Below, piece after piece: positions 1-51,349 of a DNA stretch of 51,349 bases. Positions within the stretch are counted from its first letter, which is position 1, and each line of letters opens with the position of its first letter. The notes below the pieces were generated by a model. It worked only from the letters and a program-made list of their open reading frames with translations. It searched no databases and was not told where the DNA came from. The translations under genes were made by a program, and so were the position numbers. Source of the DNA: Clostridia bacterium (GTDB taxonomy: Bacteria > Bacillota > Peptococcia > DRI-13 > UBA5745); NCBI GenBank assembly GCA_018436095.1, contig JAHDMJ010000033.1, forward strand, positions 1-51,349, read 5' to 3'.

Positions 1-87
1 CAAAGGTGCATGGATGCCCTTCAAGCCATTAAACCGAAGCTCCTTAAAATTGCTCAGGAACAGATCAAGTTACTCAAAGCAGCTTAA
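1..87 (+). CDS. C-terminal end of an unidentified reading frame (partial)
   Basis: A frame open from the left edge runs 28 codons to a TAA at 85-87. The visible residues form a Lys/Leu/Ala-rich helix ending IKLLKAA. There is too little to assign a family. It lies directly beside repeat cassette A, so a transposase C-terminus is conceivable but nothing in these residues proves it. Most of the gene is outside the window. Confidence 0.3.
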   Translation, partial: QRCMDALQAIKPKLLKIAQEQIKLLKAA

Positions 88-284
88 CCAACTCGAAAAA
101 ACTACAGCCGAACGAATTTACACACAAATTTGGACTTGACCCGGTTCTTGGCTGTATTTAGTGGCGAAGGTAGATTGAAACCCCTATTTTAATGGAGTGA
201 ACTACAGAATACTTCAAATTTTGTACAAGCCTGTGACTTAGGCGAATTTTTCAGTGTCCCTAGTTCGCAGGCCGTTAACGAAAA

Positions 285-527
285 TGTGCAAAAATACAGG
301 TTTGTAGCGGCCAGCCAGGTATTTGGGTGCAAAATTGCAAGTTTATAGCCTGTTCTTTCTTTAAAATAGAGGGTTTCTTCTGCCCCTGACCCTAAATACA
401 GCGAAAAAAACCGTCTTAGAACACTTTAAACTTGAGATTTTGCTCATTTTCAAAGGGAACAGACGACAAACCTGCATTTTTGAACAGTTAGCTTAAGTCA
501 ACAGCAACAAACCTGCATTTTTGAGCA
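285..527. repeat. Intergenic repeat cassette A (two forward, three inverted 21-nt motifs)
   Basis: Forward copies of a motif with core TGCAAAAATGCAGGTTTGT lie at 285-306 and 327-347. Inverted copies lie at 422-446, 466-486 and 506-527. Using the G of GTTT (or its complement) as anchor, the copies sit at 300, 341, 431, 471 and 512, so neighbours are 40-41 bp apart. A word CTAAATACAGC at 392-402 is echoed in inverted form at 150-161. No gene is visible between 88 and 595; the short open frames here overlap the repeats and lack ribosome binding sites. The same architecture recurs near 22.3 kb and 38.2 kb. Confidence 0.75.
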
Positions 528-595
528 ACGTGGCCACTATCACTGCCACCGCTATTGCCATACCTAGGGCTCTGTGTCCACTGCCCGCCTTAGCC

Positions 596-1042
596 CTATA
601 TCGGGAATTGCTCCGGCAACCCTTCCTGGTCCTCACCCTGCCGGTCAAGGATATCCTGCAGAGTAACGTTATCCAAGTACTGGGCAATCACATCCCCCAA
701 GCCTTGCCAGGCTTGCCGGGCAGCGCAGGCGGGATAGCGGGGGCATTCGGCGCCGCCGTCTTCCAGGCAGGCAAGGGGAGCAATGCTGCCTTCAGTCAAA
801 CGTAAAATAGCCCCCAGCGTATACTGATTCGGAGGCTTGGCCAACTTATAGCCGCCCTGAGATCCCCGGGTAGTTTTTAGATAATCGGTGCGGTTTAGCA
901 GCATCATGATTTGGTCCAGATATCTTTTGGAAATCTCCTGACGCTGGGCTATGGTTTTCAAAGAGATGTAGCCCTCGTCCTGATGCTGAGCCAGATCCAG
1001 CAATACCCGCAAAGCGTACCGCCCCTTGGTCGATATTTTCAT
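596..1042 (-). CDS. Rrf2 family transcriptional regulator, Fe-S cluster type
   Basis: A 148-residue winged-helix regulator of the Rrf2/IscR family. The N-terminus MKISTKGRYALR and the wing RGSQGGYKLAKP are typical. Three cysteines, C92, C100 and C106 (C-x7-C-x5-C), match the region where IscR holds its [2Fe-2S] cluster, so it probably senses iron-sulfur or redox state rather than acting like CymR, which lacks them. I chose the ATG at 1042 because AAGGATGG stands 6-7 bases ahead of it; an in-frame ATG three codons upstream abuts the Shine-Dalgarno sequence. It is monocistronic and divergent from the cobalt operon. No isc or suf genes are nearby, so its targets are not evident. Rrf2 proteins often repress their own promoter. 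Confidence 0.9.
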   Translation of the reverse strand: MKISTKGRYALRVLLDLAQHQDEGYISLKTIAQRQEISKRYLDQIMMLLNRTDYLKTTRGSQGGYKLAKPPNQYTLGAILRLTEGSIAPLACLEDGGAECPRYPACAARQAWQGLGDVIAQYLDNVTLQDILDRQGEDQEGLPEQFPI

Positions 1043-1089
1043 GATTTCCATCCTTACGGTGCAATGTTCATATCACTAACAACGGTTTG

Positions 1090-1118
1090 ATTCTATCACG
1101 TTTTTTAACCGGCTGCAA
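1090..1118 (-). promoter_or_regulatory. Putative promoter of the Rrf2 gene
   Basis: On the minus strand TTGCAG and TAGAAT are separated by 17 bases, about 50 bases before the start codon. The -10 is good, the -35 weak. Confidence 0.4.
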
Positions 1119-1142
1119 TCACCGCAAATTACCTACCTTATG

Positions 1143-1171
1143 TTGACAAAATACTCTCCAGGGCTTAGACT
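1143..1171 (+). promoter_or_regulatory. Promoter of the cobalamin riboswitch / cbiMNQO transcript
   Basis: A perfect TTGACA (1143-1148) is followed after 17 bases by TAGACT (1166-1171). Transcription would start near 1178, just before the riboswitch. Confidence 0.6.
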
Positions 1172-1187
1172 TGAGATGACAAAAATT

Positions 1188-1356
1188 TATCAGGTGCGCA
1201 TGCTTTCGAGTATGCGGTAAAAGGGAAGCCAGGTGCAATTCCTGCGCGGAGCCGCCGCTGTAATGGTCGAGCCTGTTCCAACAAAGCCACTGTATCGCAT
1301 GATATGGGAAGGCGGAACAAGTGTGGACGCCGAAGCCAGAAAACCTGCCTGTTAAA
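1188..1356 (+). promoter_or_regulatory. Cobalamin (adenosylcobalamin) riboswitch
   Basis: The conserved elements of the B12 aptamer appear in order: AGGGAAGCCAGGTGCAA near 1222, the CGCCGCTGTAATGG core near 1253 (B12-box region), AGCCACTG near 1285, TGGGAAGGC near 1305, and the 3' part GAAGCCAGAAAACCTGCC near 1332. CAGGT at 1191 can pair with ACCTG at 1343 to close the structure. It lies between a TTGACA promoter and an intrinsic terminator ahead of cbiM, so B12 binding should stop transcription of the cobalt importer. Confidence 0.93.
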
Positions 1357-1448
1357 TCAGCCGTTTTACGGCGACCCCACGGTTAACGGACTCTTTAACG
1401 GGTGTGCGGTCTTGGCTATTGAAGTATATTTATGCTTCGATTTGTTAG

Positions 1449-1479
1449 CCCGTCCTTGTTATTGGACGGGTTTTTTGTT
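1449..1479 (+). terminator. Intrinsic terminator, expression platform of the B12 riboswitch
   Basis: CCCGTCC (1449-1455) pairs with GGACGGG (1464-1470), followed by TTTTTTG. It sits between the aptamer and cbiM, as expected for transcriptional control. Confidence 0.85.
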
Positions 1480-1506
1480 TTTCAAATTTAATAAGGAGGA
1501 ATAATC

Positions 1507-2259
1507 ATGACAAAATCACAAAAACGGGTTGTCTCTTTACTGGCTGTCTTCTCTATTTTCTACTGTCTGACTCCGCCGGCCGGCGCCATGCACATTATGG
1601 AGGGCTACCTTCCCTTTGTTCATAGCATTGCCTGGGGTGTTCTTTGCCTGCCTTTTCTGGCGGCAGGATTATTCAGCATCAAAAAAACGGTCAGCGAAAA
1701 AAGAAAAACCTTACTCCTCCTGGCCATGGTAGGCGCTTACGCCTTTGTGCTGTCGGCTTTAAAAATCCCCAGCGTCACCGGCTCCTCCAGCCATCCCACC
1801 GGCACAGGGTTAGGAGCTATTTTGTTCGGGCCTTCCCCCATGGCTGTATTGGGCATCATCGTTTTACTCTTTCAAGCCATCCTGCTGGCCCATGGCGGCC
1901 TTACTACCCTGGGCGCCAATACCTTCAGCATGGCCATCGCCGGTCCCTTTGTGACTTATGGGGTTTACCGCCTCTGCAAAGCCCTGAAGGTCAACAGGCT
2001 GGTAGCCATATTTCTGGCGGCGGCTCTGGGCGATTTATTCACCTATTGCGTCACCAGTTTTCAGTTGGCTTTGGCTTATCCCAGCGAGGTAGGCGGCATC
2101 AGCGCCTCTTTAGCAAAATTCATGAGCGTCTTTGCCGTCACCCAAATACCTCTGGCCATCATTGAAGGCCTGCTGACGGTAGCCGTTGTGATTGGCCTGG
2201 AGTCCTGGGCAAAACCGGAGCTTACCCAATTGGGTTATCTGAAAGGAGCAGAAGCATGA
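1507..2259 (+). CDS. cbiM: Cobalt ECF transporter S component CbiM
   Basis: A 250-residue membrane protein, the cobalt-binding component of the CbiMNQO energy-coupling-factor importer. Residues 1-27 look like a signal peptide ending in AGA. Cleavage would expose MHIMEGYLP (residues 28-36), the family N-terminus whose histidine helps coordinate the metal. About six further hydrophobic helices follow. A strong AAGGAGGA sits 6 bases before the ATG. It is first in a four-gene operon, overlaps cbiN by four bases (ATGA), and is controlled by the riboswitch upstream. NikM is the close relative, but the B12 riboswitch and the cbiN partner favour cobalt. Confidence 0.96.
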
Positions 2260-2549
2260 AAAACAAGGGCCTGTTAGTAATCATCCTCCTGTTGGTTTGC
2301 GGACTCATTGCCGTCATTCCCTTAGCCGTTATATCCGATTCTGAGTTTGGCGGCGCCGACGGCCAGGCCGAGGAAGTAATTCTGGAGATCGCCCCCGACT
2401 ATGAGCCTTGGGCAGAAAGCATTTTGGAGCCGCCCGGCGGCGAGACGGAAAGCTTGCTGTTTAGTCTGCAAGCCGCTTTGGGCGCCGGCATAATCGGTCT
2501 GGGTTTCGGCTACTTCATCGCCCGCAGCAAATATCACAAGGAAGTTTAA
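2256..2549 (+). CDS. cbiN: Cobalt transport protein CbiN
   Basis: A 97-residue auxiliary subunit of the cobalt ECF importer, with one hydrophobic helix at the N-terminus (about 5-25), an acidic extracytoplasmic loop containing [21 protein letters not shown], and a second helix near 70-90. The PW and GETESL elements are the family hallmark. CbiN interacts with CbiM and is needed for metal loading. The start overlaps the cbiM stop (ATGA), which implies translational coupling. The length is usual for the family. Confidence 0.95.
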
Positions 2550-2601
2550 GGAGCATAAGCCGGCTTGAATGGGAGCCGGTTTTCTCTTGCAGGAGCCGTT
2601 T

Positions 2602-3525
2602 ATGATTATCAGTTGCTTATTTTCTCTGGCGTTCTATTGCCTTTTCTATGGCAAGCTACCCTCTCCCCTGCTTTTTTCCGGGGCTGTGCTCCTTCTGGCA
2701 GGCAGCTTGCTCTTCCGTCATAAAAACGGCCACAAGCACGGCGGTTTCTTATCCATCGATGTCCAGGTTCAGAAATCCAGGCTAAAGTCCTGGCATCCGG
2801 GAATAAAGGCCTGTTTTGCGGTTGCTTCGGCTCTGATCTGTATTGCTGCCGATTCCATCACGCTGTCCCTTTTCGTAATCGGCAGTATGATGCTGTTTAC
2901 CATTTATGGCGGCAAAACCCCGGCCCATTATTATTTTGCCCTTTTGACTGCACCGCTGACCTTCATTATTCTCGGCGTGGTGGCAATCTTATTTGAAATA
3001 TCCCCGGCCCCCTTGGGGTTATTGGATATTGCCATAGGGGGCAGTTACCTTTCCGTCACTTACCGCAGCCAGCAAGCCGCCTTATCTCTCATTTGCCGGG
3101 CTTTTGGTGCCGTAAGCTGTTTATATCTCCTGAGCTTAAGCACCCCCATGCATCAGATTATCGGCTTTCTGCGCAAAATAAAAGCCCCTGCCTTGATCGT
3201 GGAATTGATGTATCTGATTTACCGCTATATTTTTCTTTTGCTGGCCACCCAGCAGCAAATGGCCAGGGCGGCAGAAGCCCGGCTGGGCTACCGGGATTGG
3301 CGTATTTCCTTGAGAACCATGGCTTCCTCCTCCCTCAACCTGCTGTTTCTCAGCTTTCGCCGTTCCTCTGACTGCTTTACGGCTATGGAGGCCCGCTGTT
3401 ATGATGGAGAAATTGCCTTTTTGGAAAGGAAAAACGGGCTGCGCAAGACAGAGGTATTGGCAGCGGCGGCCTATTTACTGCTTTTGCTTGGATTCTGGTA
3501 TGGTGCAAGGAGACTACAGGGATGA
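2602..3525 (+). CDS. cbiQ: Cobalt ECF transporter T component CbiQ
   Basis: The EcfT-type membrane coupling subunit that joins CbiMN to the ATPase CbiO. Several hydrophobic helices are followed by a cytoplasmic part carrying the two coupling motifs, AAEARLG and AMEARCYDG; the second has Cys where the usual ARG motif has Gly. I place the start at ATG 2602 (307 residues), where AGGAG stands 6 bases upstream. An in-frame ATG at 2569 would add 11 residues, but its nearest Shine-Dalgarno sequence is about 14 bases away. The gene overlaps cbiO by four bases. Confidence 0.92.
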   Translation: MIISCLFSLAFYCLFYGKLPSPLLFSGAVLLLAGSLLFRHKNGHKHGGFLSIDVQVQKSRLKSWHPGIKACFAVASALICIAADSITLSLFVIGSMMLFTIYGGKTPAHYYFALLTAPLTFIILGVVAILFEISPAPLGLLDIAIGGSYLSVTYRSQQAALSLICRAFGAVSCLYLLSLSTPMHQIIGFLRKIKAPALIVELMYLIYRYIFLLLATQQQMARAAEARLGYRDWRISLRTMASSSLNLLFLSFRRSSDCFTAMEARCYDGEIAFLERKNGLRKTEVLAAAAYLLLLLGFWYGARRLQG

Positions 3526-4367
3526 ATGACGTTTTATTGGCAATGGATAAGGTGGACTACTCTTATGATGAGGGCGGTTTTGCGCTCAGCGGCCTTTCTC
3601 TGGAGATTTGCAAAGGCCAGCGTATTGCCGTATTAGGCAACAACGGCGCCGGCAAATCCACTTTCTTTCTTTTATGCAACGGTATTTTGAAGCCGGACAA
3701 GGGCGCCCTTTTCTATGGCGGCAAAACCATTGATCCCCGCAAGAAGCAGGATCTCCTGAGGCTGCGGCAGCTAGTGGGCATCATTTTTCAGGATGCCGAT
3801 CACCAGATTATTGGCTCTACTGTAGAAAGTGAAGTGTCCTTCGGCCCCATGAATTTAAAACTCCCTGCCGAGAAGGTGGCCCAGCGGGTGGATCAAGCCT
3901 TGCAGGCCATGGGCCTGGCAGAATACCGCCACAGACCGCCTCATTACCTTAGCGGCGGCGAAAAAAAGCGGGTGACCATCGCCGATATCCTGGCTATGGA
4001 GCCGGAGGTGCTTTTATTTGACGAACCTACGGCTTTTCTGGATCCTGCCGGCGTCCGGACTTTAGAAAGCCTGTTGGCCGAGCTATACCGTCAGGAAAGG
4101 GCCCTTTTGGTCTCCACCCACGACATTGACTTCGCCTGGCGCTGGGCTCAGCGGATTCTGGTCTTTCACGCCGGGCGGTTAGTGGCCGACAATACGCCCG
4201 AACAAATATTCGCCGACGGACCTTTATTGGAGCAGGCCGGGCTAAGGCGCCCCTATCTCTATGATTTCACATTATCCCTGCAAGCCCACTGCGGTTGGCC
4301 GCCGGATATATGGCCCAAAACCACGGCAGAAATCGAAGCTTACTATAAAAATAAGGCCGGACTCTAA
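3522..4367 (+). CDS. cbiO: Cobalt ECF transporter ATPase CbiO
   Basis: A 281-residue ABC ATPase that powers cobalt import as a homodimer. An aromatic A-loop (YSY, residues 13-15), Walker A GNNGAGKST (39-47), Q-loop in IFQDADHQ, signature LSGGEKKRV, Walker B VLLFDEPTAFLDP and switch histidine STHD are all intact. The DADHQ segment after the Q-loop is typical of ECF ATPases. It is the last gene of the operon. No clear terminator follows; the next gene converges from the minus strand 10 bases away. No cobalamin biosynthesis genes are linked to this operon within the window. Confidence 0.95.
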   Translation: MNDVLLAMDKVDYSYDEGGFALSGLSLEICKGQRIAVLGNNGAGKSTFFLLCNGILKPDKGALFYGGKTIDPRKKQDLLRLRQLVGIIFQDADHQIIGSTVESEVSFGPMNLKLPAEKVAQRVDQALQAMGLAEYRHRPPHYLSGGEKKRVTIADILAMEPEVLLFDEPTAFLDPAGVRTLESLLAELYRQERALLVSTHDIDFAWRWAQRILVFHAGRLVADNTPEQIFADGPLLEQAGLRRPYLYDFTLSLQAHCGWPPDIWPKTTAEIEAYYKNKAGL

Positions 4368-4377
4368 CTCAAAGGTC

Positions 4378-6201
4378 TTACAGTAAATTCAGCCAGTACA
4401 GCCAGCCGCTAAACAGAAGGCCGGCAAGACTCCAGGCTGCCGGCAGCAATAGCGCCGGCTCTTGCCTGGTTTTTTTATTTATACCATAAGCAAGGCCTGC
4501 AACAGCAGAGGCCAGAATTATCCCGGCACCGCCCTTTAGCCAGGAGCCATAGGAAAGCAGCGTAAAAGACAGGACACCTCTATACAGCAATACTGCCAAA
4601 GCAACGAAAGCAGAAAGTTGGAGGAGGCAGCACAGGACAATAAAAAGGCGGCCTTTAGATGAGAAACCCCGTAATTCTACCAAGAGGCAAAGCAGGGTCA
4701 AGACAAGGAATAAAAGAGGCGGCAGCACCTGAAAACAGGACTTCTGCCAAAAGGGAGCATTGGAAAAAGTAATGGCTGATTCCGTGGCCAATATGATTTC
4801 GCCCTCTTTATTTAAAAACTTTATTTTTCCTAAAGGAGATTCATACAAGTCCCGGCCGATCAGTCTAAGGTCCGTTCCCTTGATGGCAAATCCGCCGGCA
4901 AGAGAACCTGTAATGGTCAAGCTCTTGCCCGGTATAAGATAACGCAGGATTTTTTCCGCCGATTCAAAACTGGAGCAATGGTTTACATAATAACCGCTGA
5001 TATCTATTGCGGCCTCCCCGGCAGGGACTTGATTGGCGATGGCCCCGGCCCCCGCTCCGGCGATGGCCCCGGCTCCAGCTACAGCTACAGCTACGGCTCC
5101 GGCCTCCGGGCCGGACAGCAGCGCCGCAGCTTTATCCATCAGGGCATTAATCTCCTCCTCCGGCAAGTAAGTATTGCTGGAGAAAAAAATTCCGGCGCCG
5201 GCTTCCGGGTATAAAGCGATACGGCTATAGAAATTGAGGGTTTCCCCCTTTTTATCATAATATAGCCGGCCCTTTTCGGTTTTTCTGTTCCAGGTGTAGC
5301 CCATTCCCGCCAGTTCCCCGGCCATGGTAAATTGCCGGTCAAAAAGCTCTTTTTTTGACTGCGGCGATAATACACGGCGGTCCTGCCGGGCAAGAAGCCA
5401 GGCCATATAATTTGCCATATCGGCGGCGGTGGATAGGGCGGAGCCTTCGGGATAAAGGTTTATATAAGGTTCCAGGGTTTCCTGCCCATTTGGCAAGTAG
5501 GGCTTTGAGACGCAGACAATGTCCTGCATATATTCAAAGGTGGTACGCTCCATGCCCAGAGGCAAAAAAATATTTTCCCGGCAAAAATCAGCAAAATCTT
5601 GGCCGCTGACTTCTTCCACCACATAAGCAGCCAAAGCGATGCCGTAATTGGAATAAGAAACCATCTCTCCCGGTACAAATATTTGGGCCGGCTTATATTT
5701 GACTACGGTTTTTTCCAGAGGCTCTGTTTGGCTAACCTCATAAACGGCTATTCCCGTCACCACATCTTCAAAGCCTGCCGTATGGGTAAGCAACTGCCCC
5801 ATCGTCACCGGATAAGTCAAAGCCGGAAAAGCCCGCCCCGCATAATGAGCAATATCCTCATCCATATCCAGCCGGCCCTCCTGCGCCAGCAACTGGGCTG
5901 CCACCGCCACGAAGGTCTTGGATATGGAGCCGATGCGAAAAGCGGTCTTAACGCCGTCGGCGGCTATTCCCTGGTATTGGTCGGCAAAACCAAAACCGCG
6001 GCAAACCGCCGCTTCTCCTCCCTCTACGATGGCCAATACAGCCCCTTTAGCTTTGCCCTCTCCCACTAAAGCCTCCGCCGTTTTTGTTAGCTCTTCCAAC
6101 TTTTCTGCCATGCCGGCGGATTCATTTTGCCCAAAGACAGGGCCTGCCGTAATAGAGATAAGCAACAAAACAGCCGTAAGTAATTTCGCTAATTTTCGCA
6201 T
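4378..6201 (-). CDS. Secreted/membrane serine hydrolase of the beta-lactamase (class C-like) family
   Basis: A 607-residue protein with a signal peptide (residues 1-24, ending VFG), an extracytoplasmic serine hydrolase domain and a C-terminal membrane part with about four to five helices. The nucleophile motif is S92-I-S-K95, followed by the Tyr motif YSNYG near residue 183 and the HTAGF element. This fits the class C beta-lactamase/D-aminopeptidase/esterase superfamily (Pfam Beta-lactamase); substrate unknown. Between the domains is a low-complexity AV/AG/AI dipeptide stretch encoded by GC-rich hexamers at about 5040-5115. AGGAGG stands 7 bases before the ATG. It is divergent from the two-component system at 6384, which may control it. 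Confidence 0.88.
   Translation of the reverse strand: MRKLAKLLTAVLLLISITAGPVFGQNESAGMAEKLEELTKTAEALVGEGKAKGAVLAIVEGGEAAVCRGFGFADQYQGIAADGVKTAFRIGSISKTFVAVAAQLLAQEGRLDMDEDIAHYAGRAFPALTYPVTMGQLLTHTAGFEDVVTGIAVYEVSQTEPLEKTVVKYKPAQIFVPGEMVSYSNYGIALAAYVVEEVSGQDFADFCRENIFLPLGMERTTFEYMQDIVCVSKPYLPNGQETLEPYINLYPEGSALSTAADMANYMAWLLARQDRRVLSPQSKKELFDRQFTMAGELAGMGYTWNRKTEKGRLYYDKKGETLNFYSRIALYPEAGAGIFFSSNTYLPEEEINALMDKAAALLSGPEAGAVAVAVAGAGAIAGAGAGAIANQVPAGEAAIDISGYYVNHCSSFESAEKILRYLIPGKSLTITGSLAGGFAIKGTDLRLIGRDLYESPLGKIKFLNKEGEIILATESAITFSNAPFWQKSCFQVLPPLLFLVLTLLCLLVELRGFSSKGRLFIVLCCLLQLSAFVALAVLLYRGVLSFTLLSYGSWLKGGAGIILASAVAGLAYGINKKTRQEPALLLPAAWSLAGLLFSGWLYWLNLL
5040..5115. repeat. Imperfect GC-rich hexamer repeat inside the serine hydrolase gene
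   Basis: Units such as GGCCCC, GGCTCC and AGCTAC recur with a 6-base period and encode an Ala-Gly / Ala-Val dipeptide linker on the minus strand. Slippage here changes linker length without shifting frame. Confidence 0.6.
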
Positions 6202-6383
6202 ATGCCGCCTCCTTCTGATTTTCTAAAGACATTCTATGGCCTTAACCTGAAGCGAGGCTGTTCTTTAGTTTAAATTTACCTTAAATCAGGAGCCTGCCGA
6301 TTTATTAATGGACGATTATTTGCTATTCTATAGCTGAGCCGGTTCGGCGCAAGCGGCTATCCGAAAGCAAGGGGGCGGGGCCT

Positions 6384-7085
6384 TTGAACATCCTGATTAC
6401 AGAAGATGAAAAAGATATCCGAAATTTACTGACTATCAGCCTGGAAGAAAAGGGCTACACTGTTTTTCCGGCCAAAAACGGCAGGGCGGCTTGGGAAATC
6501 ATCAAAGCCCAGGAAATTCATTTGGCCATTCTGGACGTTATGATGCCGGAGCTGGACGGCTTCAACCTTTTGCGGCGGATTCGGGAAATCAGCACGCTGC
6601 CCGTAATATTTCTGACGGCCAGAACGGAGGATATGGATAAGATCTTGGGCTTGGGTCTGGGAGCCGACGATTATCTGGCCAAGCCTTTTTCCATGAATGA
6701 GCTGATAGCCCGGGTAGCAGCCCAGCTTCGCCGCAATCATGAATACCTCAACCCCAAAGAGCCGGAAGCCTTAAGCCTGCAATACGGCGATCTTCGCATC
6801 GATAAAGCAGCCTGCTCTGCCTACTGCAAAGACCGGCTGCTGGAGCTTCATCCCAAGGAATACAAGCTCCTGGCCTTTCTCATGGAAAATCCGGAAAGGG
6901 TTTTTACCAAAAAGCAGCTTTACAACGCCGTATGGGGCGATGATTATTTCTACGACGACAATACCATCATGGTACACATCAGCCATCTGCGCAATAAAAT
7001 CGAAGGAGATACGCAAAATCCCGAGTATATTAAAACCATACGGGGCCTGGGTTATAAGCTGCATAAGATCGGCGGCAGCCGATGA
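6384..7085 (+). CDS. OmpR/PhoB family response regulator
   Basis: A 233-residue two-domain regulator. The receiver has the acidic pair E7/D8, phospho-acceptor D51 (LDVMMP), T78 and K100 (AKPF). The C-terminal winged helix contains LHPKEYKLLAFLMENPERVFTK and the terminal TIRGLGYKL, typical of OmpR/PhoB. Translation starts at a TTG (6384) behind GGGGGCGGGG. The stop overlaps the kinase start (ATGA), so the two are coupled. The divergent serine hydrolase upstream suggests an envelope-related signal, but this is inference. Confidence 0.94.
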   Translation: MNILITEDEKDIRNLLTISLEEKGYTVFPAKNGRAAWEIIKAQEIHLAILDVMMPELDGFNLLRRIREISTLPVIFLTARTEDMDKILGLGLGADDYLAKPFSMNELIARVAAQLRRNHEYLNPKEPEALSLQYGDLRIDKAACSAYCKDRLLELHPKEYKLLAFLMENPERVFTKKQLYNAVWGDDYFYDDNTIMVHISHLRNKIEGDTQNPEYIKTIRGLGYKLHKIGGSR

Positions 7086-8491
7086 AGCACAAAATCTTCC
7101 GCCAGTTTCTGGCCAATTATTTAGCCATACTTCTGCTATCCCTTTTGGCGGCAGCTTTCGCCTTTTTGCTGCTATCCCTGGCCGACGGCGTCTTGGCCAA
7201 AACCCTGATGAAAAACGTCTACACCGCCGGCTCTTTGATGCAGGATGATTACAGAGCCATTGATTCCGAAGGCGTCGTCGCTAATGGCGGCGGGGTACAG
7301 ATTATCGACGGCAGCCATCAGGTGGTCTATTCCCGGGGGCTGGATCTCATCGGCCAAAGCCGGCTTTCCACCGGGGAATTTACGGATTTTCTGACCCAAA
7401 GCAAGGCTAAGGGCCTCCCCTATCACATCGACGTACTTTATAACGACAGGTCAGATTTTTGGCTGGTGGTTACGTTTCCCACCTCCATCCGCTTGGATTT
7501 TTCTCTCGTCTATAATCGGGAGGCAGCCTCAAAAGACATGGAAAATGTGGTTAAAATTTTCGGCGCTGTTGCCCTTTTTTATTTTCTTCTGCTGGCCGTA
7601 TTTGCCCTGGTTTTCTCCCGCCTTACTTCCTCAGGAATCACCGGCCCTCTGCAAAAGCTTTGCGAAGGGGCAAAACGCCTGCGGGAAGGCGATTATTCCA
7701 CCCGGGTTAATCTGCAGCTAAAAAACGAGTTTAAAGAATTGCAGGATACTTTTAATGCAATGGCGGCGAAAATCGAAAGTGAGACAGCTTTAAGAAAGCA
7801 AGCGGAAGAGGACCGCAAGCGGATGATTCTGGATATTTCTCACGATTTAAAAAATCCCTTGGCCAGCATCACCGGTTATAGCGAGCTTTGCCTGAAGAAG
7901 ATGGGTCAAGGGGCGGAGGAGGAAATCAAAGGCTATCTTGAAATCATCGGCAAACACAGCCGGAGAGCCAGCCGGCTTTTGAGCCAGTTCTTTGCCTTGT
8001 CTTGCCTGGAAAGCCCTTTGTTTACTTTGGAATTGCATAAAACCGATATTTGCGAATACCTGAGGCAGATCTGCGGCGAGTTTTTGCCCTCTGTGGAGCA
8101 AGCCGGCTTCGACTACGATTTCCACATCCCTGAGGGACCGGTTTATGCCATGATCGACGCCAGTCAAATGAGCCGGGTTTTTCATAACCTGGCTGATAAT
8201 GCCCTGGCCTATAATGCTCCGGGCACCAAAATCTCCGTAAAGCTATCCCGGGCCGCCGGCCGGATCCTCATTTATTTTCAAGATGACGGCATTGGTATTC
8301 CCCACACCCTGGCGGCAGATATTTTTCAGCCCTTCGTCAGAGTTGATGCTGCCCGCAATTCGGAGACGGGGGGCAGCGGTCTGGGTCTTGCCATCGCTTA
8401 CCGGATTATAGGGGCTCAGGCCGGAACCCTGGAGCTGCGTACCGGCAGCAATCAAGGCTGCACTTTTATCATCGCCTTGCCTGAGGTTTAA
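7082..8491 (+). CDS. Membrane sensor histidine kinase
   Basis: A 469-residue sensor kinase, partner of the preceding regulator. It has a first transmembrane helix near residues 12-34, an extracytoplasmic sensor of about 120 residues, a second helix near 155-180, a HAMP linker, the HisKA box ISHDLKNPLASITGYSE with phospho-acceptor H254, and an ATPase domain with NLADNAL (N box), DDGIGIP (G1) and GSGLGLAIAY (G2). All catalytic motifs are intact. The sensor region does not resemble a domain I recognise. A bidirectional-looking terminator follows. Confidence 0.94.
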   Translation: MKHKIFRQFLANYLAILLLSLLAAAFAFLLLSLADGVLAKTLMKNVYTAGSLMQDDYRAIDSEGVVANGGGVQIIDGSHQVVYSRGLDLIGQSRLSTGEFTDFLTQSKAKGLPYHIDVLYNDRSDFWLVVTFPTSIRLDFSLVYNREAASKDMENVVKIFGAVALFYFLLLAVFALVFSRLTSSGITGPLQKLCEGAKRLREGDYSTRVNLQLKNEFKELQDTFNAMAAKIESETALRKQAEEDRKRMILDISHDLKNPLASITGYSELCLKKMGQGAEEEIKGYLEIIGKHSRRASRLLSQFFALSCLESPLFTLELHKTDICEYLRQICGEFLPSVEQAGFDYDFHIPEGPVYAMIDASQMSRVFHNLADNALAYNAPGTKISVKLSRAAGRILIYFQDDGIGIPHTLAADIFQPFVRVDAARNSETGGSGLGLAIAYRIIGAQAGTLELRTGSNQGCTFIIALPEV

Positions 8492-8498
8492 ACAAAAA

Positions 8499-8555
8499 AT
8501 CGGCTGCTGTCTGCGAAGTCCTATCCTTCACAAGAAAGCAGCCGATAAATTTTTA
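8499..8555. terminator. Intrinsic terminator between convergent genes
   Basis: ATCGGCTGCT (8499-8508) pairs with AGCAGCCGAT (8537-8546), followed by AAATTTTT. The A-rich left flank gives a U-run on the other strand, so it can serve both the kinase and the zinc-ribbon gene. Confidence 0.8.
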
Positions 8556-8560
8556 CCGCG

Positions 8561-8998
8561 TCAGTTTTCCGACTCTTCTTCCTGGTTTTCCTGGCGGGCG
8601 GCCAATGACCGCTCGTAGTTTTCTATCTTTTTTAAATAGGCAATCTGCGTAGGCGTCTTGCCCGCATATTTTGCCTCATCGTTCAGAACCCCGGGCTGCT
8701 GCAGACCGGCGGAACCGAATCCCTGATATCCGCCGGCGGCAACTTTTTCTTCAATACCCAAGCTTCTGACGATTTCTTCAAATTCTTCTTTAGGCAACTC
8801 CTGAGCATTGCCGCAAACGGGACATACCAACATGTATCTTGAACGGTATGGGATCACCGGTATGAAAAACAAGGTAAACCAGGAGGTAACCTTAGCCAGC
8901 CGCCGGAGAGATTGATTATGACAGCGGCCGCAATACTGTTCCGGCGTCTGCCCATAATCCTTAACTGTCTGTTTGCCAAAACCGAATACAAAAAACAT
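8561..8998 (-). CDS. Zinc-ribbon domain protein
   Basis: A 145-residue protein with a split zinc ribbon: C23-G-R-C26 and C59-P-V-C62 are separated by a hydrophobic, aromatic-rich stretch (TSWFTLFFIPVIPY). This arrangement is typical of small zinc-ribbon proteins in Bacillota whose function is not established. The C-terminal half is charged and probably helical or disordered, ending in acidic residues. No partner gene is evident; the upstream peptidase gene ends 33 bases away on the same strand, so co-transcription is possible. Confidence 0.75.
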   Translation of the reverse strand: MFFVFGFGKQTVKDYGQTPEQYCGRCHNQSLRRLAKVTSWFTLFFIPVIPYRSRYMLVCPVCGNAQELPKEEFEEIVRSLGIEEKVAAGGYQGFGSAGLQQPGVLNDEAKYAGKTPTQIAYLKKIENYERSLAARQENQEEESEN

Positions 8999-9030
8999 AG
9001 GATTCTCCCCCTAATATCATTTAGTTTATA

Positions 9031-11031
9031 TCACAGAGCCCCAAATAAAGTCAAGGCGTCCATAAAATTGTACTGAGGCGTTTTGTTGCTGCCGGGTCCG
9101 CCAAAAATCACAGCCAGATATTCTCTGCCATGACACTCTCCCCCTGTGGCAAGACATAAGCCTGCCGCATTGGTGAAACCGGTTTTGCCTCCCAGAAGGT
9201 GAACGCCATTGGCCAAATACTCGCCTTCAAAATCTTTGTTGAGGCGGAAAAAGTAAATATTACGGATCTCCCGCTCCTCGGCACTAAGATTGGTGGCCGG
9301 TACGGCATAGGTTCTGCTTTCAAATATCTGGCGAAACAGAGGATTTTTCAAGGCATAATCCAGGATTTTGACGGTGTCCGCCGCCGTCGTATAGTGGTCC
9401 GGGGCCGTGAGGCCGCTGGGATCTACAAAATGGCTGCCGGTTAAGCCCAGTTCGGCAGCTTTTTCATTCATGACCCGGGCAAAGGCCGGCAAGCTGCCGG
9501 ACAAGTTATTGGCCAGGGCGTAAGCGCTGTCACAGCCGGAAACCAGCATCAACGTATAGAGCAGATCCCGGTAGCTGACTTTTTCTCCCACCTTAAAACC
9601 GGATAAAGCGGCGTTGGATTCATATAGGCCGGTGAAGTCCTGCTTTTGCATGGTCACTTGAGCATCCAGATCCTCGATCATCTCAATAGCGGTAATTGCC
9701 GTCAGGATTTTTGTCACGGAAGCCGGTTCCGCCGGCAGGTCGCCGCCTTTGGAAAACAGGATCGTTCCCGTCTCCCGGTCAGCCAGCACCACATTGGAGC
9801 TATAAAAATCGGCAGCCGTCAAATCGACTTCCGGCAGCAGGGGCTGGGGACTGGCGGAATACTGCTCCAGCTCCCCGGTATGCCGGTAATAGGCCAACAG
9901 CAGGTCCACCATGCGCCCGTAGCTTTGCATGCCGTCGGCCTGCTTATTGGCTTTTAAATAAGAGTCGTTGGCCGCCCAATAAATTTCCGAAGTTTTGCCT
10001 TCAAAAGACTGCCAATAAAGCCGGTTCTCTTCCAGCTCCCGGCTTACCCACCAGGGCAGCCTGTCGTAAAGCTCACTGTATTCTTCCGTTTCGACGGCCC
10101 CGTATAAAGCGTTCAGCGTATAACGCAGAGCATAAAAAGCGCCGCTGTAGCGGAAATAGGGATCACCGGATTGCCGGCAGGCCAGATAGCCCACAAAATT
10201 GGCCTCATCCTCCCGGGCAAAACCGGAAAGATGAGCCAGCTCATGACAAAGGGTAAAGGGTCTATTGATTAAAGGCATGTGCCGGTTGTAATTGGCCTCC
10301 ATGGTCCAGTTGGAATAAAATCCGCCCAACTGGCAGCGGGACATTAACTTGGAAAAATAAACGGGTTTAGTTCTGGGATAATAGCTGATGAGACCTGGAT
10401 AAGCAGCGCTCAGCTCCTCCATGGTCTCTTTTGCTATGCCGTCAAGCTTTTGATTATCCGGCAGGGGATAAGTCTCTGCCAAAAGCTGCTGGCTATCAGC
10501 CTCTATAGCCGGCTCTATTCGCAGATCTTCAGCTAATCCCTCCACCTGCTCCAGCAAAAGCCTATAGAGCTGCCGCAGTTCTCCCGCCGAGGACGCTCTG
10601 ATCTCCAGGCCGGTCTGCTGGGCAAAGGTATCCCTGTGGTAATTGATCCCGCAGGTAAGGACAAAAAACAAAAACAGGGTGCTTAGCCAGCAGCTCAGCT
10701 TTAAAACCGAGGAAAACAAAGCCAAGGCAGCAGCTTTACCGCTTTTGCCAAGAGTGCGGCGGCGGGGGGCCAAAAGCCGCAAAAACCCCCGGATGATCAA
10801 TATAAAAAATATCAGAGCCAAGCCTAAAACGATCACTTCAAAAAAGGAAAAAGGGGCCAGAGCTGCCAAGCGGCCCAAGGTATGGGGAAAGACAGGAAAG
10901 ACATGTCTGGCATACCACTCGCCAAAGCCCGGCAGCTTTCGGGCCATCAAAAGCAGCACCAGGGCCAGGGCCATGGTGCCGGCAACATAAATCAGATATC
11001 CTTTAATACGTACTCGGCCGGGTTCTTTCAT
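9031..11031 (-). CDS. DUF3810-like membrane zincin fused to a D-Ala-D-Ala carboxypeptidase (S11) domain
   Basis: A 666-residue two-domain protein. Residues 1-120 hold about three transmembrane helices. The following DUF3810-like part has a zinc-protease motif HELAHLSGFAREDEANF with HExxH at 263-267. From about residue 400 comes a complete penicillin-binding S11 domain: nucleophile S438-V-T-K441, S498-G-C500 in place of the common SxN, and K616-T-G618. SGC instead of SGN is known from the Streptomyces K15 DD-transpeptidase. The predicted job is trimming or cross-linking of peptidoglycan stems outside the membrane. The Shine-Dalgarno AAAGGAGC lies 13-14 bases upstream of the ATG, longer than usual. 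Domain names are from memory of the families; the DUF3810 assignment is less certain than S11. Confidence 0.85.
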   Translation of the reverse strand: MKEPGRVRIKGYLIYVAGTMALALVLLLMARKLPGFGEWYARHVFPVFPHTLGRLAALAPFSFFEVIVLGLALIFFILIIRGFLRLLAPRRRTLGKSGKAAALALFSSVLKLSCWLSTLFLFFVLTCGINYHRDTFAQQTGLEIRASSAGELRQLYRLLLEQVEGLAEDLRIEPAIEADSQQLLAETYPLPDNQKLDGIAKETMEELSAAYPGLISYYPRTKPVYFSKLMSRCQLGGFYSNWTMEANYNRHMPLINRPFTLCHELAHLSGFAREDEANFVGYLACRQSGDPYFRYSGAFYALRYTLNALYGAVETEEYSELYDRLPWWVSRELEENRLYWQSFEGKTSEIYWAANDSYLKANKQADGMQSYGRMVDLLLAYYRHTGELEQYSASPQPLLPEVDLTAADFYSSNVVLADRETGTILFSKGGDLPAEPASVTKILTAITAIEMIEDLDAQVTMQKQDFTGLYESNAALSGFKVGEKVSYRDLLYTLMLVSGCDSAYALANNLSGSLPAFARVMNEKAAELGLTGSHFVDPSGLTAPDHYTTAADTVKILDYALKNPLFRQIFESRTYAVPATNLSAEEREIRNIYFFRLNKDFEGEYLANGVHLLGGKTGFTNAAGLCLATGGECHGREYLAVIFGGPGSNKTPQYNFMDALTLFGAL

Positions 11032-11083
11032 TATTCTCGTTTCTGCTCCTTTGCTGTATCTATACTTCCTCTTCTTATTTTTA

Positions 11084-11113
11084 ACTATACTATATTCTCT
11101 CCGGCCCGGGCAA
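11084..11113 (-). promoter_or_regulatory. Putative promoter of the DUF3810/S11 gene, with an adjacent palindrome
   Basis: On the minus strand TTGCCC and TATAGT are 18 bases apart, about 55 bases before the start codon. Just upstream, TTAACA-TTG-TGTTAA (11122-11136) is a perfect inverted repeat that could bind a regulator. Confidence 0.4.
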
Positions 11114-11136
11114 TCCCTTTGTTAACATTGTGTTAA

Positions 11137-11477
11137 ATGAAGAAAAGCCAGGAACAAAAGTTTTATCCGCCCCGTCAATACTAGATAAATACGCAAAAAA
11201 GGGGGGACAGAATAGCCGGATAGCCGGCAATTTTATTCGGTTCAGCCAGCTTGCTGCCGCCATCAGCAAGGATCATGGTAATTTTTGTTAACAAAGGATG
11301 AACAGTAAATAAACGAAACATGAAGAGTTTCTTACATTTTTTAGAAAGTGCTTTTTTTGCCGCCCCAATAGGATACAATACTATCGGCGGCAGAAAATGA
11401 ACCGAAAATATTTCTCCATTTATTATTTCACTAAAAATTATTACAGTCTTAGTTGCAGGTTTAAAGGAGGTATTACA
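11137..11477. other. Intergenic region upstream of the surface protein gene
   Basis: No gene is supported here. An open frame on the minus strand (11181-11378) lacks a ribosome binding site. A TACAAT at 11374-11379 may be the -10 of the surface protein gene, but no matching -35 is visible. Small inverted repeats (TTTCT/AGAAA near 11330-11346) are present. Confidence 0.4.
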
Positions 11478-14400
11478 GTGAGAACGAAAAAGCTACTGGC
11501 CAGTATCATGACGATAGCTATGCTGACCACTACCATTCCCATGACGGCATTAGCCGCCCCCGGCGGCAGGTCGGGATCAGGTCAGCGATCGGCCACAGCG
11601 GTTTCAAGAGCCGCCAAGGCCCTGGATTTGACCATTTCCGGCCCTCAGGGCACCATTGCGAAAGCTTCTAATGCTAATATCATTATTAATGTAGAAAACT
11701 GTTCTGCTGGTGAGAAGATAGACGTTACTCTAGAAAAGGTTGATGGCATCACCTATGGCAAGGCTGCCGCTTCCGGCCCGACCTTCAGCCAGACGAAGGA
11801 TGATGGGAAGCCTGACGATAGCGGCAAAGATGAGGTTAAGTACAGCTTCACCGCCAACAAAGACGACGTAGGCAAAGATGAGAAAGCCGGTACCGGTACC
11901 ATCACCATTCCCGTCGCAGCCAAAGACGCCGGAAAGTATAAGATCGATGTTAAGGCCTCAGGAGCAAAAGATGACTCCAAAGACGCCTCCACGGAAATCA
12001 CCTTAGATGTGAAGGCTATGACCCTGACTGTAGCAGGCCCTAAGGCAGCCCTGCGCATCAAACAAAATGGCAACATCGTCGTGTCCGCTGAGGACGTCCC
12101 GGCAGGTGAAGGAATTGTTCTGGTTCTGCCCAGGGTGGGTAAAGTTTCTTATGGCGATGCTGCAATTGCCGGCGAGGCTTTTAAAAACGGCAACATAAAG
12201 CCTGAGGATAAAGATGGTAATCCCATCAAATACACCATTAAAGCCGACAATGTTACCGGAGGCAAAGGCACTATCTCCATCCCCGTTCAAGCAGAGGCTG
12301 CCGGCAAGTACAATTTATCCGTCAACGGCATGCCAGTAGAACTGTCGGTTACGGAGCCGGGCCTGACGGTAGAAGGCATCAGCGGTCCCGTAAGACCCAA
12401 CGCCGACGCTACTATCACCCTTCAGGCTGTTGATTGTGTAAACGGCGATAAGCTAACTGTCAGCATTACCAATACCACGAAAAATATGAAAGATAAAAAC
12501 CTGGTTTACGGTGATGCTCAGATTTCCGGCCCTGCCTTTAAGAACAACGGCGGCGAGGATGTGAAGGCTAAGGGATCTGACAAAGCCTACACCTACAACC
12601 TTACGGCCAGCGCCAGCGGCGAAGGCACCATCACCATCCCCGTTAAAGCCACCGCGGCTGGCGACTATACCTTGAAGGTCAACGACAAAGAATTGACTCT
12701 GTCGGTAAAAACCGTTGATTTAACTTCCTCTATAGCTCCCGGTCAGATTAAGACTGGCGAATACGCGGTCATCACCGTAGAGGTAGAAGGCTGCCAGGCC
12801 AATGAGGAGGTTAAGCTGACACTGCCCGTCGCCCAAGGCCTTACCTATGGTCAGGCTACAGGTAAAGGAGACACTTTCAGCAATGCAAAGGCTGATCCGG
12901 TTACCACCGTCGAAAACGCAACCTATACCTTCACTGCGGCAAAGGCTGGTTCCGGTAGCATCACCATCCCCGTTACAGGCAGCAAGAGCGGCAAATATAC
13001 CATTAAAGCCCCCGGAAGCGAAGGCTTGAGCCTGACCGTTCAGGAACCCGAGGTTACCGTTACTCCTCCTGCCAAAACTGAGGTTAAACCTAATGAGGTA
13101 GTGAATGTGACCGTAAAGGTAGAAGATTGTCAGCGTTCAGATGAGATCGTTCTAGAGGTAACGAAAGACAAGAATATCCAGTATCAGCCTGCAGCCGTCA
13201 GCGGCAGCGCTTTTACCAAGGGCACTGTCGACGCCGACACTTCCGACGAGAAAGTGGTGAAATATACCTTGACCGCAGCCAGAGCCGGCAACGGTGAGGT
13301 GAAGATCCCCTTACAACCTACCAAGGCCGGCACTTATAATCTGGAAGTCAATGGTACGCCCATTGGGTTAAAAGCCGAGCGAGCGGCAGATCCTTCCTTT
13401 ACGGTAACGGCGCCGGCAGAAACCGAGATCAATACCCCTGCCCCCATGACCGTAGCCGTAGATAATCTGGCCAACGGCGCCGCTATAGTCGTTGAGATTA
13501 CAGCCAACAGCAATAACGTGGCCTTCGGCAATGCCACCGCAACCGGTACGGCTTATGGCGGCAATATCGCCGCCAACAAAAACGGCGCCAAAGCCACTTA
13601 TTCCTTTACTGCCGCCGCCGAAGGCAGCAGCAGCCTCAGCATACCGGTAAGCTCTATCTATGCCGGTGACTACAGCCTCACCGTATCCGGCTCCATTGCC
13701 GGGTCCTCGCCTACGATCAATGGCACCAACCCCGTTACTTTAAAGGTCAACGACACTCCCTCCACCATACCCAATGACACTGTCAGCCCTTACGGCTCCG
13801 TTATTGCTGTGGACCCCAATTATGAAACGGCTCAGGCCGGTCCCGTAAGCAAGGATTCCGAAGGTGTGGAGTTTGATTTAGTTTTAGTCAACCTGAACCA
13901 GCAAAAAATTATCGGCAGCGTCTATGCCGCCACCAACCGGGGCAATACGGATACCTTTTATTATAAGAATGCCAGCGGCGAATGGATCGAGGCCGTAGAT
14001 GGCCGTATTCGTACCGAGATTTTTCCCAATGCTGGCACTTCCCTGAGCATCCGGGTAAAGGCTGTATCCAACACCAGCGGTAAATTCCGTTTCGCTGTGG
14101 GCCTTGACGCCCAATCCGTAAAAGCCTTTATCAATGAGACCAGCGGCCGCGACAGCTCCCGTATCATTCAGCAAACCACTTTTGCCGGCGAATTTACGCC
14201 CGCTCCCGCCACCGACGTCCACCTGACCTCCGATTACGACGAGAAAACCAACGTGAAGCCCGCCAACGGCATTGACACCTATACCCTCAGAGCCAATGTC
14301 TTTACCAGCGGTATTCCCGTAGGGGGCCAGGACGTGACCTTCAGCATCACCAGCGGTTCCGGCGCCACTCTGACAAAAACCCGGGTCACCACCACCGTGG

Positions 14401-15875
14401 CCGGCAGAGCAGAAACCAAGATCTATGCCAGCCGGGACGGTTCCGTGACTATCCAGGCAAAGGCCAACAACAAAACAGACAAAACCACCGTGGTTTTCGG
14501 TTCCACCGGTGTCACCAACATTAAGGCGGAAAGCGAAAACAACCAGAAAGTCGCCCGGGGCGAAGGCTACAAAGAATTTAAATTCAGCTGCTACGACGCC
14601 AGAGGCAACCGGGTCAACTACAACGACAATATCGATCTGACGAAAACTGTTGTCACCAAACCCAGCGGCGCCGCCCTCACGGAGAAAAACGGCTTCGTAG
14701 TCCGGGCCGATACCGACAATACCGGCTACGGCGTCATCGAAATCGATACCAACAGGCTGACGAAAGACGGCACTTACGAAGTCCAGATCCATTTGGTCAA
14801 CGGTACAAAGGTCACTTACCGTTTCAGCGCCAAAGAACAAGGCGAAGTCACCGGCATGAGACTGAAATACGGCTCCAACAGCTACGCCGCCGGTACTTAC
14901 GTACCTGTGCCGGAAATCGCTTATACCGACAGAGAGGGCTACGAAGTAACCCGCAAGGTCTCCGACGTGTCCAATGAAGTGAAGGTCAGCATCAGCGACG
15001 CTTCCTTCCTCAAAGGCTCCCTGACCAACGGCGCTTTCACCCTGAAAGAAGATAAGACTGGTTCCGTAACCATGACGGCTGTGGATGTCAGCAAAAGCCT
15101 GGTGGCCACTCAGGTACTGACCATTAACCGGGCCGCCTCTTACCTGAAAGTAGAGCCCACCGCCACCGGTGTGGTAGGCGGCGATGTCACCTTCAATATC
15201 CAGTTAGTAGACGTAGACGGCAATCCCGTTGCCAACGGCATCCGGGCCAATGCCAGCGAGTCCAGCGCCATCGTCATCAACAAACCCGACGGGGCTGTGG
15301 CTTATACCGCACCTATCGATGTCAGCAAGTTCGATCAGGGCAAGGCTTCCGTGAAAGTTTCCAGCAATAAGGAAGGCAAAGTCTCCGTGCAGGTAATTAT
15401 CTCGGAAGAAAGCGCCAACGGCTCCGGCGGCCGGGTCTTCACCGGATTGGGCGTAGCCTCCTTCGGTACCGGCAGCAGCAGCTACAAAGACGTTATCTTC
15501 ATCGTCGGCAGCTACACTTACGTCACCGGTGACAAACCCATGTCCTCCGACTCCCCGGCTTATATCGACGCCAAAACCGGCCGCACTTTCCTCAGCGTCC
15601 GTGATGCCGGCACCTCTATCGGCGCCACCATCTGGTGGGATCAGTACAGCCAAACGGCCACCCTGGTGAAGGATGACATTACCCTTAAGATCACCGTAGG
15701 CAAAACCTATCTCACCGTCACCAAAAACGGCGTCACCTCCGAGTATACCTTCGATGCGCCGTCGGTCAACAAAAATGGACGTATCTACCTGCCCTTCCGG
15801 GCGGTACTGGAAGCCTTCGGTTATGAAGTAAACTTCGATTCGGCTACCCAAGCCATCGTTTGTAAAATGAAATAA
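11478..15875 (+). CDS. Large secreted surface protein with six Ig-like repeats and a C-terminal copper-amine-oxidase-like domain
   Basis: The GTG at 11478 is preceded by AAAGGAGG at 7 bases and opens a classic signal peptide (cleavage after MTALA), giving 1465 residues. Residues about 50-738 hold six related domains of 100-125 residues. Each has a Y/F-G-x-A element, a YxFTA strand and a G-T-I-T-I-P-V ... A-G-x-Y-x-L-x-V ending. Residues about 935-1010 resemble a bacterial Ig-like (Big_1) domain with a VTFSITSGSGA strand. The last 110 residues (TFLSVRDAGTSIGATIWWD ... YLPFRAVLEAFGYEV) match the copper amine oxidase N-terminal-like domain common in clostridial wall proteins. No SLH or LPxTG anchor is seen, so attachment may use the C-terminal domain. 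Likely an S-layer or adhesive envelope protein; function inferred. Confidence 0.85.
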   Translation: MRTKKLLASIMTIAMLTTTIPMTALAAPGGRSGSGQRSATAVSRAAKALDLTISGPQGTIAKASNANIIINVENCSAGEKIDVTLEKVDGITYGKAAASGPTFSQTKDDGKPDDSGKDEVKYSFTANKDDVGKDEKAGTGTITIPVAAKDAGKYKIDVKASGAKDDSKDASTEITLDVKAMTLTVAGPKAALRIKQNGNIVVSAEDVPAGEGIVLVLPRVGKVSYGDAAIAGEAFKNGNIKPEDKDGNPIKYTIKADNVTGGKGTISIPVQAEAAGKYNLSVNGMPVELSVTEPGLTVEGISGPVRPNADATITLQAVDCVNGDKLTVSITNTTKNMKDKNLVYGDAQISGPAFKNNGGEDVKAKGSDKAYTYNLTASASGEGTITIPVKATAAGDYTLKVNDKELTLSVKTVDLTSSIAPGQIKTGEYAVITVEVEGCQANEEVKLTLPVAQGLTYGQATGKGDTFSNAKADPVTTVENATYTFTAAKAGSGSITIPVTGSKSGKYTIKAPGSEGLSLTVQEPEVTVTPPAKTEVKPNEVVNVTVKVEDCQRSDEIVLEVTKDKNIQYQPAAVSGSAFTKGTVDADTSDEKVVKYTLTAARAGNGEVKIPLQPTKAGTYNLEVNGTPIGLKAERAADPSFTVTAPAETEINTPAPMTVAVDNLANGAAIVVEITANSNNVAFGNATATGTAYGGNIAANKNGAKATYSFTAAAEGSSSLSIPVSSIYAGDYSLTVSGSIAGSSPTINGTNPVTLKVNDTPSTIPNDTVSPYGSVIAVDPNYETAQAGPVSKDSEGVEFDLVLVNLNQQKIIGSVYAATNRGNTDTFYYKNASGEWIEAVDGRIRTEIFPNAGTSLSIRVKAVSNTSGKFRFAVGLDAQSVKAFINETSGRDSSRIIQQTTFAGEFTPAPATDVHLTSDYDEKTNVKPANGIDTYTLRANVFTSGIPVGGQDVTFSITSGSGATLTKTRVTTTVAGRAETKIYASRDGSVTIQAKANNKTDKTTVVFGSTGVTNIKAESENNQKVARGEGYKEFKFSCYDARGNRVNYNDNIDLTKTVVTKPSGAALTEKNGFVVRADTDNTGYGVIEIDTNRLTKDGTYEVQIHLVNGTKVTYRFSAKEQGEVTGMRLKYGSNSYAAGTYVPVPEIAYTDREGYEVTRKVSDVSNEVKVSISDASFLKGSLTNGAFTLKEDKTGSVTMTAVDVSKSLVATQVLTINRAASYLKVEPTATGVVGGDVTFNIQLVDVDGNPVANGIRANASESSAIVINKPDGAVAYTAPIDVSKFDQGKASVKVSSNKEGKVSVQVIISEESANGSGGRVFTGLGVASFGTGSSSYKDVIFIVGSYTYVTGDKPMSSDSPAYIDAKTGRTFLSVRDAGTSIGATIWWDQYSQTATLVKDDITLKITVGKTYLTVTKNGVTSEYTFDAPSVNKNGRIYLPFRAVLEAFGYEVNFDSATQAIVCKMK

Positions 15876-15931
15876 GCAAGACAGCGGCAAGATGCCACCC
15901 ATACTTACCCTAATACCATTTGACTCAAAAG

Positions 15932-15967
15932 CAAAAGGAGCCGCAAGCAAGATGCGGCTCCTTTTGT
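15932..15967 (+). terminator. Intrinsic terminator of the surface protein gene
   Basis: CAAAAGGAGCCGCA (15932-15945) pairs perfectly with TGCGGCTCCTTTTG (15953-15966), a 14-bp stem with a 7-base loop. Confidence 0.85.
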
Positions 15968-15989
15968 CATGATCCTGACCCAGCACTAT

Positions 15990-16019
15990 TTGCACCATAG
16001 CACAGAGTCATGGTACAAT
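15990..16019 (+). promoter_or_regulatory. Promoter of the YdcF-like gene
   Basis: TTGCAC and TACAAT are 18 bases apart. The start site would fall near 16026, which supports the downstream ATG at 16056 as the true start. Confidence 0.6.
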
Positions 16020-16055
16020 ATGGTTATTATAACAGGATACAGAAAGGCTTATGTA

Positions 16056-16817
16056 ATGCTCCCTTCTTTACAAACTTTTTGGCAACGCCTTTTCTACCTG
16101 GCCGGCGCAGCTTGCCTTATTTATTTTTTATCTTTAATTCCGGTCCTTGGTTTTTCTTACGCCTTTATGCACATTTGGCTGGCCGCCGCTATGGTGTTTT
16201 TTGCTTTCGGAAAATTTATGCCTGCATGGCGGCGGTTGCCCGTCATCTTCAGGCGGACAATTCTCATTCTTTTCGGCCTGGGACTGGCTCTTTTCATTTT
16301 TGTGGAAGGATTGATTCTCTCCGCTGCATTTTCGGAGCCGGCGGCGGATGCAGACTATTTGATCATTCTAGGGGCTAAGGTTAACGGCACCTATCCTTCC
16401 CTCACCCTCCAGTATAGAATCGACGCTGCAGCCCTTTATCTCCGGGACAATCCCGGCACAATAGCCATAGCCAGCGGCGGCCAGGGCCCCGATGAAGGGA
16501 TTTCAGAGGGTTTGGCCATATACCGCTCTCTGGCGGCCCGGGGCATCAGCGAAAACCGGATTATTATTGAAGACAAATCTTCAAGCACCTGGGAAAACCT
16601 GACCTATTCCCAAGCCTATATCGAAGATCCTCAAGCCGCTGTGGTGGTGGCGTCCTCAGACTTCCATGTCTACCGGGCTTTAGCTTTAGCCGGGAAGGCC
16701 GGTTATGAAAACGTCTCCGGCCTGGCAGCCAAAACCATGCCCCTTTTGGTTCCTTTATATTATCTGCGGGAATGCCTGGCTCTGATAAAGAGTTACCTCA
16801 CCATATTGCGATGTTAA
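16056..16817 (+). CDS. YdcF/SanA-like membrane protein (DUF218)
   Basis: A 253-residue protein with two to three N-terminal transmembrane helices followed by a DUF218 domain. Typical motifs are YLIILGAKVNG, the glycine-rich ASGGQGPDEGISEGLAIYRSL and SSSTWENLTYS, then VVASSDFHVYRA. Family members are linked to envelope integrity or vancomycin sensitivity (SanA) in enterobacteria, but the biochemical role is unresolved. I use ATG 16056, with GAAAGG 8 bases upstream and inside the transcript from the promoter at 15990. An open frame extends further upstream but starts ahead of the promoter's -10. Appears monocistronic. Confidence 0.85.
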   Translation: MLPSLQTFWQRLFYLAGAACLIYFLSLIPVLGFSYAFMHIWLAAAMVFFAFGKFMPAWRRLPVIFRRTILILFGLGLALFIFVEGLILSAAFSEPAADADYLIILGAKVNGTYPSLTLQYRIDAAALYLRDNPGTIAIASGGQGPDEGISEGLAIYRSLAARGISENRIIIEDKSSSTWENLTYSQAYIEDPQAAVVVASSDFHVYRALALAGKAGYENVSGLAAKTMPLLVPLYYLRECLALIKSYLTILRC

Positions 16818-16915
16818 TTTATTAATGATATTATAAAGTAAAAATATACGCCAAAGGGCGTAATCGAATAACCGCCACCGTTTATATTGAACGAAGAAGA
16901 AAAGGTGTGAAGATC

Positions 16916-17878
16916 ATGCAGAATAATCAGACCAATATTCTATTAGAGACCGGTACCAACGAACTGGAGATCATGGAGTTTACTATCGATGGTCAATTGT
17001 TTGGCATCAATGTGGCCAAGGTAAAGGAAATCATGATGTCCAGCCCTGTGATTCCCATGCAAAAAGCCCATCCCGTTATCGAGGGCATCTTTAAACCCCG
17101 GGAGCAGGTGATCACGGTTATCGATTTAGCCAAGTACCTGGGTCTTGCGCCCTCCAATCATCCGGATAAGGATATTTTTATCATCACCAGCTTCAATCAG
17201 CAGGATTTCGCTTTCCACGTCCATACCGTAGTTGGTATCGACCGGATCTCCTGGGCGATGATGCAAAAGCCGGACCAGATCATTTACGGCGGCGAAGAAG
17301 GGGTGGCCACTGCTATTGCCCAGTATCAGGAGCGGTTGATTACTATTTTGGATTTTGAAAAAATCGTTACGGAAATCAGCCCCGAATCTGGTATCCAGTA
17401 CAGCGATTTAAGCCGTTTTAGCAACCGGGAGCGTATGGAGACGCCTATCTTAGTGGTAGAGGATTCCATGCTGTTAGCCAAGATGATCACCGAGTCCTTG
17501 CATAGGTCCGGTTACGCCAATATTACAAAATTAAACAACGGCAAAGAAGCCTGGAATTACCTGGCGGAAATCAAAAATTCCGGCGATCCGCTGAAGGCCC
17601 ATGTGGCTTGCGTGATTACGGATATTGAGATGCCCCAGATGGACGGCCACCGTCTGACGAAGCTGATCAAAGAGGATCCGGTGCTGAAGAAGCTTCCCGT
17701 AATCCTATTTTCCTCTCTTATCGATGAGGAGATGCGCAAAAAAGGCGATCAAGTAGGGGCCGACGACCAAATTACCAAACCGGAGATTCTGGGGCTGGTA
17801 ACCATCGTGGACCGCCTGACCAACCGCCCTGACGCCGCTGCCGAAAAATCCTTTGCTCCCGCCGCCCTTTCTTCATAA
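16916..17878 (+). CDS. cheV: Chemotaxis coupling protein CheV
   Basis: A CheW-like domain (about residues 15-150: IMEFTIDGQLFGINVAKVKEI, PREQVITVIDLAKYLG) is fused to a receiver domain (about 175-305: ILVVEDSMLLAKMI, phospho-acceptor Asp in ITDIEMPQMDGH, and a Lys in ITKPEI). This CheW-REC order is CheV, which couples chemoreceptors to CheA and aids adaptation. AAAGG stands 10 bases before ATG 16916; a GTG three codons upstream lies too close to the Shine-Dalgarno. It is followed after 16 bases by a racemase-family gene. No other chemotaxis genes are in the window. Confidence 0.92.
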   Translation: MQNNQTNILLETGTNELEIMEFTIDGQLFGINVAKVKEIMMSSPVIPMQKAHPVIEGIFKPREQVITVIDLAKYLGLAPSNHPDKDIFIITSFNQQDFAFHVHTVVGIDRISWAMMQKPDQIIYGGEEGVATAIAQYQERLITILDFEKIVTEISPESGIQYSDLSRFSNRERMETPILVVEDSMLLAKMITESLHRSGYANITKLNNGKEAWNYLAEIKNSGDPLKAHVACVITDIEMPQMDGHRLTKLIKEDPVLKKLPVILFSSLIDEEMRKKGDQVGADDQITKPEILGLVTIVDRLTNRPDAAAEKSFAPAALSS

Positions 17879-17894
17879 GCTAGGAGTTTTGGCC

Positions 17895-18584
17895 ATGAAG
17901 ATTATCGGCTTATTGGGCGGTATGAGCTGGGAAAGCACCGTGACTTATTACCAGCTCATCAACGAGAAGGTAAAAAAAGAGCTGGGCGGCCTGCATTCGG
18001 CAAAATGCCTTTTGTACAGCGTGGATTTTCATGAGATCGAGGATTGCCAGGCCCGTGGCGATTGGGCTGAAAGCGGCCGCCTTCTGGGCCAGGCTGCCGT
18101 CAGCTTAGAGAAAGCCGGTGCTGATTTTCTCGTCCTTTGCACCAATACCATGCACAAAGTGGCCGCCGATATTCAGGAGCAAGTGAGTATCCCCCTGCTG
18201 CATATTGCAGAAGTTACTGCCGGAGCTCTGCTGGACAATCAGATCCGTAAGGTAGCCTTGCTTGGCACCAAGTACACTATGGAGCAGGATTTTTATAAGG
18301 CCAGGCTCACTGAAAGGTCTATTGAGGTAATGATTCCCGATGAAACGGAGCGCCGGCAAATCAACGAGGTCATCTTTCGGGAGCTTTGTTTGGGAGAGGT
18401 TCGCCGGGAATCCAAGGAGTTTTTCCTTGGGGTGATCCACCGCTTAACCAGTTTGGGCGCCCAAGGTGTAATCTTGGGCTGCACGGAAATTGGCCTGCTG
18501 ATAAAGCAAGAAGATACGGCTGCGCCCCTGTTTGACACTACCCGCATCCATGCCGAAAAAGCAGTAGACTTGGCGCTGAGTTAA
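17895..18584 (+). CDS. Aspartate/glutamate racemase family protein
   Basis: A 229-residue member of the Asp/Glu racemase family. The N-terminus IGLLGGMSWEST is the glycine-rich family signature. The two catalytic cysteines are visible in LCTNTMHKV and LGCTEIGLL, so the enzyme should be active as a cofactor-independent amino-acid racemase; aspartate is the commonest substrate for this subgroup. The start is ATG 17895 with TAGGAG 8 bases upstream. It probably shares a transcript with cheV, although the two functions are not obviously linked. A strong terminator follows. Confidence 0.9.
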   Translation: MKIIGLLGGMSWESTVTYYQLINEKVKKELGGLHSAKCLLYSVDFHEIEDCQARGDWAESGRLLGQAAVSLEKAGADFLVLCTNTMHKVAADIQEQVSIPLLHIAEVTAGALLDNQIRKVALLGTKYTMEQDFYKARLTERSIEVMIPDETERRQINEVIFRELCLGEVRRESKEFFLGVIHRLTSLGAQGVILGCTEIGLLIKQEDTAAPLFDTTRIHAEKAVDLALS

Positions 18585-18603
18585 TCCTCATACTACATAG
18601 CAT

Positions 18604-18645
18604 AAAAAAACGGCGAAGCTTTTAAACAAGCCCCGCCGTTTTTTA
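18604..18645. terminator. Bidirectional intrinsic terminator
   Basis: AAAAAACGGCG pairs with CGCCGTTTTTT around an inner GAAGCTTTT/AAG region. It ends both the racemase gene (+) and the thioesterase gene (-). Confidence 0.85.
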
Positions 18646-18676
18646 TGCTGATTTATGACCGCTTTTATTGCCGGTT

Positions 18677-19132
18677 TTATTCTGCTTCGCTGTTTTCTTC
18701 TCCCCAGTAGCAAAGCAGCTCATAAAACTGTGGAATAGCTTTTTTCATGGAAACCGGCCGGCCTTCCCGATTCAAAAAGCAATGATAGCTCTCTCCTTCA
18801 AAACGCAAAATACCGCTGGCTTTGTCCTCCATCTTGTAGGCCAACGTCATTCTGGTTCGGGAATATCGACTGATGGTGCTATAAATATTGACTACATCGT
18901 CATAACGCACCATAGATTTATAGGTACAGGAAAGGCCCAAAACAGGAAACATAACTCCCTCTTCCTCCACCCGTTTATAGCTGAATCCCACCTGGTCCAA
19001 AAGATGCACCCTGGCTTCTTCCATCCAGCGGACATAATTGGAATGGTGGATGATGCCCATTTGATCCGTTTCATAATAATGAGCCTTCCTTTCGTAAGGC
19101 GTCAGCAACGGTCTTTCCTTGCCATATTGCAT
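18677..19132 (-). CDS. Acyl-CoA thioesterase, YbgC/4-hydroxybenzoyl-CoA type hotdog fold
   Basis: A 151-residue single hotdog-fold protein. The segment YETDQMGIIHHSNYVRWMEEAR carries the family active-site Asp in the D-x-M-G-I-x-H-H context and is diagnostic for the YbgC/FcbC group, which hydrolyses acyl-CoA thioesters. Length is normal and no domain is missing. It is divergent from the MFS gene at 19276, with a large inverted repeat between them. The physiological substrate cannot be read from sequence. Confidence 0.9.
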   Translation of the reverse strand: MQYGKERPLLTPYERKAHYYETDQMGIIHHSNYVRWMEEARVHLLDQVGFSYKRVEEEGVMFPVLGLSCTYKSMVRYDDVVNIYSTISRYSRTRMTLAYKMEDKASGILRFEGESYHCFLNREGRPVSMKKAIPQFYELLCYWGEENSEAE

Positions 19133-19151
19133 TTAACCATTCATCCCCTTT

Positions 19152-19211
19152 ACGCATTAGAGGGAAAGAAAAATTTCTACACTCGAAATTTTTCTTTCTA
19201 TGCGTTATAAT
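19152..19211. promoter_or_regulatory. Large inverted repeat abutting a TATAAT box in the thioesterase/MFS divergent region
   Basis: GAAAGAAAAATTT (19164-19176) and AAATTTTTCTTTC (19186-19198) are perfect 13-bp arms around a 9-base loop. Outside them ACGCAT (19152) and ATGCGT (19200) pair as well. A perfect TATAAT follows at 19206-19211. The arm occupies the place of the -35 element, so this may be an operator for the MFS gene. Confidence 0.55.
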
Positions 19212-19275
19212 CATATTTACCTCTTGCTTGTCTTCGCCGGGGGTACCGCGGCAAATACTGAAAAAGGCGGATTAT

Positions 19276-20532
19276 ATGTCGGACACCTTTGACCAACAAC
19301 CCCAGCAAAACTGGAAAAAAACCGCAGGCATTTTTATTGCCAGCCAAGCCCTTTCCCTATTTGGCACCTCTTTAGTCCAATATGCCATAAGCTGGCATAT
19401 TGCCCTGATTACTAAATCAGGTCTTGATATGACTCTAGCTATCATATGCGGCTTTTTGCCAACCTTTTTTATGTCCCCCTTCGGCGGTGTTTGGGCGGAC
19501 CGTTATAACCGCAAGCACCTGATTATGCTGGCCGATGGCTCTATCGCTTTCTTTACCCTGGTCTTAGCCATACTCTTTATGATGGGCCATAACCAAATCT
19601 GGCTGCTCTTTGTAGCTTTGGGCCTGCGGGCCGTAGGCTCAGCCGTCCAAAACCCCTGCGTGGGCGCTATGCTGCCGGATATTGTGCCGCCGGATCAGCT
19701 AACCAGAGTCAACGGCATCAACGGCAGCGTCCAGTCCATGATTTTTCTGCTTTCGCCTATGTTAAGCGCCGCGTTATTAAGCGTGGCTCCGGTTCACGCC
19801 GTCTTCTTTGTGGATGTGCTCACCGCTGCCGCCGCCATCATTGTCATGCTGTTCTTTTTGCAGCTACCTAAGACCAAGAAAACCCCGGCTGCCACAACGC
19901 CTTCCAAAGGGGCCGATTATTTTGGCGATCTCAAAAAAGGTTTTTCTTACATTGCCAGAAACCCTTATCTGCGGGCATTTTTTATCCTGATGGCTATTTT
20001 CAATCTGCTGGCTGCTCCCGCTGCCTTTCTTACCCCGCTGCAGGTAGCCCGTACCTTTGGTGATGACGTCTGGCGGCTCAGCGCCACCGAAATATCCTTC
20101 TCCATCGGCATGATGGCCGGAGGGCTGATCATCGCTTCCTGGGGGGGCCTGTCCAATCGAGTCCATACTATGTTTGGCGGCAGCCTCATCATGTCTTTTT
20201 GCACCATCGTTTTAGGTATTCCCCCAAATTTCTGGGTCTATTTAACCATGATGTCCCTCATCGGCTTGTCCATGCCCTTCTTTAATACACCGGCCACCGT
20301 ACTGCTGCAGGAGCAGGTGGAGCCGGAATACATGGGCCGGATTTTTGGCGTCCTCACCATGGTGAGCAGCGTGATGATGCCGGCGGGCATGCTGATTTTC
20401 GGCCCTTTGGCGGATATTGTGCCTATCGAGTGGCTCTTGATCCTGACGGGTTTTGGCATGCTGATTCTGTCTTTTGTTTTGTTGAAAAACAAGGCTCTCG
20501 TGAAAGCCGGCATAAAACAAAACCCGGCTTAA
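19276..20532 (+). CDS. Major facilitator superfamily exporter (MefA-like)
   Basis: A 418-residue permease with about 12 predicted helices. The loop between helices 2 and 3, GGVWADRYNRKHLI, is the MFS signature motif. The overall pattern resembles the MefA/DHA3-type drug efflux branch. A TTG 16 codons upstream has no good ribosome binding site; AAAGG stands 8 bases before ATG 19276, so I start there. It has its own promoter in the inverted-repeat region and converges on the DUF1330 gene with a four-base overlap of stop codons. Substrate unknown. Confidence 0.88.
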   Translation: MSDTFDQQPQQNWKKTAGIFIASQALSLFGTSLVQYAISWHIALITKSGLDMTLAIICGFLPTFFMSPFGGVWADRYNRKHLIMLADGSIAFFTLVLAILFMMGHNQIWLLFVALGLRAVGSAVQNPCVGAMLPDIVPPDQLTRVNGINGSVQSMIFLLSPMLSAALLSVAPVHAVFFVDVLTAAAAIIVMLFFLQLPKTKKTPAATTPSKGADYFGDLKKGFSYIARNPYLRAFFILMAIFNLLAAPAAFLTPLQVARTFGDDVWRLSATEISFSIGMMAGGLIIASWGGLSNRVHTMFGGSLIMSFCTIVLGIPPNFWVYLTMMSLIGLSMPFFNTPATVLLQEQVEPEYMGRIFGVLTMVSSVMMPAGMLIFGPLADIVPIEWLLILTGFGMLILSFVLLKNKALVKAGIKQNPA

Positions 20533-20825
20533 ACGCCCTCCACCAGGATCCCTTTGCTGGTGACGGACTGAGTTCTCAAGTCTTTGATCTCCGCATACTC
20601 TTTGGAATGGTACCAGACATCAAAAGCTTCTCTATCTTTAAAACGCAGCACCAGCACTTTATCAGGGTGCCAGCCGCCAAAAACCTCTTGTATTTGGTTG
20701 GTACGCACCAAATACTCTCCGCCGTATTGCTCCACGATGGGTTTTACTTTTCGCACATACTCCTGATAGATTTCCAATTTGTCCGGTTGATCCATATCGA
20801 TGGTCACAATAAAATAGCAGCTCAT
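20529..20825 (-). CDS. DUF1330 domain protein
   Basis: A 98-residue small ferredoxin-like-fold protein. The start YFIVTIDMDQPDKLEIYQEY, the central GGEYLVR, and VLRFKDREAFDVWYHSKEY match the DUF1330 (dimeric alpha-beta barrel) pattern. Function in the family is unknown. Its stop overlaps the MFS stop by four bases on the other strand. A good GGGAGG-type site precedes the ATG. Confidence 0.85.
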   Translation of the reverse strand: MSCYFIVTIDMDQPDKLEIYQEYVRKVKPIVEQYGGEYLVRTNQIQEVFGGWHPDKVLVLRFKDREAFDVWYHSKEYAEIKDLRTQSVTSKGILVEGV

Positions 20826-20920
20826 TAGCTTCCCTCCCTATTAAGATAATTCAATATTAACCCATAAATCCCTTTTTTGATAGATTAGATAAAATACAAT
20901 CACCGAAAGGAGGCATCATC

Positions 20921-21286
20921 ATGCAGGTTAAAATCGATAAGAATGGGCCGTCGTCTGTGGCTATTATCACGGACCCGGAGCTTTCCATTCAAAATACCCA
21001 AGACGCCCTGGACCTAATGGTGGAAATTAAGCATACTTATGATTGCCATAAAATGATCCTGCCGAAAGAAAAACTGCCGGAAGCCTTTTTTCAGCTAAGT
21101 ACAGGCTTGGCAGGGGAAATACTGCAAAAATACACCAACTATGACATGAAATTAGCCATAGTTGGCAGCTTTGATATGTACGACAGCAAAAGTCTGGAGG
21201 ATTTTATCCGGGAATCCAACCGGGGTAACCAAGTCTATTTTTTACCGGACGTGGATATTGCTCTGCAAGTTCTGCATAATCATTAA
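20921..21286 (+). CDS. DUF4180 domain protein
   Basis: A 121-residue soluble protein. The features YDCHKMILPKEKLPEAFFQLSTGLAGEILQKYTNY and KLAIVGSFDMYDSKSLEDFIRESNRGNQVYF (read as separated motifs) fit the DUF4180 family, which has no established role. AAAGGAGG stands 8 bases before the ATG. Its stop overlaps the ytaF stop by four bases on the opposite strand. Confidence 0.82.
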   Translation: MQVKIDKNGPSSVAIITDPELSIQNTQDALDLMVEIKHTYDCHKMILPKEKLPEAFFQLSTGLAGEILQKYTNYDMKLAIVGSFDMYDSKSLEDFIRESNRGNQVYFLPDVDIALQVLHNH

Positions 21287-21927
21287 TGTATTCTCTGGAT
21301 AGCCAGCAGAATCAGCAAAGCTCCCCCCAGCCAGGACAGGTCCAGCTTCAGCTTTTCCGTGGCTTTCCTGCCAAAGAAGCACCCTCCCATAATAGCAATC
21401 ATACCTACCACAAAAGAAAGAATCAGCGTCATCAAGATATTCATGTCCGCCAAACCGGCGCCGAAGCCTACGGCGAATCCATCCAGGGAAAGGGCAATAG
21501 CCAAAGAAATCGCTTCTTTGATGGAAAGGGTTTTAGAGGCATCAAGATCGGCGCTGGCAGGATCAGCATAGACCTGGAGGATAAAGCACAGATGAAAAGC
21601 GGAAAAGCTTATACTGCGGTTGATCCATTTATTATTGCGAATGATGGTTTTGATGGCGCTATCACCCAATTTTACCACGCCCAGAAGAACCAAAATAGCA
21701 AAACAAATGGATTTCGACACCCAAGGATCAATATAATTTCGTACCATAGAACCAATCAATAAAGAAAAAATCAATACGCTGCTGCAAATCCCGTTGATCA
21801 CCAAAGCCGAGGTCAACGGGATTTTTATTTTGTCTGTGCCATAAGCAAAGCTGGCTACAAAAGCGTCGGTGGATACTGCCGTAACCAGCAGCATAGCTGC
21901 AATAAGCTTCATTCCTATATTAATCAA
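21283..21927 (-). CDS. ytaF: Sporulation membrane protein YtaF
   Basis: A 214-residue membrane protein with about six helices, made of two similar halves, each with an Asp-containing motif: STDAFVASFAYG near residue 19 and SLDGFAVGFGAGL near residue 145. This is the MntP-like fold of YtaF, associated with sporulation in Bacillota. The start is a TTG at 21927 behind GGGGCGG; an ATG at codon 6 is an alternative. This gene is the main hint that the organism forms spores. Confidence 0.88.
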   Translation of the reverse strand: MINIGMKLIAAMLLVTAVSTDAFVASFAYGTDKIKIPLTSALVINGICSSVLIFSLLIGSMVRNYIDPWVSKSICFAILVLLGVVKLGDSAIKTIIRNNKWINRSISFSAFHLCFILQVYADPASADLDASKTLSIKEAISLAIALSLDGFAVGFGAGLADMNILMTLILSFVVGMIAIMGGCFFGRKATEKLKLDLSWLGGALLILLAIQRIH

Positions 21928-22032
21928 TATATCACCGCCCCTGCTTTTTCTTTACACCACTCCCATCCTATTCGCCTCCCCTTTGATCTGTGCTTTGTCT
22001 GCCGGTGCCGACCCTAAAGAAGGCACTGGCCC

Positions 22033-22075
22033 GGGCTTGGGCTGGGCTTGGGTGGATGGACTTGGGTGGCTGGGG
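22033..22075 (+). repeat. G-quadruplex-forming G-rich tract
   Basis: Four GGG tracts with loops of 3, 2 and 3 bases (22033-22052) meet the classical quadruplex rule; two more G-tracts follow to 22075. It lies just left of repeat cassette B in a gene-free region. Confidence 0.65.
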
Positions 22076-22078
22076 AGT

Positions 22079-22535
22079 TGTGCAGGTTTGTAGGGACTCC
22101 GGGGCCAGGGCAGGACATAAAATAAGCCAAAAATGCAAATTTAAAGTGGGCCGTTTCTCTATGGTAGTGGGAAATTCCCATGTGACAGTGTTTCTTCCTG
22201 CGACGAAACAATATATATAGAGCAAAGGCCTATCCCTAATGGAAAGAAATGGGTACCCCCCCCACCGGCAGGGGGTGGTTGGCTTATTGAGGTCCCCCCT
22301 CTGTGCAAAATTGCAAGTTTGTCTTCGTCTAGAGACCCTTATCAGCGGGAATGTTAGAAAGCTTAAGCATTTTTTGCAGTTTGGTAGTGAATTCATTTCT
22401 GCCAGGACACTAGATACAGCCAAGGCCTACATTTCTACTTATTTTTTGAGCCGCCATAACTCTAAGGGGTGTCTACAAACCTGCATTTTTGCTCAACTGG
22501 CGCCCTTACTGGATACAAACCTGCATTTTTGCACA
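22079..22535. repeat. Intergenic repeat cassette B
   Basis: Forward motif copies lie at 22079-22095 (half copy, TGCAGGTTTGTAG), 22126-22143 and 22302-22323. Inverted copies lie at 22475-22495 and 22515-22535, 40 bases apart, separated by a 19-base spacer. The rightmost copy ends TTTTTGCACA. The words TTTAAAGTGGGCCG (22140-22153) and ACACTAGATACAGCCAA (22407-22423) recur exactly in cassette C, 16 kb away. No gene is supported between 21928 and 22757. Confidence 0.72.
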
Positions 22536-22757
22536 CAAAATGTCCGCACCGCCAGAGGACAAAGCCTGCAGACCGGACAAAAGCGAATTCCGGGTCTAGC
22601 TTGGCATGCAAATCTGATCATTAGCGGCTTTTCTCAATGTATCTGTATGGTTTAATTTTGCGGGGATTTAGTCTACAGTTTGCAGATTTGCAAAAGTATG
22701 GCGCATACCGCAAAAAAAAACTGCCGCAAATTTTGCAGCAGCCCCTAGTCTATAAGA

Positions 22758-22970
22758 TTACAAAATTCCAAAGAAAGTTTTCAATAAAAGCAATGCCCCT
22801 AAGATAATCAGCGGTATACCCATAAAACTTCCGATTAAAGTTATGGTCAGTATTACGCCTAAAATAATGGTAACTATGGCCGCCACAATTGAAATCACAG
22901 CGCCCATCAGCCCGAAAAGAAAGCTGATTAACCCCCAAATTAATTGAAAAGGCCATAATAGAATTCCCAT
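22758..22970 (-). CDS. Small hydrophobic membrane protein, unknown function
   Basis: A 70-residue protein made almost wholly of two hydrophobic helices rich in Ile, Leu, Gly and Phe, with hardly any charged residues. AAAGGAGG stands 7 bases before the ATG, as strong a ribosome binding site as any in the window, which argues that it is real. It lies downstream of the EAL-like gene on the same strand but 150 bases away. No family is recognised. Homologous small membrane proteins of Bacillota are usually annotated as hypothetical. Confidence 0.7.
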   Translation of the reverse strand: MGILLWPFQLIWGLISFLFGLMGAVISIVAAIVTIILGVILTITLIGSFMGIPLIILGALLLLKTFFGIL

Positions 22971-23078
22971 AACTAATCCTCCTTTGAATGATTACTGCTA
23001 TAATCTATAGTAGCAAATAATTCAGTCATACGGATTAAAGAAATATTAAAATATAGTTATGATTCTATTAGTCTTCAA

Positions 23079-23114
23079 GGTTAGGGTTAGGCGTAGGCTG
23101 TAGGGGTAGGCGTG
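23079..23114 (+). repeat. Short TTAGGG/TAGGCG hexamer-like repeat
   Basis: About six imperfect hexamers of the kind TTAGGG, TTAGGC, GTAGGC and GGTAGG lie directly after the stop codon of the EAL-like gene. It is another short low-complexity hexamer tract. Confidence 0.5.
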
Positions 23115-23123
23115 GAATCACAC

Positions 23124-25769
23124 TTAGCTGCGCCGGTTATCCATTTTGCGTTTATAATCCCAAAACTGGTCTAAAGGTATGGGGCGGGTCAGGAAATTGC
23201 CTTGAAGTACGTGACAGCCCAATTCCGTCAGTAACTCTAATTTCTCCCGGGAATCGATGCGGTCTGCTTCCAGGCGGAAATTCATTTGATCGCAAAGGCC
23301 TTTTAAGCCAAAAAGCAACTTTCTCTTTTTTTCATTATCCAAAGCATCCACAACCAGCTTTTCCGCTACAACTATAGCCTCCAGTTCTACCTCGCTAAAG
23401 AGCTCCAGCGGATAATTGGAGTCTCCCACATCCTTCAGGGCCACACGGAATCCGGCGGCGGCCAGTTCTCTCAATGCCTGATAGACCTGCTGGTCCTGGC
23501 TTGTCTGCCAACGATAGACCAAATCAAGGCGGAATATCTCCGGCGGAATATTATAGCTCTTTACCGCAGCAATGTACCAACTGCTAAAATCGGCGCAGAC
23601 CACGCTCTCGGTAAAGACAGGAACCACAATTTCAAAGGTTTTGCCGGCTTCCACCCTTTCCTGGGGCTTGCAGAGGCAAAGACTTTCAAATATGTACCGA
23701 TCCAGCATATAAAGCTTGTTTTTTTGGGTCAGAGAAGCAACCAGCTCTTCGGGATATATCCTGTCTCTAATAGGATGACGGTAAGAAATGGATACTTCCG
23801 CCCCTACCACAGTGTTTTGATTGAGCCCATACCGGGGCTGCAAAGAAAGAGTAAGGCCGCTGAGGTAGATTTCACTTCGGATCTGTTCATCGGTATATTC
23901 CTGGACTTCAGCGGAACCGGTATGGTCTTTACCGGTATCGGCTAAAGTGTCGATCCAGCTCATCAATGGCCCCACACCCTCAGCTTTAGCCTGGGTGTCA
24001 GCCTGAGCATAGTTGTTTTCGTCAGTTTCGCTCAATTTTGCCGCTTCCTCTTCTTCAGCCTGCATACGGGCCAATTCCGCTGCCTCTGCCGCTGCTTCTT
24101 CTTCGGCTTGCATCCGGGCCAATTCCGCTGCCTCTGTTGCCGCTTCTTCTTCGGCCTGCATCCGGGCCAATTCCGCTGCTTCTGCCGCTGCTTCTTCTTC
24201 GGCTTGCCTGTAAGCCAATTCCGCCGCTTCCGCCGCCGCTGCTTCTTCTTCAGCCTGCATCCGGGCCAATTCTGCCGCTTCCGCTGCCGCTGCTTCTTCT
24301 TCAGCTTGCATCCGGGCCAATTCCGCCGCTTCCGCCGCCGCTGCTTCTTCTTCAGCCTGCATCCGGGCCAATTCCGCCGCTTCCGCCGCCGCTGCTTCTT
24401 CTTCAGCTTGCATCCGGGCCAATTCTGCCGCTTCCGCCGCCGCTGCTTCTTCTTCGGCTTGCATCCGGGCCAATTCCGCCGCTTCCGCTGCCGCTGCTTC
24501 TTCTTCGGCTTGCATCCGGGCCAATTCCGCTGCCTCTGCTGCCGCTTCTTCTTCGGCTTGCATCCGGGCCAATTCTGCCGCTTCCGCTGCCGCTGCTTCT
24601 TCTTCGGCTTGCATCCGGGCCAATTCTGCCGCCTCTGCTGCCGCTGCTTCTTCTTCGGCTTGCATCCGGGCCAATTCTGCCGCCTCTGCTTTCGCTGCTT
24701 TTTCGGCTTGCTTGCGGGCTGCTGCCGCTTCTTTCTTCTTTTCTTTCCCGTCTTGCTTCTGAGGTTTTTTCTTCTTAGCCCCCTGTATGACGAAGCCGCC
24801 TACGATAAGTGCGGACAGCAAGACCACTGCGATTAATAAAATGGTCTGCCCCTGCTTGCCGTTGTTGTCCTGATTCTGGCTGCCGGCAGCAGTTTCCTGC
24901 TCAGCCTTAGCCCCGGTCTCTTCCTCAGCTTTAGACCTGTTTTCTTCTTCCTGGGCTTTTGCCTCAAGGGCGGCCTTTTCTTCCGCCTCAGTCATGGCCT
25001 GCAAAGCTTTAGGAGCTTCACCAAAATACTTGACATAAAGGTTATCCAAAAAATCGGGGTTTTCCTCATAAGCCTTATTTAATACCCGGTTAATATGATC
25101 GATGAAGATTTTGCCCCATTCATTGACGGCAATGTGCAGCGGCGTCTCCGCATAGCGGGCGATGATCTTTAAATCCGCCTGCTCTACGGTGCTGCCATAG
25201 ATTAAACCGTCAATCTCGCCGAGGGCCAAAGCTTCTTTGATTTCTTCCAGAGTATTATAAACCACATATTCTACGGTAAAACCATGTTCTTCTTGGTATT
25301 CGTCAAACAAATCATTTTGCATATCGCCAACGATGGTGCCGACCCGCATACCGTCAAATTTAGCGAAATCTTCATAATAGACGGATTGATCCAAGCCGGT
25401 ATAAAAAATCCCGTATTCAACGCCAACAGGCTTTTCGGAATAAGTGAAAAAACGGGCCCGGTATTTGCTGTGATAAGGGCTTTGAACGGAAACAATGGCA
25501 AAACCCTTACGCATATTCTCCAGGAAAGTGCCCCTTGTAAATTTAACGGGTACGAAATTCCAATGGGGATTGCCCACTGCCAACATATCCAGGATTTCAC
25601 CGGCATATCCCGTAATGCGTTCCTCTTCGCCGATAGTAATATAATTGTCGTAATCAAAATAGCCGATTTTAATATCCAGAGCCGCCTCTGCCTGCGCCCC
25701 CCCAAAACTAAGCAGCAATATAACCATTAATACTGCAGAAGAAAATCTCCACAGTTTTTTTATCATCAT
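23124..25769 (-). CDS. Transmembrane protein: periplasmic substrate-binding domain, long helical repeat, degenerate EAL domain
   Basis: An 881-residue protein. A signal peptide (1-30) is followed by a family-3 solute-binding domain (about 31-255: IGYFDYDNYITIGEEERITGYAGEI ... GEIDGLIYG, quoted in parts). A transmembrane helix at 309-330 and a basic stretch follow. Residues about 360-580 hold 13 copies of a 16-17-residue unit, EAAELARMQAEEEAAA. The C-terminus (about 620-875) is an EAL-type domain: QPRYGLNQNTVVGAEV ... YRHP at the start and LTELGCHVLQGNF near the end. Its EAL signature is EVS and the DDFG-type motif is KDVG, so c-di-GMP hydrolysis is unlikely and ligand binding more so. Probably an envelope sensor relaying a small-molecule signal to a cytoplasmic EAL-like module. 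Confidence 0.8.
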   Translation of the reverse strand: MMIKKLWRFSSAVLMVILLLSFGGAQAEAALDIKIGYFDYDNYITIGEEERITGYAGEILDMLAVGNPHWNFVPVKFTRGTFLENMRKGFAIVSVQSPYHSKYRARFFTYSEKPVGVEYGIFYTGLDQSVYYEDFAKFDGMRVGTIVGDMQNDLFDEYQEEHGFTVEYVVYNTLEEIKEALALGEIDGLIYGSTVEQADLKIIARYAETPLHIAVNEWGKIFIDHINRVLNKAYEENPDFLDNLYVKYFGEAPKALQAMTEAEEKAALEAKAQEEENRSKAEEETGAKAEQETAAGSQNQDNNGKQGQTILLIAVVLLSALIVGGFVIQGAKKKKPQKQDGKEKKKEAAAARKQAEKAAKAEAAELARMQAEEEAAAAEAAELARMQAEEEAAAAEAAELARMQAEEEAAAEAAELARMQAEEEAAAAEAAELARMQAEEEAAAAEAAELARMQAEEEAAAAEAAELARMQAEEEAAAAEAAELARMQAEEEAAAAEAAELARMQAEEEAAAAEAAELAYRQAEEEAAAEAAELARMQAEEEAATEAAELARMQAEEEAAAEAAELARMQAEEEEAAKLSETDENNYAQADTQAKAEGVGPLMSWIDTLADTGKDHTGSAEVQEYTDEQIRSEIYLSGLTLSLQPRYGLNQNTVVGAEVSISYRHPIRDRIYPEELVASLTQKNKLYMLDRYIFESLCLCKPQERVEAGKTFEIVVPVFTESVVCADFSSWYIAAVKSYNIPPEIFRLDLVYRWQTSQDQQVYQALRELAAAGFRVALKDVGDSNYPLELFSEVELEAIVVAEKLVVDALDNEKKRKLLFGLKGLCDQMNFRLEADRIDSREKLELLTELGCHVLQGNFLTRPIPLDQFWDYKRKMDNRRS
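24040..24700. repeat. Minisatellite of 13 units of 48-51 bp in the coding sequence
   Basis: The plus-strand phrase GCATCCGGGCCAATTC recurs 12 times with one variant (GCCTGTAAGCCAATTC near 24205), spaced 48 or 51 bases. Period differences are whole codons, so the frame is kept. Units encode the EAAELARMQAEEE helix of the minus-strand gene. Confidence 0.92.
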
Positions 25770-25836
25770 GCCAGCCCCCGTTTAACTAAAGGATTATGTA
25801 ATATTATAGTGGATTTAGGCCTAAAAAGCCATACCT

Positions 25837-26772
25837 TCATTCTAATTGTCTATTTTGGCTTATCTTGGCGAAATTTGTACCGGTGACTCCGGCCAGAATC
25901 ATCCCCGCACCCAAAAAGTGATACCAGCTCAAAGGCTCATGAAGCACCGCCATGCCGGCAACCAGGGCTACCACAGTGGCTAAGCTGCTGAAAACGCTTA
26001 CCCGGGCGGCTTCCAGCCGGGCCAGAGCATAGGCCATCAGATACGAACTGCCTAAGGAAGAAAGGCCTCCCAGATAAAGCACCGCCAAAATAAAGCCGGG
26101 ATTTTGCAGCGGCGTCAAAAAAACGGACAGTGTACCGGCCAGCATATGTTTAATGAGCGCTAAGGCCAGGTAAAGGATAAAGCCGGGAAAAGCGATCAAA
26201 CAGGAAAGAGCAAAAGGAGAATAACGTCCGGCCAGACGCCTGGTCAAGACATTATAACCGGCCAGGGACAGGGTGGATAGCAGTAAGAAAGCCACCCCTC
26301 CGAGACTGGAATCCCCTATATTCGCCCCTTTCATCAGGGAAATAAAAACCATACCGGCTACAGATAAAAAAATAAAAAGCTTTTGCACTGCCGGGGTTTT
26401 TTCCTGCAGAAAAAGAGAGGCCAAAATCAGCGTGAAAATCGGCGCCGCCGCTTGGATAATCCCGGCCTCTGCCGAAGTCATCCTTTCCAGGCCCAGTGTC
26501 TGCAGCAAGAAAAACAGACAGGGATAAAGCAGGGATAGCAGCAAAATCCAGGGCCGGTCGGCGGCGGCAACCTTCACCTTTACCTTGCCGTTGAGGATGG
26601 GAACCAATGCCAGCAGGGCGGCAACGGCAAAGCGATAGGCCAGCAGATCAAAGGTTCCCGCCTCAGCCAGAGCCACCTTTACCAGGAGAAAAGAAAAACC
26701 GGTAATCAGCGCCTGCAAAATGGCGGCGCCGTATCCTTGATGAAGTGGAGACATACGCTTTGATTCTCCCAT
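25837..26772 (-). CDS. EamA family (DMT superfamily) permease
   Basis: A 311-residue transporter with ten predicted helices in two EamA halves. The first half has LAYRFAVAALLAL and MTSAEAGIIQAAAPIFTLILASLFLQEK; the second has ARVSVFSSLATVVALVAGMAVLHEPLSWYHFLGAGMILAG (both shown as separate pieces of the classic pattern, ending in the E-K/P motif). Such proteins export amino acids or other metabolites; the substrate cannot be predicted. It lies 67 bases upstream of the EAL-like gene on the same strand and may be co-transcribed. Confidence 0.9.
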   Translation of the reverse strand: MGESKRMSPLHQGYGAAILQALITGFSFLLVKVALAEAGTFDLLAYRFAVAALLALVPILNGKVKVKVAAADRPWILLLSLLYPCLFFLLQTLGLERMTSAEAGIIQAAAPIFTLILASLFLQEKTPAVQKLFIFLSVAGMVFISLMKGANIGDSSLGGVAFLLLSTLSLAGYNVLTRRLAGRYSPFALSCLIAFPGFILYLALALIKHMLAGTLSVFLTPLQNPGFILAVLYLGGLSSLGSSYLMAYALARLEAARVSVFSSLATVVALVAGMAVLHEPLSWYHFLGAGMILAGVTGTNFAKISQNRQLE

Positions 26773-26914
26773 CCCAAACTTAGCCTGAATAATATTATCA
26801 TTTTACCCTTCCTTGACCTTTCTGTCTACTCTCCGGACTTATCCGCCCGGGGCGTGTCCATGAAAAAGGCGGCAGACCCTCATTGCTGAAATCCTGAAAT
26901 TAGCCTTCGGCAGT

Positions 26915-27071
26915 GAGCAAAAAACGAGGCAGTGCATTAATAGTACAGCGATATTGAGCCAATGGCTGGTGATATATGCAGGTTTTTGATTGAATATACC
27001 TATAGACAAATAGCTATGCTGAACTATGTATGGCCCTCTTTTTATTTAATGCATTATCTTGTTTTTTGCTC
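26915..27071. repeat. 157-bp element bounded by 26-bp imperfect inverted repeats
   Basis: Positions 26915-26940 (GAGCAAAAAAC...TGCATTAA) and 27046-27071 match as inverted repeats at 22 of 26 positions. The interior is AT-rich and has no open frame. It could be a MITE-like insertion or a long hairpin. No clear target-site duplication is seen. Confidence 0.5.
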
Positions 27072-27079
27072 AGCAGGAA

Positions 27080-27123
27080 CCGCCGGCGTCAGGCGGCATT
27101 GCAATCGCTGACCCGGCCGGCGG
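27080..27123. repeat. GC-rich hairpin
   Basis: CCGCCGG-C-GTCAG (27080-27092) can pair with CTGAC-CCGG-CCGGCGG (27108-27123). It lies between the 157-bp inverted-repeat element and the promoter at 27140. There is no U-run, so it is not a standard terminator. Confidence 0.4.
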
Positions 27124-27139
27124 CAGGCCGGAGGCGGAT

Positions 27140-27169
27140 TTGATTCTGACCGCCTTTTTGTAGTATAAT
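27140..27169 (+). promoter_or_regulatory. Promoter of the 170-residue membrane protein gene
   Basis: TTGATT and a perfect TATAAT are 18 bases apart, about 50 bases before the start codon. Confidence 0.6.
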
Positions 27170-27217
27170 GCAGAAAAATCAGGAAATGTTCAACTCCGAA
27201 ACCTTGGGGGGAGGCTT

Positions 27218-27730
27218 ATGAAAAACCCGACAGGCATTCTCTTGTTCTTTCTTACTCTTATGGTCAGCGCCATGGCATTTTATCTAAATTTGGATAATCT
27301 GCTTTATGGCATTCCGCTGACCTTCGTCAACCATATTGCCTCAGCCCTCTTTTTGCTTGTCTGGGCTGCGCTGGCAGCCTACTCTATTTCTCATCAAGGC
27401 AAATACAGCTCTTTTTTTACCGGCTATTGGTTTCTGGCTCTAATAGGCTCCGCCCTTTGCGTAATCACTATTTCCGGCATCACCAAAATTCTGGAGCATT
27501 TGGCTTATCTCATGCTTTTTTTGCTGGCGCCCTTATTTGGCTTACGTTTTTTTCAAGTGTCCCATTTGCTTTGGGCTACCGTGATGGCTGTCATATCCCT
27601 GGCTTATGTAGTTGCCGGCTTCGCCGCTTTAGACCGGCGCGGGGCCCATGCCGGGACAGCCAAAAAATCTGTTGCGGCAGAACCGCCGCCGGACAAACAG
27701 CTTCCTACGGACAAACAGCTTCCTATGTAG
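27218..27730 (+). CDS. Hypothetical membrane protein (about five helices)
   Basis: A 170-residue protein with roughly five hydrophobic helices and a hydrophilic, proline-rich C-terminal tail. GGGGGGAGG precedes the ATG by a few bases and a good promoter lies upstream, so it is likely real. The tail ends in a duplicated DKQLPTDKQLPM, encoded by an 18-bp tandem duplication at 27691-27726. I do not recognise the family. It stands alone, 210 bases before the ECF transporter operon. Confidence 0.65.
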   Translation: MKNPTGILLFFLTLMVSAMAFYLNLDNLLYGIPLTFVNHIASALFLLVWAALAAYSISHQGKYSSFFTGYWFLALIGSALCVITISGITKILEHLAYLMLFLLAPLFGLRFFQVSHLLWATVMAVISLAYVVAGFAALDRRGAHAGTAKKSVAAEPPPDKQLPTDKQLPM

Positions 27731-27894
27731 TAAACGGACGGTAATTATGCAGCGGCGAAGCATCCCCCTGTAACTCACCTGCAATTTGCCGTCCCTTTGG
27801 AGCAATGCCGTCCAAATGGAGTGGCAAGCTATACATTTTTTTGGTAAGATAATGGATGCTTAAGATTAAGTGAAGGGGTATTTTTAACCCTTTA

Positions 27895-27910
27895 GTTAGC
27901 ATATGCTAAC
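27895..27910. promoter_or_regulatory. Palindromic operator GTTAG-N6-CTAAC before the ECF operon
   Basis: GTTAGCATATGCTAAC is a perfect palindrome, extending one further base pair on each side (27894-27911), 30 bases before the S-component start codon. The same GTTAG-N6-CTAAC occurs before the ABC exporter pair at 32444. A second inverted pair, AAGGG/CCCTT, lies just upstream (27874-27891). Confidence 0.6.
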
Positions 27911-27939
27911 TATTCTGAATATACTAAGGAGGCTTATCA

Positions 27940-28521
27940 ATGGATAATCGTTTAAGCGCCAAAGATTTTATCAATATCGGTATTTTTACCGCCCTGTATT
28001 TTCTTCTGTTTTTTGTAACCGGAATGATCGGCTACGTTCCGGTATTTATGCTGCTGATTCCCGCCCTTTGCCCCTTTGTGGCGGCGGTTGCCTTCATGCT
28101 CTACCTGACCCGGGTAAATAAATTCGGTATGGTTACCATTATGGGAACGTTGTTGGGGCTTCTCATGATGCTAACCGGTCATCCCTGGACGATCATCCCT
28201 TTTGCCATAGGGTTTCCGCTGCTGGCTGATCTGGTGCTTAAAGCCGGCAATTACCGCAACTGGACATCCATCCGGCTGGGTTATATCCTGTTTAGCCAAT
28301 GGCTGATGGGGCTGGTATTTCCCCTCTTTTTCATGAGGGATAGCTATTTTGCCAGCCTCCGGGACGGCTATGGCGATACCTATGCGGATACTTTGCTGAG
28401 CATCACGCCGCCCTGGGTGTTCTATCTCATGTTTATACTGGTAGCCGTCGGTGCTCTGGCAGGGGCTTATTTTGGCAAGGCTCTGCTGAAAAAGCACTTC
28501 CAGCGGGCGGGGATGGCATAG
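27940..28521 (+). CDS. ECF transporter S component, MptD-like family
   Basis: A 193-residue membrane protein with about six helices, first of a three-gene ECF importer (S, T, double ATPase). The N-terminus LSAKDFINIGIFTALYFLLFFVTGMIGY and the internal TGHPWTIIPFAIGFPLLADLVLK pattern fit the MptD-type putative S components (quoted as pieces). Substrate specificity resides here but cannot be read directly. The neighbouring exporter-fold ABC pair and the shared operator suggest an iron, heme or siderophore role. AAGGAGG stands 7-8 bases before the ATG. The T-component gene begins one base after the stop. Confidence 0.8.
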   Translation: MDNRLSAKDFINIGIFTALYFLLFFVTGMIGYVPVFMLLIPALCPFVAAVAFMLYLTRVNKFGMVTIMGTLLGLLMMLTGHPWTIIPFAIGFPLLADLVLKAGNYRNWTSIRLGYILFSQWLMGLVFPLFFMRDSYFASLRDGYGDTYADTLLSITPPWVFYLMFILVAVGALAGAYFGKALLKKHFQRAGMA

Positions 28522-28522
28522 T

Positions 28523-29251
28523 ATGGAGCTGATCACCTCTGCAAACAGGGATCTGTCCGCTTTTCCCCTGGACCCCCGGACAAAGATTTTACTCCTTCTC
28601 TGCGCCAATGTCGTCATTATTGGCGGCGGCTTTTCGGGAACGGCCGGAATCATCCGCGCTTTGTTCGCCTCATTTCCTTTATTTCTTCTTCTGCTGGAGC
28701 GCAAATGGCGGGCGGCGGCCTTCTATACCCTCTTTATCGGCACGGCTATGGCCTGCGAAATTTTGCTGCTCCAGCGTACCGCCGGCATATGGAATCTGCT
28801 GATCGTTATTTTTTCCGGCATATTCTCCCGCTTTGTCCCCGGCTTGGTTATGGGCTTTTACGTTGTCAGCACTACTAAAATCAGTGAATTTATCGCCGCC
28901 ATGGAACGGCTCCGGTTTCCTCCCGCCCTGATTATTCCCTTTGCCGTCATGATGCGTTTCTTTCCAACAGTGAAGGAGGAAAGCGCCGCTATTGGCGACG
29001 CCATGAAAATGCGGGGAATTCGTATGGGCGGCGGAAACGCTATTGCTATGTTGGAATACCGTGTGGTTCCTCTGCTGATTTCCACCGTTAAAATCGGAGA
29101 AGAATTGTCGGCGGCAGCCCTCACCCGGGGCCTTGGCGGTCCGGGCAAACGCACCAATATATGTGAAATCGGCTTTCGTTTGCGGGACTGGACTCTCTGT
29201 GCGATTGCAGTTAGCGCCTTGCTTATTTGGATGATGGGAGGAACGGCATGA
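28523..29251 (+). CDS. ECF transporter T component (EcfT)
   Basis: A 242-residue membrane coupling protein with about five to six helices. The two cytoplasmic coupling motifs are clear, AMKMRGIRMGG and AALTRGLGGPG, both with the A-x-x-x-R-G form. It links the S component to the fused ATPase encoded next. The start follows the S-gene stop almost directly, and its own stop overlaps the ATPase start (ATGA), so the three genes are translationally coupled. Confidence 0.9.
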   Translation: MELITSANRDLSAFPLDPRTKILLLLCANVVIIGGGFSGTAGIIRALFASFPLFLLLLERKWRAAAFYTLFIGTAMACEILLLQRTAGIWNLLIVIFSGIFSRFVPGLVMGFYVVSTTKISEFIAAMERLRFPPALIIPFAVMMRFFPTVKEESAAIGDAMKMRGIRMGGGNAIAMLEYRVVPLLISTVKIGEELSAAALTRGLGGPGKRTNICEIGFRLRDWTLCAIAVSALLIWMMGGTA

Positions 29252-30744
29252 TTGAATTAAAAGATATTTCTTTTCGGTATGGCAAGGGAGAACGTGATAC
29301 GGGCCTTTCCCATCTTAATCTCACCATACCCGGCGGCCAGGTAGTGCTGCTTTGCGGAGAATCGGGCTGCGGCAAAACGACGCTGACCCGGCTCATCAAT
29401 GGCCTGATCCCTCATTATTACGAAGGGAAGCTGACGGGGCAGGTGCTGGTTCATGGGCTGGACACGGCTAAGGTGCCGCTATACCAAACGGCTGCCACCG
29501 TAGGATCGGTCTTCCAAAACCCCCGCTCCCAATTTTTCAACGTGGACACCACCAGCGAGCTGGCCTTTGGCTGCGAAAACCTGGGCCTTGAGGAGGAGGA
29601 AATCCGGCGCCGCCTACGAAAAACCATTGGAGATTTTCGTCTGGAGCCGCTGATCAACCGCAGCATCTTTGCCCTCTCCGGCGGTGAAAAACAAAAAATT
29701 GCCTGTGCATCGGTCAGCGCCCTGGATCCCCAGGTTTTTGTGCTGGATGAGCCCTCCTCCAATCTGGACGCTGTGGCTACGGCCGAGCTGGCGGAGATGA
29801 TCCGCCTTTGGAAAAGCCAAAGAAAAACCATCATTATTTCCGAACACCGTCTCCACTATCTGCGCGACCTGGTGGACCGGGTTGTCTATTTGCAGGACGG
29901 AAAAATTGCGGCAGAATTTACAATGGAAGAGTTTATCCGGTTGCCGGCTGCCCGGACAGAAGCAATGGGCCTTCGTCCCCTATCTCTGGAGCAGCTTGCC
30001 AAACCCAGCGGCAATTTCTTAGCTCCAGGAGCGAATGGCTCCATCGCCTTTTCCAATCTGTGCTTTACTTATGCCAAATGCCGGGAAACATTGCGGATCC
30101 ATAGCCTGTCTCTGTCCAGGGGTAGTATTACGGCTGTCATCGGCCATAACGGGGCGGGAAAATCCACCTTTGCCCGTTGTACCTGCGGCCTTGAGAAAAA
30201 ATGCCGGGGAGAACTGCGGCTGGGCGCCCGAACCGTCAAGGCAGGTTCCTGCTTGAAGCATTGTTATATGGTGATGCAGGATGTGAACCATCAGCTTTTT
30301 GCCGAAAGCGTGCTGGATGAGGTGTTGCTAAGCATGGAGCGGGAAGACGCCGCAGAGGCGGAAGGTATTTTAGACAGCCTCCATCTTCTGGAGTTGAAGG
30401 ACCTGCATCCTATGTCCCTTTCCGGCGGCCAAAAGCAGCGGGTGGCCATTGCCTCCGCCATTGCCTCGGGCCGGGAGATCATCTTGTTTGACGAACCCAC
30501 CAGCGGCCTGGACCTGCGCCATATGCGGGAGGTTGCGCAAAGCCTGAAGGTTCTCAGCAAACAAGGTAAGACAATTCTTGTGATCACCCACGATCCCGAA
30601 CTGATTTTATCCTGCTGCACCGGGGTCCTGCACCTGGACCGCGGTCAGGTAGCCGCAGAGTATCCCCTGGATGGAGCGGGAGTATCCCGAATGCTGTCCT
30701 TCTTTTGGGGATTTGACAGCCGGCAGGAAAGGCAGGTGGTATAA
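29248..30744 (+). CDS. ECF transporter ATPase with two fused ABC domains
   Basis: A 498-residue protein with two ABC ATPase domains, equivalent to EcfA plus EcfA' in one chain. Domain 1: Walker A GESGCGKTT (about 37-45), signature LSGGEKQKI, Walker B VFVLDEPSSNLD, switch SEHR. Domain 2: Walker A GHNGAGKST (about 299), signature LSGGQKQRV, Walker B IILFDEPTSGLD, switch THD. Both sites look active; the first has Glu-His-Arg in the switch region. I chose ATG 29248, behind GGGAGG and overlapping the T-gene stop, rather than an in-frame ATG 21 bases upstream inside it. Confidence 0.92.
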   Translation: MIELKDISFRYGKGERDTGLSHLNLTIPGGQVVLLCGESGCGKTTLTRLINGLIPHYYEGKLTGQVLVHGLDTAKVPLYQTAATVGSVFQNPRSQFFNVDTTSELAFGCENLGLEEEEIRRRLRKTIGDFRLEPLINRSIFALSGGEKQKIACASVSALDPQVFVLDEPSSNLDAVATAELAEMIRLWKSQRKTIIISEHRLHYLRDLVDRVVYLQDGKIAAEFTMEEFIRLPAARTEAMGLRPLSLEQLAKPSGNFLAPGANGSIAFSNLCFTYAKCRETLRIHSLSLSRGSITAVIGHNGAGKSTFARCTCGLEKKCRGELRLGARTVKAGSCLKHCYMVMQDVNHQLFAESVLDEVLLSMEREDAAEAEGILDSLHLLELKDLHPMSLSGGQKQRVAIASAIASGREIILFDEPTSGLDLRHMREVAQSLKVLSKQGKTILVITHDPELILSCCTGVLHLDRGQVAAEYPLDGAGVSRMLSFFWGFDSRQERQVV

Positions 30745-30746
30745 AC

Positions 30747-31691
30747 ATGCACCAGGACCTCCCTGAGCCGGCGTCTAATGTATCTCTCCTCTGCCGGGAC
30801 AAATATTTCAGCGTCTACCGGGTAAAGGATGCAACGGGAGAGGGCCAGGTGACCTGTTACCCGGTTTTCCCCGGAATCCTGCTGTGCTACAACGACTTCC
30901 ATCTGGAGGAGTGCGACTCAGGTTTTCAGGCACTGCAAGGAAACCTCTCTATCAGCCATTGCCGGGAGGGGCGCATGGAATGGGAGTTTCGCAAAAACCA
31001 ACTCATTTATTTGGAGGCCGGCGATTTTCAAATCAGCAGTCGGCGCGGCCATACCGGCAGGTTCCGTTTCCCGCTGCGCCATTACCACGGCTTGACGGTC
31101 AGCATTTTCCCCGATCAGGCCATGGCCCCCCTTGCCGAATGTCTGATTGGCTGCAGCGTCGATCTGCCCCGGCTGGCGGAATGTATTTCATGCTGCAGCG
31201 CTCCTTTTATCATGGGAGGGGGAGCCAGAATCGAGCGGGTTTTTTCTGAATTGTATGATGTTCCCGAGAAAATACGTACCGGCTATCACCGGATTAAGGT
31301 AATGGAGCTGCTCTTATTTCTAAGCGCATTGGACCTGTCGGAGCAAAGCAGGGAACGGCCGTACTTTCACCGAACCCAGGTAGAAAAAATCCGGGAAATA
31401 AGAAGCCTTCTGGAAGAAAACCTATACCGCCATTATACGCTGGATGAGCTTTCCGCCCGGTTTGAGATTGGGCTGACCACCATGAAACAATGCTTTAAGG
31501 CGGTTTACGGCGTATCCATCTACAGCTATATGCGCACCTACCGCATGAATGCCGCCGCTGTGCTGCTGCACCGGGAAAACTGCAGCATCGGTGAGCTTGC
31601 AGCTGTAATGGGTTATGAAAACGCCAGCAAATTTTCCGCTGCCTTTAAGGAGGTCATTGGTCTTACGCCAAGCCAATACCGAAAAAATTAA
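30747..31691 (+). CDS. AraC family transcriptional regulator
   Basis: A 314-residue regulator with a divergent N-terminal sensing domain and a C-terminal double helix-turn-helix: YTLDELSARFEIGLTTMKQCFKAVYG and CSIGELAAVMGYENASKFSAAFKEVIG followed by LTPSQYRK, typical of AraC/XylS. It starts two bases after the ECF ATPase stop, so it is in the same operon. AraC regulators next to siderophore or heme transporters commonly activate them when ligand is present; whether this one does so is inference. The N-terminal domain has several cysteines (for example SCCSAP). Confidence 0.9.
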   Translation: MHQDLPEPASNVSLLCRDKYFSVYRVKDATGEGQVTCYPVFPGILLCYNDFHLEECDSGFQALQGNLSISHCREGRMEWEFRKNQLIYLEAGDFQISSRRGHTGRFRFPLRHYHGLTVSIFPDQAMAPLAECLIGCSVDLPRLAECISCCSAPFIMGGGARIERVFSELYDVPEKIRTGYHRIKVMELLLFLSALDLSEQSRERPYFHRTQVEKIREIRSLLEENLYRHYTLDELSARFEIGLTTMKQCFKAVYGVSIYSYMRTYRMNAAAVLLHRENCSIGELAAVMGYENASKFSAAFKEVIGLTPSQYRKN

Positions 31692-31698
31692 TGCAATC

Positions 31699-31727
31699 TT
31701 GACAATGTTCCTGCTGCCTGCTAAACT
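31699..31727 (+). promoter_or_regulatory. Promoter of the tetR gene
   Basis: A perfect TTGACA (31699-31704) and TAAACT (31722-31727) are 17 bases apart. The Fur-like box follows at the expected start site. Confidence 0.6.
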
Positions 31728-31748
31728 GATAATCACATTATCGATAAT
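31728..31748. promoter_or_regulatory. Fur-like box: three GATAAT hexamers at the tetR start site
   Basis: GATAAT (31728-31733), ATTATC (31737-31742) and GATAAT (31743-31748) are arranged forward, inverted, forward. Fur boxes are built from such GATAAT hexamers; here a 3-base gap replaces the usual single base. It overlaps the predicted transcription start. Confidence 0.45.
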
Positions 31749-31783
31749 TAAATTACCAGTTTGTACAGGAGGTGAATTATTAG

Positions 31784-32392
31784 GTGGCCAAACCGGACCG
31801 GTCTATTGATCCCCGTATCCTGGAGAGTGCAAAGAAAGAATTTCTGGCCCATGGGTTTGACAAAGCATCCTTAAAAGCAATCTGTCAGGATGCCGGAGTC
31901 ACCACCGGCGCCCTATACAAGCGGTATCAGGGCAAGGAAGACCTATTCTGTGCCGTGGTAGCGGACACCGTTGAGGCACTGGATGGTTTTGTGCAGCGGC
32001 GAACCTCGGTTCCAGTCAGCAGTCTATCCGACGAGACTCTGATCAAGGTATGGGAGATGGGGGAAAATATGCTGGCCTGGCTTCATTTTCTCTACCGCTA
32101 CCATGACGGCTTCCTTCTGCTGATTTCAGGTGCAGCAGGAACCCGGTATGCCAATTTCCAGCATGATTTTGTAGAAGCCATGACCACTAAGACCCACGAG
32201 TATTTTATGGAGGCCAAAAAGCGGGGCCTGACCGATGCCGATATCTCTATGGAAGAGATGCATATTCTGCTCTCGGCATTCTGGACTACAGTCTATGAGC
32301 CCTTCATCCACGGCTACACATGGGAGCAGATGGAGTCCCACTGTCAACTGATTTGCAAGCTATTCAACTGGAATCAGGTTCTGGGATTTTAA
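31784..32392 (+). CDS. TetR family transcriptional regulator
   Basis: A 202-residue regulator. The N-terminal helix-turn-helix is clear: residues about 10-50 with FLAHGFDKASLKAICQDAGVTTGALYKRYQGKEDLF (family pattern, in parts). The remaining helical domain would bind a ligand. It begins at GTG 31784 with AGGAGG 11 bases upstream. It sits between the ECF operon and the ABC exporter pair, so it is the best candidate to bind the GTTAG-N6-CTAAC operators, though AraC or a distant metalloregulator is also possible. A terminator follows. Confidence 0.9.
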   Translation: MAKPDRSIDPRILESAKKEFLAHGFDKASLKAICQDAGVTTGALYKRYQGKEDLFCAVVADTVEALDGFVQRRTSVPVSSLSDETLIKVWEMGENMLAWLHFLYRYHDGFLLLISGAAGTRYANFQHDFVEAMTTKTHEYFMEAKKRGLTDADISMEEMHILLSAFWTTVYEPFIHGYTWEQMESHCQLICKLFNWNQVLGF

Positions 32393-32408
32393 CCCGGCAA
32401 AATAAGCT

Positions 32409-32434
32409 TCCCCTTCGCCAAGGGGATTTTATTT
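32409..32434 (+). terminator. Intrinsic terminator of tetR
   Basis: TCCCCTT (32409-32415) pairs with AAGGGGA (32420-32426) around CGCC, followed by TTTTATTT. Confidence 0.8.
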
Positions 32435-32443
32435 GCACCACGG

Positions 32444-32459
32444 GTTAGCATTGACTAAC
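32444..32459. promoter_or_regulatory. Second GTTAG-N6-CTAAC operator, before the ABC exporter pair
   Basis: GTTAGCATTGACTAAC keeps both half-sites and the 6-base gap of the operator at 27895. It lies 30 bases before the start codon, the same distance as in the ECF operon. Confidence 0.6.
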
Positions 32460-32488
32460 TACCATTAATTGATAAGGAGGTTTTGCTC

Positions 32489-34240
32489 TTGTTCAAAAGG
32501 ATACTAGGGTATACCGGCGAACACCGGAAAACGACATACAAAGCCATTGCCGCCATGCTGACCGGCATGGTCATGCAGGTGCTGCCCTTCTGGTTCATTT
32601 ACCAAATCATCCGGCCCCTGCTTTTGCGGGAACCCATTAGCGCCGGATATGTAATCAGCCGCGTGGCCGCCATCGCTCTTTGCACGGTGCTGTATGCGGT
32701 GTTTTATATCTGGGGGCTGTCCCTTTCCCACAATGCGGCCTACAACACCCTGAAAAACCTGCGCATTTCCCTGCAAGGCAAGCTGGAAAAGCTGCCTCTG
32801 GGCGTGATTCAGGAAAAGGGCGTAGGCGTCATCAAAAAGATGTTCGTTGACGACATCGAAACCATTGAGCTGCCCCTTGCCCATGCTATCCCCGAGGGTA
32901 TTGCCAATATCGCCATCCCCGTATTGGTCTTTCTGGGGATGTTCATTTTCGACTGGAAAATGGCCCTGTTGGCTCTTGCTTCCCTGCCCCTTGGAGCCCT
33001 GGCCATGGCCATGATGTATCAAAGCGGCATGAGCAAAATGGCTAATTATTATACCGCAGCCCAGAAGATGAACCGTACCATCGTAGAGTATATCAACGGC
33101 ATGGAAGTAGTGAAGGTCTTCAACCGGGACGGCGAATCCTACCACCGCTATGAAAGTGATATTAAGAGCTACCGGGACTTCACCCTGGCCTGGTACAGAG
33201 CCTGCTGGCCCTGGATGGCAATTTACAACAGCCTTGTCCCCTGCGTAGCCCTCTTTGTGCTGCCGGTAGGCGCCTATTTTGTCCTGCAGGGGTATTCGAC
33301 CTTGCCCAATCTGGCCCTGGCCCTCTGCATGTCCTTCGGCATCAGCGCCCCCCTCCTGCGGGTGATGAATTTCTTCCCTACCATCGCCCGGATTGATTAC
33401 GCCGTGTCTAATCTGGAAGCAATGATGAACGAACCGCCTCTGATTCAGTCGGCGGCAGCCTTTGCCGGCAAAGATCATAGCGTGGAGTTTGAGAATGTGC
33501 GCTTTGCTTATAAAGAAACCGAGGTGCTCCACGACGTAACCCTCCAGATTCCTCAGGGCAGCCTGACTGCGCTGGTGGGTGAGTCAGGCAGCGGTAAATC
33601 CACCCTGGCAAAGCTGTTGGTCCATTTTTATGACGTGACCGATGGCGCAGTCAAAATCGGCGGCCAGGATGTCCGGCAGATGAGTCTGGAAGCCCTCAAT
33701 AATCAAATCTCCTATGTGGCTCAGGAGCAGTTTCTGTTTAATATGAGCCTGCTGGAGAACATTCGTTTGGGCAAGCCGGGGGCTGCAGATGCGGAAGTCC
33801 TTGCCGCCGCCGAAAAAGCCCAGTGCGGCGAGTTTCTCATCCGTCTCGAACGGGGTATCCACACCATGGCCGGAGACGGCGGCAAACAGCTTTCCGGCGG
33901 CCAGCGCCAGCGTATTTCCCTAGCCCGGGCTATCCTCAAAAACGCACCCATCGTGGTGCTGGATGAAGCCACCGCCTTTATGGACCCGGAAAATGAGGAA
34001 AAGATGAACGAGGCCATCGCCCAGGTCATCCGGGGCAAGACGGTGATTGTCATTGCTCACAGACTGCATTCCATCATCAACGCCGACCAAATTTGCGTAA
34101 TGGACGGAGGCAACCTGGCCGCCGCCGGAACCCACGAAGAATTATTAAAAACTTGTCCGGCCTATCAGAAGCTGTGGCAGGCCGCCGAGGGCAGCGCCCG
34201 CTGGAGGGTCAGCACCGCTAAGGAGGTAGAAAAAGCATGA
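32489..34240 (+). CDS. ABC half-transporter, exporter fold (first of a pair)
   Basis: A 584-codon reading frame: a six-helix ABC exporter transmembrane domain (about 1-300) and a C-terminal ATPase with Walker A GESGSGKST (about 364-372), LSGGQRQRI, Walker B VVLDEATAFMD and switch IAHRL. It probably pairs with the next gene as a heterodimer. The exporter fold also includes siderophore importers such as IrtAB and YbtPQ, which matters given the ECF and regulatory context. The start is TTG 32489, 8 bases after AAGGAGG; a TTG two codons earlier is only 2 bases from it. The stop overlaps the next start (ATGA). Confidence 0.9.
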   Translation: MFKRILGYTGEHRKTTYKAIAAMLTGMVMQVLPFWFIYQIIRPLLLREPISAGYVISRVAAIALCTVLYAVFYIWGLSLSHNAAYNTLKNLRISLQGKLEKLPLGVIQEKGVGVIKKMFVDDIETIELPLAHAIPEGIANIAIPVLVFLGMFIFDWKMALLALASLPLGALAMAMMYQSGMSKMANYYTAAQKMNRTIVEYINGMEVVKVFNRDGESYHRYESDIKSYRDFTLAWYRACWPWMAIYNSLVPCVALFVLPVGAYFVLQGYSTLPNLALALCMSFGISAPLLRVMNFFPTIARIDYAVSNLEAMMNEPPLIQSAAAFAGKDHSVEFENVRFAYKETEVLHDVTLQIPQGSLTALVGESGSGKSTLAKLLVHFYDVTDGAVKIGGQDVRQMSLEALNNQISYVAQEQFLFNMSLLENIRLGKPGAADAEVLAAAEKAQCGEFLIRLERGIHTMAGDGGKQLSGGQRQRISLARAILKNAPIVVLDEATAFMDPENEEKMNEAIAQVIRGKTVIVIAHRLHSIINADQICVMDGGNLAAAGTHEELLKTCPAYQKLWQAAEGSARWRVSTAKEVEKA

Positions 34241-35985
34241 TCTCTTTAATGAGCCGTATTTTTAACGCTTCCGGAAAATACAAGAGCAGGATCGCCTGGG
34301 CTTTTGTCTTCTCCTTTTTGAAAGGTATTCTAAAAAATGCTCCTATCGGACTGGGCTTTTTTGCCCTGGCTGCTTTTTATCACGGCAGAGCCACTGCGGA
34401 GCTTTGCTTACAAATCGGCCTGGCCTTAGGGGTACTGCTGCTGCTGCAGATTTTGTTTCATCATATTGCAGACCGCCTGCAATCGGCGACGGGCTTCCTG
34501 CTTTTTGCCGACAAACGCATGGAGCTGGGCGCCCATCTGCGGAAAATGCCTATGGGCTATTTCACCGAAGGCAATATCGGCAAGATCAGCTCAGTGCTTT
34601 CCACGGACATGGTGTTTATTGAGGAAAACTGTATGACCGTCCTGGCCGATATGATGAGCTACATCTTCTCCCAAGGCATTTTATTGGTATTTCTATTTTT
34701 CTTTAACATATGGATCGGTCTGGCAGGTCTTGTAATCATCCTGCTGATTCTGCTTGTGGGCAAAGGGCTCAAAAAGGAAGCTCTGGAGGATTCCGCCATC
34801 CGGCAGGATCAACTGGAAAACCTGACCGAATCGGTGCTGGACTTCACCGAAGGCATCGGCATTATCAAGACCTACAATTTGCTGGGTGAGAAATCCAGGA
34901 CTCTAACGGACAGCTTTAAAGAAACCTGCCGCACCAGCTTGGAATTTGAGGAAAACCATACCCCCTGGCAGCGGGGTCTGAATCTCATCTATGGCCTGGG
35001 CACCGTCCTGGTCATCGGCCTTGCCGTCTTTCTCCATGGCCGGGGGCTGCTGGATGTGCCCTATCTGGTGGGCATTATGCTTTTTGTCTTCGACCTGTTT
35101 GGCCCCCTCAAGGCCCTGTACGGACAAAGCGCCCGGCTCACCGTCATGAATAGCTGCATGGACCGTATTGAGGCGGTGTTTGCGGAGCGCGAGCTGCCTG
35201 ACCAGGGAATACAAGCCATCCCCGCCCATAGCGACGGACCAGAGATCCGGTTTGAAAACGTCAGCTTTGCCTATGGAGAAAAGGATGTGCTCCGGAATAT
35301 TTCCTTCGATCTGAACAAAAACCAGATGCTGGCCCTGGCAGGTCCTTCCGGCGGCGGCAAATCCACCATCGCCAGCCTGCTGGCCCGCTTCTGGGATATA
35401 AGGTCCGGGTGGATTCTGATGCGGGGTCAGGATATTCGGGATGTTCCCCTTAGCGATTTAATGAATCAGATCAGTATGGTTTTTCAGCGGGTTTACCTGT
35501 TCCAGGATACCATCTACAACAATATCAGCATGGGCAGGCCCACGGCCAGCCGCCAGGAAGTGATCGAAGCGGCGAAAAAAGCCCGCTGCTACGACTTTAT
35601 CATGGCGTTGCCCCAGGGCTTTGACACCGTAGTAGGCGAAGGCGGAGCCAGCCTCTCCGGCGGCGAACAGCAGCGCATCTCCATTGCCCGCTGCATTTTA
35701 AAGGACGCTCCCATTGTCATTTTGGACGAAGCCACCGCCAGTGTGGATGCGGATAACGAAAGCTACATCCAGCAGGCCATCAGCGAACTGTGCAAAGGCA
35801 AGACACTGCTGGTCATCGCCCACCGTCTGAATACCATCCGGCATGCCGACAAAATCCTGGTTATTGCCGATGGCGGTATTGCGGAACAGGGCACCCACCA
35901 AATGCTGATGGGTCAAGACGGTATTTATAAGCAATTTGTTACAGCCCGGGAGAATAGCCGGGGCTGGAGCCGGAAGGGAGCATAA
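34237..35985 (+). CDS. ABC half-transporter, exporter fold (second of a pair)
   Basis: A 582-residue partner of the preceding half-transporter: six-helix membrane domain, then an ATPase with Walker A GPSGGGKST (about 369-377), signature LSGGEQQRI, Walker B VILDEATASVD and switch IAHRLNTI. Both members of the pair have intact catalytic sites, with Glu after the Walker B Asp. The gene overlaps its partner by four bases and is followed two bases later by a MATE gene, so the three form one operon. Direction of transport is not decided by sequence. Confidence 0.9.
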   Translation: MISLMSRIFNASGKYKSRIAWAFVFSFLKGILKNAPIGLGFFALAAFYHGRATAELCLQIGLALGVLLLLQILFHHIADRLQSATGFLLFADKRMELGAHLRKMPMGYFTEGNIGKISSVLSTDMVFIEENCMTVLADMMSYIFSQGILLVFLFFFNIWIGLAGLVIILLILLVGKGLKKEALEDSAIRQDQLENLTESVLDFTEGIGIIKTYNLLGEKSRTLTDSFKETCRTSLEFEENHTPWQRGLNLIYGLGTVLVIGLAVFLHGRGLLDVPYLVGIMLFVFDLFGPLKALYGQSARLTVMNSCMDRIEAVFAERELPDQGIQAIPAHSDGPEIRFENVSFAYGEKDVLRNISFDLNKNQMLALAGPSGGGKSTIASLLARFWDIRSGWILMRGQDIRDVPLSDLMNQISMVFQRVYLFQDTIYNNISMGRPTASRQEVIEAAKKARCYDFIMALPQGFDTVVGEGGASLSGGEQQRISIARCILKDAPIVILDEATASVDADNESYIQQAISELCKGKTLLVIAHRLNTIRHADKILVIADGGIAEQGTHQMLMGQDGIYKQFVTARENSRGWSRKGA

Positions 35986-35987
35986 AA

Positions 35988-37370
35988 ATGGACTTAATTG
36001 CAGAAAAAGAACGGCAAAAGCAATTCATCCTGACTGGGGGGCTGTGGAAGGTAATGTCCCAGCTTTCCTGGCCAGCCGTCATCGCTATGGTATTGTACGG
36101 CTTCAACACCGTGTTGGACGCCATCTTCGTAGGTCAATTTGTCAACGGCACCGCCCTGGCGGGGGTGTCTCTTGCTTACCCTCTTTCCCAAATAAGTACG
36201 GCCTTGGGCTCCCTGGTTGGCGTAGGGGCAGGCTCGGTGCTAAGCATTGCTTTGGGCGCAAAGGATCACTATACTCAGGAGCGGCTTTTGGGGGTGGTCA
36301 ACCGCCTGTCGATTCTTTGCACCGCCATTTATATGATTCTGGCCCTCACCTTTGCGGATTTTCTTATCGCCATGATGGGCGGTACAGGGCAAGCCCTTTC
36401 CTATGGGGTTAGCTATTTCCGCATCTGTACCCTGGGCTCTTTCTTCTGGATTTACGGCCTGGCGGGCAATATGATTATCCGGGCCGAAGGCAGGATGAAA
36501 ACGGCGGCCTGGATGATGGGCGTAGGCCTTGGCGTCAACGCCCTCTGCAACTATATCTTCATGGGAATTTTTGATATGGGCGTGGCAGGGGCGGCCTGGG
36601 GCACCAATGTGGGGATGTTCGCTTATAGCCTTATGGGCTGGCTCTATTTCGGCAGAAGGAAAGCTACTTTCCAGAGCAAACTGCTTTCCCTGAAGGGAGA
36701 CAAAAAGATTACCACCTCCGTTGTGCGCTTGGGGATGCCCTCCCTTATGATGAGCATCATGAGCTTGATTCAGGGCGTCGTCGTCTTTAACGCCCTGGCC
36801 CGCTACGGCACAACAGCAGATATTGCTTTCTACGGCGTGATTTACCGGATATTCCAGTTCCTGCTCACCCCCATTTTCGGCCTGATGCGGGCTCTGCAGC
36901 CGGTCATCGGCATCAATTACGGCGCCAGGCAATATGACCGGGTTATCCAGTCCTACAAAATCTTTGCCGTGGCTGCCCTGCTGCTGACCCTGCCTTTCTG
37001 GGCTATTTCCCTCATCGCTCCCGGTTCTATTCTCGGCATGATGCTGAAGGATCAGGTATTCACCGGTACCCAATTCCTGCATTTCCGGGCCTATATGGCC
37101 ATATTGCCGGCCCTGTCCTTTATCTTCATGGCCATGACCCTCTTCCCCTCTGTAGATAAGGGCAAACCTGCCATGATTATCGGTATGGCAAGGCAGTTTG
37201 TGTTTTACATCCCGGTGATGATGCTGCTGCCGAAGTTTATCGGCGTGGCCGGCGTATATTACGGTTCGCTGGCCATTGATACCATCATTGTGCTGTGGAC
37301 CGTTTTGCTGGTCAAAAAGGAGTTTAACGGCTTACGGAGCAAGGGAAGATCGGAGGCCGCGCAGGGATAA
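35988..37370 (+). CDS. MATE family efflux transporter
   Basis: A 460-residue permease with about 12 helices in two related halves; WKVMSQLSWPAVIAMVLYGFNTVLDAIFVGQFVNG at the N-terminus and the central FGLMRALQPVIGINYGARQYDR are the family patterns (in parts). MATE proteins export cationic drugs or metabolites in exchange for Na+ or H+. It closes the operon begun by the ABC pair. AGGGAGC precedes the ATG. Directly after its stop begins the long G-rich hexamer array, so its mRNA 3' end would be strongly structured. Confidence 0.92.
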   Translation: MDLIAEKERQKQFILTGGLWKVMSQLSWPAVIAMVLYGFNTVLDAIFVGQFVNGTALAGVSLAYPLSQISTALGSLVGVGAGSVLSIALGAKDHYTQERLLGVVNRLSILCTAIYMILALTFADFLIAMMGGTGQALSYGVSYFRICTLGSFFWIYGLAGNMIIRAEGRMKTAAWMMGVGLGVNALCNYIFMGIFDMGVAGAAWGTNVGMFAYSLMGWLYFGRRKATFQSKLLSLKGDKKITTSVVRLGMPSLMMSIMSLIQGVVVFNALARYGTTADIAFYGVIYRIFQFLLTPIFGLMRALQPVIGINYGARQYDRVIQSYKIFAVAALLLTLPFWAISLIAPGSILGMMLKDQVFTGTQFLHFRAYMAILPALSFIFMAMTLFPSVDKGKPAMIIGMARQFVFYIPVMMLLPKFIGVAGVYYGSLAIDTIIVLWTVLLVKKEFNGLRSKGRSEAAQG

Positions 37371-37380
37371 AGGAGCAAGG

Positions 37381-38037
<657 letters not shown>

Positions 38038-38133
38038 GGTGGATAGAGACGCAGCCGGCAGCAGGGTAGCGGGGTAACGGGGGCCACGGGACGGCAGAGT
38101 AGCGCGGTAGCCGGGAGTTGGACAGTGCCTGGC

Positions 38134-38397
38134 TGCTCAAAATTGCAGGTTTGTCACCGTTGGCTATGGCTAACTGTTCAATTTTGCAGGTTTGTCGCTC
38201 ACTAGCTTAGCAAAATGTGCAAAATTTCAAGTTTAAAGTGGGCCGCCCCCCTAAAATAGGCCCTTCACCCCATCCTCAACACTAGATACAGCCAAAAAGA
38301 GTTTTTCAGCCCAATTAAAGTCGTCTTCAGACACTTTAAACTTGAAATTTTGCACAAAACCTTATGAGTGAACCCTACAAAGCTGCAATTTTGAGCA
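38134..38397. repeat. Intergenic repeat cassette C (three forward, two inverted 21-nt motifs)
   Basis: Forward copies at 38134-38155, 38175-38197 and 38216-38236 have anchors at 38149, 38190 and 38231: exactly 41 bp apart. Inverted copies are anchored at 38341 and 38382, also 41 bp apart. The third forward and first inverted copy form a perfect 25-bp inverted repeat (38216-38240 with 38332-38356). TTTAAAGTGGGCCG (38232-38245) and ACACTAGATACAGCCAA (38279-38295) are shared with cassette B. No gene is supported between 37371 and 38641. Confidence 0.8.
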
Positions 38398-38441
38398 AAA
38401 CGCTGTAGCCGAGAAATGCGGATAAAAGGTTGATAAGCAAA

Positions 38442-38473
38442 AAGGCTGTCTCTTCAATTTGAGACGGCCTCTT
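38442..38473 (-). terminator. Hairpin, possible terminator
   Basis: AGGCTGTCTC and GAGACGGCCT pair around an 8-base loop. On the minus strand it is followed by TTTTTG, so it may back up termination of the FliD-like gene. Confidence 0.5.
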
Positions 38474-38554
38474 TATTCGTTATATTGAAAGTAAGTGATC
38501 AACTAAGAAAGGCTGGTTAATATACATCATCCCTCTATCCCATGGTAAGACTAA

Positions 38555-38600
38555 AAACCCTTGCGCGTCGGATATGAAAATATCTCATGCACAAGGGTTT
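38555..38600 (-). terminator. Intrinsic terminator of the FliD-like gene
   Basis: AAACCCTTG (38555) pairs with CAAGGGTTT (38592-38600), with an inner GATAT/ATATC stem. On the minus strand GGGTTTTTAG follows the stem, about 40 bases after the stop codon. Confidence 0.65.
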
Positions 38601-38641
38601 CTGGGGTTTCATTGGAGCATTCGCATCAAAGAGGCTCAGCG

Positions 38642-39976
38642 CTAAACAAACATGTTGAGGAAAAGCCCGGTATTATATGCCTGATTATAGCGGGAGGACT
38701 GGAAGCTGGAATAAAGGCCGTTGTTGAAATTGCTCATGCCTAATGAGGAAATATCGGTGTATTTCATGGGATTAGACTGTATCTCCCCTGCCAGCCTGGA
38801 TAAGCGGTTGGCAAAGCCATAAGAAGAGCCTCTATCCTGAGTGAAGAATCTTTCCAGGTCACCGCTTTCAGCGGCTGAATTCAGCCTGTCTTTATTGACC
38901 TCCAGCCTGCCGTTGGTGCCCATGGACACCCCGATACGGCTCAAGGAAGCCGAATAAGTCTTGGTCAGCAAAGCCAATTGATAGTTTAGCTGCAGCGCTT
39001 TCTCCGTGTCGTTGTTTTTCACTGCATCAATGATATCGTTGTAACCCTTGACCAGATCATTGACAAGTCCCGCAGCTTTGGAGCCATCGGCCTTCATCGC
39101 TACATTGATCGTATCGCCGGAGGCCTCCAGCAAAGTAGCCTTGATGCCATTGCCTAAATCAATGGTGTTGGACTTGGAGGTCTTTTGCTCACCATTGTCT
39201 ATACGGTAAATAGCATTTTGAGCTTGCTGGCTGGCAACACCGGTGCCGGTAAGAGCAATGGCGTCGCCATACGTATCCCGAAGGTCGAAGGTGTTTTTTT
39301 CATCCTCACCGGTTTCTTTAGACTGAATGGTCAAAACGCTGGTGTTATTCTTGGTGTCTTCCGCCACCGAGGCGGTGACACCGATATTCTTTTTATTAAT
39401 CGCATCGGCTATCTTCTGCTGCAGGTTTTTATTGGTGTCGCCGGCAGAGGTGCTAATGGAGAATTGATGAGACTTGCCGCCGGTCTCTATGGTGAACTCA
39501 TATAAGGCAGGTTCCGCCGCCTTTTTATTGGCGGTCAAGGCTGTGCCCTTATTGACCTGACCGGAAGCCACCTGGTCAATATTAACACTGACATTGACTG
39601 CAGCGCCGGCTTTAGCCCCGGAAGTGTCCAGCTTTAATTTTTCGGGGTCGGAAGAGACTGCCGAAAGCTGGTTAAAGGCCGAAGACTTCGTATTACCCAT
39701 AAGGCTGGACAGAGAATCCTTCATGGCCAAAGAACCGGATTTAATGGTGGATAAATAATTTTTTGTGCCGGTGGCGGCACTGGTTTGGTTAACTTTGAAT
39801 CCATTATTTGACAGAAGCTTATCTAAATTGCTAAGGTTTTTAATAGAACTGGTGTTCGTATTAAGGCTGCCCAATAAGCTAAGGGTAGAATTAGGCACGC
39901 TATTATTGCGGTAGGGGGAATTCACACCGCTATAAAGGTATTGATAATAGCTATTTGAATAGGCGTTAATCGCCAT
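38642..39976 (-). CDS. FliD-like flagellar filament capping / hook-associated protein 2
   Basis: A 444-residue secreted-type protein without signal peptide, rich in Ser, Asn and Thr. The N-terminal part is low-complexity; the middle has the FliD-type VSVNIDQVASGQ and a hook-domain-like FTIETGGKSHQFSIS ... LQQKIADAINKKNIGVTASV segment. The C-terminal region VKGYNDIIDAVKNND ... LEVNKDRLNSAAESGDLERFF is characteristic of FliD_C. It is shorter than many FliD proteins and stands alone, with no flagellin or fliS beside it. It has a housekeeping-type promoter. It could cap filaments or be a FliD paralogue with another surface role. Confidence 0.75.
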   Translation of the reverse strand: MAINAYSNSYYQYLYSGVNSPYRNNSVPNSTLSLLGSLNTNTSSIKNLSNLDKLLSNNGFKVNQTSAATGTKNYLSTIKSGSLAMKDSLSSLMGNTKSSAFNQLSAVSSDPEKLKLDTSGAKAGAAVNVSVNIDQVASGQVNKGTALTANKKAAEPALYEFTIETGGKSHQFSISTSAGDTNKNLQQKIADAINKKNIGVTASVAEDTKNNTSVLTIQSKETGEDEKNTFDLRDTYGDAIALTGTGVASQQAQNAIYRIDNGEQKTSKSNTIDLGNGIKATLLEASGDTINVAMKADGSKAAGLVNDLVKGYNDIIDAVKNNDTEKALQLNYQLALLTKTYSASLSRIGVSMGTNGRLEVNKDRLNSAAESGDLERFFTQDRGSSYGFANRLSRLAGEIQSNPMKYTDISSLGMSNFNNGLYSSFQSSRYNQAYNTGLFLNMFV

Positions 39977-40021
39977 AATCTCTCCCCCTTTTCTGCCAAA
40001 TATTGCATAGTATTTAATTGT

Positions 40022-40050
40022 ATTATATGTCTTTATATGTAGACCGTCAA
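40022..40050 (-). promoter_or_regulatory. Promoter of the FliD-like gene
   Basis: On the minus strand TTGACG and a perfect TATAAT are 17 bases apart, about 46 bases before the start codon. This is a sigma-A-type promoter, not the sigma-D type usual for late flagellar genes. Confidence 0.7.
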
Positions 40051-40071
40051 GCCTGGCAGTTGCATAGACTT

Positions 40072-40848
40072 TTAGAGGTTTTTAAGTATATCAAGTGATC
40101 GAACCGCATCGGCGGTAAAATTATTGGTATCTGCTTCTATGCTAATGGTTCTGTCATAACCCCATTTTTTAGCAGATTGCACCGCTAATCGATAATGATC
40201 CTTTTGCTCTTCCGTCAAATAGATTCTCTCACCATTTTCTTTAAAACCGCTGATATGCAAGTGATTGACATAAGGCATTACGTAAGCGATTTCAGACACA
40301 TCCTCCTTCATCATGCTCATATGATAAAAATCCAGAACCATTTTTATATTGCCGGACCGGGCATTTAATTTCTTAACCATCGCCAGGGCCTCCGGCGTAT
40401 GAATCATATAATCGCACATCTGAGCACACAAGGATTCAAATAATATGGTGATATCATATTTTTTAGCTGCTCCTGCCGTGATCAAAAGAAAATCTGCGGC
40501 TTGCTCATCGGCACGCTTTACGTCATAACCAAGGGGCAGCTTTCTTGCCAAGGGCGAGCCAATACCCAGGGCTTTGGCCCCAAGGATAACCGCCTTCTCA
40601 CAAATCCTTTCCGCATAGTCTGCGGTAGCTGAAGGATTATAGCCACTGCCAACAATAGGTAGTGAAGCATCGCAATAAGAATTGAAGCCGATACAAGGTA
40701 CGCCATAATCGTCAATTTTTTTGCGCAGCTCCTTTAACTCTTTATTGCTGGCCTTGATTGCTTCTGTACCTGCTATTTCAATATAATCATAGCCTATTTC
40801 ATACAGTTGGTCATAGTTATCCATCGATGTACAAAGACCAAATTTCAT
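40072..40848 (-). CDS. Sugar phosphate isomerase/epimerase-like TIM-barrel protein
   Basis: A 258-residue protein of the xylose-isomerase-like/AP-endonuclease-2 TIM-barrel family. The motifs YDYIEIAG, ILFESLC, MVLDFYHMSM, HLHISG and ISIEAD carry the Glu, Asp, His and Glu residues that bind the divalent metal in this family. In sugar-acid pathways such proteins act as isomerases or epimerases. GGAGG stands 8 bases before the ATG. It is the last gene of the catabolic cluster, 110 bases after the IlvD-like gene, with a terminator hairpin between them. Confidence 0.85.
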   Translation of the reverse strand: MKFGLCTSMDNYDQLYEIGYDYIEIAGTEAIKASNKELKELRKKIDDYGVPCIGFNSYCDASLPIVGSGYNPSATADYAERICEKAVILGAKALGIGSPLARKLPLGYDVKRADEQAADFLLITAGAAKKYDITILFESLCAQMCDYMIHTPEALAMVKKLNARSGNIKMVLDFYHMSMMKEDVSEIAYVMPYVNHLHISGFKENGERIYLTEEQKDHYRLAVQSAKKWGYDRTISIEADTNNFTADAVRSLDILKNL

Positions 40849-40898
40849 GGTTCATACCTCCAGTTAAGAGAATTTTACAATTTTAGGCTATATTAAAG

Positions 40899-40941
40899 AA
40901 ACCTCCATCCTCATTTAGCAAAACCCTGATGATGGAGGTTT
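40899..40941. terminator. Hairpin between the IlvD-like and TIM-barrel genes
   Basis: AAACCTCCATC (40899-40909) pairs perfectly with GATGGAGGTTT (40931-40941); on the minus strand TTTCTTTA follows. It may lower expression of the last gene. Confidence 0.7.
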
Positions 40942-40958
40942 AAATATACCCTTTTTAA

Positions 40959-42629
40959 CTATTCATCTTTATCTTCAAATATCGCGCCTTTGCTTGCCGA
41001 TGTGACAAGGCTCCGGTAGCGGCGTAAATAGCCGCTAACCTTGCGCAGGGGCTTAAGGGTCATTTGCGATTTGCGCAAGTTGATTTCTTCTTCAGAAATT
41101 TTGAGATTCAGCCTATTGTTGGGGATATCGATTTCAATTATATCGTCATCCTTAACATAGGCCAACAACCCGCCATCGGCAGCTTCCGGGGAAATATGGC
41201 CTATGGAAGCGCCCTTTGATACTCCGGAAAAACGGCCGTCGGTAATTAATGCACAAACCTTATCCAGCCCCAAGCCGGCTAATGTAGCTGTAGGAGACAG
41301 CATTTCTCTCATGCCGGGGCCGCCTTTCGGTCCTTCGTAGCGCACAACCACTACATCACCGGCAGATACCTTGCCTGACATTAATGCCTCACAGCATTCT
41401 TCCTCGCTATCAAAGCAACGGGCCGGACCTTCATGGGCCATCATCTCCGGCAAAACAGCCCCCTTCTTGACTACGGCACCTTCAGGGGCTAAATTACCCC
41501 AAAGTACAGCTAATCCGCCGGTGGCTGAATAGGCTGTTTCCTTATTTCTTATGACCCCATAATCCAATACGATACAATCTTTAATATTTTCTCCAACGGT
41601 TTTTTGGGTAACTGTCAGAATATCCGTATTGACTAATCCCATGCCATCCAGAACTTTTAATACGGCCTGCAAGCCCCCTGCCTCATGAAGATCAACGATA
41701 TAGTGATCCCCCGCCGGATTAATCTTAACGATATGAGGCACTTGATTGCTGATTTCGTTAACATCCTCAAGATTGATTTTCAGCCCTGCCTCATGGGCAA
41801 TGGCAGGCAAGTGCAATATGGTATTGGTTGAACAGCCCAAGGCCATATCAGCTACCAGACCGTTGTACAAGCTATCTTTGGTGACAATGTCTGCTGGGCA
41901 AATATTCTTTTCAACTAACGCCATAATCTGCATGCCTGTTCGTTTGGCTAAGCGGATTCTTTCAGCATACACCGCAGGAATTGTACCGTTGCCAGGCAAG
42001 GCCAAACCTAAGATTTCCGTCATGCAATTCATGGAATTTGCAGTAAACAAACCGGCACATGATCCGCAGCCCGGGCAAGAATGCTCTTCAATTGCTTTAG
42101 CTGTCTCCCCATCGATTTTACCGGACTCCAGAGCGCCAGGCGCCTCAAAGGCGCCGGTTAAGGCGATTTTATTCCCTTTGACATGGCCGGGCAGCATGGG
42201 CCCTCCACTGACAAATATGGCAGGAACATTCAGTCTTAAGGCGGCCATCAACATACCAGGCACAATTTTATCGCAGTTCGCAATAAAAACCAAACCATCA
42301 AAAGGATGGGCCTTGGCCATGATTTCAATTGAATCCGCAATATGTTCCCGGCTGGGCAAAGAATAGAACATTCCTTCATGATTCATGGCAATGCCATCGC
42401 ATACACCAATGGCAGGAAACTCAATGGGTGTGCCGCCGGCAATACGAATACCGCTTTTAACTGCCTCAGCTATATTATCGAGATGAATGTGCCCGGGAAT
42501 CACTTCATTTTGAGCATTGACTATACCGATCAAGGGAAGATTGATTTCATCATCGATCAGACCTGTTGCTTTTAGCAACGCTCGATGAGGAATTCGCGTA
42601 TTCCCCTTCTTCATCATATCGCTTCTCAT
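40959..42629 (-). CDS. IlvD/Edd family dehydratase (dihydroxy-acid or sugar-acid dehydratase)
   Basis: A 556-residue Fe-S dehydratase. The N-terminus [18 protein letters not shown], the cluster-ligand regions [10 protein letters not shown] and [16 protein letters not shown], and the C-terminal [11 protein letters not shown] are typical. Length and motifs match dihydroxy-acid dehydratase (IlvD), but no other branched-chain amino-acid genes are near. Here it lies between a dehydrogenase and an isomerase in a TRAP-linked catabolic cluster, so a sugar-acid dehydratase role is at least as likely. AGGAGC stands 7 bases before the ATG. It starts 11 bases after the preceding gene, in the same operon. 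Confidence 0.88.
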
Positions 42630-42640
42630 TTTTTCAGCTC

Positions 42641-43594
42641 CTATTTATATAAACAATTTGCTATTTTGATGAAATCCTCATCTCGTTTAGCGATCACTTC
42701 ATTGCTGCGGCCATGGGAATAATCATAAAATCCCTTTTCTGTTTTTACGCCATAGGCCTTATCAGCAATTAAGTTCTTCAACATGGCCGGCACCTCTTTA
42801 ACGTCGCTTAAATCCTTAAATAAGTACCCGGCAATATTATAGAAGGTATCCAAACCACCCAGATCAGCAATCTCAAAAGGCCCCAAACAGGCATAGCGCA
42901 TGCCCAAACCGTATTTTAAAACCTTGTCCACATCCTCGATGTCGGCAATACCGGACTCAACAATGTGCATGGCTTCACGCAATACCGTGAATTGAATGCG
43001 GTTTAAGGCGAAGCCGGGGGCATCCTTTTTGACCTTAATGGGTTTTTTGCCAATATACTCGGCCACCCCAAACACCAGATCAGCCGTTTCTTTTTTAGTC
43101 TTTTTACCGCAAATAACTTCTACCAAAGGTACAATATGGGGAGGGTTTACCCAATGCATGCCGCAAAAACGTTCCGGTTTTTTTACGGCTTCGGCGATCC
43201 TTGTAATAGACAGGCCTGAGGTATTACTTGTTAATATGGTTGTTTCAGAGACTAATTCTGATATTTCAGACCAAAAAGTATGTTTCACGTCTATATTCTC
43301 GGTAATTGCTTCAATGACAAAATCCGCATCTTTAAAGCAGGATTTTTCGATGGTATGGGTAATCAATGATCTGATTTTATTGGATTTTTCCTGAGATAGT
43401 TCTCCTTCTTTAACTAAGGTCTCCTGATTTAACTGAATCAGACCTTTGCTGCGCTCCAAAGATTGCTCTTTAGTACCATATAAGATAACTGCAAAATCAT
43501 TTTGGGCAAATAGTTGGGCAATGGATGAACCCATAATACCTGCACCTGCAATGACAACTTTTTTTAGGTTAATACTCACACGATCTATCCCCAT
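42641..43594 (-). CDS. 3-hydroxyacyl-CoA dehydrogenase family oxidoreductase
   Basis: A 317-residue NAD-dependent dehydrogenase with a Rossmann motif [11 protein letters not shown] (about 17-27) and a catalytic-type His in [12 protein letters not shown]; the C-terminal helical domain has [16 protein letters not shown] and [11 protein letters not shown]. Small members of this family include hydroxybutyryl-CoA, L-gulonate and carnitine dehydrogenases. The context (enolase-type dehydratase, FAH hydrolase, TRAP) points to oxidation of a 3-hydroxy acid rather than fatty acid metabolism. GGAGG stands 6 bases before the ATG. Substrate unresolved. Confidence 0.87.
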
Positions 43595-43620
43595 GATTAA
43601 CCTCCAGTTAATCGTTAAAA

Positions 43621-44304
43621 TTATGTTTTCATAAGCTTATGGCTTATACTAATGTGTTCATCCATAATGGCCTCAGCACTCTTGGAATCCCGTTTTTTGA
43701 TTGCTTCCAGCAGCTTTTTATGGACCTCCATACTGATACCCACTGAATTTCTATCCAATTCATTCATAAAAGAAACAGTTAGATTCCGGATGGCACTGAT
43801 TAAACCAATCAGCAATAGATTCTTGGTAGCTTCAGCAATTGCTGCATGAAATGCAACGTCGCACTCCACATAGGCTTTCCAATTGTCCTTTTCACAGGCT
43901 TTTTCCATTGCCTCTACAGCCTGCTCCAACTCACTGATATCACTTTCCGTTGCCATCCGGGCACAAAGGCTGGCTGAATAACCCTCCAGAATTCTACGTA
44001 TATGACTGATGTCATCATTGGAGATATCTTTTCTTTCTTTCAGATACAGCATATATTCAGCAAAATTGTCAAAGGAAACCTTACTAATATAAGTGCCGGA
44101 TCCAGTTCTGCTTTCTAATACCCCAAGCTGAGCCAAGCGTTTGATTCCTTCTCTCAGGGTATGCCGTGCCACTCCAAGTTCCTCGCATAGATATTGCTCT
44201 GTTGGCAACCGATCTCCGGCCTGTAGGTCTTTACTGACGATCCACTTTTTTAATTGATCCGCCACCAAAATATCTGTCGTGACGCGAGTTAACTTTTCTA
44301 ACAT
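43621..44304 (-). CDS. GntR family regulator, FadR/FCD subgroup
   Basis: A 227-residue regulator. The winged helix (about 8-75) contains GDRLPTEQYLCEELGVARHTLREGIKRLAQLGVLESRTGSGTYIS in the family order. The C-terminal FCD helical domain has the metal-binding Asp/His pattern (ECDVAFHAAIAEATKN and a later His near EVHKK). Such regulators respond to the organic acid their cluster degrades. GGAAGGG stands 8 bases before the ATG. The gene lies in the middle of the cluster and has its own promoter. Confidence 0.92.
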   Translation of the reverse strand: MLEKLTRVTTDILVADQLKKWIVSKDLQAGDRLPTEQYLCEELGVARHTLREGIKRLAQLGVLESRTGSGTYISKVSFDNFAEYMLYLKERKDISNDDISHIRRILEGYSASLCARMATESDISELEQAVEAMEKACEKDNWKAYVECDVAFHAAIAEATKNLLLIGLISAIRNLTVSFMNELDRNSVGISMEVHKKLLEAIKKRDSKSAEAIMDEHISISHKLMKT

Positions 44305-44339
44305 TTGGCAAACCCTTCCTTTTTGTTGATTTACCTTAT

Positions 44340-44369
44340 ATTATCTTGTTTTCCTTCTTTCTTCAACAA
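44340..44369 (-). promoter_or_regulatory. Promoter of the GntR gene
   Basis: On the minus strand TTGTTG and GATAAT are 18 bases apart, within an imperfect CTTGTT/AACAAG inverted repeat. TTGTTGATTT, also present in the leader of the FAH gene, lies just downstream at 44323-44332. Confidence 0.5.
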
Positions 44370-44379
44370 GATTCGTATT

Positions 44380-45558
44380 TTAGAATAATTCAATCCGATA
44401 GCGCTCCACAACCTCTTCATCCAGTTCAATGCCAAGTCCAAAGCAGTCTTCCGGCAATGTAATGTAGCTATGCTCTTGACAGAAAGGCTTTTTAAGCAAC
44501 TCACTGCGCAAGGGATTTTCTGTCATATCAAACTCAACCATTCCCCCATTGGCGAAGCCTGCAGCAAAATGCAAAGAGGCTGCCAGTAAGATACCTGAAG
44601 AAAAGGCATGGGGTGCGCATTCCACACCATGGGCCTGAGCCACCGCTGCAATTTTACGGCACTCGGTAAATCCCCCCGCCCAGGAAACATCCGGCTGAAC
44701 CACATCCACACAACGGTTTGCAATCATTCTGGCAAAGTTCTTTAATAGACACTCTGATTCATATCCCGCTATCCGTGTATTTAGCTGTGCCGTTAAACGA
44801 GCGCTACCCTCATAATCATCTGTACAAAGGGGTTCCTCAAAAAGATACACATTTAACTCGTCAAAATACCGTCCCGCCCGAAGTGCATCAGAATAGTTCC
44901 AGGCAGTATTGGCATCCACCATTAACTTTACCCCATCGCCAATTCTTTCCCGTACAGTACGCACCCGCTCCATGTCCTCTTCCAATGAGATAGTGCACTC
45001 ATCGGCAGCATTGGAAAGCTCCCTCGGCGTCATTGGTGTATAGGTCCGGCCAACTTTCATCTTAACCGTATCAAACCCGGCGTCCACGTAGCTCTTTAAT
45101 TCAGCCGCCACCCCATGTTTATCTTTATCCAAGCCATAAAATCCGCCGCTGGCATACACTTTTACCTTATTAGTATAACCGCCCAACAGACGGTAAATAG
45201 GTTGTTTTAAGGACTTGCCCACAATATCCCAAAGGGCTATGTCGATACCGCTTAAAGCACAGACAAAAATCCCATTCCGGGCATGCTGAAACCCTTCATA
45301 AAATAACTTATGCCAGATATACTCTACATTCAGCGGATTCTCGCCAATAAGTTTCGGCCCCAGCTCCTTTTCAATAACAGTAGCTGTAGAAATTAGAGGT
45401 CCGCCAAAATAGGCTGCTTCGCCAATGCCAACTATGCCTTCATCCGTATAAATTCTTACCATAAGGCAGCATCTGGCTGTCGATTTGCCCAATGCATTAT
45501 AGTAGGGCTTAGCTGTAGGACATACGAGGCCTACTGTTTCAACTTTTGTAATCTTCAT
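44380..45558 (-). CDS. Enolase superfamily (mandelate racemase/muconate lactonizing-like) acid-sugar dehydratase
   Basis: A 392-residue enolase-superfamily enzyme. Catalytic KxK (VKMKVG), metal ligands D (MVDANTAW), E (FEEPL) and E (GYESE), then QPDVSWAGG and a catalytic His in HAFSSG place it in the mandelate racemase subgroup, whose members mostly dehydrate aldonic or aldaric acids or racemise hydroxy acids. All key residues are present, so it should be active. It lies between the GntR regulator and the TRAP permease genes on the same strand. The likely role is the first dehydration of the imported acid; exact substrate unknown. Confidence 0.9.
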   Translation of the reverse strand: MKITKVETVGLVCPTAKPYYNALGKSTARCCLMVRIYTDEGIVGIGEAAYFGGPLISTATVIEKELGPKLIGENPLNVEYIWHKLFYEGFQHARNGIFVCALSGIDIALWDIVGKSLKQPIYRLLGGYTNKVKVYASGGFYGLDKDKHGVAAELKSYVDAGFDTVKMKVGRTYTPMTPRELSNAADECTISLEEDMERVRTVRERIGDGVKLMVDANTAWNYSDALRAGRYFDELNVYLFEEPLCTDDYEGSARLTAQLNTRIAGYESECLLKNFARMIANRCVDVVQPDVSWAGGFTECRKIAAVAQAHGVECAPHAFSSGILLAASLHFAAGFANGGMVEFDMTENPLRSELLKKPFCQEHSYITLPEDCFGLGIELDEEVVERYRIELF

Positions 45559-45654
45559 ACGCGAATCATTTCCTTAATGAAATAGCCCATTACAGCAGCT
45601 ACCATATTCCCTTCCTTTATCTATTTTAAACAAAGTTCATTATCTCACTGCTGC

Positions 45655-46947
45655 TTAGGTCAGCCAGCCAAGAGGCACCGTGATTAATTCCGGAATAAAA
45701 ATCATTAAAAACAGCAGGGCCACTTCCACACCAAAAAACGGTATTGAGTCTCGAATAACATCTGCCAAAGACACTTTTTGTCCGTCATTGCTGGCATTCA
45801 TAGCCACATACAAAACAACGCCTACCGGAGGTGTAATCAGACCAACGCACAAATTGAAATTCATTAAACAGGCAAAATAGTAAGGATCGATATCCGCTCT
45901 GCCAATCAAGGGGAACAATACAGGCGCAAAAATCAGAATATTGGGTGTGCAGTCCATAACCATACCCATAACAAGCAAAAAAACATTGATGATGATCAGC
46001 AGCAAAAGCGGATGCTCAATGAGTCCCCCCATTGCTTCTGCCATGGCCACGGGCACCTGCCCAAGGGTAAAATAAATGCCGGCTGCCGTTGCTCCTGCCA
46101 CAATAAACATAATTGTGGCAGTGCTGGTAACGGAAGACAAAAAAACCTGGCTAATATCTTTCACCGTAAATTCTTTATAATAGAACATACAAATGATCAG
46201 AGCATAGACCACCGCAAAGGCGCCCGCTTCCGTGGGTGTAAAAATACCAAAACGTATACCGCCTACAATCAGAACCGGCATAAACAAAGCCGGCAGGGAA
46301 TCCTTCATAATCGCCTTAGCCTCTTCCCAGGTAAAGCTTTCCGTATCTTGATATTTATCAATTCGCACCACAAAGAACCAAGCCACCATAAGGCCAAGGC
46401 AGACAATGAGTCCCGGAACCAAACCGGACATAAAAAGCTTCGTAATAGACAATCCGGTAGACGTTCCCATAACAATCATCGGAATACTTGGCGGAATCAT
46501 AGGTGCTACAATGGCGCCGGCCGCAATAAAGGCAATAGAACGGCTTTTTTTGTATCCGTTTTTTACCATGAGGGGAATTAAGATGGCGCCCAGGGCAGCC
46601 GCATCAGCTACCGCACTGCCGGATAGACCTGAAAATACTATGGTGGCCAGAATTGCCGTATAGCCTAAGCCGCCGCGAATCCGGCCTACAATCAACTTGG
46701 AAAACTGTACAATCCGGATGGAAAGACCGCCCCGATCCATAATTTCCCCTGCCAGCATAAAGAATGGAATGGCCATCAGAGCATAGCTGTTCATTGCACT
46801 AACCATATTCTGTGCAACCACCATAATATCCGACTGGCCCAAAACCACCATCATAAAGAGGGCGCAAAGAATCAAGACAAATCCTAGAGGGATTCCTAAT
46901 GCCATAAAACCGAACAAAGAGGCAAGAAAAGTTATTATGATGGTCAT
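45655..46947 (-). CDS. TRAP transporter large permease (DctM-like)
   Basis: A 430-residue permease with about 12 helices, the ion-coupled membrane subunit of a TRAP transporter. The patterns IPFFMLAGEIMDRGG, GLSGSAVADAAALGAILIPLMVKNGY, MIPPSIPMIVMG and CVGLITPPVGVVLY (quoted as pieces) are diagnostic. The gene overlaps the small permease gene by four bases. TRAP systems import organic acids with Na+. Confidence 0.95.
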   Translation of the reverse strand: MTIIITFLASLFGFMALGIPLGFVLILCALFMMVVLGQSDIMVVAQNMVSAMNSYALMAIPFFMLAGEIMDRGGLSIRIVQFSKLIVGRIRGGLGYTAILATIVFSGLSGSAVADAAALGAILIPLMVKNGYKKSRSIAFIAAGAIVAPMIPPSIPMIVMGTSTGLSITKLFMSGLVPGLIVCLGLMVAWFFVVRIDKYQDTESFTWEEAKAIMKDSLPALFMPVLIVGGIRFGIFTPTEAGAFAVVYALIICMFYYKEFTVKDISQVFLSSVTSTATIMFIVAGATAAGIYFTLGQVPVAMAEAMGGLIEHPLLLLIIINVFLLVMGMVMDCTPNILIFAPVLFPLIGRADIDPYYFACLMNFNLCVGLITPPVGVVLYVAMNASNDGQKVSLADVIRDSIPFFGVEVALLFLMIFIPELITVPLGWLT

Positions 46948-47444
46948 ACCCTCTGCTCGCCTCCATTCTTTTTGATATACCTTCCGATCATGTCTTTAAT
47001 CTGCGTCCAGATCATGGCCAGGGCCATCAGAGGCAAACCAATGACAATGATACCAAAGTTGGTGTTAGTGGCTGCCGTGTAGTAGGTACAGGCTCTATTG
47101 AAATAATAAACCCCTGCAATAAAGATGATGCAGCAAGTCACCAGAATGATTATTTCAGCCAAAAATTCTACAGCTTTCTTGGCGTTGCCTTTTACGAGGT
47201 CTGAAATCATGGTCACACAAATGTGCCTTTTCTTCTTGAAGGCTATAAAACTGCCGATATAGCTGATCCAAACAAAAGCAAACCTGGAATACTCTTCAAA
47301 GGACATAATGCTTTTACCTGCAAAATATCGCAATGCTGCATTGATAAAGGTCATTCCTACCATTACCGTCATTAATACTACAGCAATAATTACGATCACC
47401 TTATCCGTTACCCGCTTTTCTTCACCCAATTTTTTCTCTGACAT
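46944..47444 (-). CDS. TRAP transporter small permease (DctQ-like)
   Basis: A 166-residue protein with four hydrophobic helices. The segment MSFEEYSRFAFVWISYIGSFIAFKKKRHI is the DctQ hallmark (E-E-x-x-R-x-x-F-x-W). It overlaps the large permease gene and follows the binding-protein gene after 77 bases. AGGAGG stands 8 bases before the ATG. Confidence 0.93.
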   Translation of the reverse strand: MSEKKLGEEKRVTDKVIVIIAVVLMTVMVGMTFINAALRYFAGKSIMSFEEYSRFAFVWISYIGSFIAFKKKRHICVTMISDLVKGNAKKAVEFLAEIIILVTCCIIFIAGVYYFNRACTYYTAATNTNFGIIVIGLPLMALAMIWTQIKDMIGRYIKKNGGEQRV

Positions 47445-47521
47445 CGAGGCTGCCTCCTTGTTCTAAAGAAGGTTTGCTCCCCTCTGCATAGTCAAATACG
47501 TATGGAGAGCAGACCCAATTG

Positions 47522-48550
47522 TTAACGTTCAGCTAAAGCCTTTTGAATCTTCTCTACATATTCCTGACTGCCGGGATAGGCTTCATAGAATTTCTTCCAG
47601 GTTTCCCCTTGCATTGCTCTCATTTCTTGACGCTGTTCATCAGTAGGGTAGACCACTTCTACTCCGTATTCTTCAAGCTGAGCAATATATTCTTTTTCTG
47701 AGTTAATAGCCATCTCCCAAGCGTAATCACTGGCAGCATCCACACATTCCTGAATCATCTCTTGCTGCTCGGCAGATAATCCCTGCCACCATTTCTCATT
47801 GGTATACCAGAAATGAGTAGTGAACATATGCTTGCTGTCATAAATATATTTCTGTACCTCATATAAAGAGTTAGCGACAATTGTAGAATAGGGATTTTCC
47901 TGGGCATCCACAGCCCCCTGCTCCAAAGCTGTAAACAGTTCAGCCATATTCATAGATATTACATTAGCGCCTAAAGCCTCAGCCAGCCATACGCAGTAGT
48001 TGATATTGGGAGTCCGTAACCGTAAACCTTGGTAGTCTGCCGGAGAGGTTAATTTCTTGTTTGAGGTAGTCACCCGAAAGCCGATGGGTGTAGAACCTAA
48101 GCTGCGCAGGCCTATTTCTCCCGGCATGGCTGCATTCATCTCATCACAAATTTCTGTTTCATTAAAAATATATTTTGCCTCATCCCAAGTGGTAAATAAG
48201 AAAGGGCATTCTGTAACCGATGCCATTGGATAGTAGTTGGCAATGTTACCGCCGGGGAAAGCCATTTCCACAGAGCCTTCCAGCAGCATGTCCTGCCAAA
48301 CCTCAGCGGCCCCTAACATATTGTTCGTATATACTTCAACTTTAAATTCATTAGATTTGCTTTCTAACTGTTCCTTAAAGTAATGAATTGATTTTGATTG
48401 GGGATGATCATCACCATACTGAGCTGCGATACGAATCTTTATGGTATCTTTGGCATCTTTTTGTTGACCTGAGCTGGAATTATTGGTTCCACAGGCAACC
48501 AAAGAAAGTGTCATAACAAGTACAAGGATCATAGATATAATTTTTTTCAT
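47522..48550 (-). CDS. TRAP transporter solute-binding lipoprotein (DctP-like)
   Basis: A 342-residue extracytoplasmic binding protein. The signal ends in the lipobox LVAC, so it is membrane-anchored. Motifs FTTWDEAKYIF, GLRLRTPNINY and the conserved arginine-containing RVTTSNKKLTSPADYQGLRLR region, plus EVQKYIYDSKHMF, match DctP. I start at ATG 48550 (MKKIISM...), which gives a standard lipoprotein signal; an upstream ATG at 48562 touches the Shine-Dalgarno AAAGGA. It supplies the ligand to the TRAP permeases encoded downstream. Confidence 0.93.
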   Translation of the reverse strand: MKKIISMILVLVMTLSLVACGTNNSSSGQQKDAKDTIKIRIAAQYGDDHPQSKSIHYFKEQLESKSNEFKVEVYTNNMLGAAEVWQDMLLEGSVEMAFPGGNIANYYPMASVTECPFLFTTWDEAKYIFNETEICDEMNAAMPGEIGLRSLGSTPIGFRVTTSNKKLTSPADYQGLRLRTPNINYCVWLAEALGANVISMNMAELFTALEQGAVDAQENPYSTIVANSLYEVQKYIYDSKHMFTTHFWYTNEKWWQGLSAEQQEMIQECVDAASDYAWEMAINSEKEYIAQLEEYGVEVVYPTDEQRQEMRAMQGETWKKFYEAYPGSQEYVEKIQKALAER

Positions 48551-48882
48551 AAGTATGACCATTCCTTTCGCTTAGCTCAAGGCACAAAAGTAATGAAACC
48601 ATTTTGTGCCAGAGAAAATAATTAAGAAATTTGTTACACTGGTTTATGAGGATAAAGGCATACTGCAAAGATAATCCAAAAGACTGCTAAAGTGGTATGA
48701 TGTACCCCGAACAAGCTGAAAAGTTGAAAGTGCTGGCAATAAGAAAACGCTGGTATCAACCGGCCGGGGTTATATCAAACCATTTTGATTCAGCGGGCCA
48801 ATGCTGTTGGCCATGCAGCCAAGCGCTCTGAAATCCAAACCGCCATCTTGCCCAAAAAAGTCTCGAGACTATAAGAAATAAA
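48551..48882. other. Gap between the FAH and dctP genes
   Basis: No convincing gene. Short plus-strand frames (48700-48831 and the end near 48872) could be relics but have no recognisable family. GGTA-TGATG-TACC (48694-48706) is an inverted repeat resembling FadR-type GntR operators (TGGT...ACC) and may control dctP. Confidence 0.35.
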
Positions 48883-49656
48883 CTATACCATTGTATTTCT
48901 TAAAATACCGATGCCTGGGATTTCTATTTCGATGACATCCCCTACTTTTACCGGAGCAACACCGGCTGGTGTCCCAGTAGCGATGATATCGCCAGGCTCT
49001 AAGGTAATCCATTCCGAAATAAATTCAATCAATTCTGGAATTCCGAAGATTAGATCATTTGTATTGCCATCCTGCAGCGTTTCACCATTGACTCTTGTAT
49101 AAATCGGTGAATTAAAAGGATCAATTTCATCGGTGATCATAGGCCCTATTGGGCAAAAGGTATCTAAGCCCTTACCCCGAGTCCATTGTCCGTCGCCCCA
49201 CTGCATATCGCGAGCAGAAACGTCGTTGAGGCAGGTATAGCCAAGCACATATTCCATAGCTGTTTCTTTGGCCGCCTTTTTACAACGCTTTCCAATGACA
49301 ACTCCAAGCTCCCCTTCAAAATCCACACGATCTACACCGGTTGGATAGATAATGCCTTGTTCCGGGTCTGCCAGGGTATTGGGACCTTTGCCAAAAATCA
49401 GAGGTTTTTCAGGGACCTTCACATCCAAGTGCATAACCTCAACGCATTCTTTGATATGTGACATGTAATTTGTTCCCGCACACATGATTTTACTAGGTAC
49501 GCAAGGTGCTAACAGCTTTAAATCCTTAAGCGGCGCAGACTCATCGGTTCGACGATAATCTCCAAAGATATCCCCTTCCAGTTTGATGACATTATCACCT
49601 TCGAGGATTCCATAAAAAATTACCGAGTTACCGTCTTCTGCACGTACGTATTTCAT
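48883..49656 (-). CDS. Fumarylacetoacetate hydrolase (FAH) family protein
   Basis: A 257-residue FAH-family enzyme. The motif VDFEGELGVVIGKRC supplies the acidic metal ligands, followed by YTCLNDVSARDMQ and GTPAGV near the end. Members hydrate or hydrolyse 2-keto acids, for example 2,4-diketo-3-deoxy sugar acids to pyruvate plus a small acid. It heads the catabolic cluster and probably performs its last carbon-carbon cleavage. GGGAGG stands 7 bases before the ATG, and a good promoter lies upstream. Confidence 0.9.
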   Translation of the reverse strand: MKYVRAEDGNSVIFYGILEGDNVIKLEGDIFGDYRRTDESAPLKDLKLLAPCVPSKIMCAGTNYMSHIKECVEVMHLDVKVPEKPLIFGKGPNTLADPEQGIIYPTGVDRVDFEGELGVVIGKRCKKAAKETAMEYVLGYTCLNDVSARDMQWGDGQWTRGKGLDTFCPIGPMITDEIDPFNSPIYTRVNGETLQDGNTNDLIFGIPELIEFISEWITLEPGDIIATGTPAGVAPVKVGDVIEIEIPGIGILRNTMV

Positions 49657-49719
49657 GTTTCGCCCTCCCTTTCTGTTCTATTGTTGATTTGTTGGACAGC
49701 TCAACCGCTGTGAGCATAG

Positions 49720-49747
49720 ATTATCACTTAAACACGGTTTTTGTCAA
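49720..49747 (-). promoter_or_regulatory. Promoter of the FAH gene / catabolic cluster
   Basis: On the minus strand a perfect TTGACA and GATAAT are 16 bases apart. The leader contains TTGTTGATTT (49681-49690), shared with the GntR promoter region. Confidence 0.55.
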
Positions 49748-49912
49748 CTGTTTTTTAATCGTGAGGGTCTTTAAAGTACAATGTTCGCTAAGAACAGGTA
49801 GATGATGAATGTTGGCTGCAGAGCGCCCAGCCCGGCAGTTGCTATCCGCAATATGAATTTGTTATACTAATGGAAAGCTCTGCAAATCATACGAGGATGG
49901 TACCCTGCCGGG

Positions 49913-50683
49913 ATGAAGGATATTATAAATATTATTTCCGTTACCAATGCCGGTGTTGTTATTTCCAATGGCCATACGGGCTTGCTGGTAGACGGGCTCT
50001 ATGAAGAAACGCCTCCCTTTCCCCCCATGCCTGATTATCTTGCCGAGGATTTGCTGCAAGGCCGGCAGCCAGGGGGCAAGGTAGACTTTCTTTTATTTAC
50101 CCATCTCCATGGGGATCATTTCAGTATCGGGAAGATTTTGCCCTATCTTGATCACAACAGTCTCAAAGGAATGGTCTTTCCCTGGGAATATACCGTATTT
50201 GATAAACTGGAAGCTCCCCTGGCCAAACATAAAACCGCCTCTTATCCCCTGATGCTTGCCCGGGGCGCCGGGCGGCAAATTTCTCTCTGCGATGGCCTGA
50301 CGATAAGGGCTTGGAATACCGGCCACATGGGCTCCCAATTTACCGCAGTCGATCATTATAGCTTTTTCATTAATCTGGGTGAGCAGAATATCCTTGTCAC
50401 CGGTGATTCGGATTTCGACGAAGAGGGCTTCCGGCAAATGATTGGCGGGCAGCCGGTGGATATGGCGCTGGTCAATCCGCTGTTTTTGCATAATCCCAAA
50501 GGGGCCAGGATTCTTGAGACGGTTATCCGGCCCCGTGCCGTAGTTATCTACCATATTCCCTATCGCGGTGATGACGTCATGGTTCTGCGAGCCTTGACAA
50601 AGCGGCTACTGCAAAAACATGCGACAGCTCCTTATAGGCTATTTGCCCTGGAGGAGCCGCTGCAGATGTTTTCGTTTCAGTGA
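49913..50683 (+). CDS. MBL-fold metallo-hydrolase
   Basis: A 256-residue metallo-beta-lactamase-fold protein. The metal site THLHGDHF (about 62-69), an Asp in TGDSDFDEEG and a terminal His in VIYHIPYRGDD are in the family order. It resembles UlaG-like or uncharacterised hydrolases; substrate unknown. The ribosome binding site is weak (GAGGATGG about 12 bases away). It is monocistronic and divergent from the catabolic cluster. Confidence 0.85.
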   Translation: MKDIINIISVTNAGVVISNGHTGLLVDGLYEETPPFPPMPDYLAEDLLQGRQPGGKVDFLLFTHLHGDHFSIGKILPYLDHNSLKGMVFPWEYTVFDKLEAPLAKHKTASYPLMLARGAGRQISLCDGLTIRAWNTGHMGSQFTAVDHYSFFINLGEQNILVTGDSDFDEEGFRQMIGGQPVDMALVNPLFLHNPKGARILETVIRPRAVVIYHIPYRGDDVMVLRALTKRLLQKHATAPYRLFALEEPLQMFSFQ

Positions 50684-50721
50684 GCTGTTGCGGCAATGCG
50701 GCCAAGGTGGCCGGCCAGGCA

Positions 50722-50746
50722 TTACAGCTTTGCATTTTTGTGTCAC
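50722..50746 (-). repeat. Solitary copy of the 21-nt intergenic motif
   Basis: TACAGCTTTGCATTTTTGTG resembles the inverted copies of cassettes A-C (ACAAACCTGCATTTTTG). It lies in the gap between the MBL gene and the tRNA, which otherwise holds only an AT-rich stretch with an imperfect AAAAGGGG/CCCCTTTT hairpin. Confidence 0.45.
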
Positions 50747-50938
50747 CATGCATCATCGTTCATATCAGAGTCTGCATCTTATTGGCCGCTTAGGCAGTAA
50801 AAAAAGCGGCTGGAACTTGCTTTTTCAAATTTGGAGCAAAAAGGGAACAAAAAAGGGGAAAAAAAGAATGTAAAAATTAATTTTACCCCTTTTCATTCCT
50901 GCGGTTTCGAGTTATAATATCACTTGTCCTTGAAAAAT

Positions 50939-51011
50939 GGATCCTTAGCTCAGTTGGTAGAGCACCTGACTCTTAATCAGGGTGTCCAGGGTTCGAGCCC
51001 CTGAGGATCCA
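50939..51011 (+). tRNA. tRNA-Lys (anticodon CTT)
   Basis: A full cloverleaf: acceptor GGATCCT/AGGATCC, D-arm with TAGCTCAGTTGGTAGAGC, anticodon stem CCTGA/TCAGG with loop CTCTTAA, and T-arm GGTTCGAGCCC. The discriminator is A and CCA is not encoded. A TATAAT at 50913-50918 is a likely -10. Confidence 0.97.
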
Positions 51012-51024
51012 CTTAAAAAAAGAT

Positions 51025-51064
51025 AATCGCCTTTTCCTATTGGAGAGGGCGATTTTTCTTTTTG
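51025..51064 (+). terminator. Intrinsic terminator of the tRNA gene
   Basis: AATCGCC (51025-51031) pairs with GGCGATT (51048-51054), followed by TTTCTTTTT. Confidence 0.8.
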
Positions 51065-51182
51065 CAGATGTTGCTAAAGGTGGCTCGAAGGGGTGGACCA
51101 AGGGGACAAGATCATATTCAAATTCAATGTAGTTATAGGAGGGTTTACCCTCCCCGGCTGGTTTCCGTTTCCCGATGCTGAC

Positions 51183-51343
51183 TGCACAAAAATCGAGGTT
51201 GTGTTCCGGCAGGCAGCGGATTTGATCGTTTTTTGCTTCCAGATGCACAAAAATCGAAGTTGTGTGACGGATTAGAGGGTAGTTTTTCGTAATCTGAGCC
51301 AAATTTGAAGGAAATAGTGCAACACAACTTCGATTTTTGTGCA
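51183..51343. repeat. Repeat locus D: related motif, two forward and one inverted copy
   Basis: TGCACAAAAATCGAAGTTGT plus GT occurs forward at 51183-51204 (one mismatch), forward at 51244-51265 and inverted at 51322-51343 (exact). It has the same skeleton as the cassette A-C motif but a different core (ATCGAAG instead of ATGCAGG). The outer copies bound a 161-bp segment without a gene. Confidence 0.7.
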
Positions 51344-51349
51344 GTTAGC

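Follow-up and report, generated by a model that had tools for sequence, protein, structure and literature searches.

The window, that is, the whole stretch of DNA that we analyzed, is 51,349 nucleotides long and constitutes contig C35 of a 3.7-Mb genome assembled in 38 contigs (G000). It holds three cassettes, A, B, and C, in which a motif of about 21 bp recurs every 40 to 41 bp, in forward orientation on one side of a core and in inverted orientation on the other. With site coordinates counted from the TG with which the motif starts, and inner length measured from the TG of the innermost forward site to the CA of the innermost inverted site, the features are as follows.

1..138, plus strand: 3′ end of an IS256-type insertion sequence.
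285..527: cassette A; forward sites at 285 and 326 (step of 41 bp), inverted sites ending at 446, 486, and 527 (steps of 40 and 41 bp); inner length of 121 bp, a rung of the length ladder described below.
22302..22535: cassette B; forward site at 22302, inverted sites ending at 22495 and 22535 (step of 40 bp); inner length of 194 bp, a rung.
38134..38154, plus strand: cassette C, forward site 1 (TGCTCAAAATTGCAGGTTTGT).
38175..38195, plus strand: cassette C, forward site 2 (step of 41 bp); the preceding spacer ends in GGCTAAC.
38216..38236, plus strand: cassette C, innermost forward site (step of 41 bp), of the TTTAAAGTG type as in the sister species.
38237..38335: cassette C, core, with a conserved CACTAGATACAGCCAAA at 38280-38296; inner site-to-site length of 141 bp, a rung.
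38336..38356, minus strand: cassette C, innermost inverted site.
38377..38397, minus strand: cassette C, outer inverted site (step of 41 bp).
51183..51343: element of a related family, D (TGCACAAAAATCGARGTTGTGT); forward sites at 51183 and 51244 (step of 61 bp), inverted site ending at 51343, fourth site lost to the contig end; inner length of 100 bp.

A preliminary description of this DNA had reported a 40- to 41-bp register in all three cassettes. All of its coordinates hold, far beyond chance (eight motif matches in the window with up to three mismatches, compared to 0.02 expected), and in cassette B, where the rule also stands, we additionally found the forward site at 22302, which had been overlooked. 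Directly to the left of cassette C, at about 37276-38087, lies a long, GC-rich degenerate repeat (gcgggtgcgggcacgg...) that is open in several frames on both strands. An Rfam scan of the window returned only a cobalamin riboswitch (1175-1366) and a tRNA. At all five junctions that we saw, namely, the starts of contigs C2, C4, C17, C20, and C35, a copy of the IS256-type insertion sequence (ends GGTTATGTCC / GGTCAAGTCC) is embedded in a motif cassette or adjoins one, as if the cassettes were a target of this insertion sequence. Elsewhere in G000, C32:2-1546 carries a collagen-like Gly-Pro-Thr repeat frame of over 500 codons that runs off the contig start.

The cassettes belong to a set of about a hundred small intergenic repeat elements in G000, where the motif occurs 403 times with at most one mismatch and its reversed pattern not once. 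Our figures derive from a complete reading of four contigs (C4, C34, C38, and C35; 1.116 Mb in total) and from loci fetched for carrying the motif. Within the 1.116 Mb we find 139 sites, compared to about 1 in shuffled DNA, and 57 of the 63 same-strand steps below 200 bp measure 40 bp (23), 41 bp (33), or 42 bp (1), leaving 6 others; both the excess of the motif over chance and the preference for the 40- to 41-bp spacing, on which the earlier claim hung, are therefore real. Clusters run from forward copies through the core to inverted copies, the few exceptions being adjacent or nested cassettes, with mostly one to three and up to four sites per arm. The spacers, which had been called unrelated, follow two consensuses: most 41-bp units carry TANCGTTCGCNNNGGCTAAC, and in many 40-bp units the spacer ends in GGCATTT. 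A CRISPR array can be set aside, given that these spacers share consensuses and that the arrays occur at many places in the genome, each with its repeats inverted around a core. Cassette B is one of a multicopy, near-identical family varying by whole 41-bp units. Copies of this family differ by exactly one unit, and contigs C10 (1-160) and C24 (1-120) open within tandem 41-bp units that are identical, spacer included, so gain and loss affect entire units; the two contig starts could be opposite sides of a single long tandem array that the assembly left unjoined.

The arrays are known from two species of one genus. A search of 84,980 species genomes, from which near relatives of G000 may be missing, matched only the MAG "Clostridia bacterium SM1-B15.1" (G004), and searches of viral contigs, plasmids, and phages gave no meaningful match. 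No motif arrays turned up in three further members of the genus (80 to 85% complete) or in the rest of the class, and a count of exact 41-bp tandem pairs gave 95 for G000 and none for any of 45 other genomes from the class. G004 has arrays with 41-bp steps as well, together with about 70 simpler elements in which one forward and one inverted site TGAGCAAAATTGCARGTTTAAAGTG enclose a core with CACTAAATACAGCCAAAT; these have inverted TG...CA ends, span 119 to 204 bp, and are without coding capacity. Seemingly single motif copies in G004 are paired, with two exceptions, one that stands alone and one close to a contig end.

The sharpest regularity lies between the two arms. Inner lengths, considered from 90 to 230 bp only, form a ladder with rungs at about 120, 130, 141, 152, 162, 172, 183, and 194 bp and a period of 10.4 to 10.5. 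In G000, where elements were fetched independently of inner length, the 52 values are 111 (1), 119-122 (16), 130-133 (7), 140-141 (7), 151-153 (4), 160-164 (7), 172 (1), 183-184 (2), and 192-194 (7), with a best period of 10.4 and a vector length R of 0.83 (mean null maximum, 0.24). In G004, where part of the set came from a pattern with a 90- to 120-bp gap, the 72 values are 119, 130-131 (5), 139-142 (41), 150-153 (21), 162, 171-172 (2), and 204, with a best period of 10.5 and an R of 0.92 (mean null maximum, 0.23). Phase and period were fitted first and then compared with jitter: none of 2,000 jittered null sets was as extreme as the observed ladder, and the same held after similar copies had been removed. 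Two sequence-unrelated core types and the remainder all stand on this ladder, with mean phases of 4.6, 5.8, and 3.9 of 10.5. The suggestion that proteins bound at 41-bp steps would sit on one face of the DNA holds only approximately along an arm, because 41 bp corresponds to 3.9 turns at 10.5 bp per turn; sharp phasing is a property of the two arms relative to each other.

Three further motif families, E, F, and D, share this design. Family E (TGTACAAAAATTGCGTTTGT) keeps a step of 41 bp in 13 of 13 cases; family F (TGTACAAAATTTGARGTTTT), whose pattern also catches some M sites, has steps of 61 to 62 bp, as does D, a strict 2+2 element of 221 to 223 bp (step of 61 or 62 bp) with 141 copies in G000 within two mismatches. 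Inner lengths in the three families (97-100, 118-120, 138-141, 149-150, 160-162, 171, 181-182, and 202 bp) are in about the same phase as the main ladder, the samples for E and F being small. Family E elements with exact 41-bp steps are found in G000 at about 126.17-126.41 kb of C4 and in G004 at about 169.3 and 336.2 kb of C1; the G004 copy at 169 kb lies within an insert bounded by TGACCAATGTCA...TGACATTGGTCA.

That these elements are mobile is supported by the flanks of the simple sister-species elements and by lineage-specific sites. Among the simple G004 elements outside other repeats, 25 of 42 are flanked by the same three bases on both sides (AAA/AAA or TTT/TTT), compared to 12.9 expected and a maximum of 21 in 500 shuffles, a pattern that target duplication of 3 bp in A/T tracts would leave. 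For the G000 arrays, a 3-bp flanking repeat was seen in 2 of 52 cases against 2.8 expected, so that neither their outermost nor their innermost sites show a target-site duplication. Contigs C4 of G000 and C1 of G004 are syntenic and about 85% identical, and at all four cleanly syntenic G000 cassette sites of this pair the element is absent from G004, while the G004 element at C1:199040 is missing from G000. Neither the aligned empty sites nor the insert borders in G000 are sharp, because several other repeats are nested there. We suppose that the array elements move like the simple ones. The repeat GAGGGCACTGAAAAAGTC, which flanks some cassettes, was considered as their true end and rejected, as it belongs to a separate MITE that occurs with 9-bp target duplications in several contexts. 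Clean 9-bp duplications of this MITE are seen at C34:82150, at L093:11964, and at L214:2086 of G004, and the MITE often lies in or around motif arrays, with D or M elements inside it.

We consider it fairly probable that the cassettes are nonautonomous mobile elements of the MITE type, with an array of recombinase sites at each end and the two arrays pairing by DNA looping. Each end would consist of one to four copies of a recombinase-binding site of about 21 bp (TGNGCAAAAWTGCARGTTTGT), placed every 40 to 41 bp, and a short core would separate the two arms, which are inverted relative to each other. A recombinase supplied in trans would bind the sites, and the arms would be joined by looping out the 80 to 155 bp between the innermost ones. 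A loop this short lies close to or under the persistence length of DNA, so the complex would form only where the two arms face one another, at inner lengths of about 10.5n + 4 bp; elements of this kind would be the ones to multiply, and transposition itself would thereby select the ladder. With equal steps in both arms, successive pairs of sites could dock along the arms; this equality, together with a core length fixed modulo one helical turn, points to a complex that holds the arms together while the core is looped. More tentatively, and with doubts that outweigh our confidence, we raise the possibility that the elements represent a superfamily of bacterial transposons that has not been described before, with site arrays at both ends and arms that dock one site after another along the looped core.

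The ladder would also arise from looping that serves regulation. A chromosomal protein could make small loops at these arrays to insulate, terminate, or organize the chromosome, the copies spreading passively or along with other repeats. A looping repressor or a bridging protein would require just such a ladder and multisite arms. All cassettes are intergenic, which speaks for mobile elements as well, and 10 of 23 separate convergent genes, compared to 57 of 367 intergenic regions (gene calls being simple ORFs). The outer borders of the arrays, moreover, are not sharp. However, restriction to two species is unlike a core chromosome-organizing system, the simple elements bear 3-bp flanking direct repeats, and four families with different motifs share one design, so that we regard regulatory or architectural loops as unlikely. 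The 41 bp could alternatively be the unit length of slippage and the ladder the copy number of a core repeat of about 10 bp, the cassettes being passive tandem repeats with accreted MITE debris; some array units are indeed exact duplicates, and one core type, core1, contains AAATRCAGCC-like decamers. Yet the ladder extends across unrelated cores and other motif families, and close relatives vary by single indels of 10 to 12 or 21 bp at different places, the +11 steps differing in both place and sequence of insertion. Because the indels sit at different places, the ladder is not the copy number of one decamer alone, and we find this explanation quite improbable.

A structured RNA or a transcription terminator, the former being among the hypotheses of the preliminary description, would draw on the inverted arms, which let any transcript fold as a long hairpin, and on the fact that one core type is itself a hairpin. 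Against this, among 40 elements only 1 of 20 predicted pairs shows compensatory change and a variable A/G position breaks its pair in seven sequences, no cassette has an Rfam match, and the 10.5-bp ladder is left unexplained. Arms that vary without compensation argue for recognition of DNA rather than RNA, which makes the RNA hypothesis very improbable. REP/BIME-type repeats mobilized by a RAYT (Y1) transposase and locally expanded by tandem duplication are hardly credible, for although the elements are high-copy, short, and intergenic in both orientations, and local tandem amplification does occur (starts of C10 and C24), the Y1 transposase domain (PF01797) has no match in G000 and one in G004, the motif is not a REP palindrome, and a single-strand hairpin mechanism gives no reason for the ladder.

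Against the mobile-element reading itself stands that we found neither an autonomous copy nor a cognate transposase. A survey of roughly 1.1 Mb from G000, 0.35 Mb from G004, and numerous loci turned up no long element with the same ends, and contig starts examined for a parent element held only the IS256-type insertion sequence and array repeats. Searches with PF01695, PF00665, PF01797, PF01609, and IS256 (PF00872) returned no gene linked to the cassettes and no partner with motif ends, the families tested being single and unlinked. In G000, IstB (PF01695) matched frames of 324 to 389 amino acids at 22 to 53 bits, which we read as other AAA+ proteins; rve (PF00665) matched one unlinked, IS3/IS150-like gene whose ends lack the motif, with no TnsB-like rve gene; and DDE_Tnp_1 (PF01609) gave a single match, a frameshifted IS1182-like transposase gene at C4:168970-169950. 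The absence of a transposase is weak evidence, because MAG and draft assemblies lose repeated genes.

These searches bear on where the cassettes are best filed. The preliminary description knew of no named family with this layout, which is right within the searches made, and of its three hypotheses, that of multisite transposon ends shrunk to a MITE fits best, given the TG...CA ends, the inverted multisite arms, the dispersed and lineage-specific copies, the 3-bp flanking direct repeats of the simple form, and the helical phasing between the ends. Its Tn7/Mu-like part found no support: there is no IstB partner, the only rve gene is single and unlinked, and the apparent target repeats are 3 bp rather than 5 bp. 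An IS21-type element was rejected: it would account for multiple direct repeats per end and TG...CA ends, but no IstA/IstB pair was found and the apparent target repeat has the wrong length. Of the features that define a MITE, terminal inverted repeats, lack of coding capacity, dispersed copies, and empty orthologous sites are present, and an autonomous relative with the same ends is absent from the stretches examined; the simple G004 elements show most of these features and the G000 arrays only part. The most fitting place for the cassettes is thus a new variety of MITE-like element. In the literature, which we covered incompletely, we found neither arrays of this kind nor a length ladder in bacterial MITEs.

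If the looping mechanism is correct, one genome already contains the data to measure to what extent DNA twist constrains the assembly of a transposition complex; until now, such measurements have come from engineered IS50/IS1 constructs and ciliate germline DNA. The mechanism would also predict an unknown recombinase that reads multisite ends and would supply natural substrates, one helical turn apart, for testing how multisite ends pair, a question open for Tn7-type elements (PMC10122671). Should the superfamily reading be true as well, the elements would amount to a natural bacterial helical-twist experiment with at least eight successive rungs in four motif families and one phase.

Like known MITEs, the elements are short, noncoding, high copy, and intergenic, with inverted TG...CA ends and, in the simple form, 3-bp flanking repeats; unlike them, they carry at each end two to four directly repeated sites at a constant register of 40 to 41 bp, follow a helical length ladder, and have no known parent element. 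Several direct sites of about 20 bp per end, inverted between the ends, are shared with IS21 (L1-L2/R1-R2), the TnsB sites of Tn7/CAST, and phage Mu. IstA requires two complete repeats (PMC10122671), and in a CAST the activity varies with TnsB-site spacing with a periodicity of about 10 bp (PMC10201428). Here, in contrast, no linked IstA/IstB, TnsB, or other transposase gene was found, there are up to four sites per end with an inner length of 120 to 190 bp, and the target repeat is 3 bp, compared to 5 bp for IS21 (as reported for IS5376). With REP, BIME, and REPIN sequences the cassettes have in common dispersed intergenic repeats in paired inverted orientation and insertion sequences, here of the IS256 type, inserted in them; they differ in the lack of a RAYT gene in the host genome, a longer nonpalindromic site, and the helical spacing rule. 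Helical dependence has been described for the ends of IS50 and IS1, as cited in PMC3464196, and, in short transposon-like DNA, for the lengths of the internal eliminated sequences (IESs) of Paramecium (PMC3464196) and of Blepharisma (PMC9942856). These IESs are the closest parallel to the ladder in that they, too, are natural short DNA of transposon origin whose lengths peak every ~10 bp, which has been read as looping in an excision complex (PMC3464196, PMC9942856). They are, however, ciliate germline DNA with single sites, mostly below 115 to 150 bp, and are handled by a domesticated piggyBac transposase, whereas the element described here is bacterial, carries arrays of sites, and has rungs at 99 to 204 bp.
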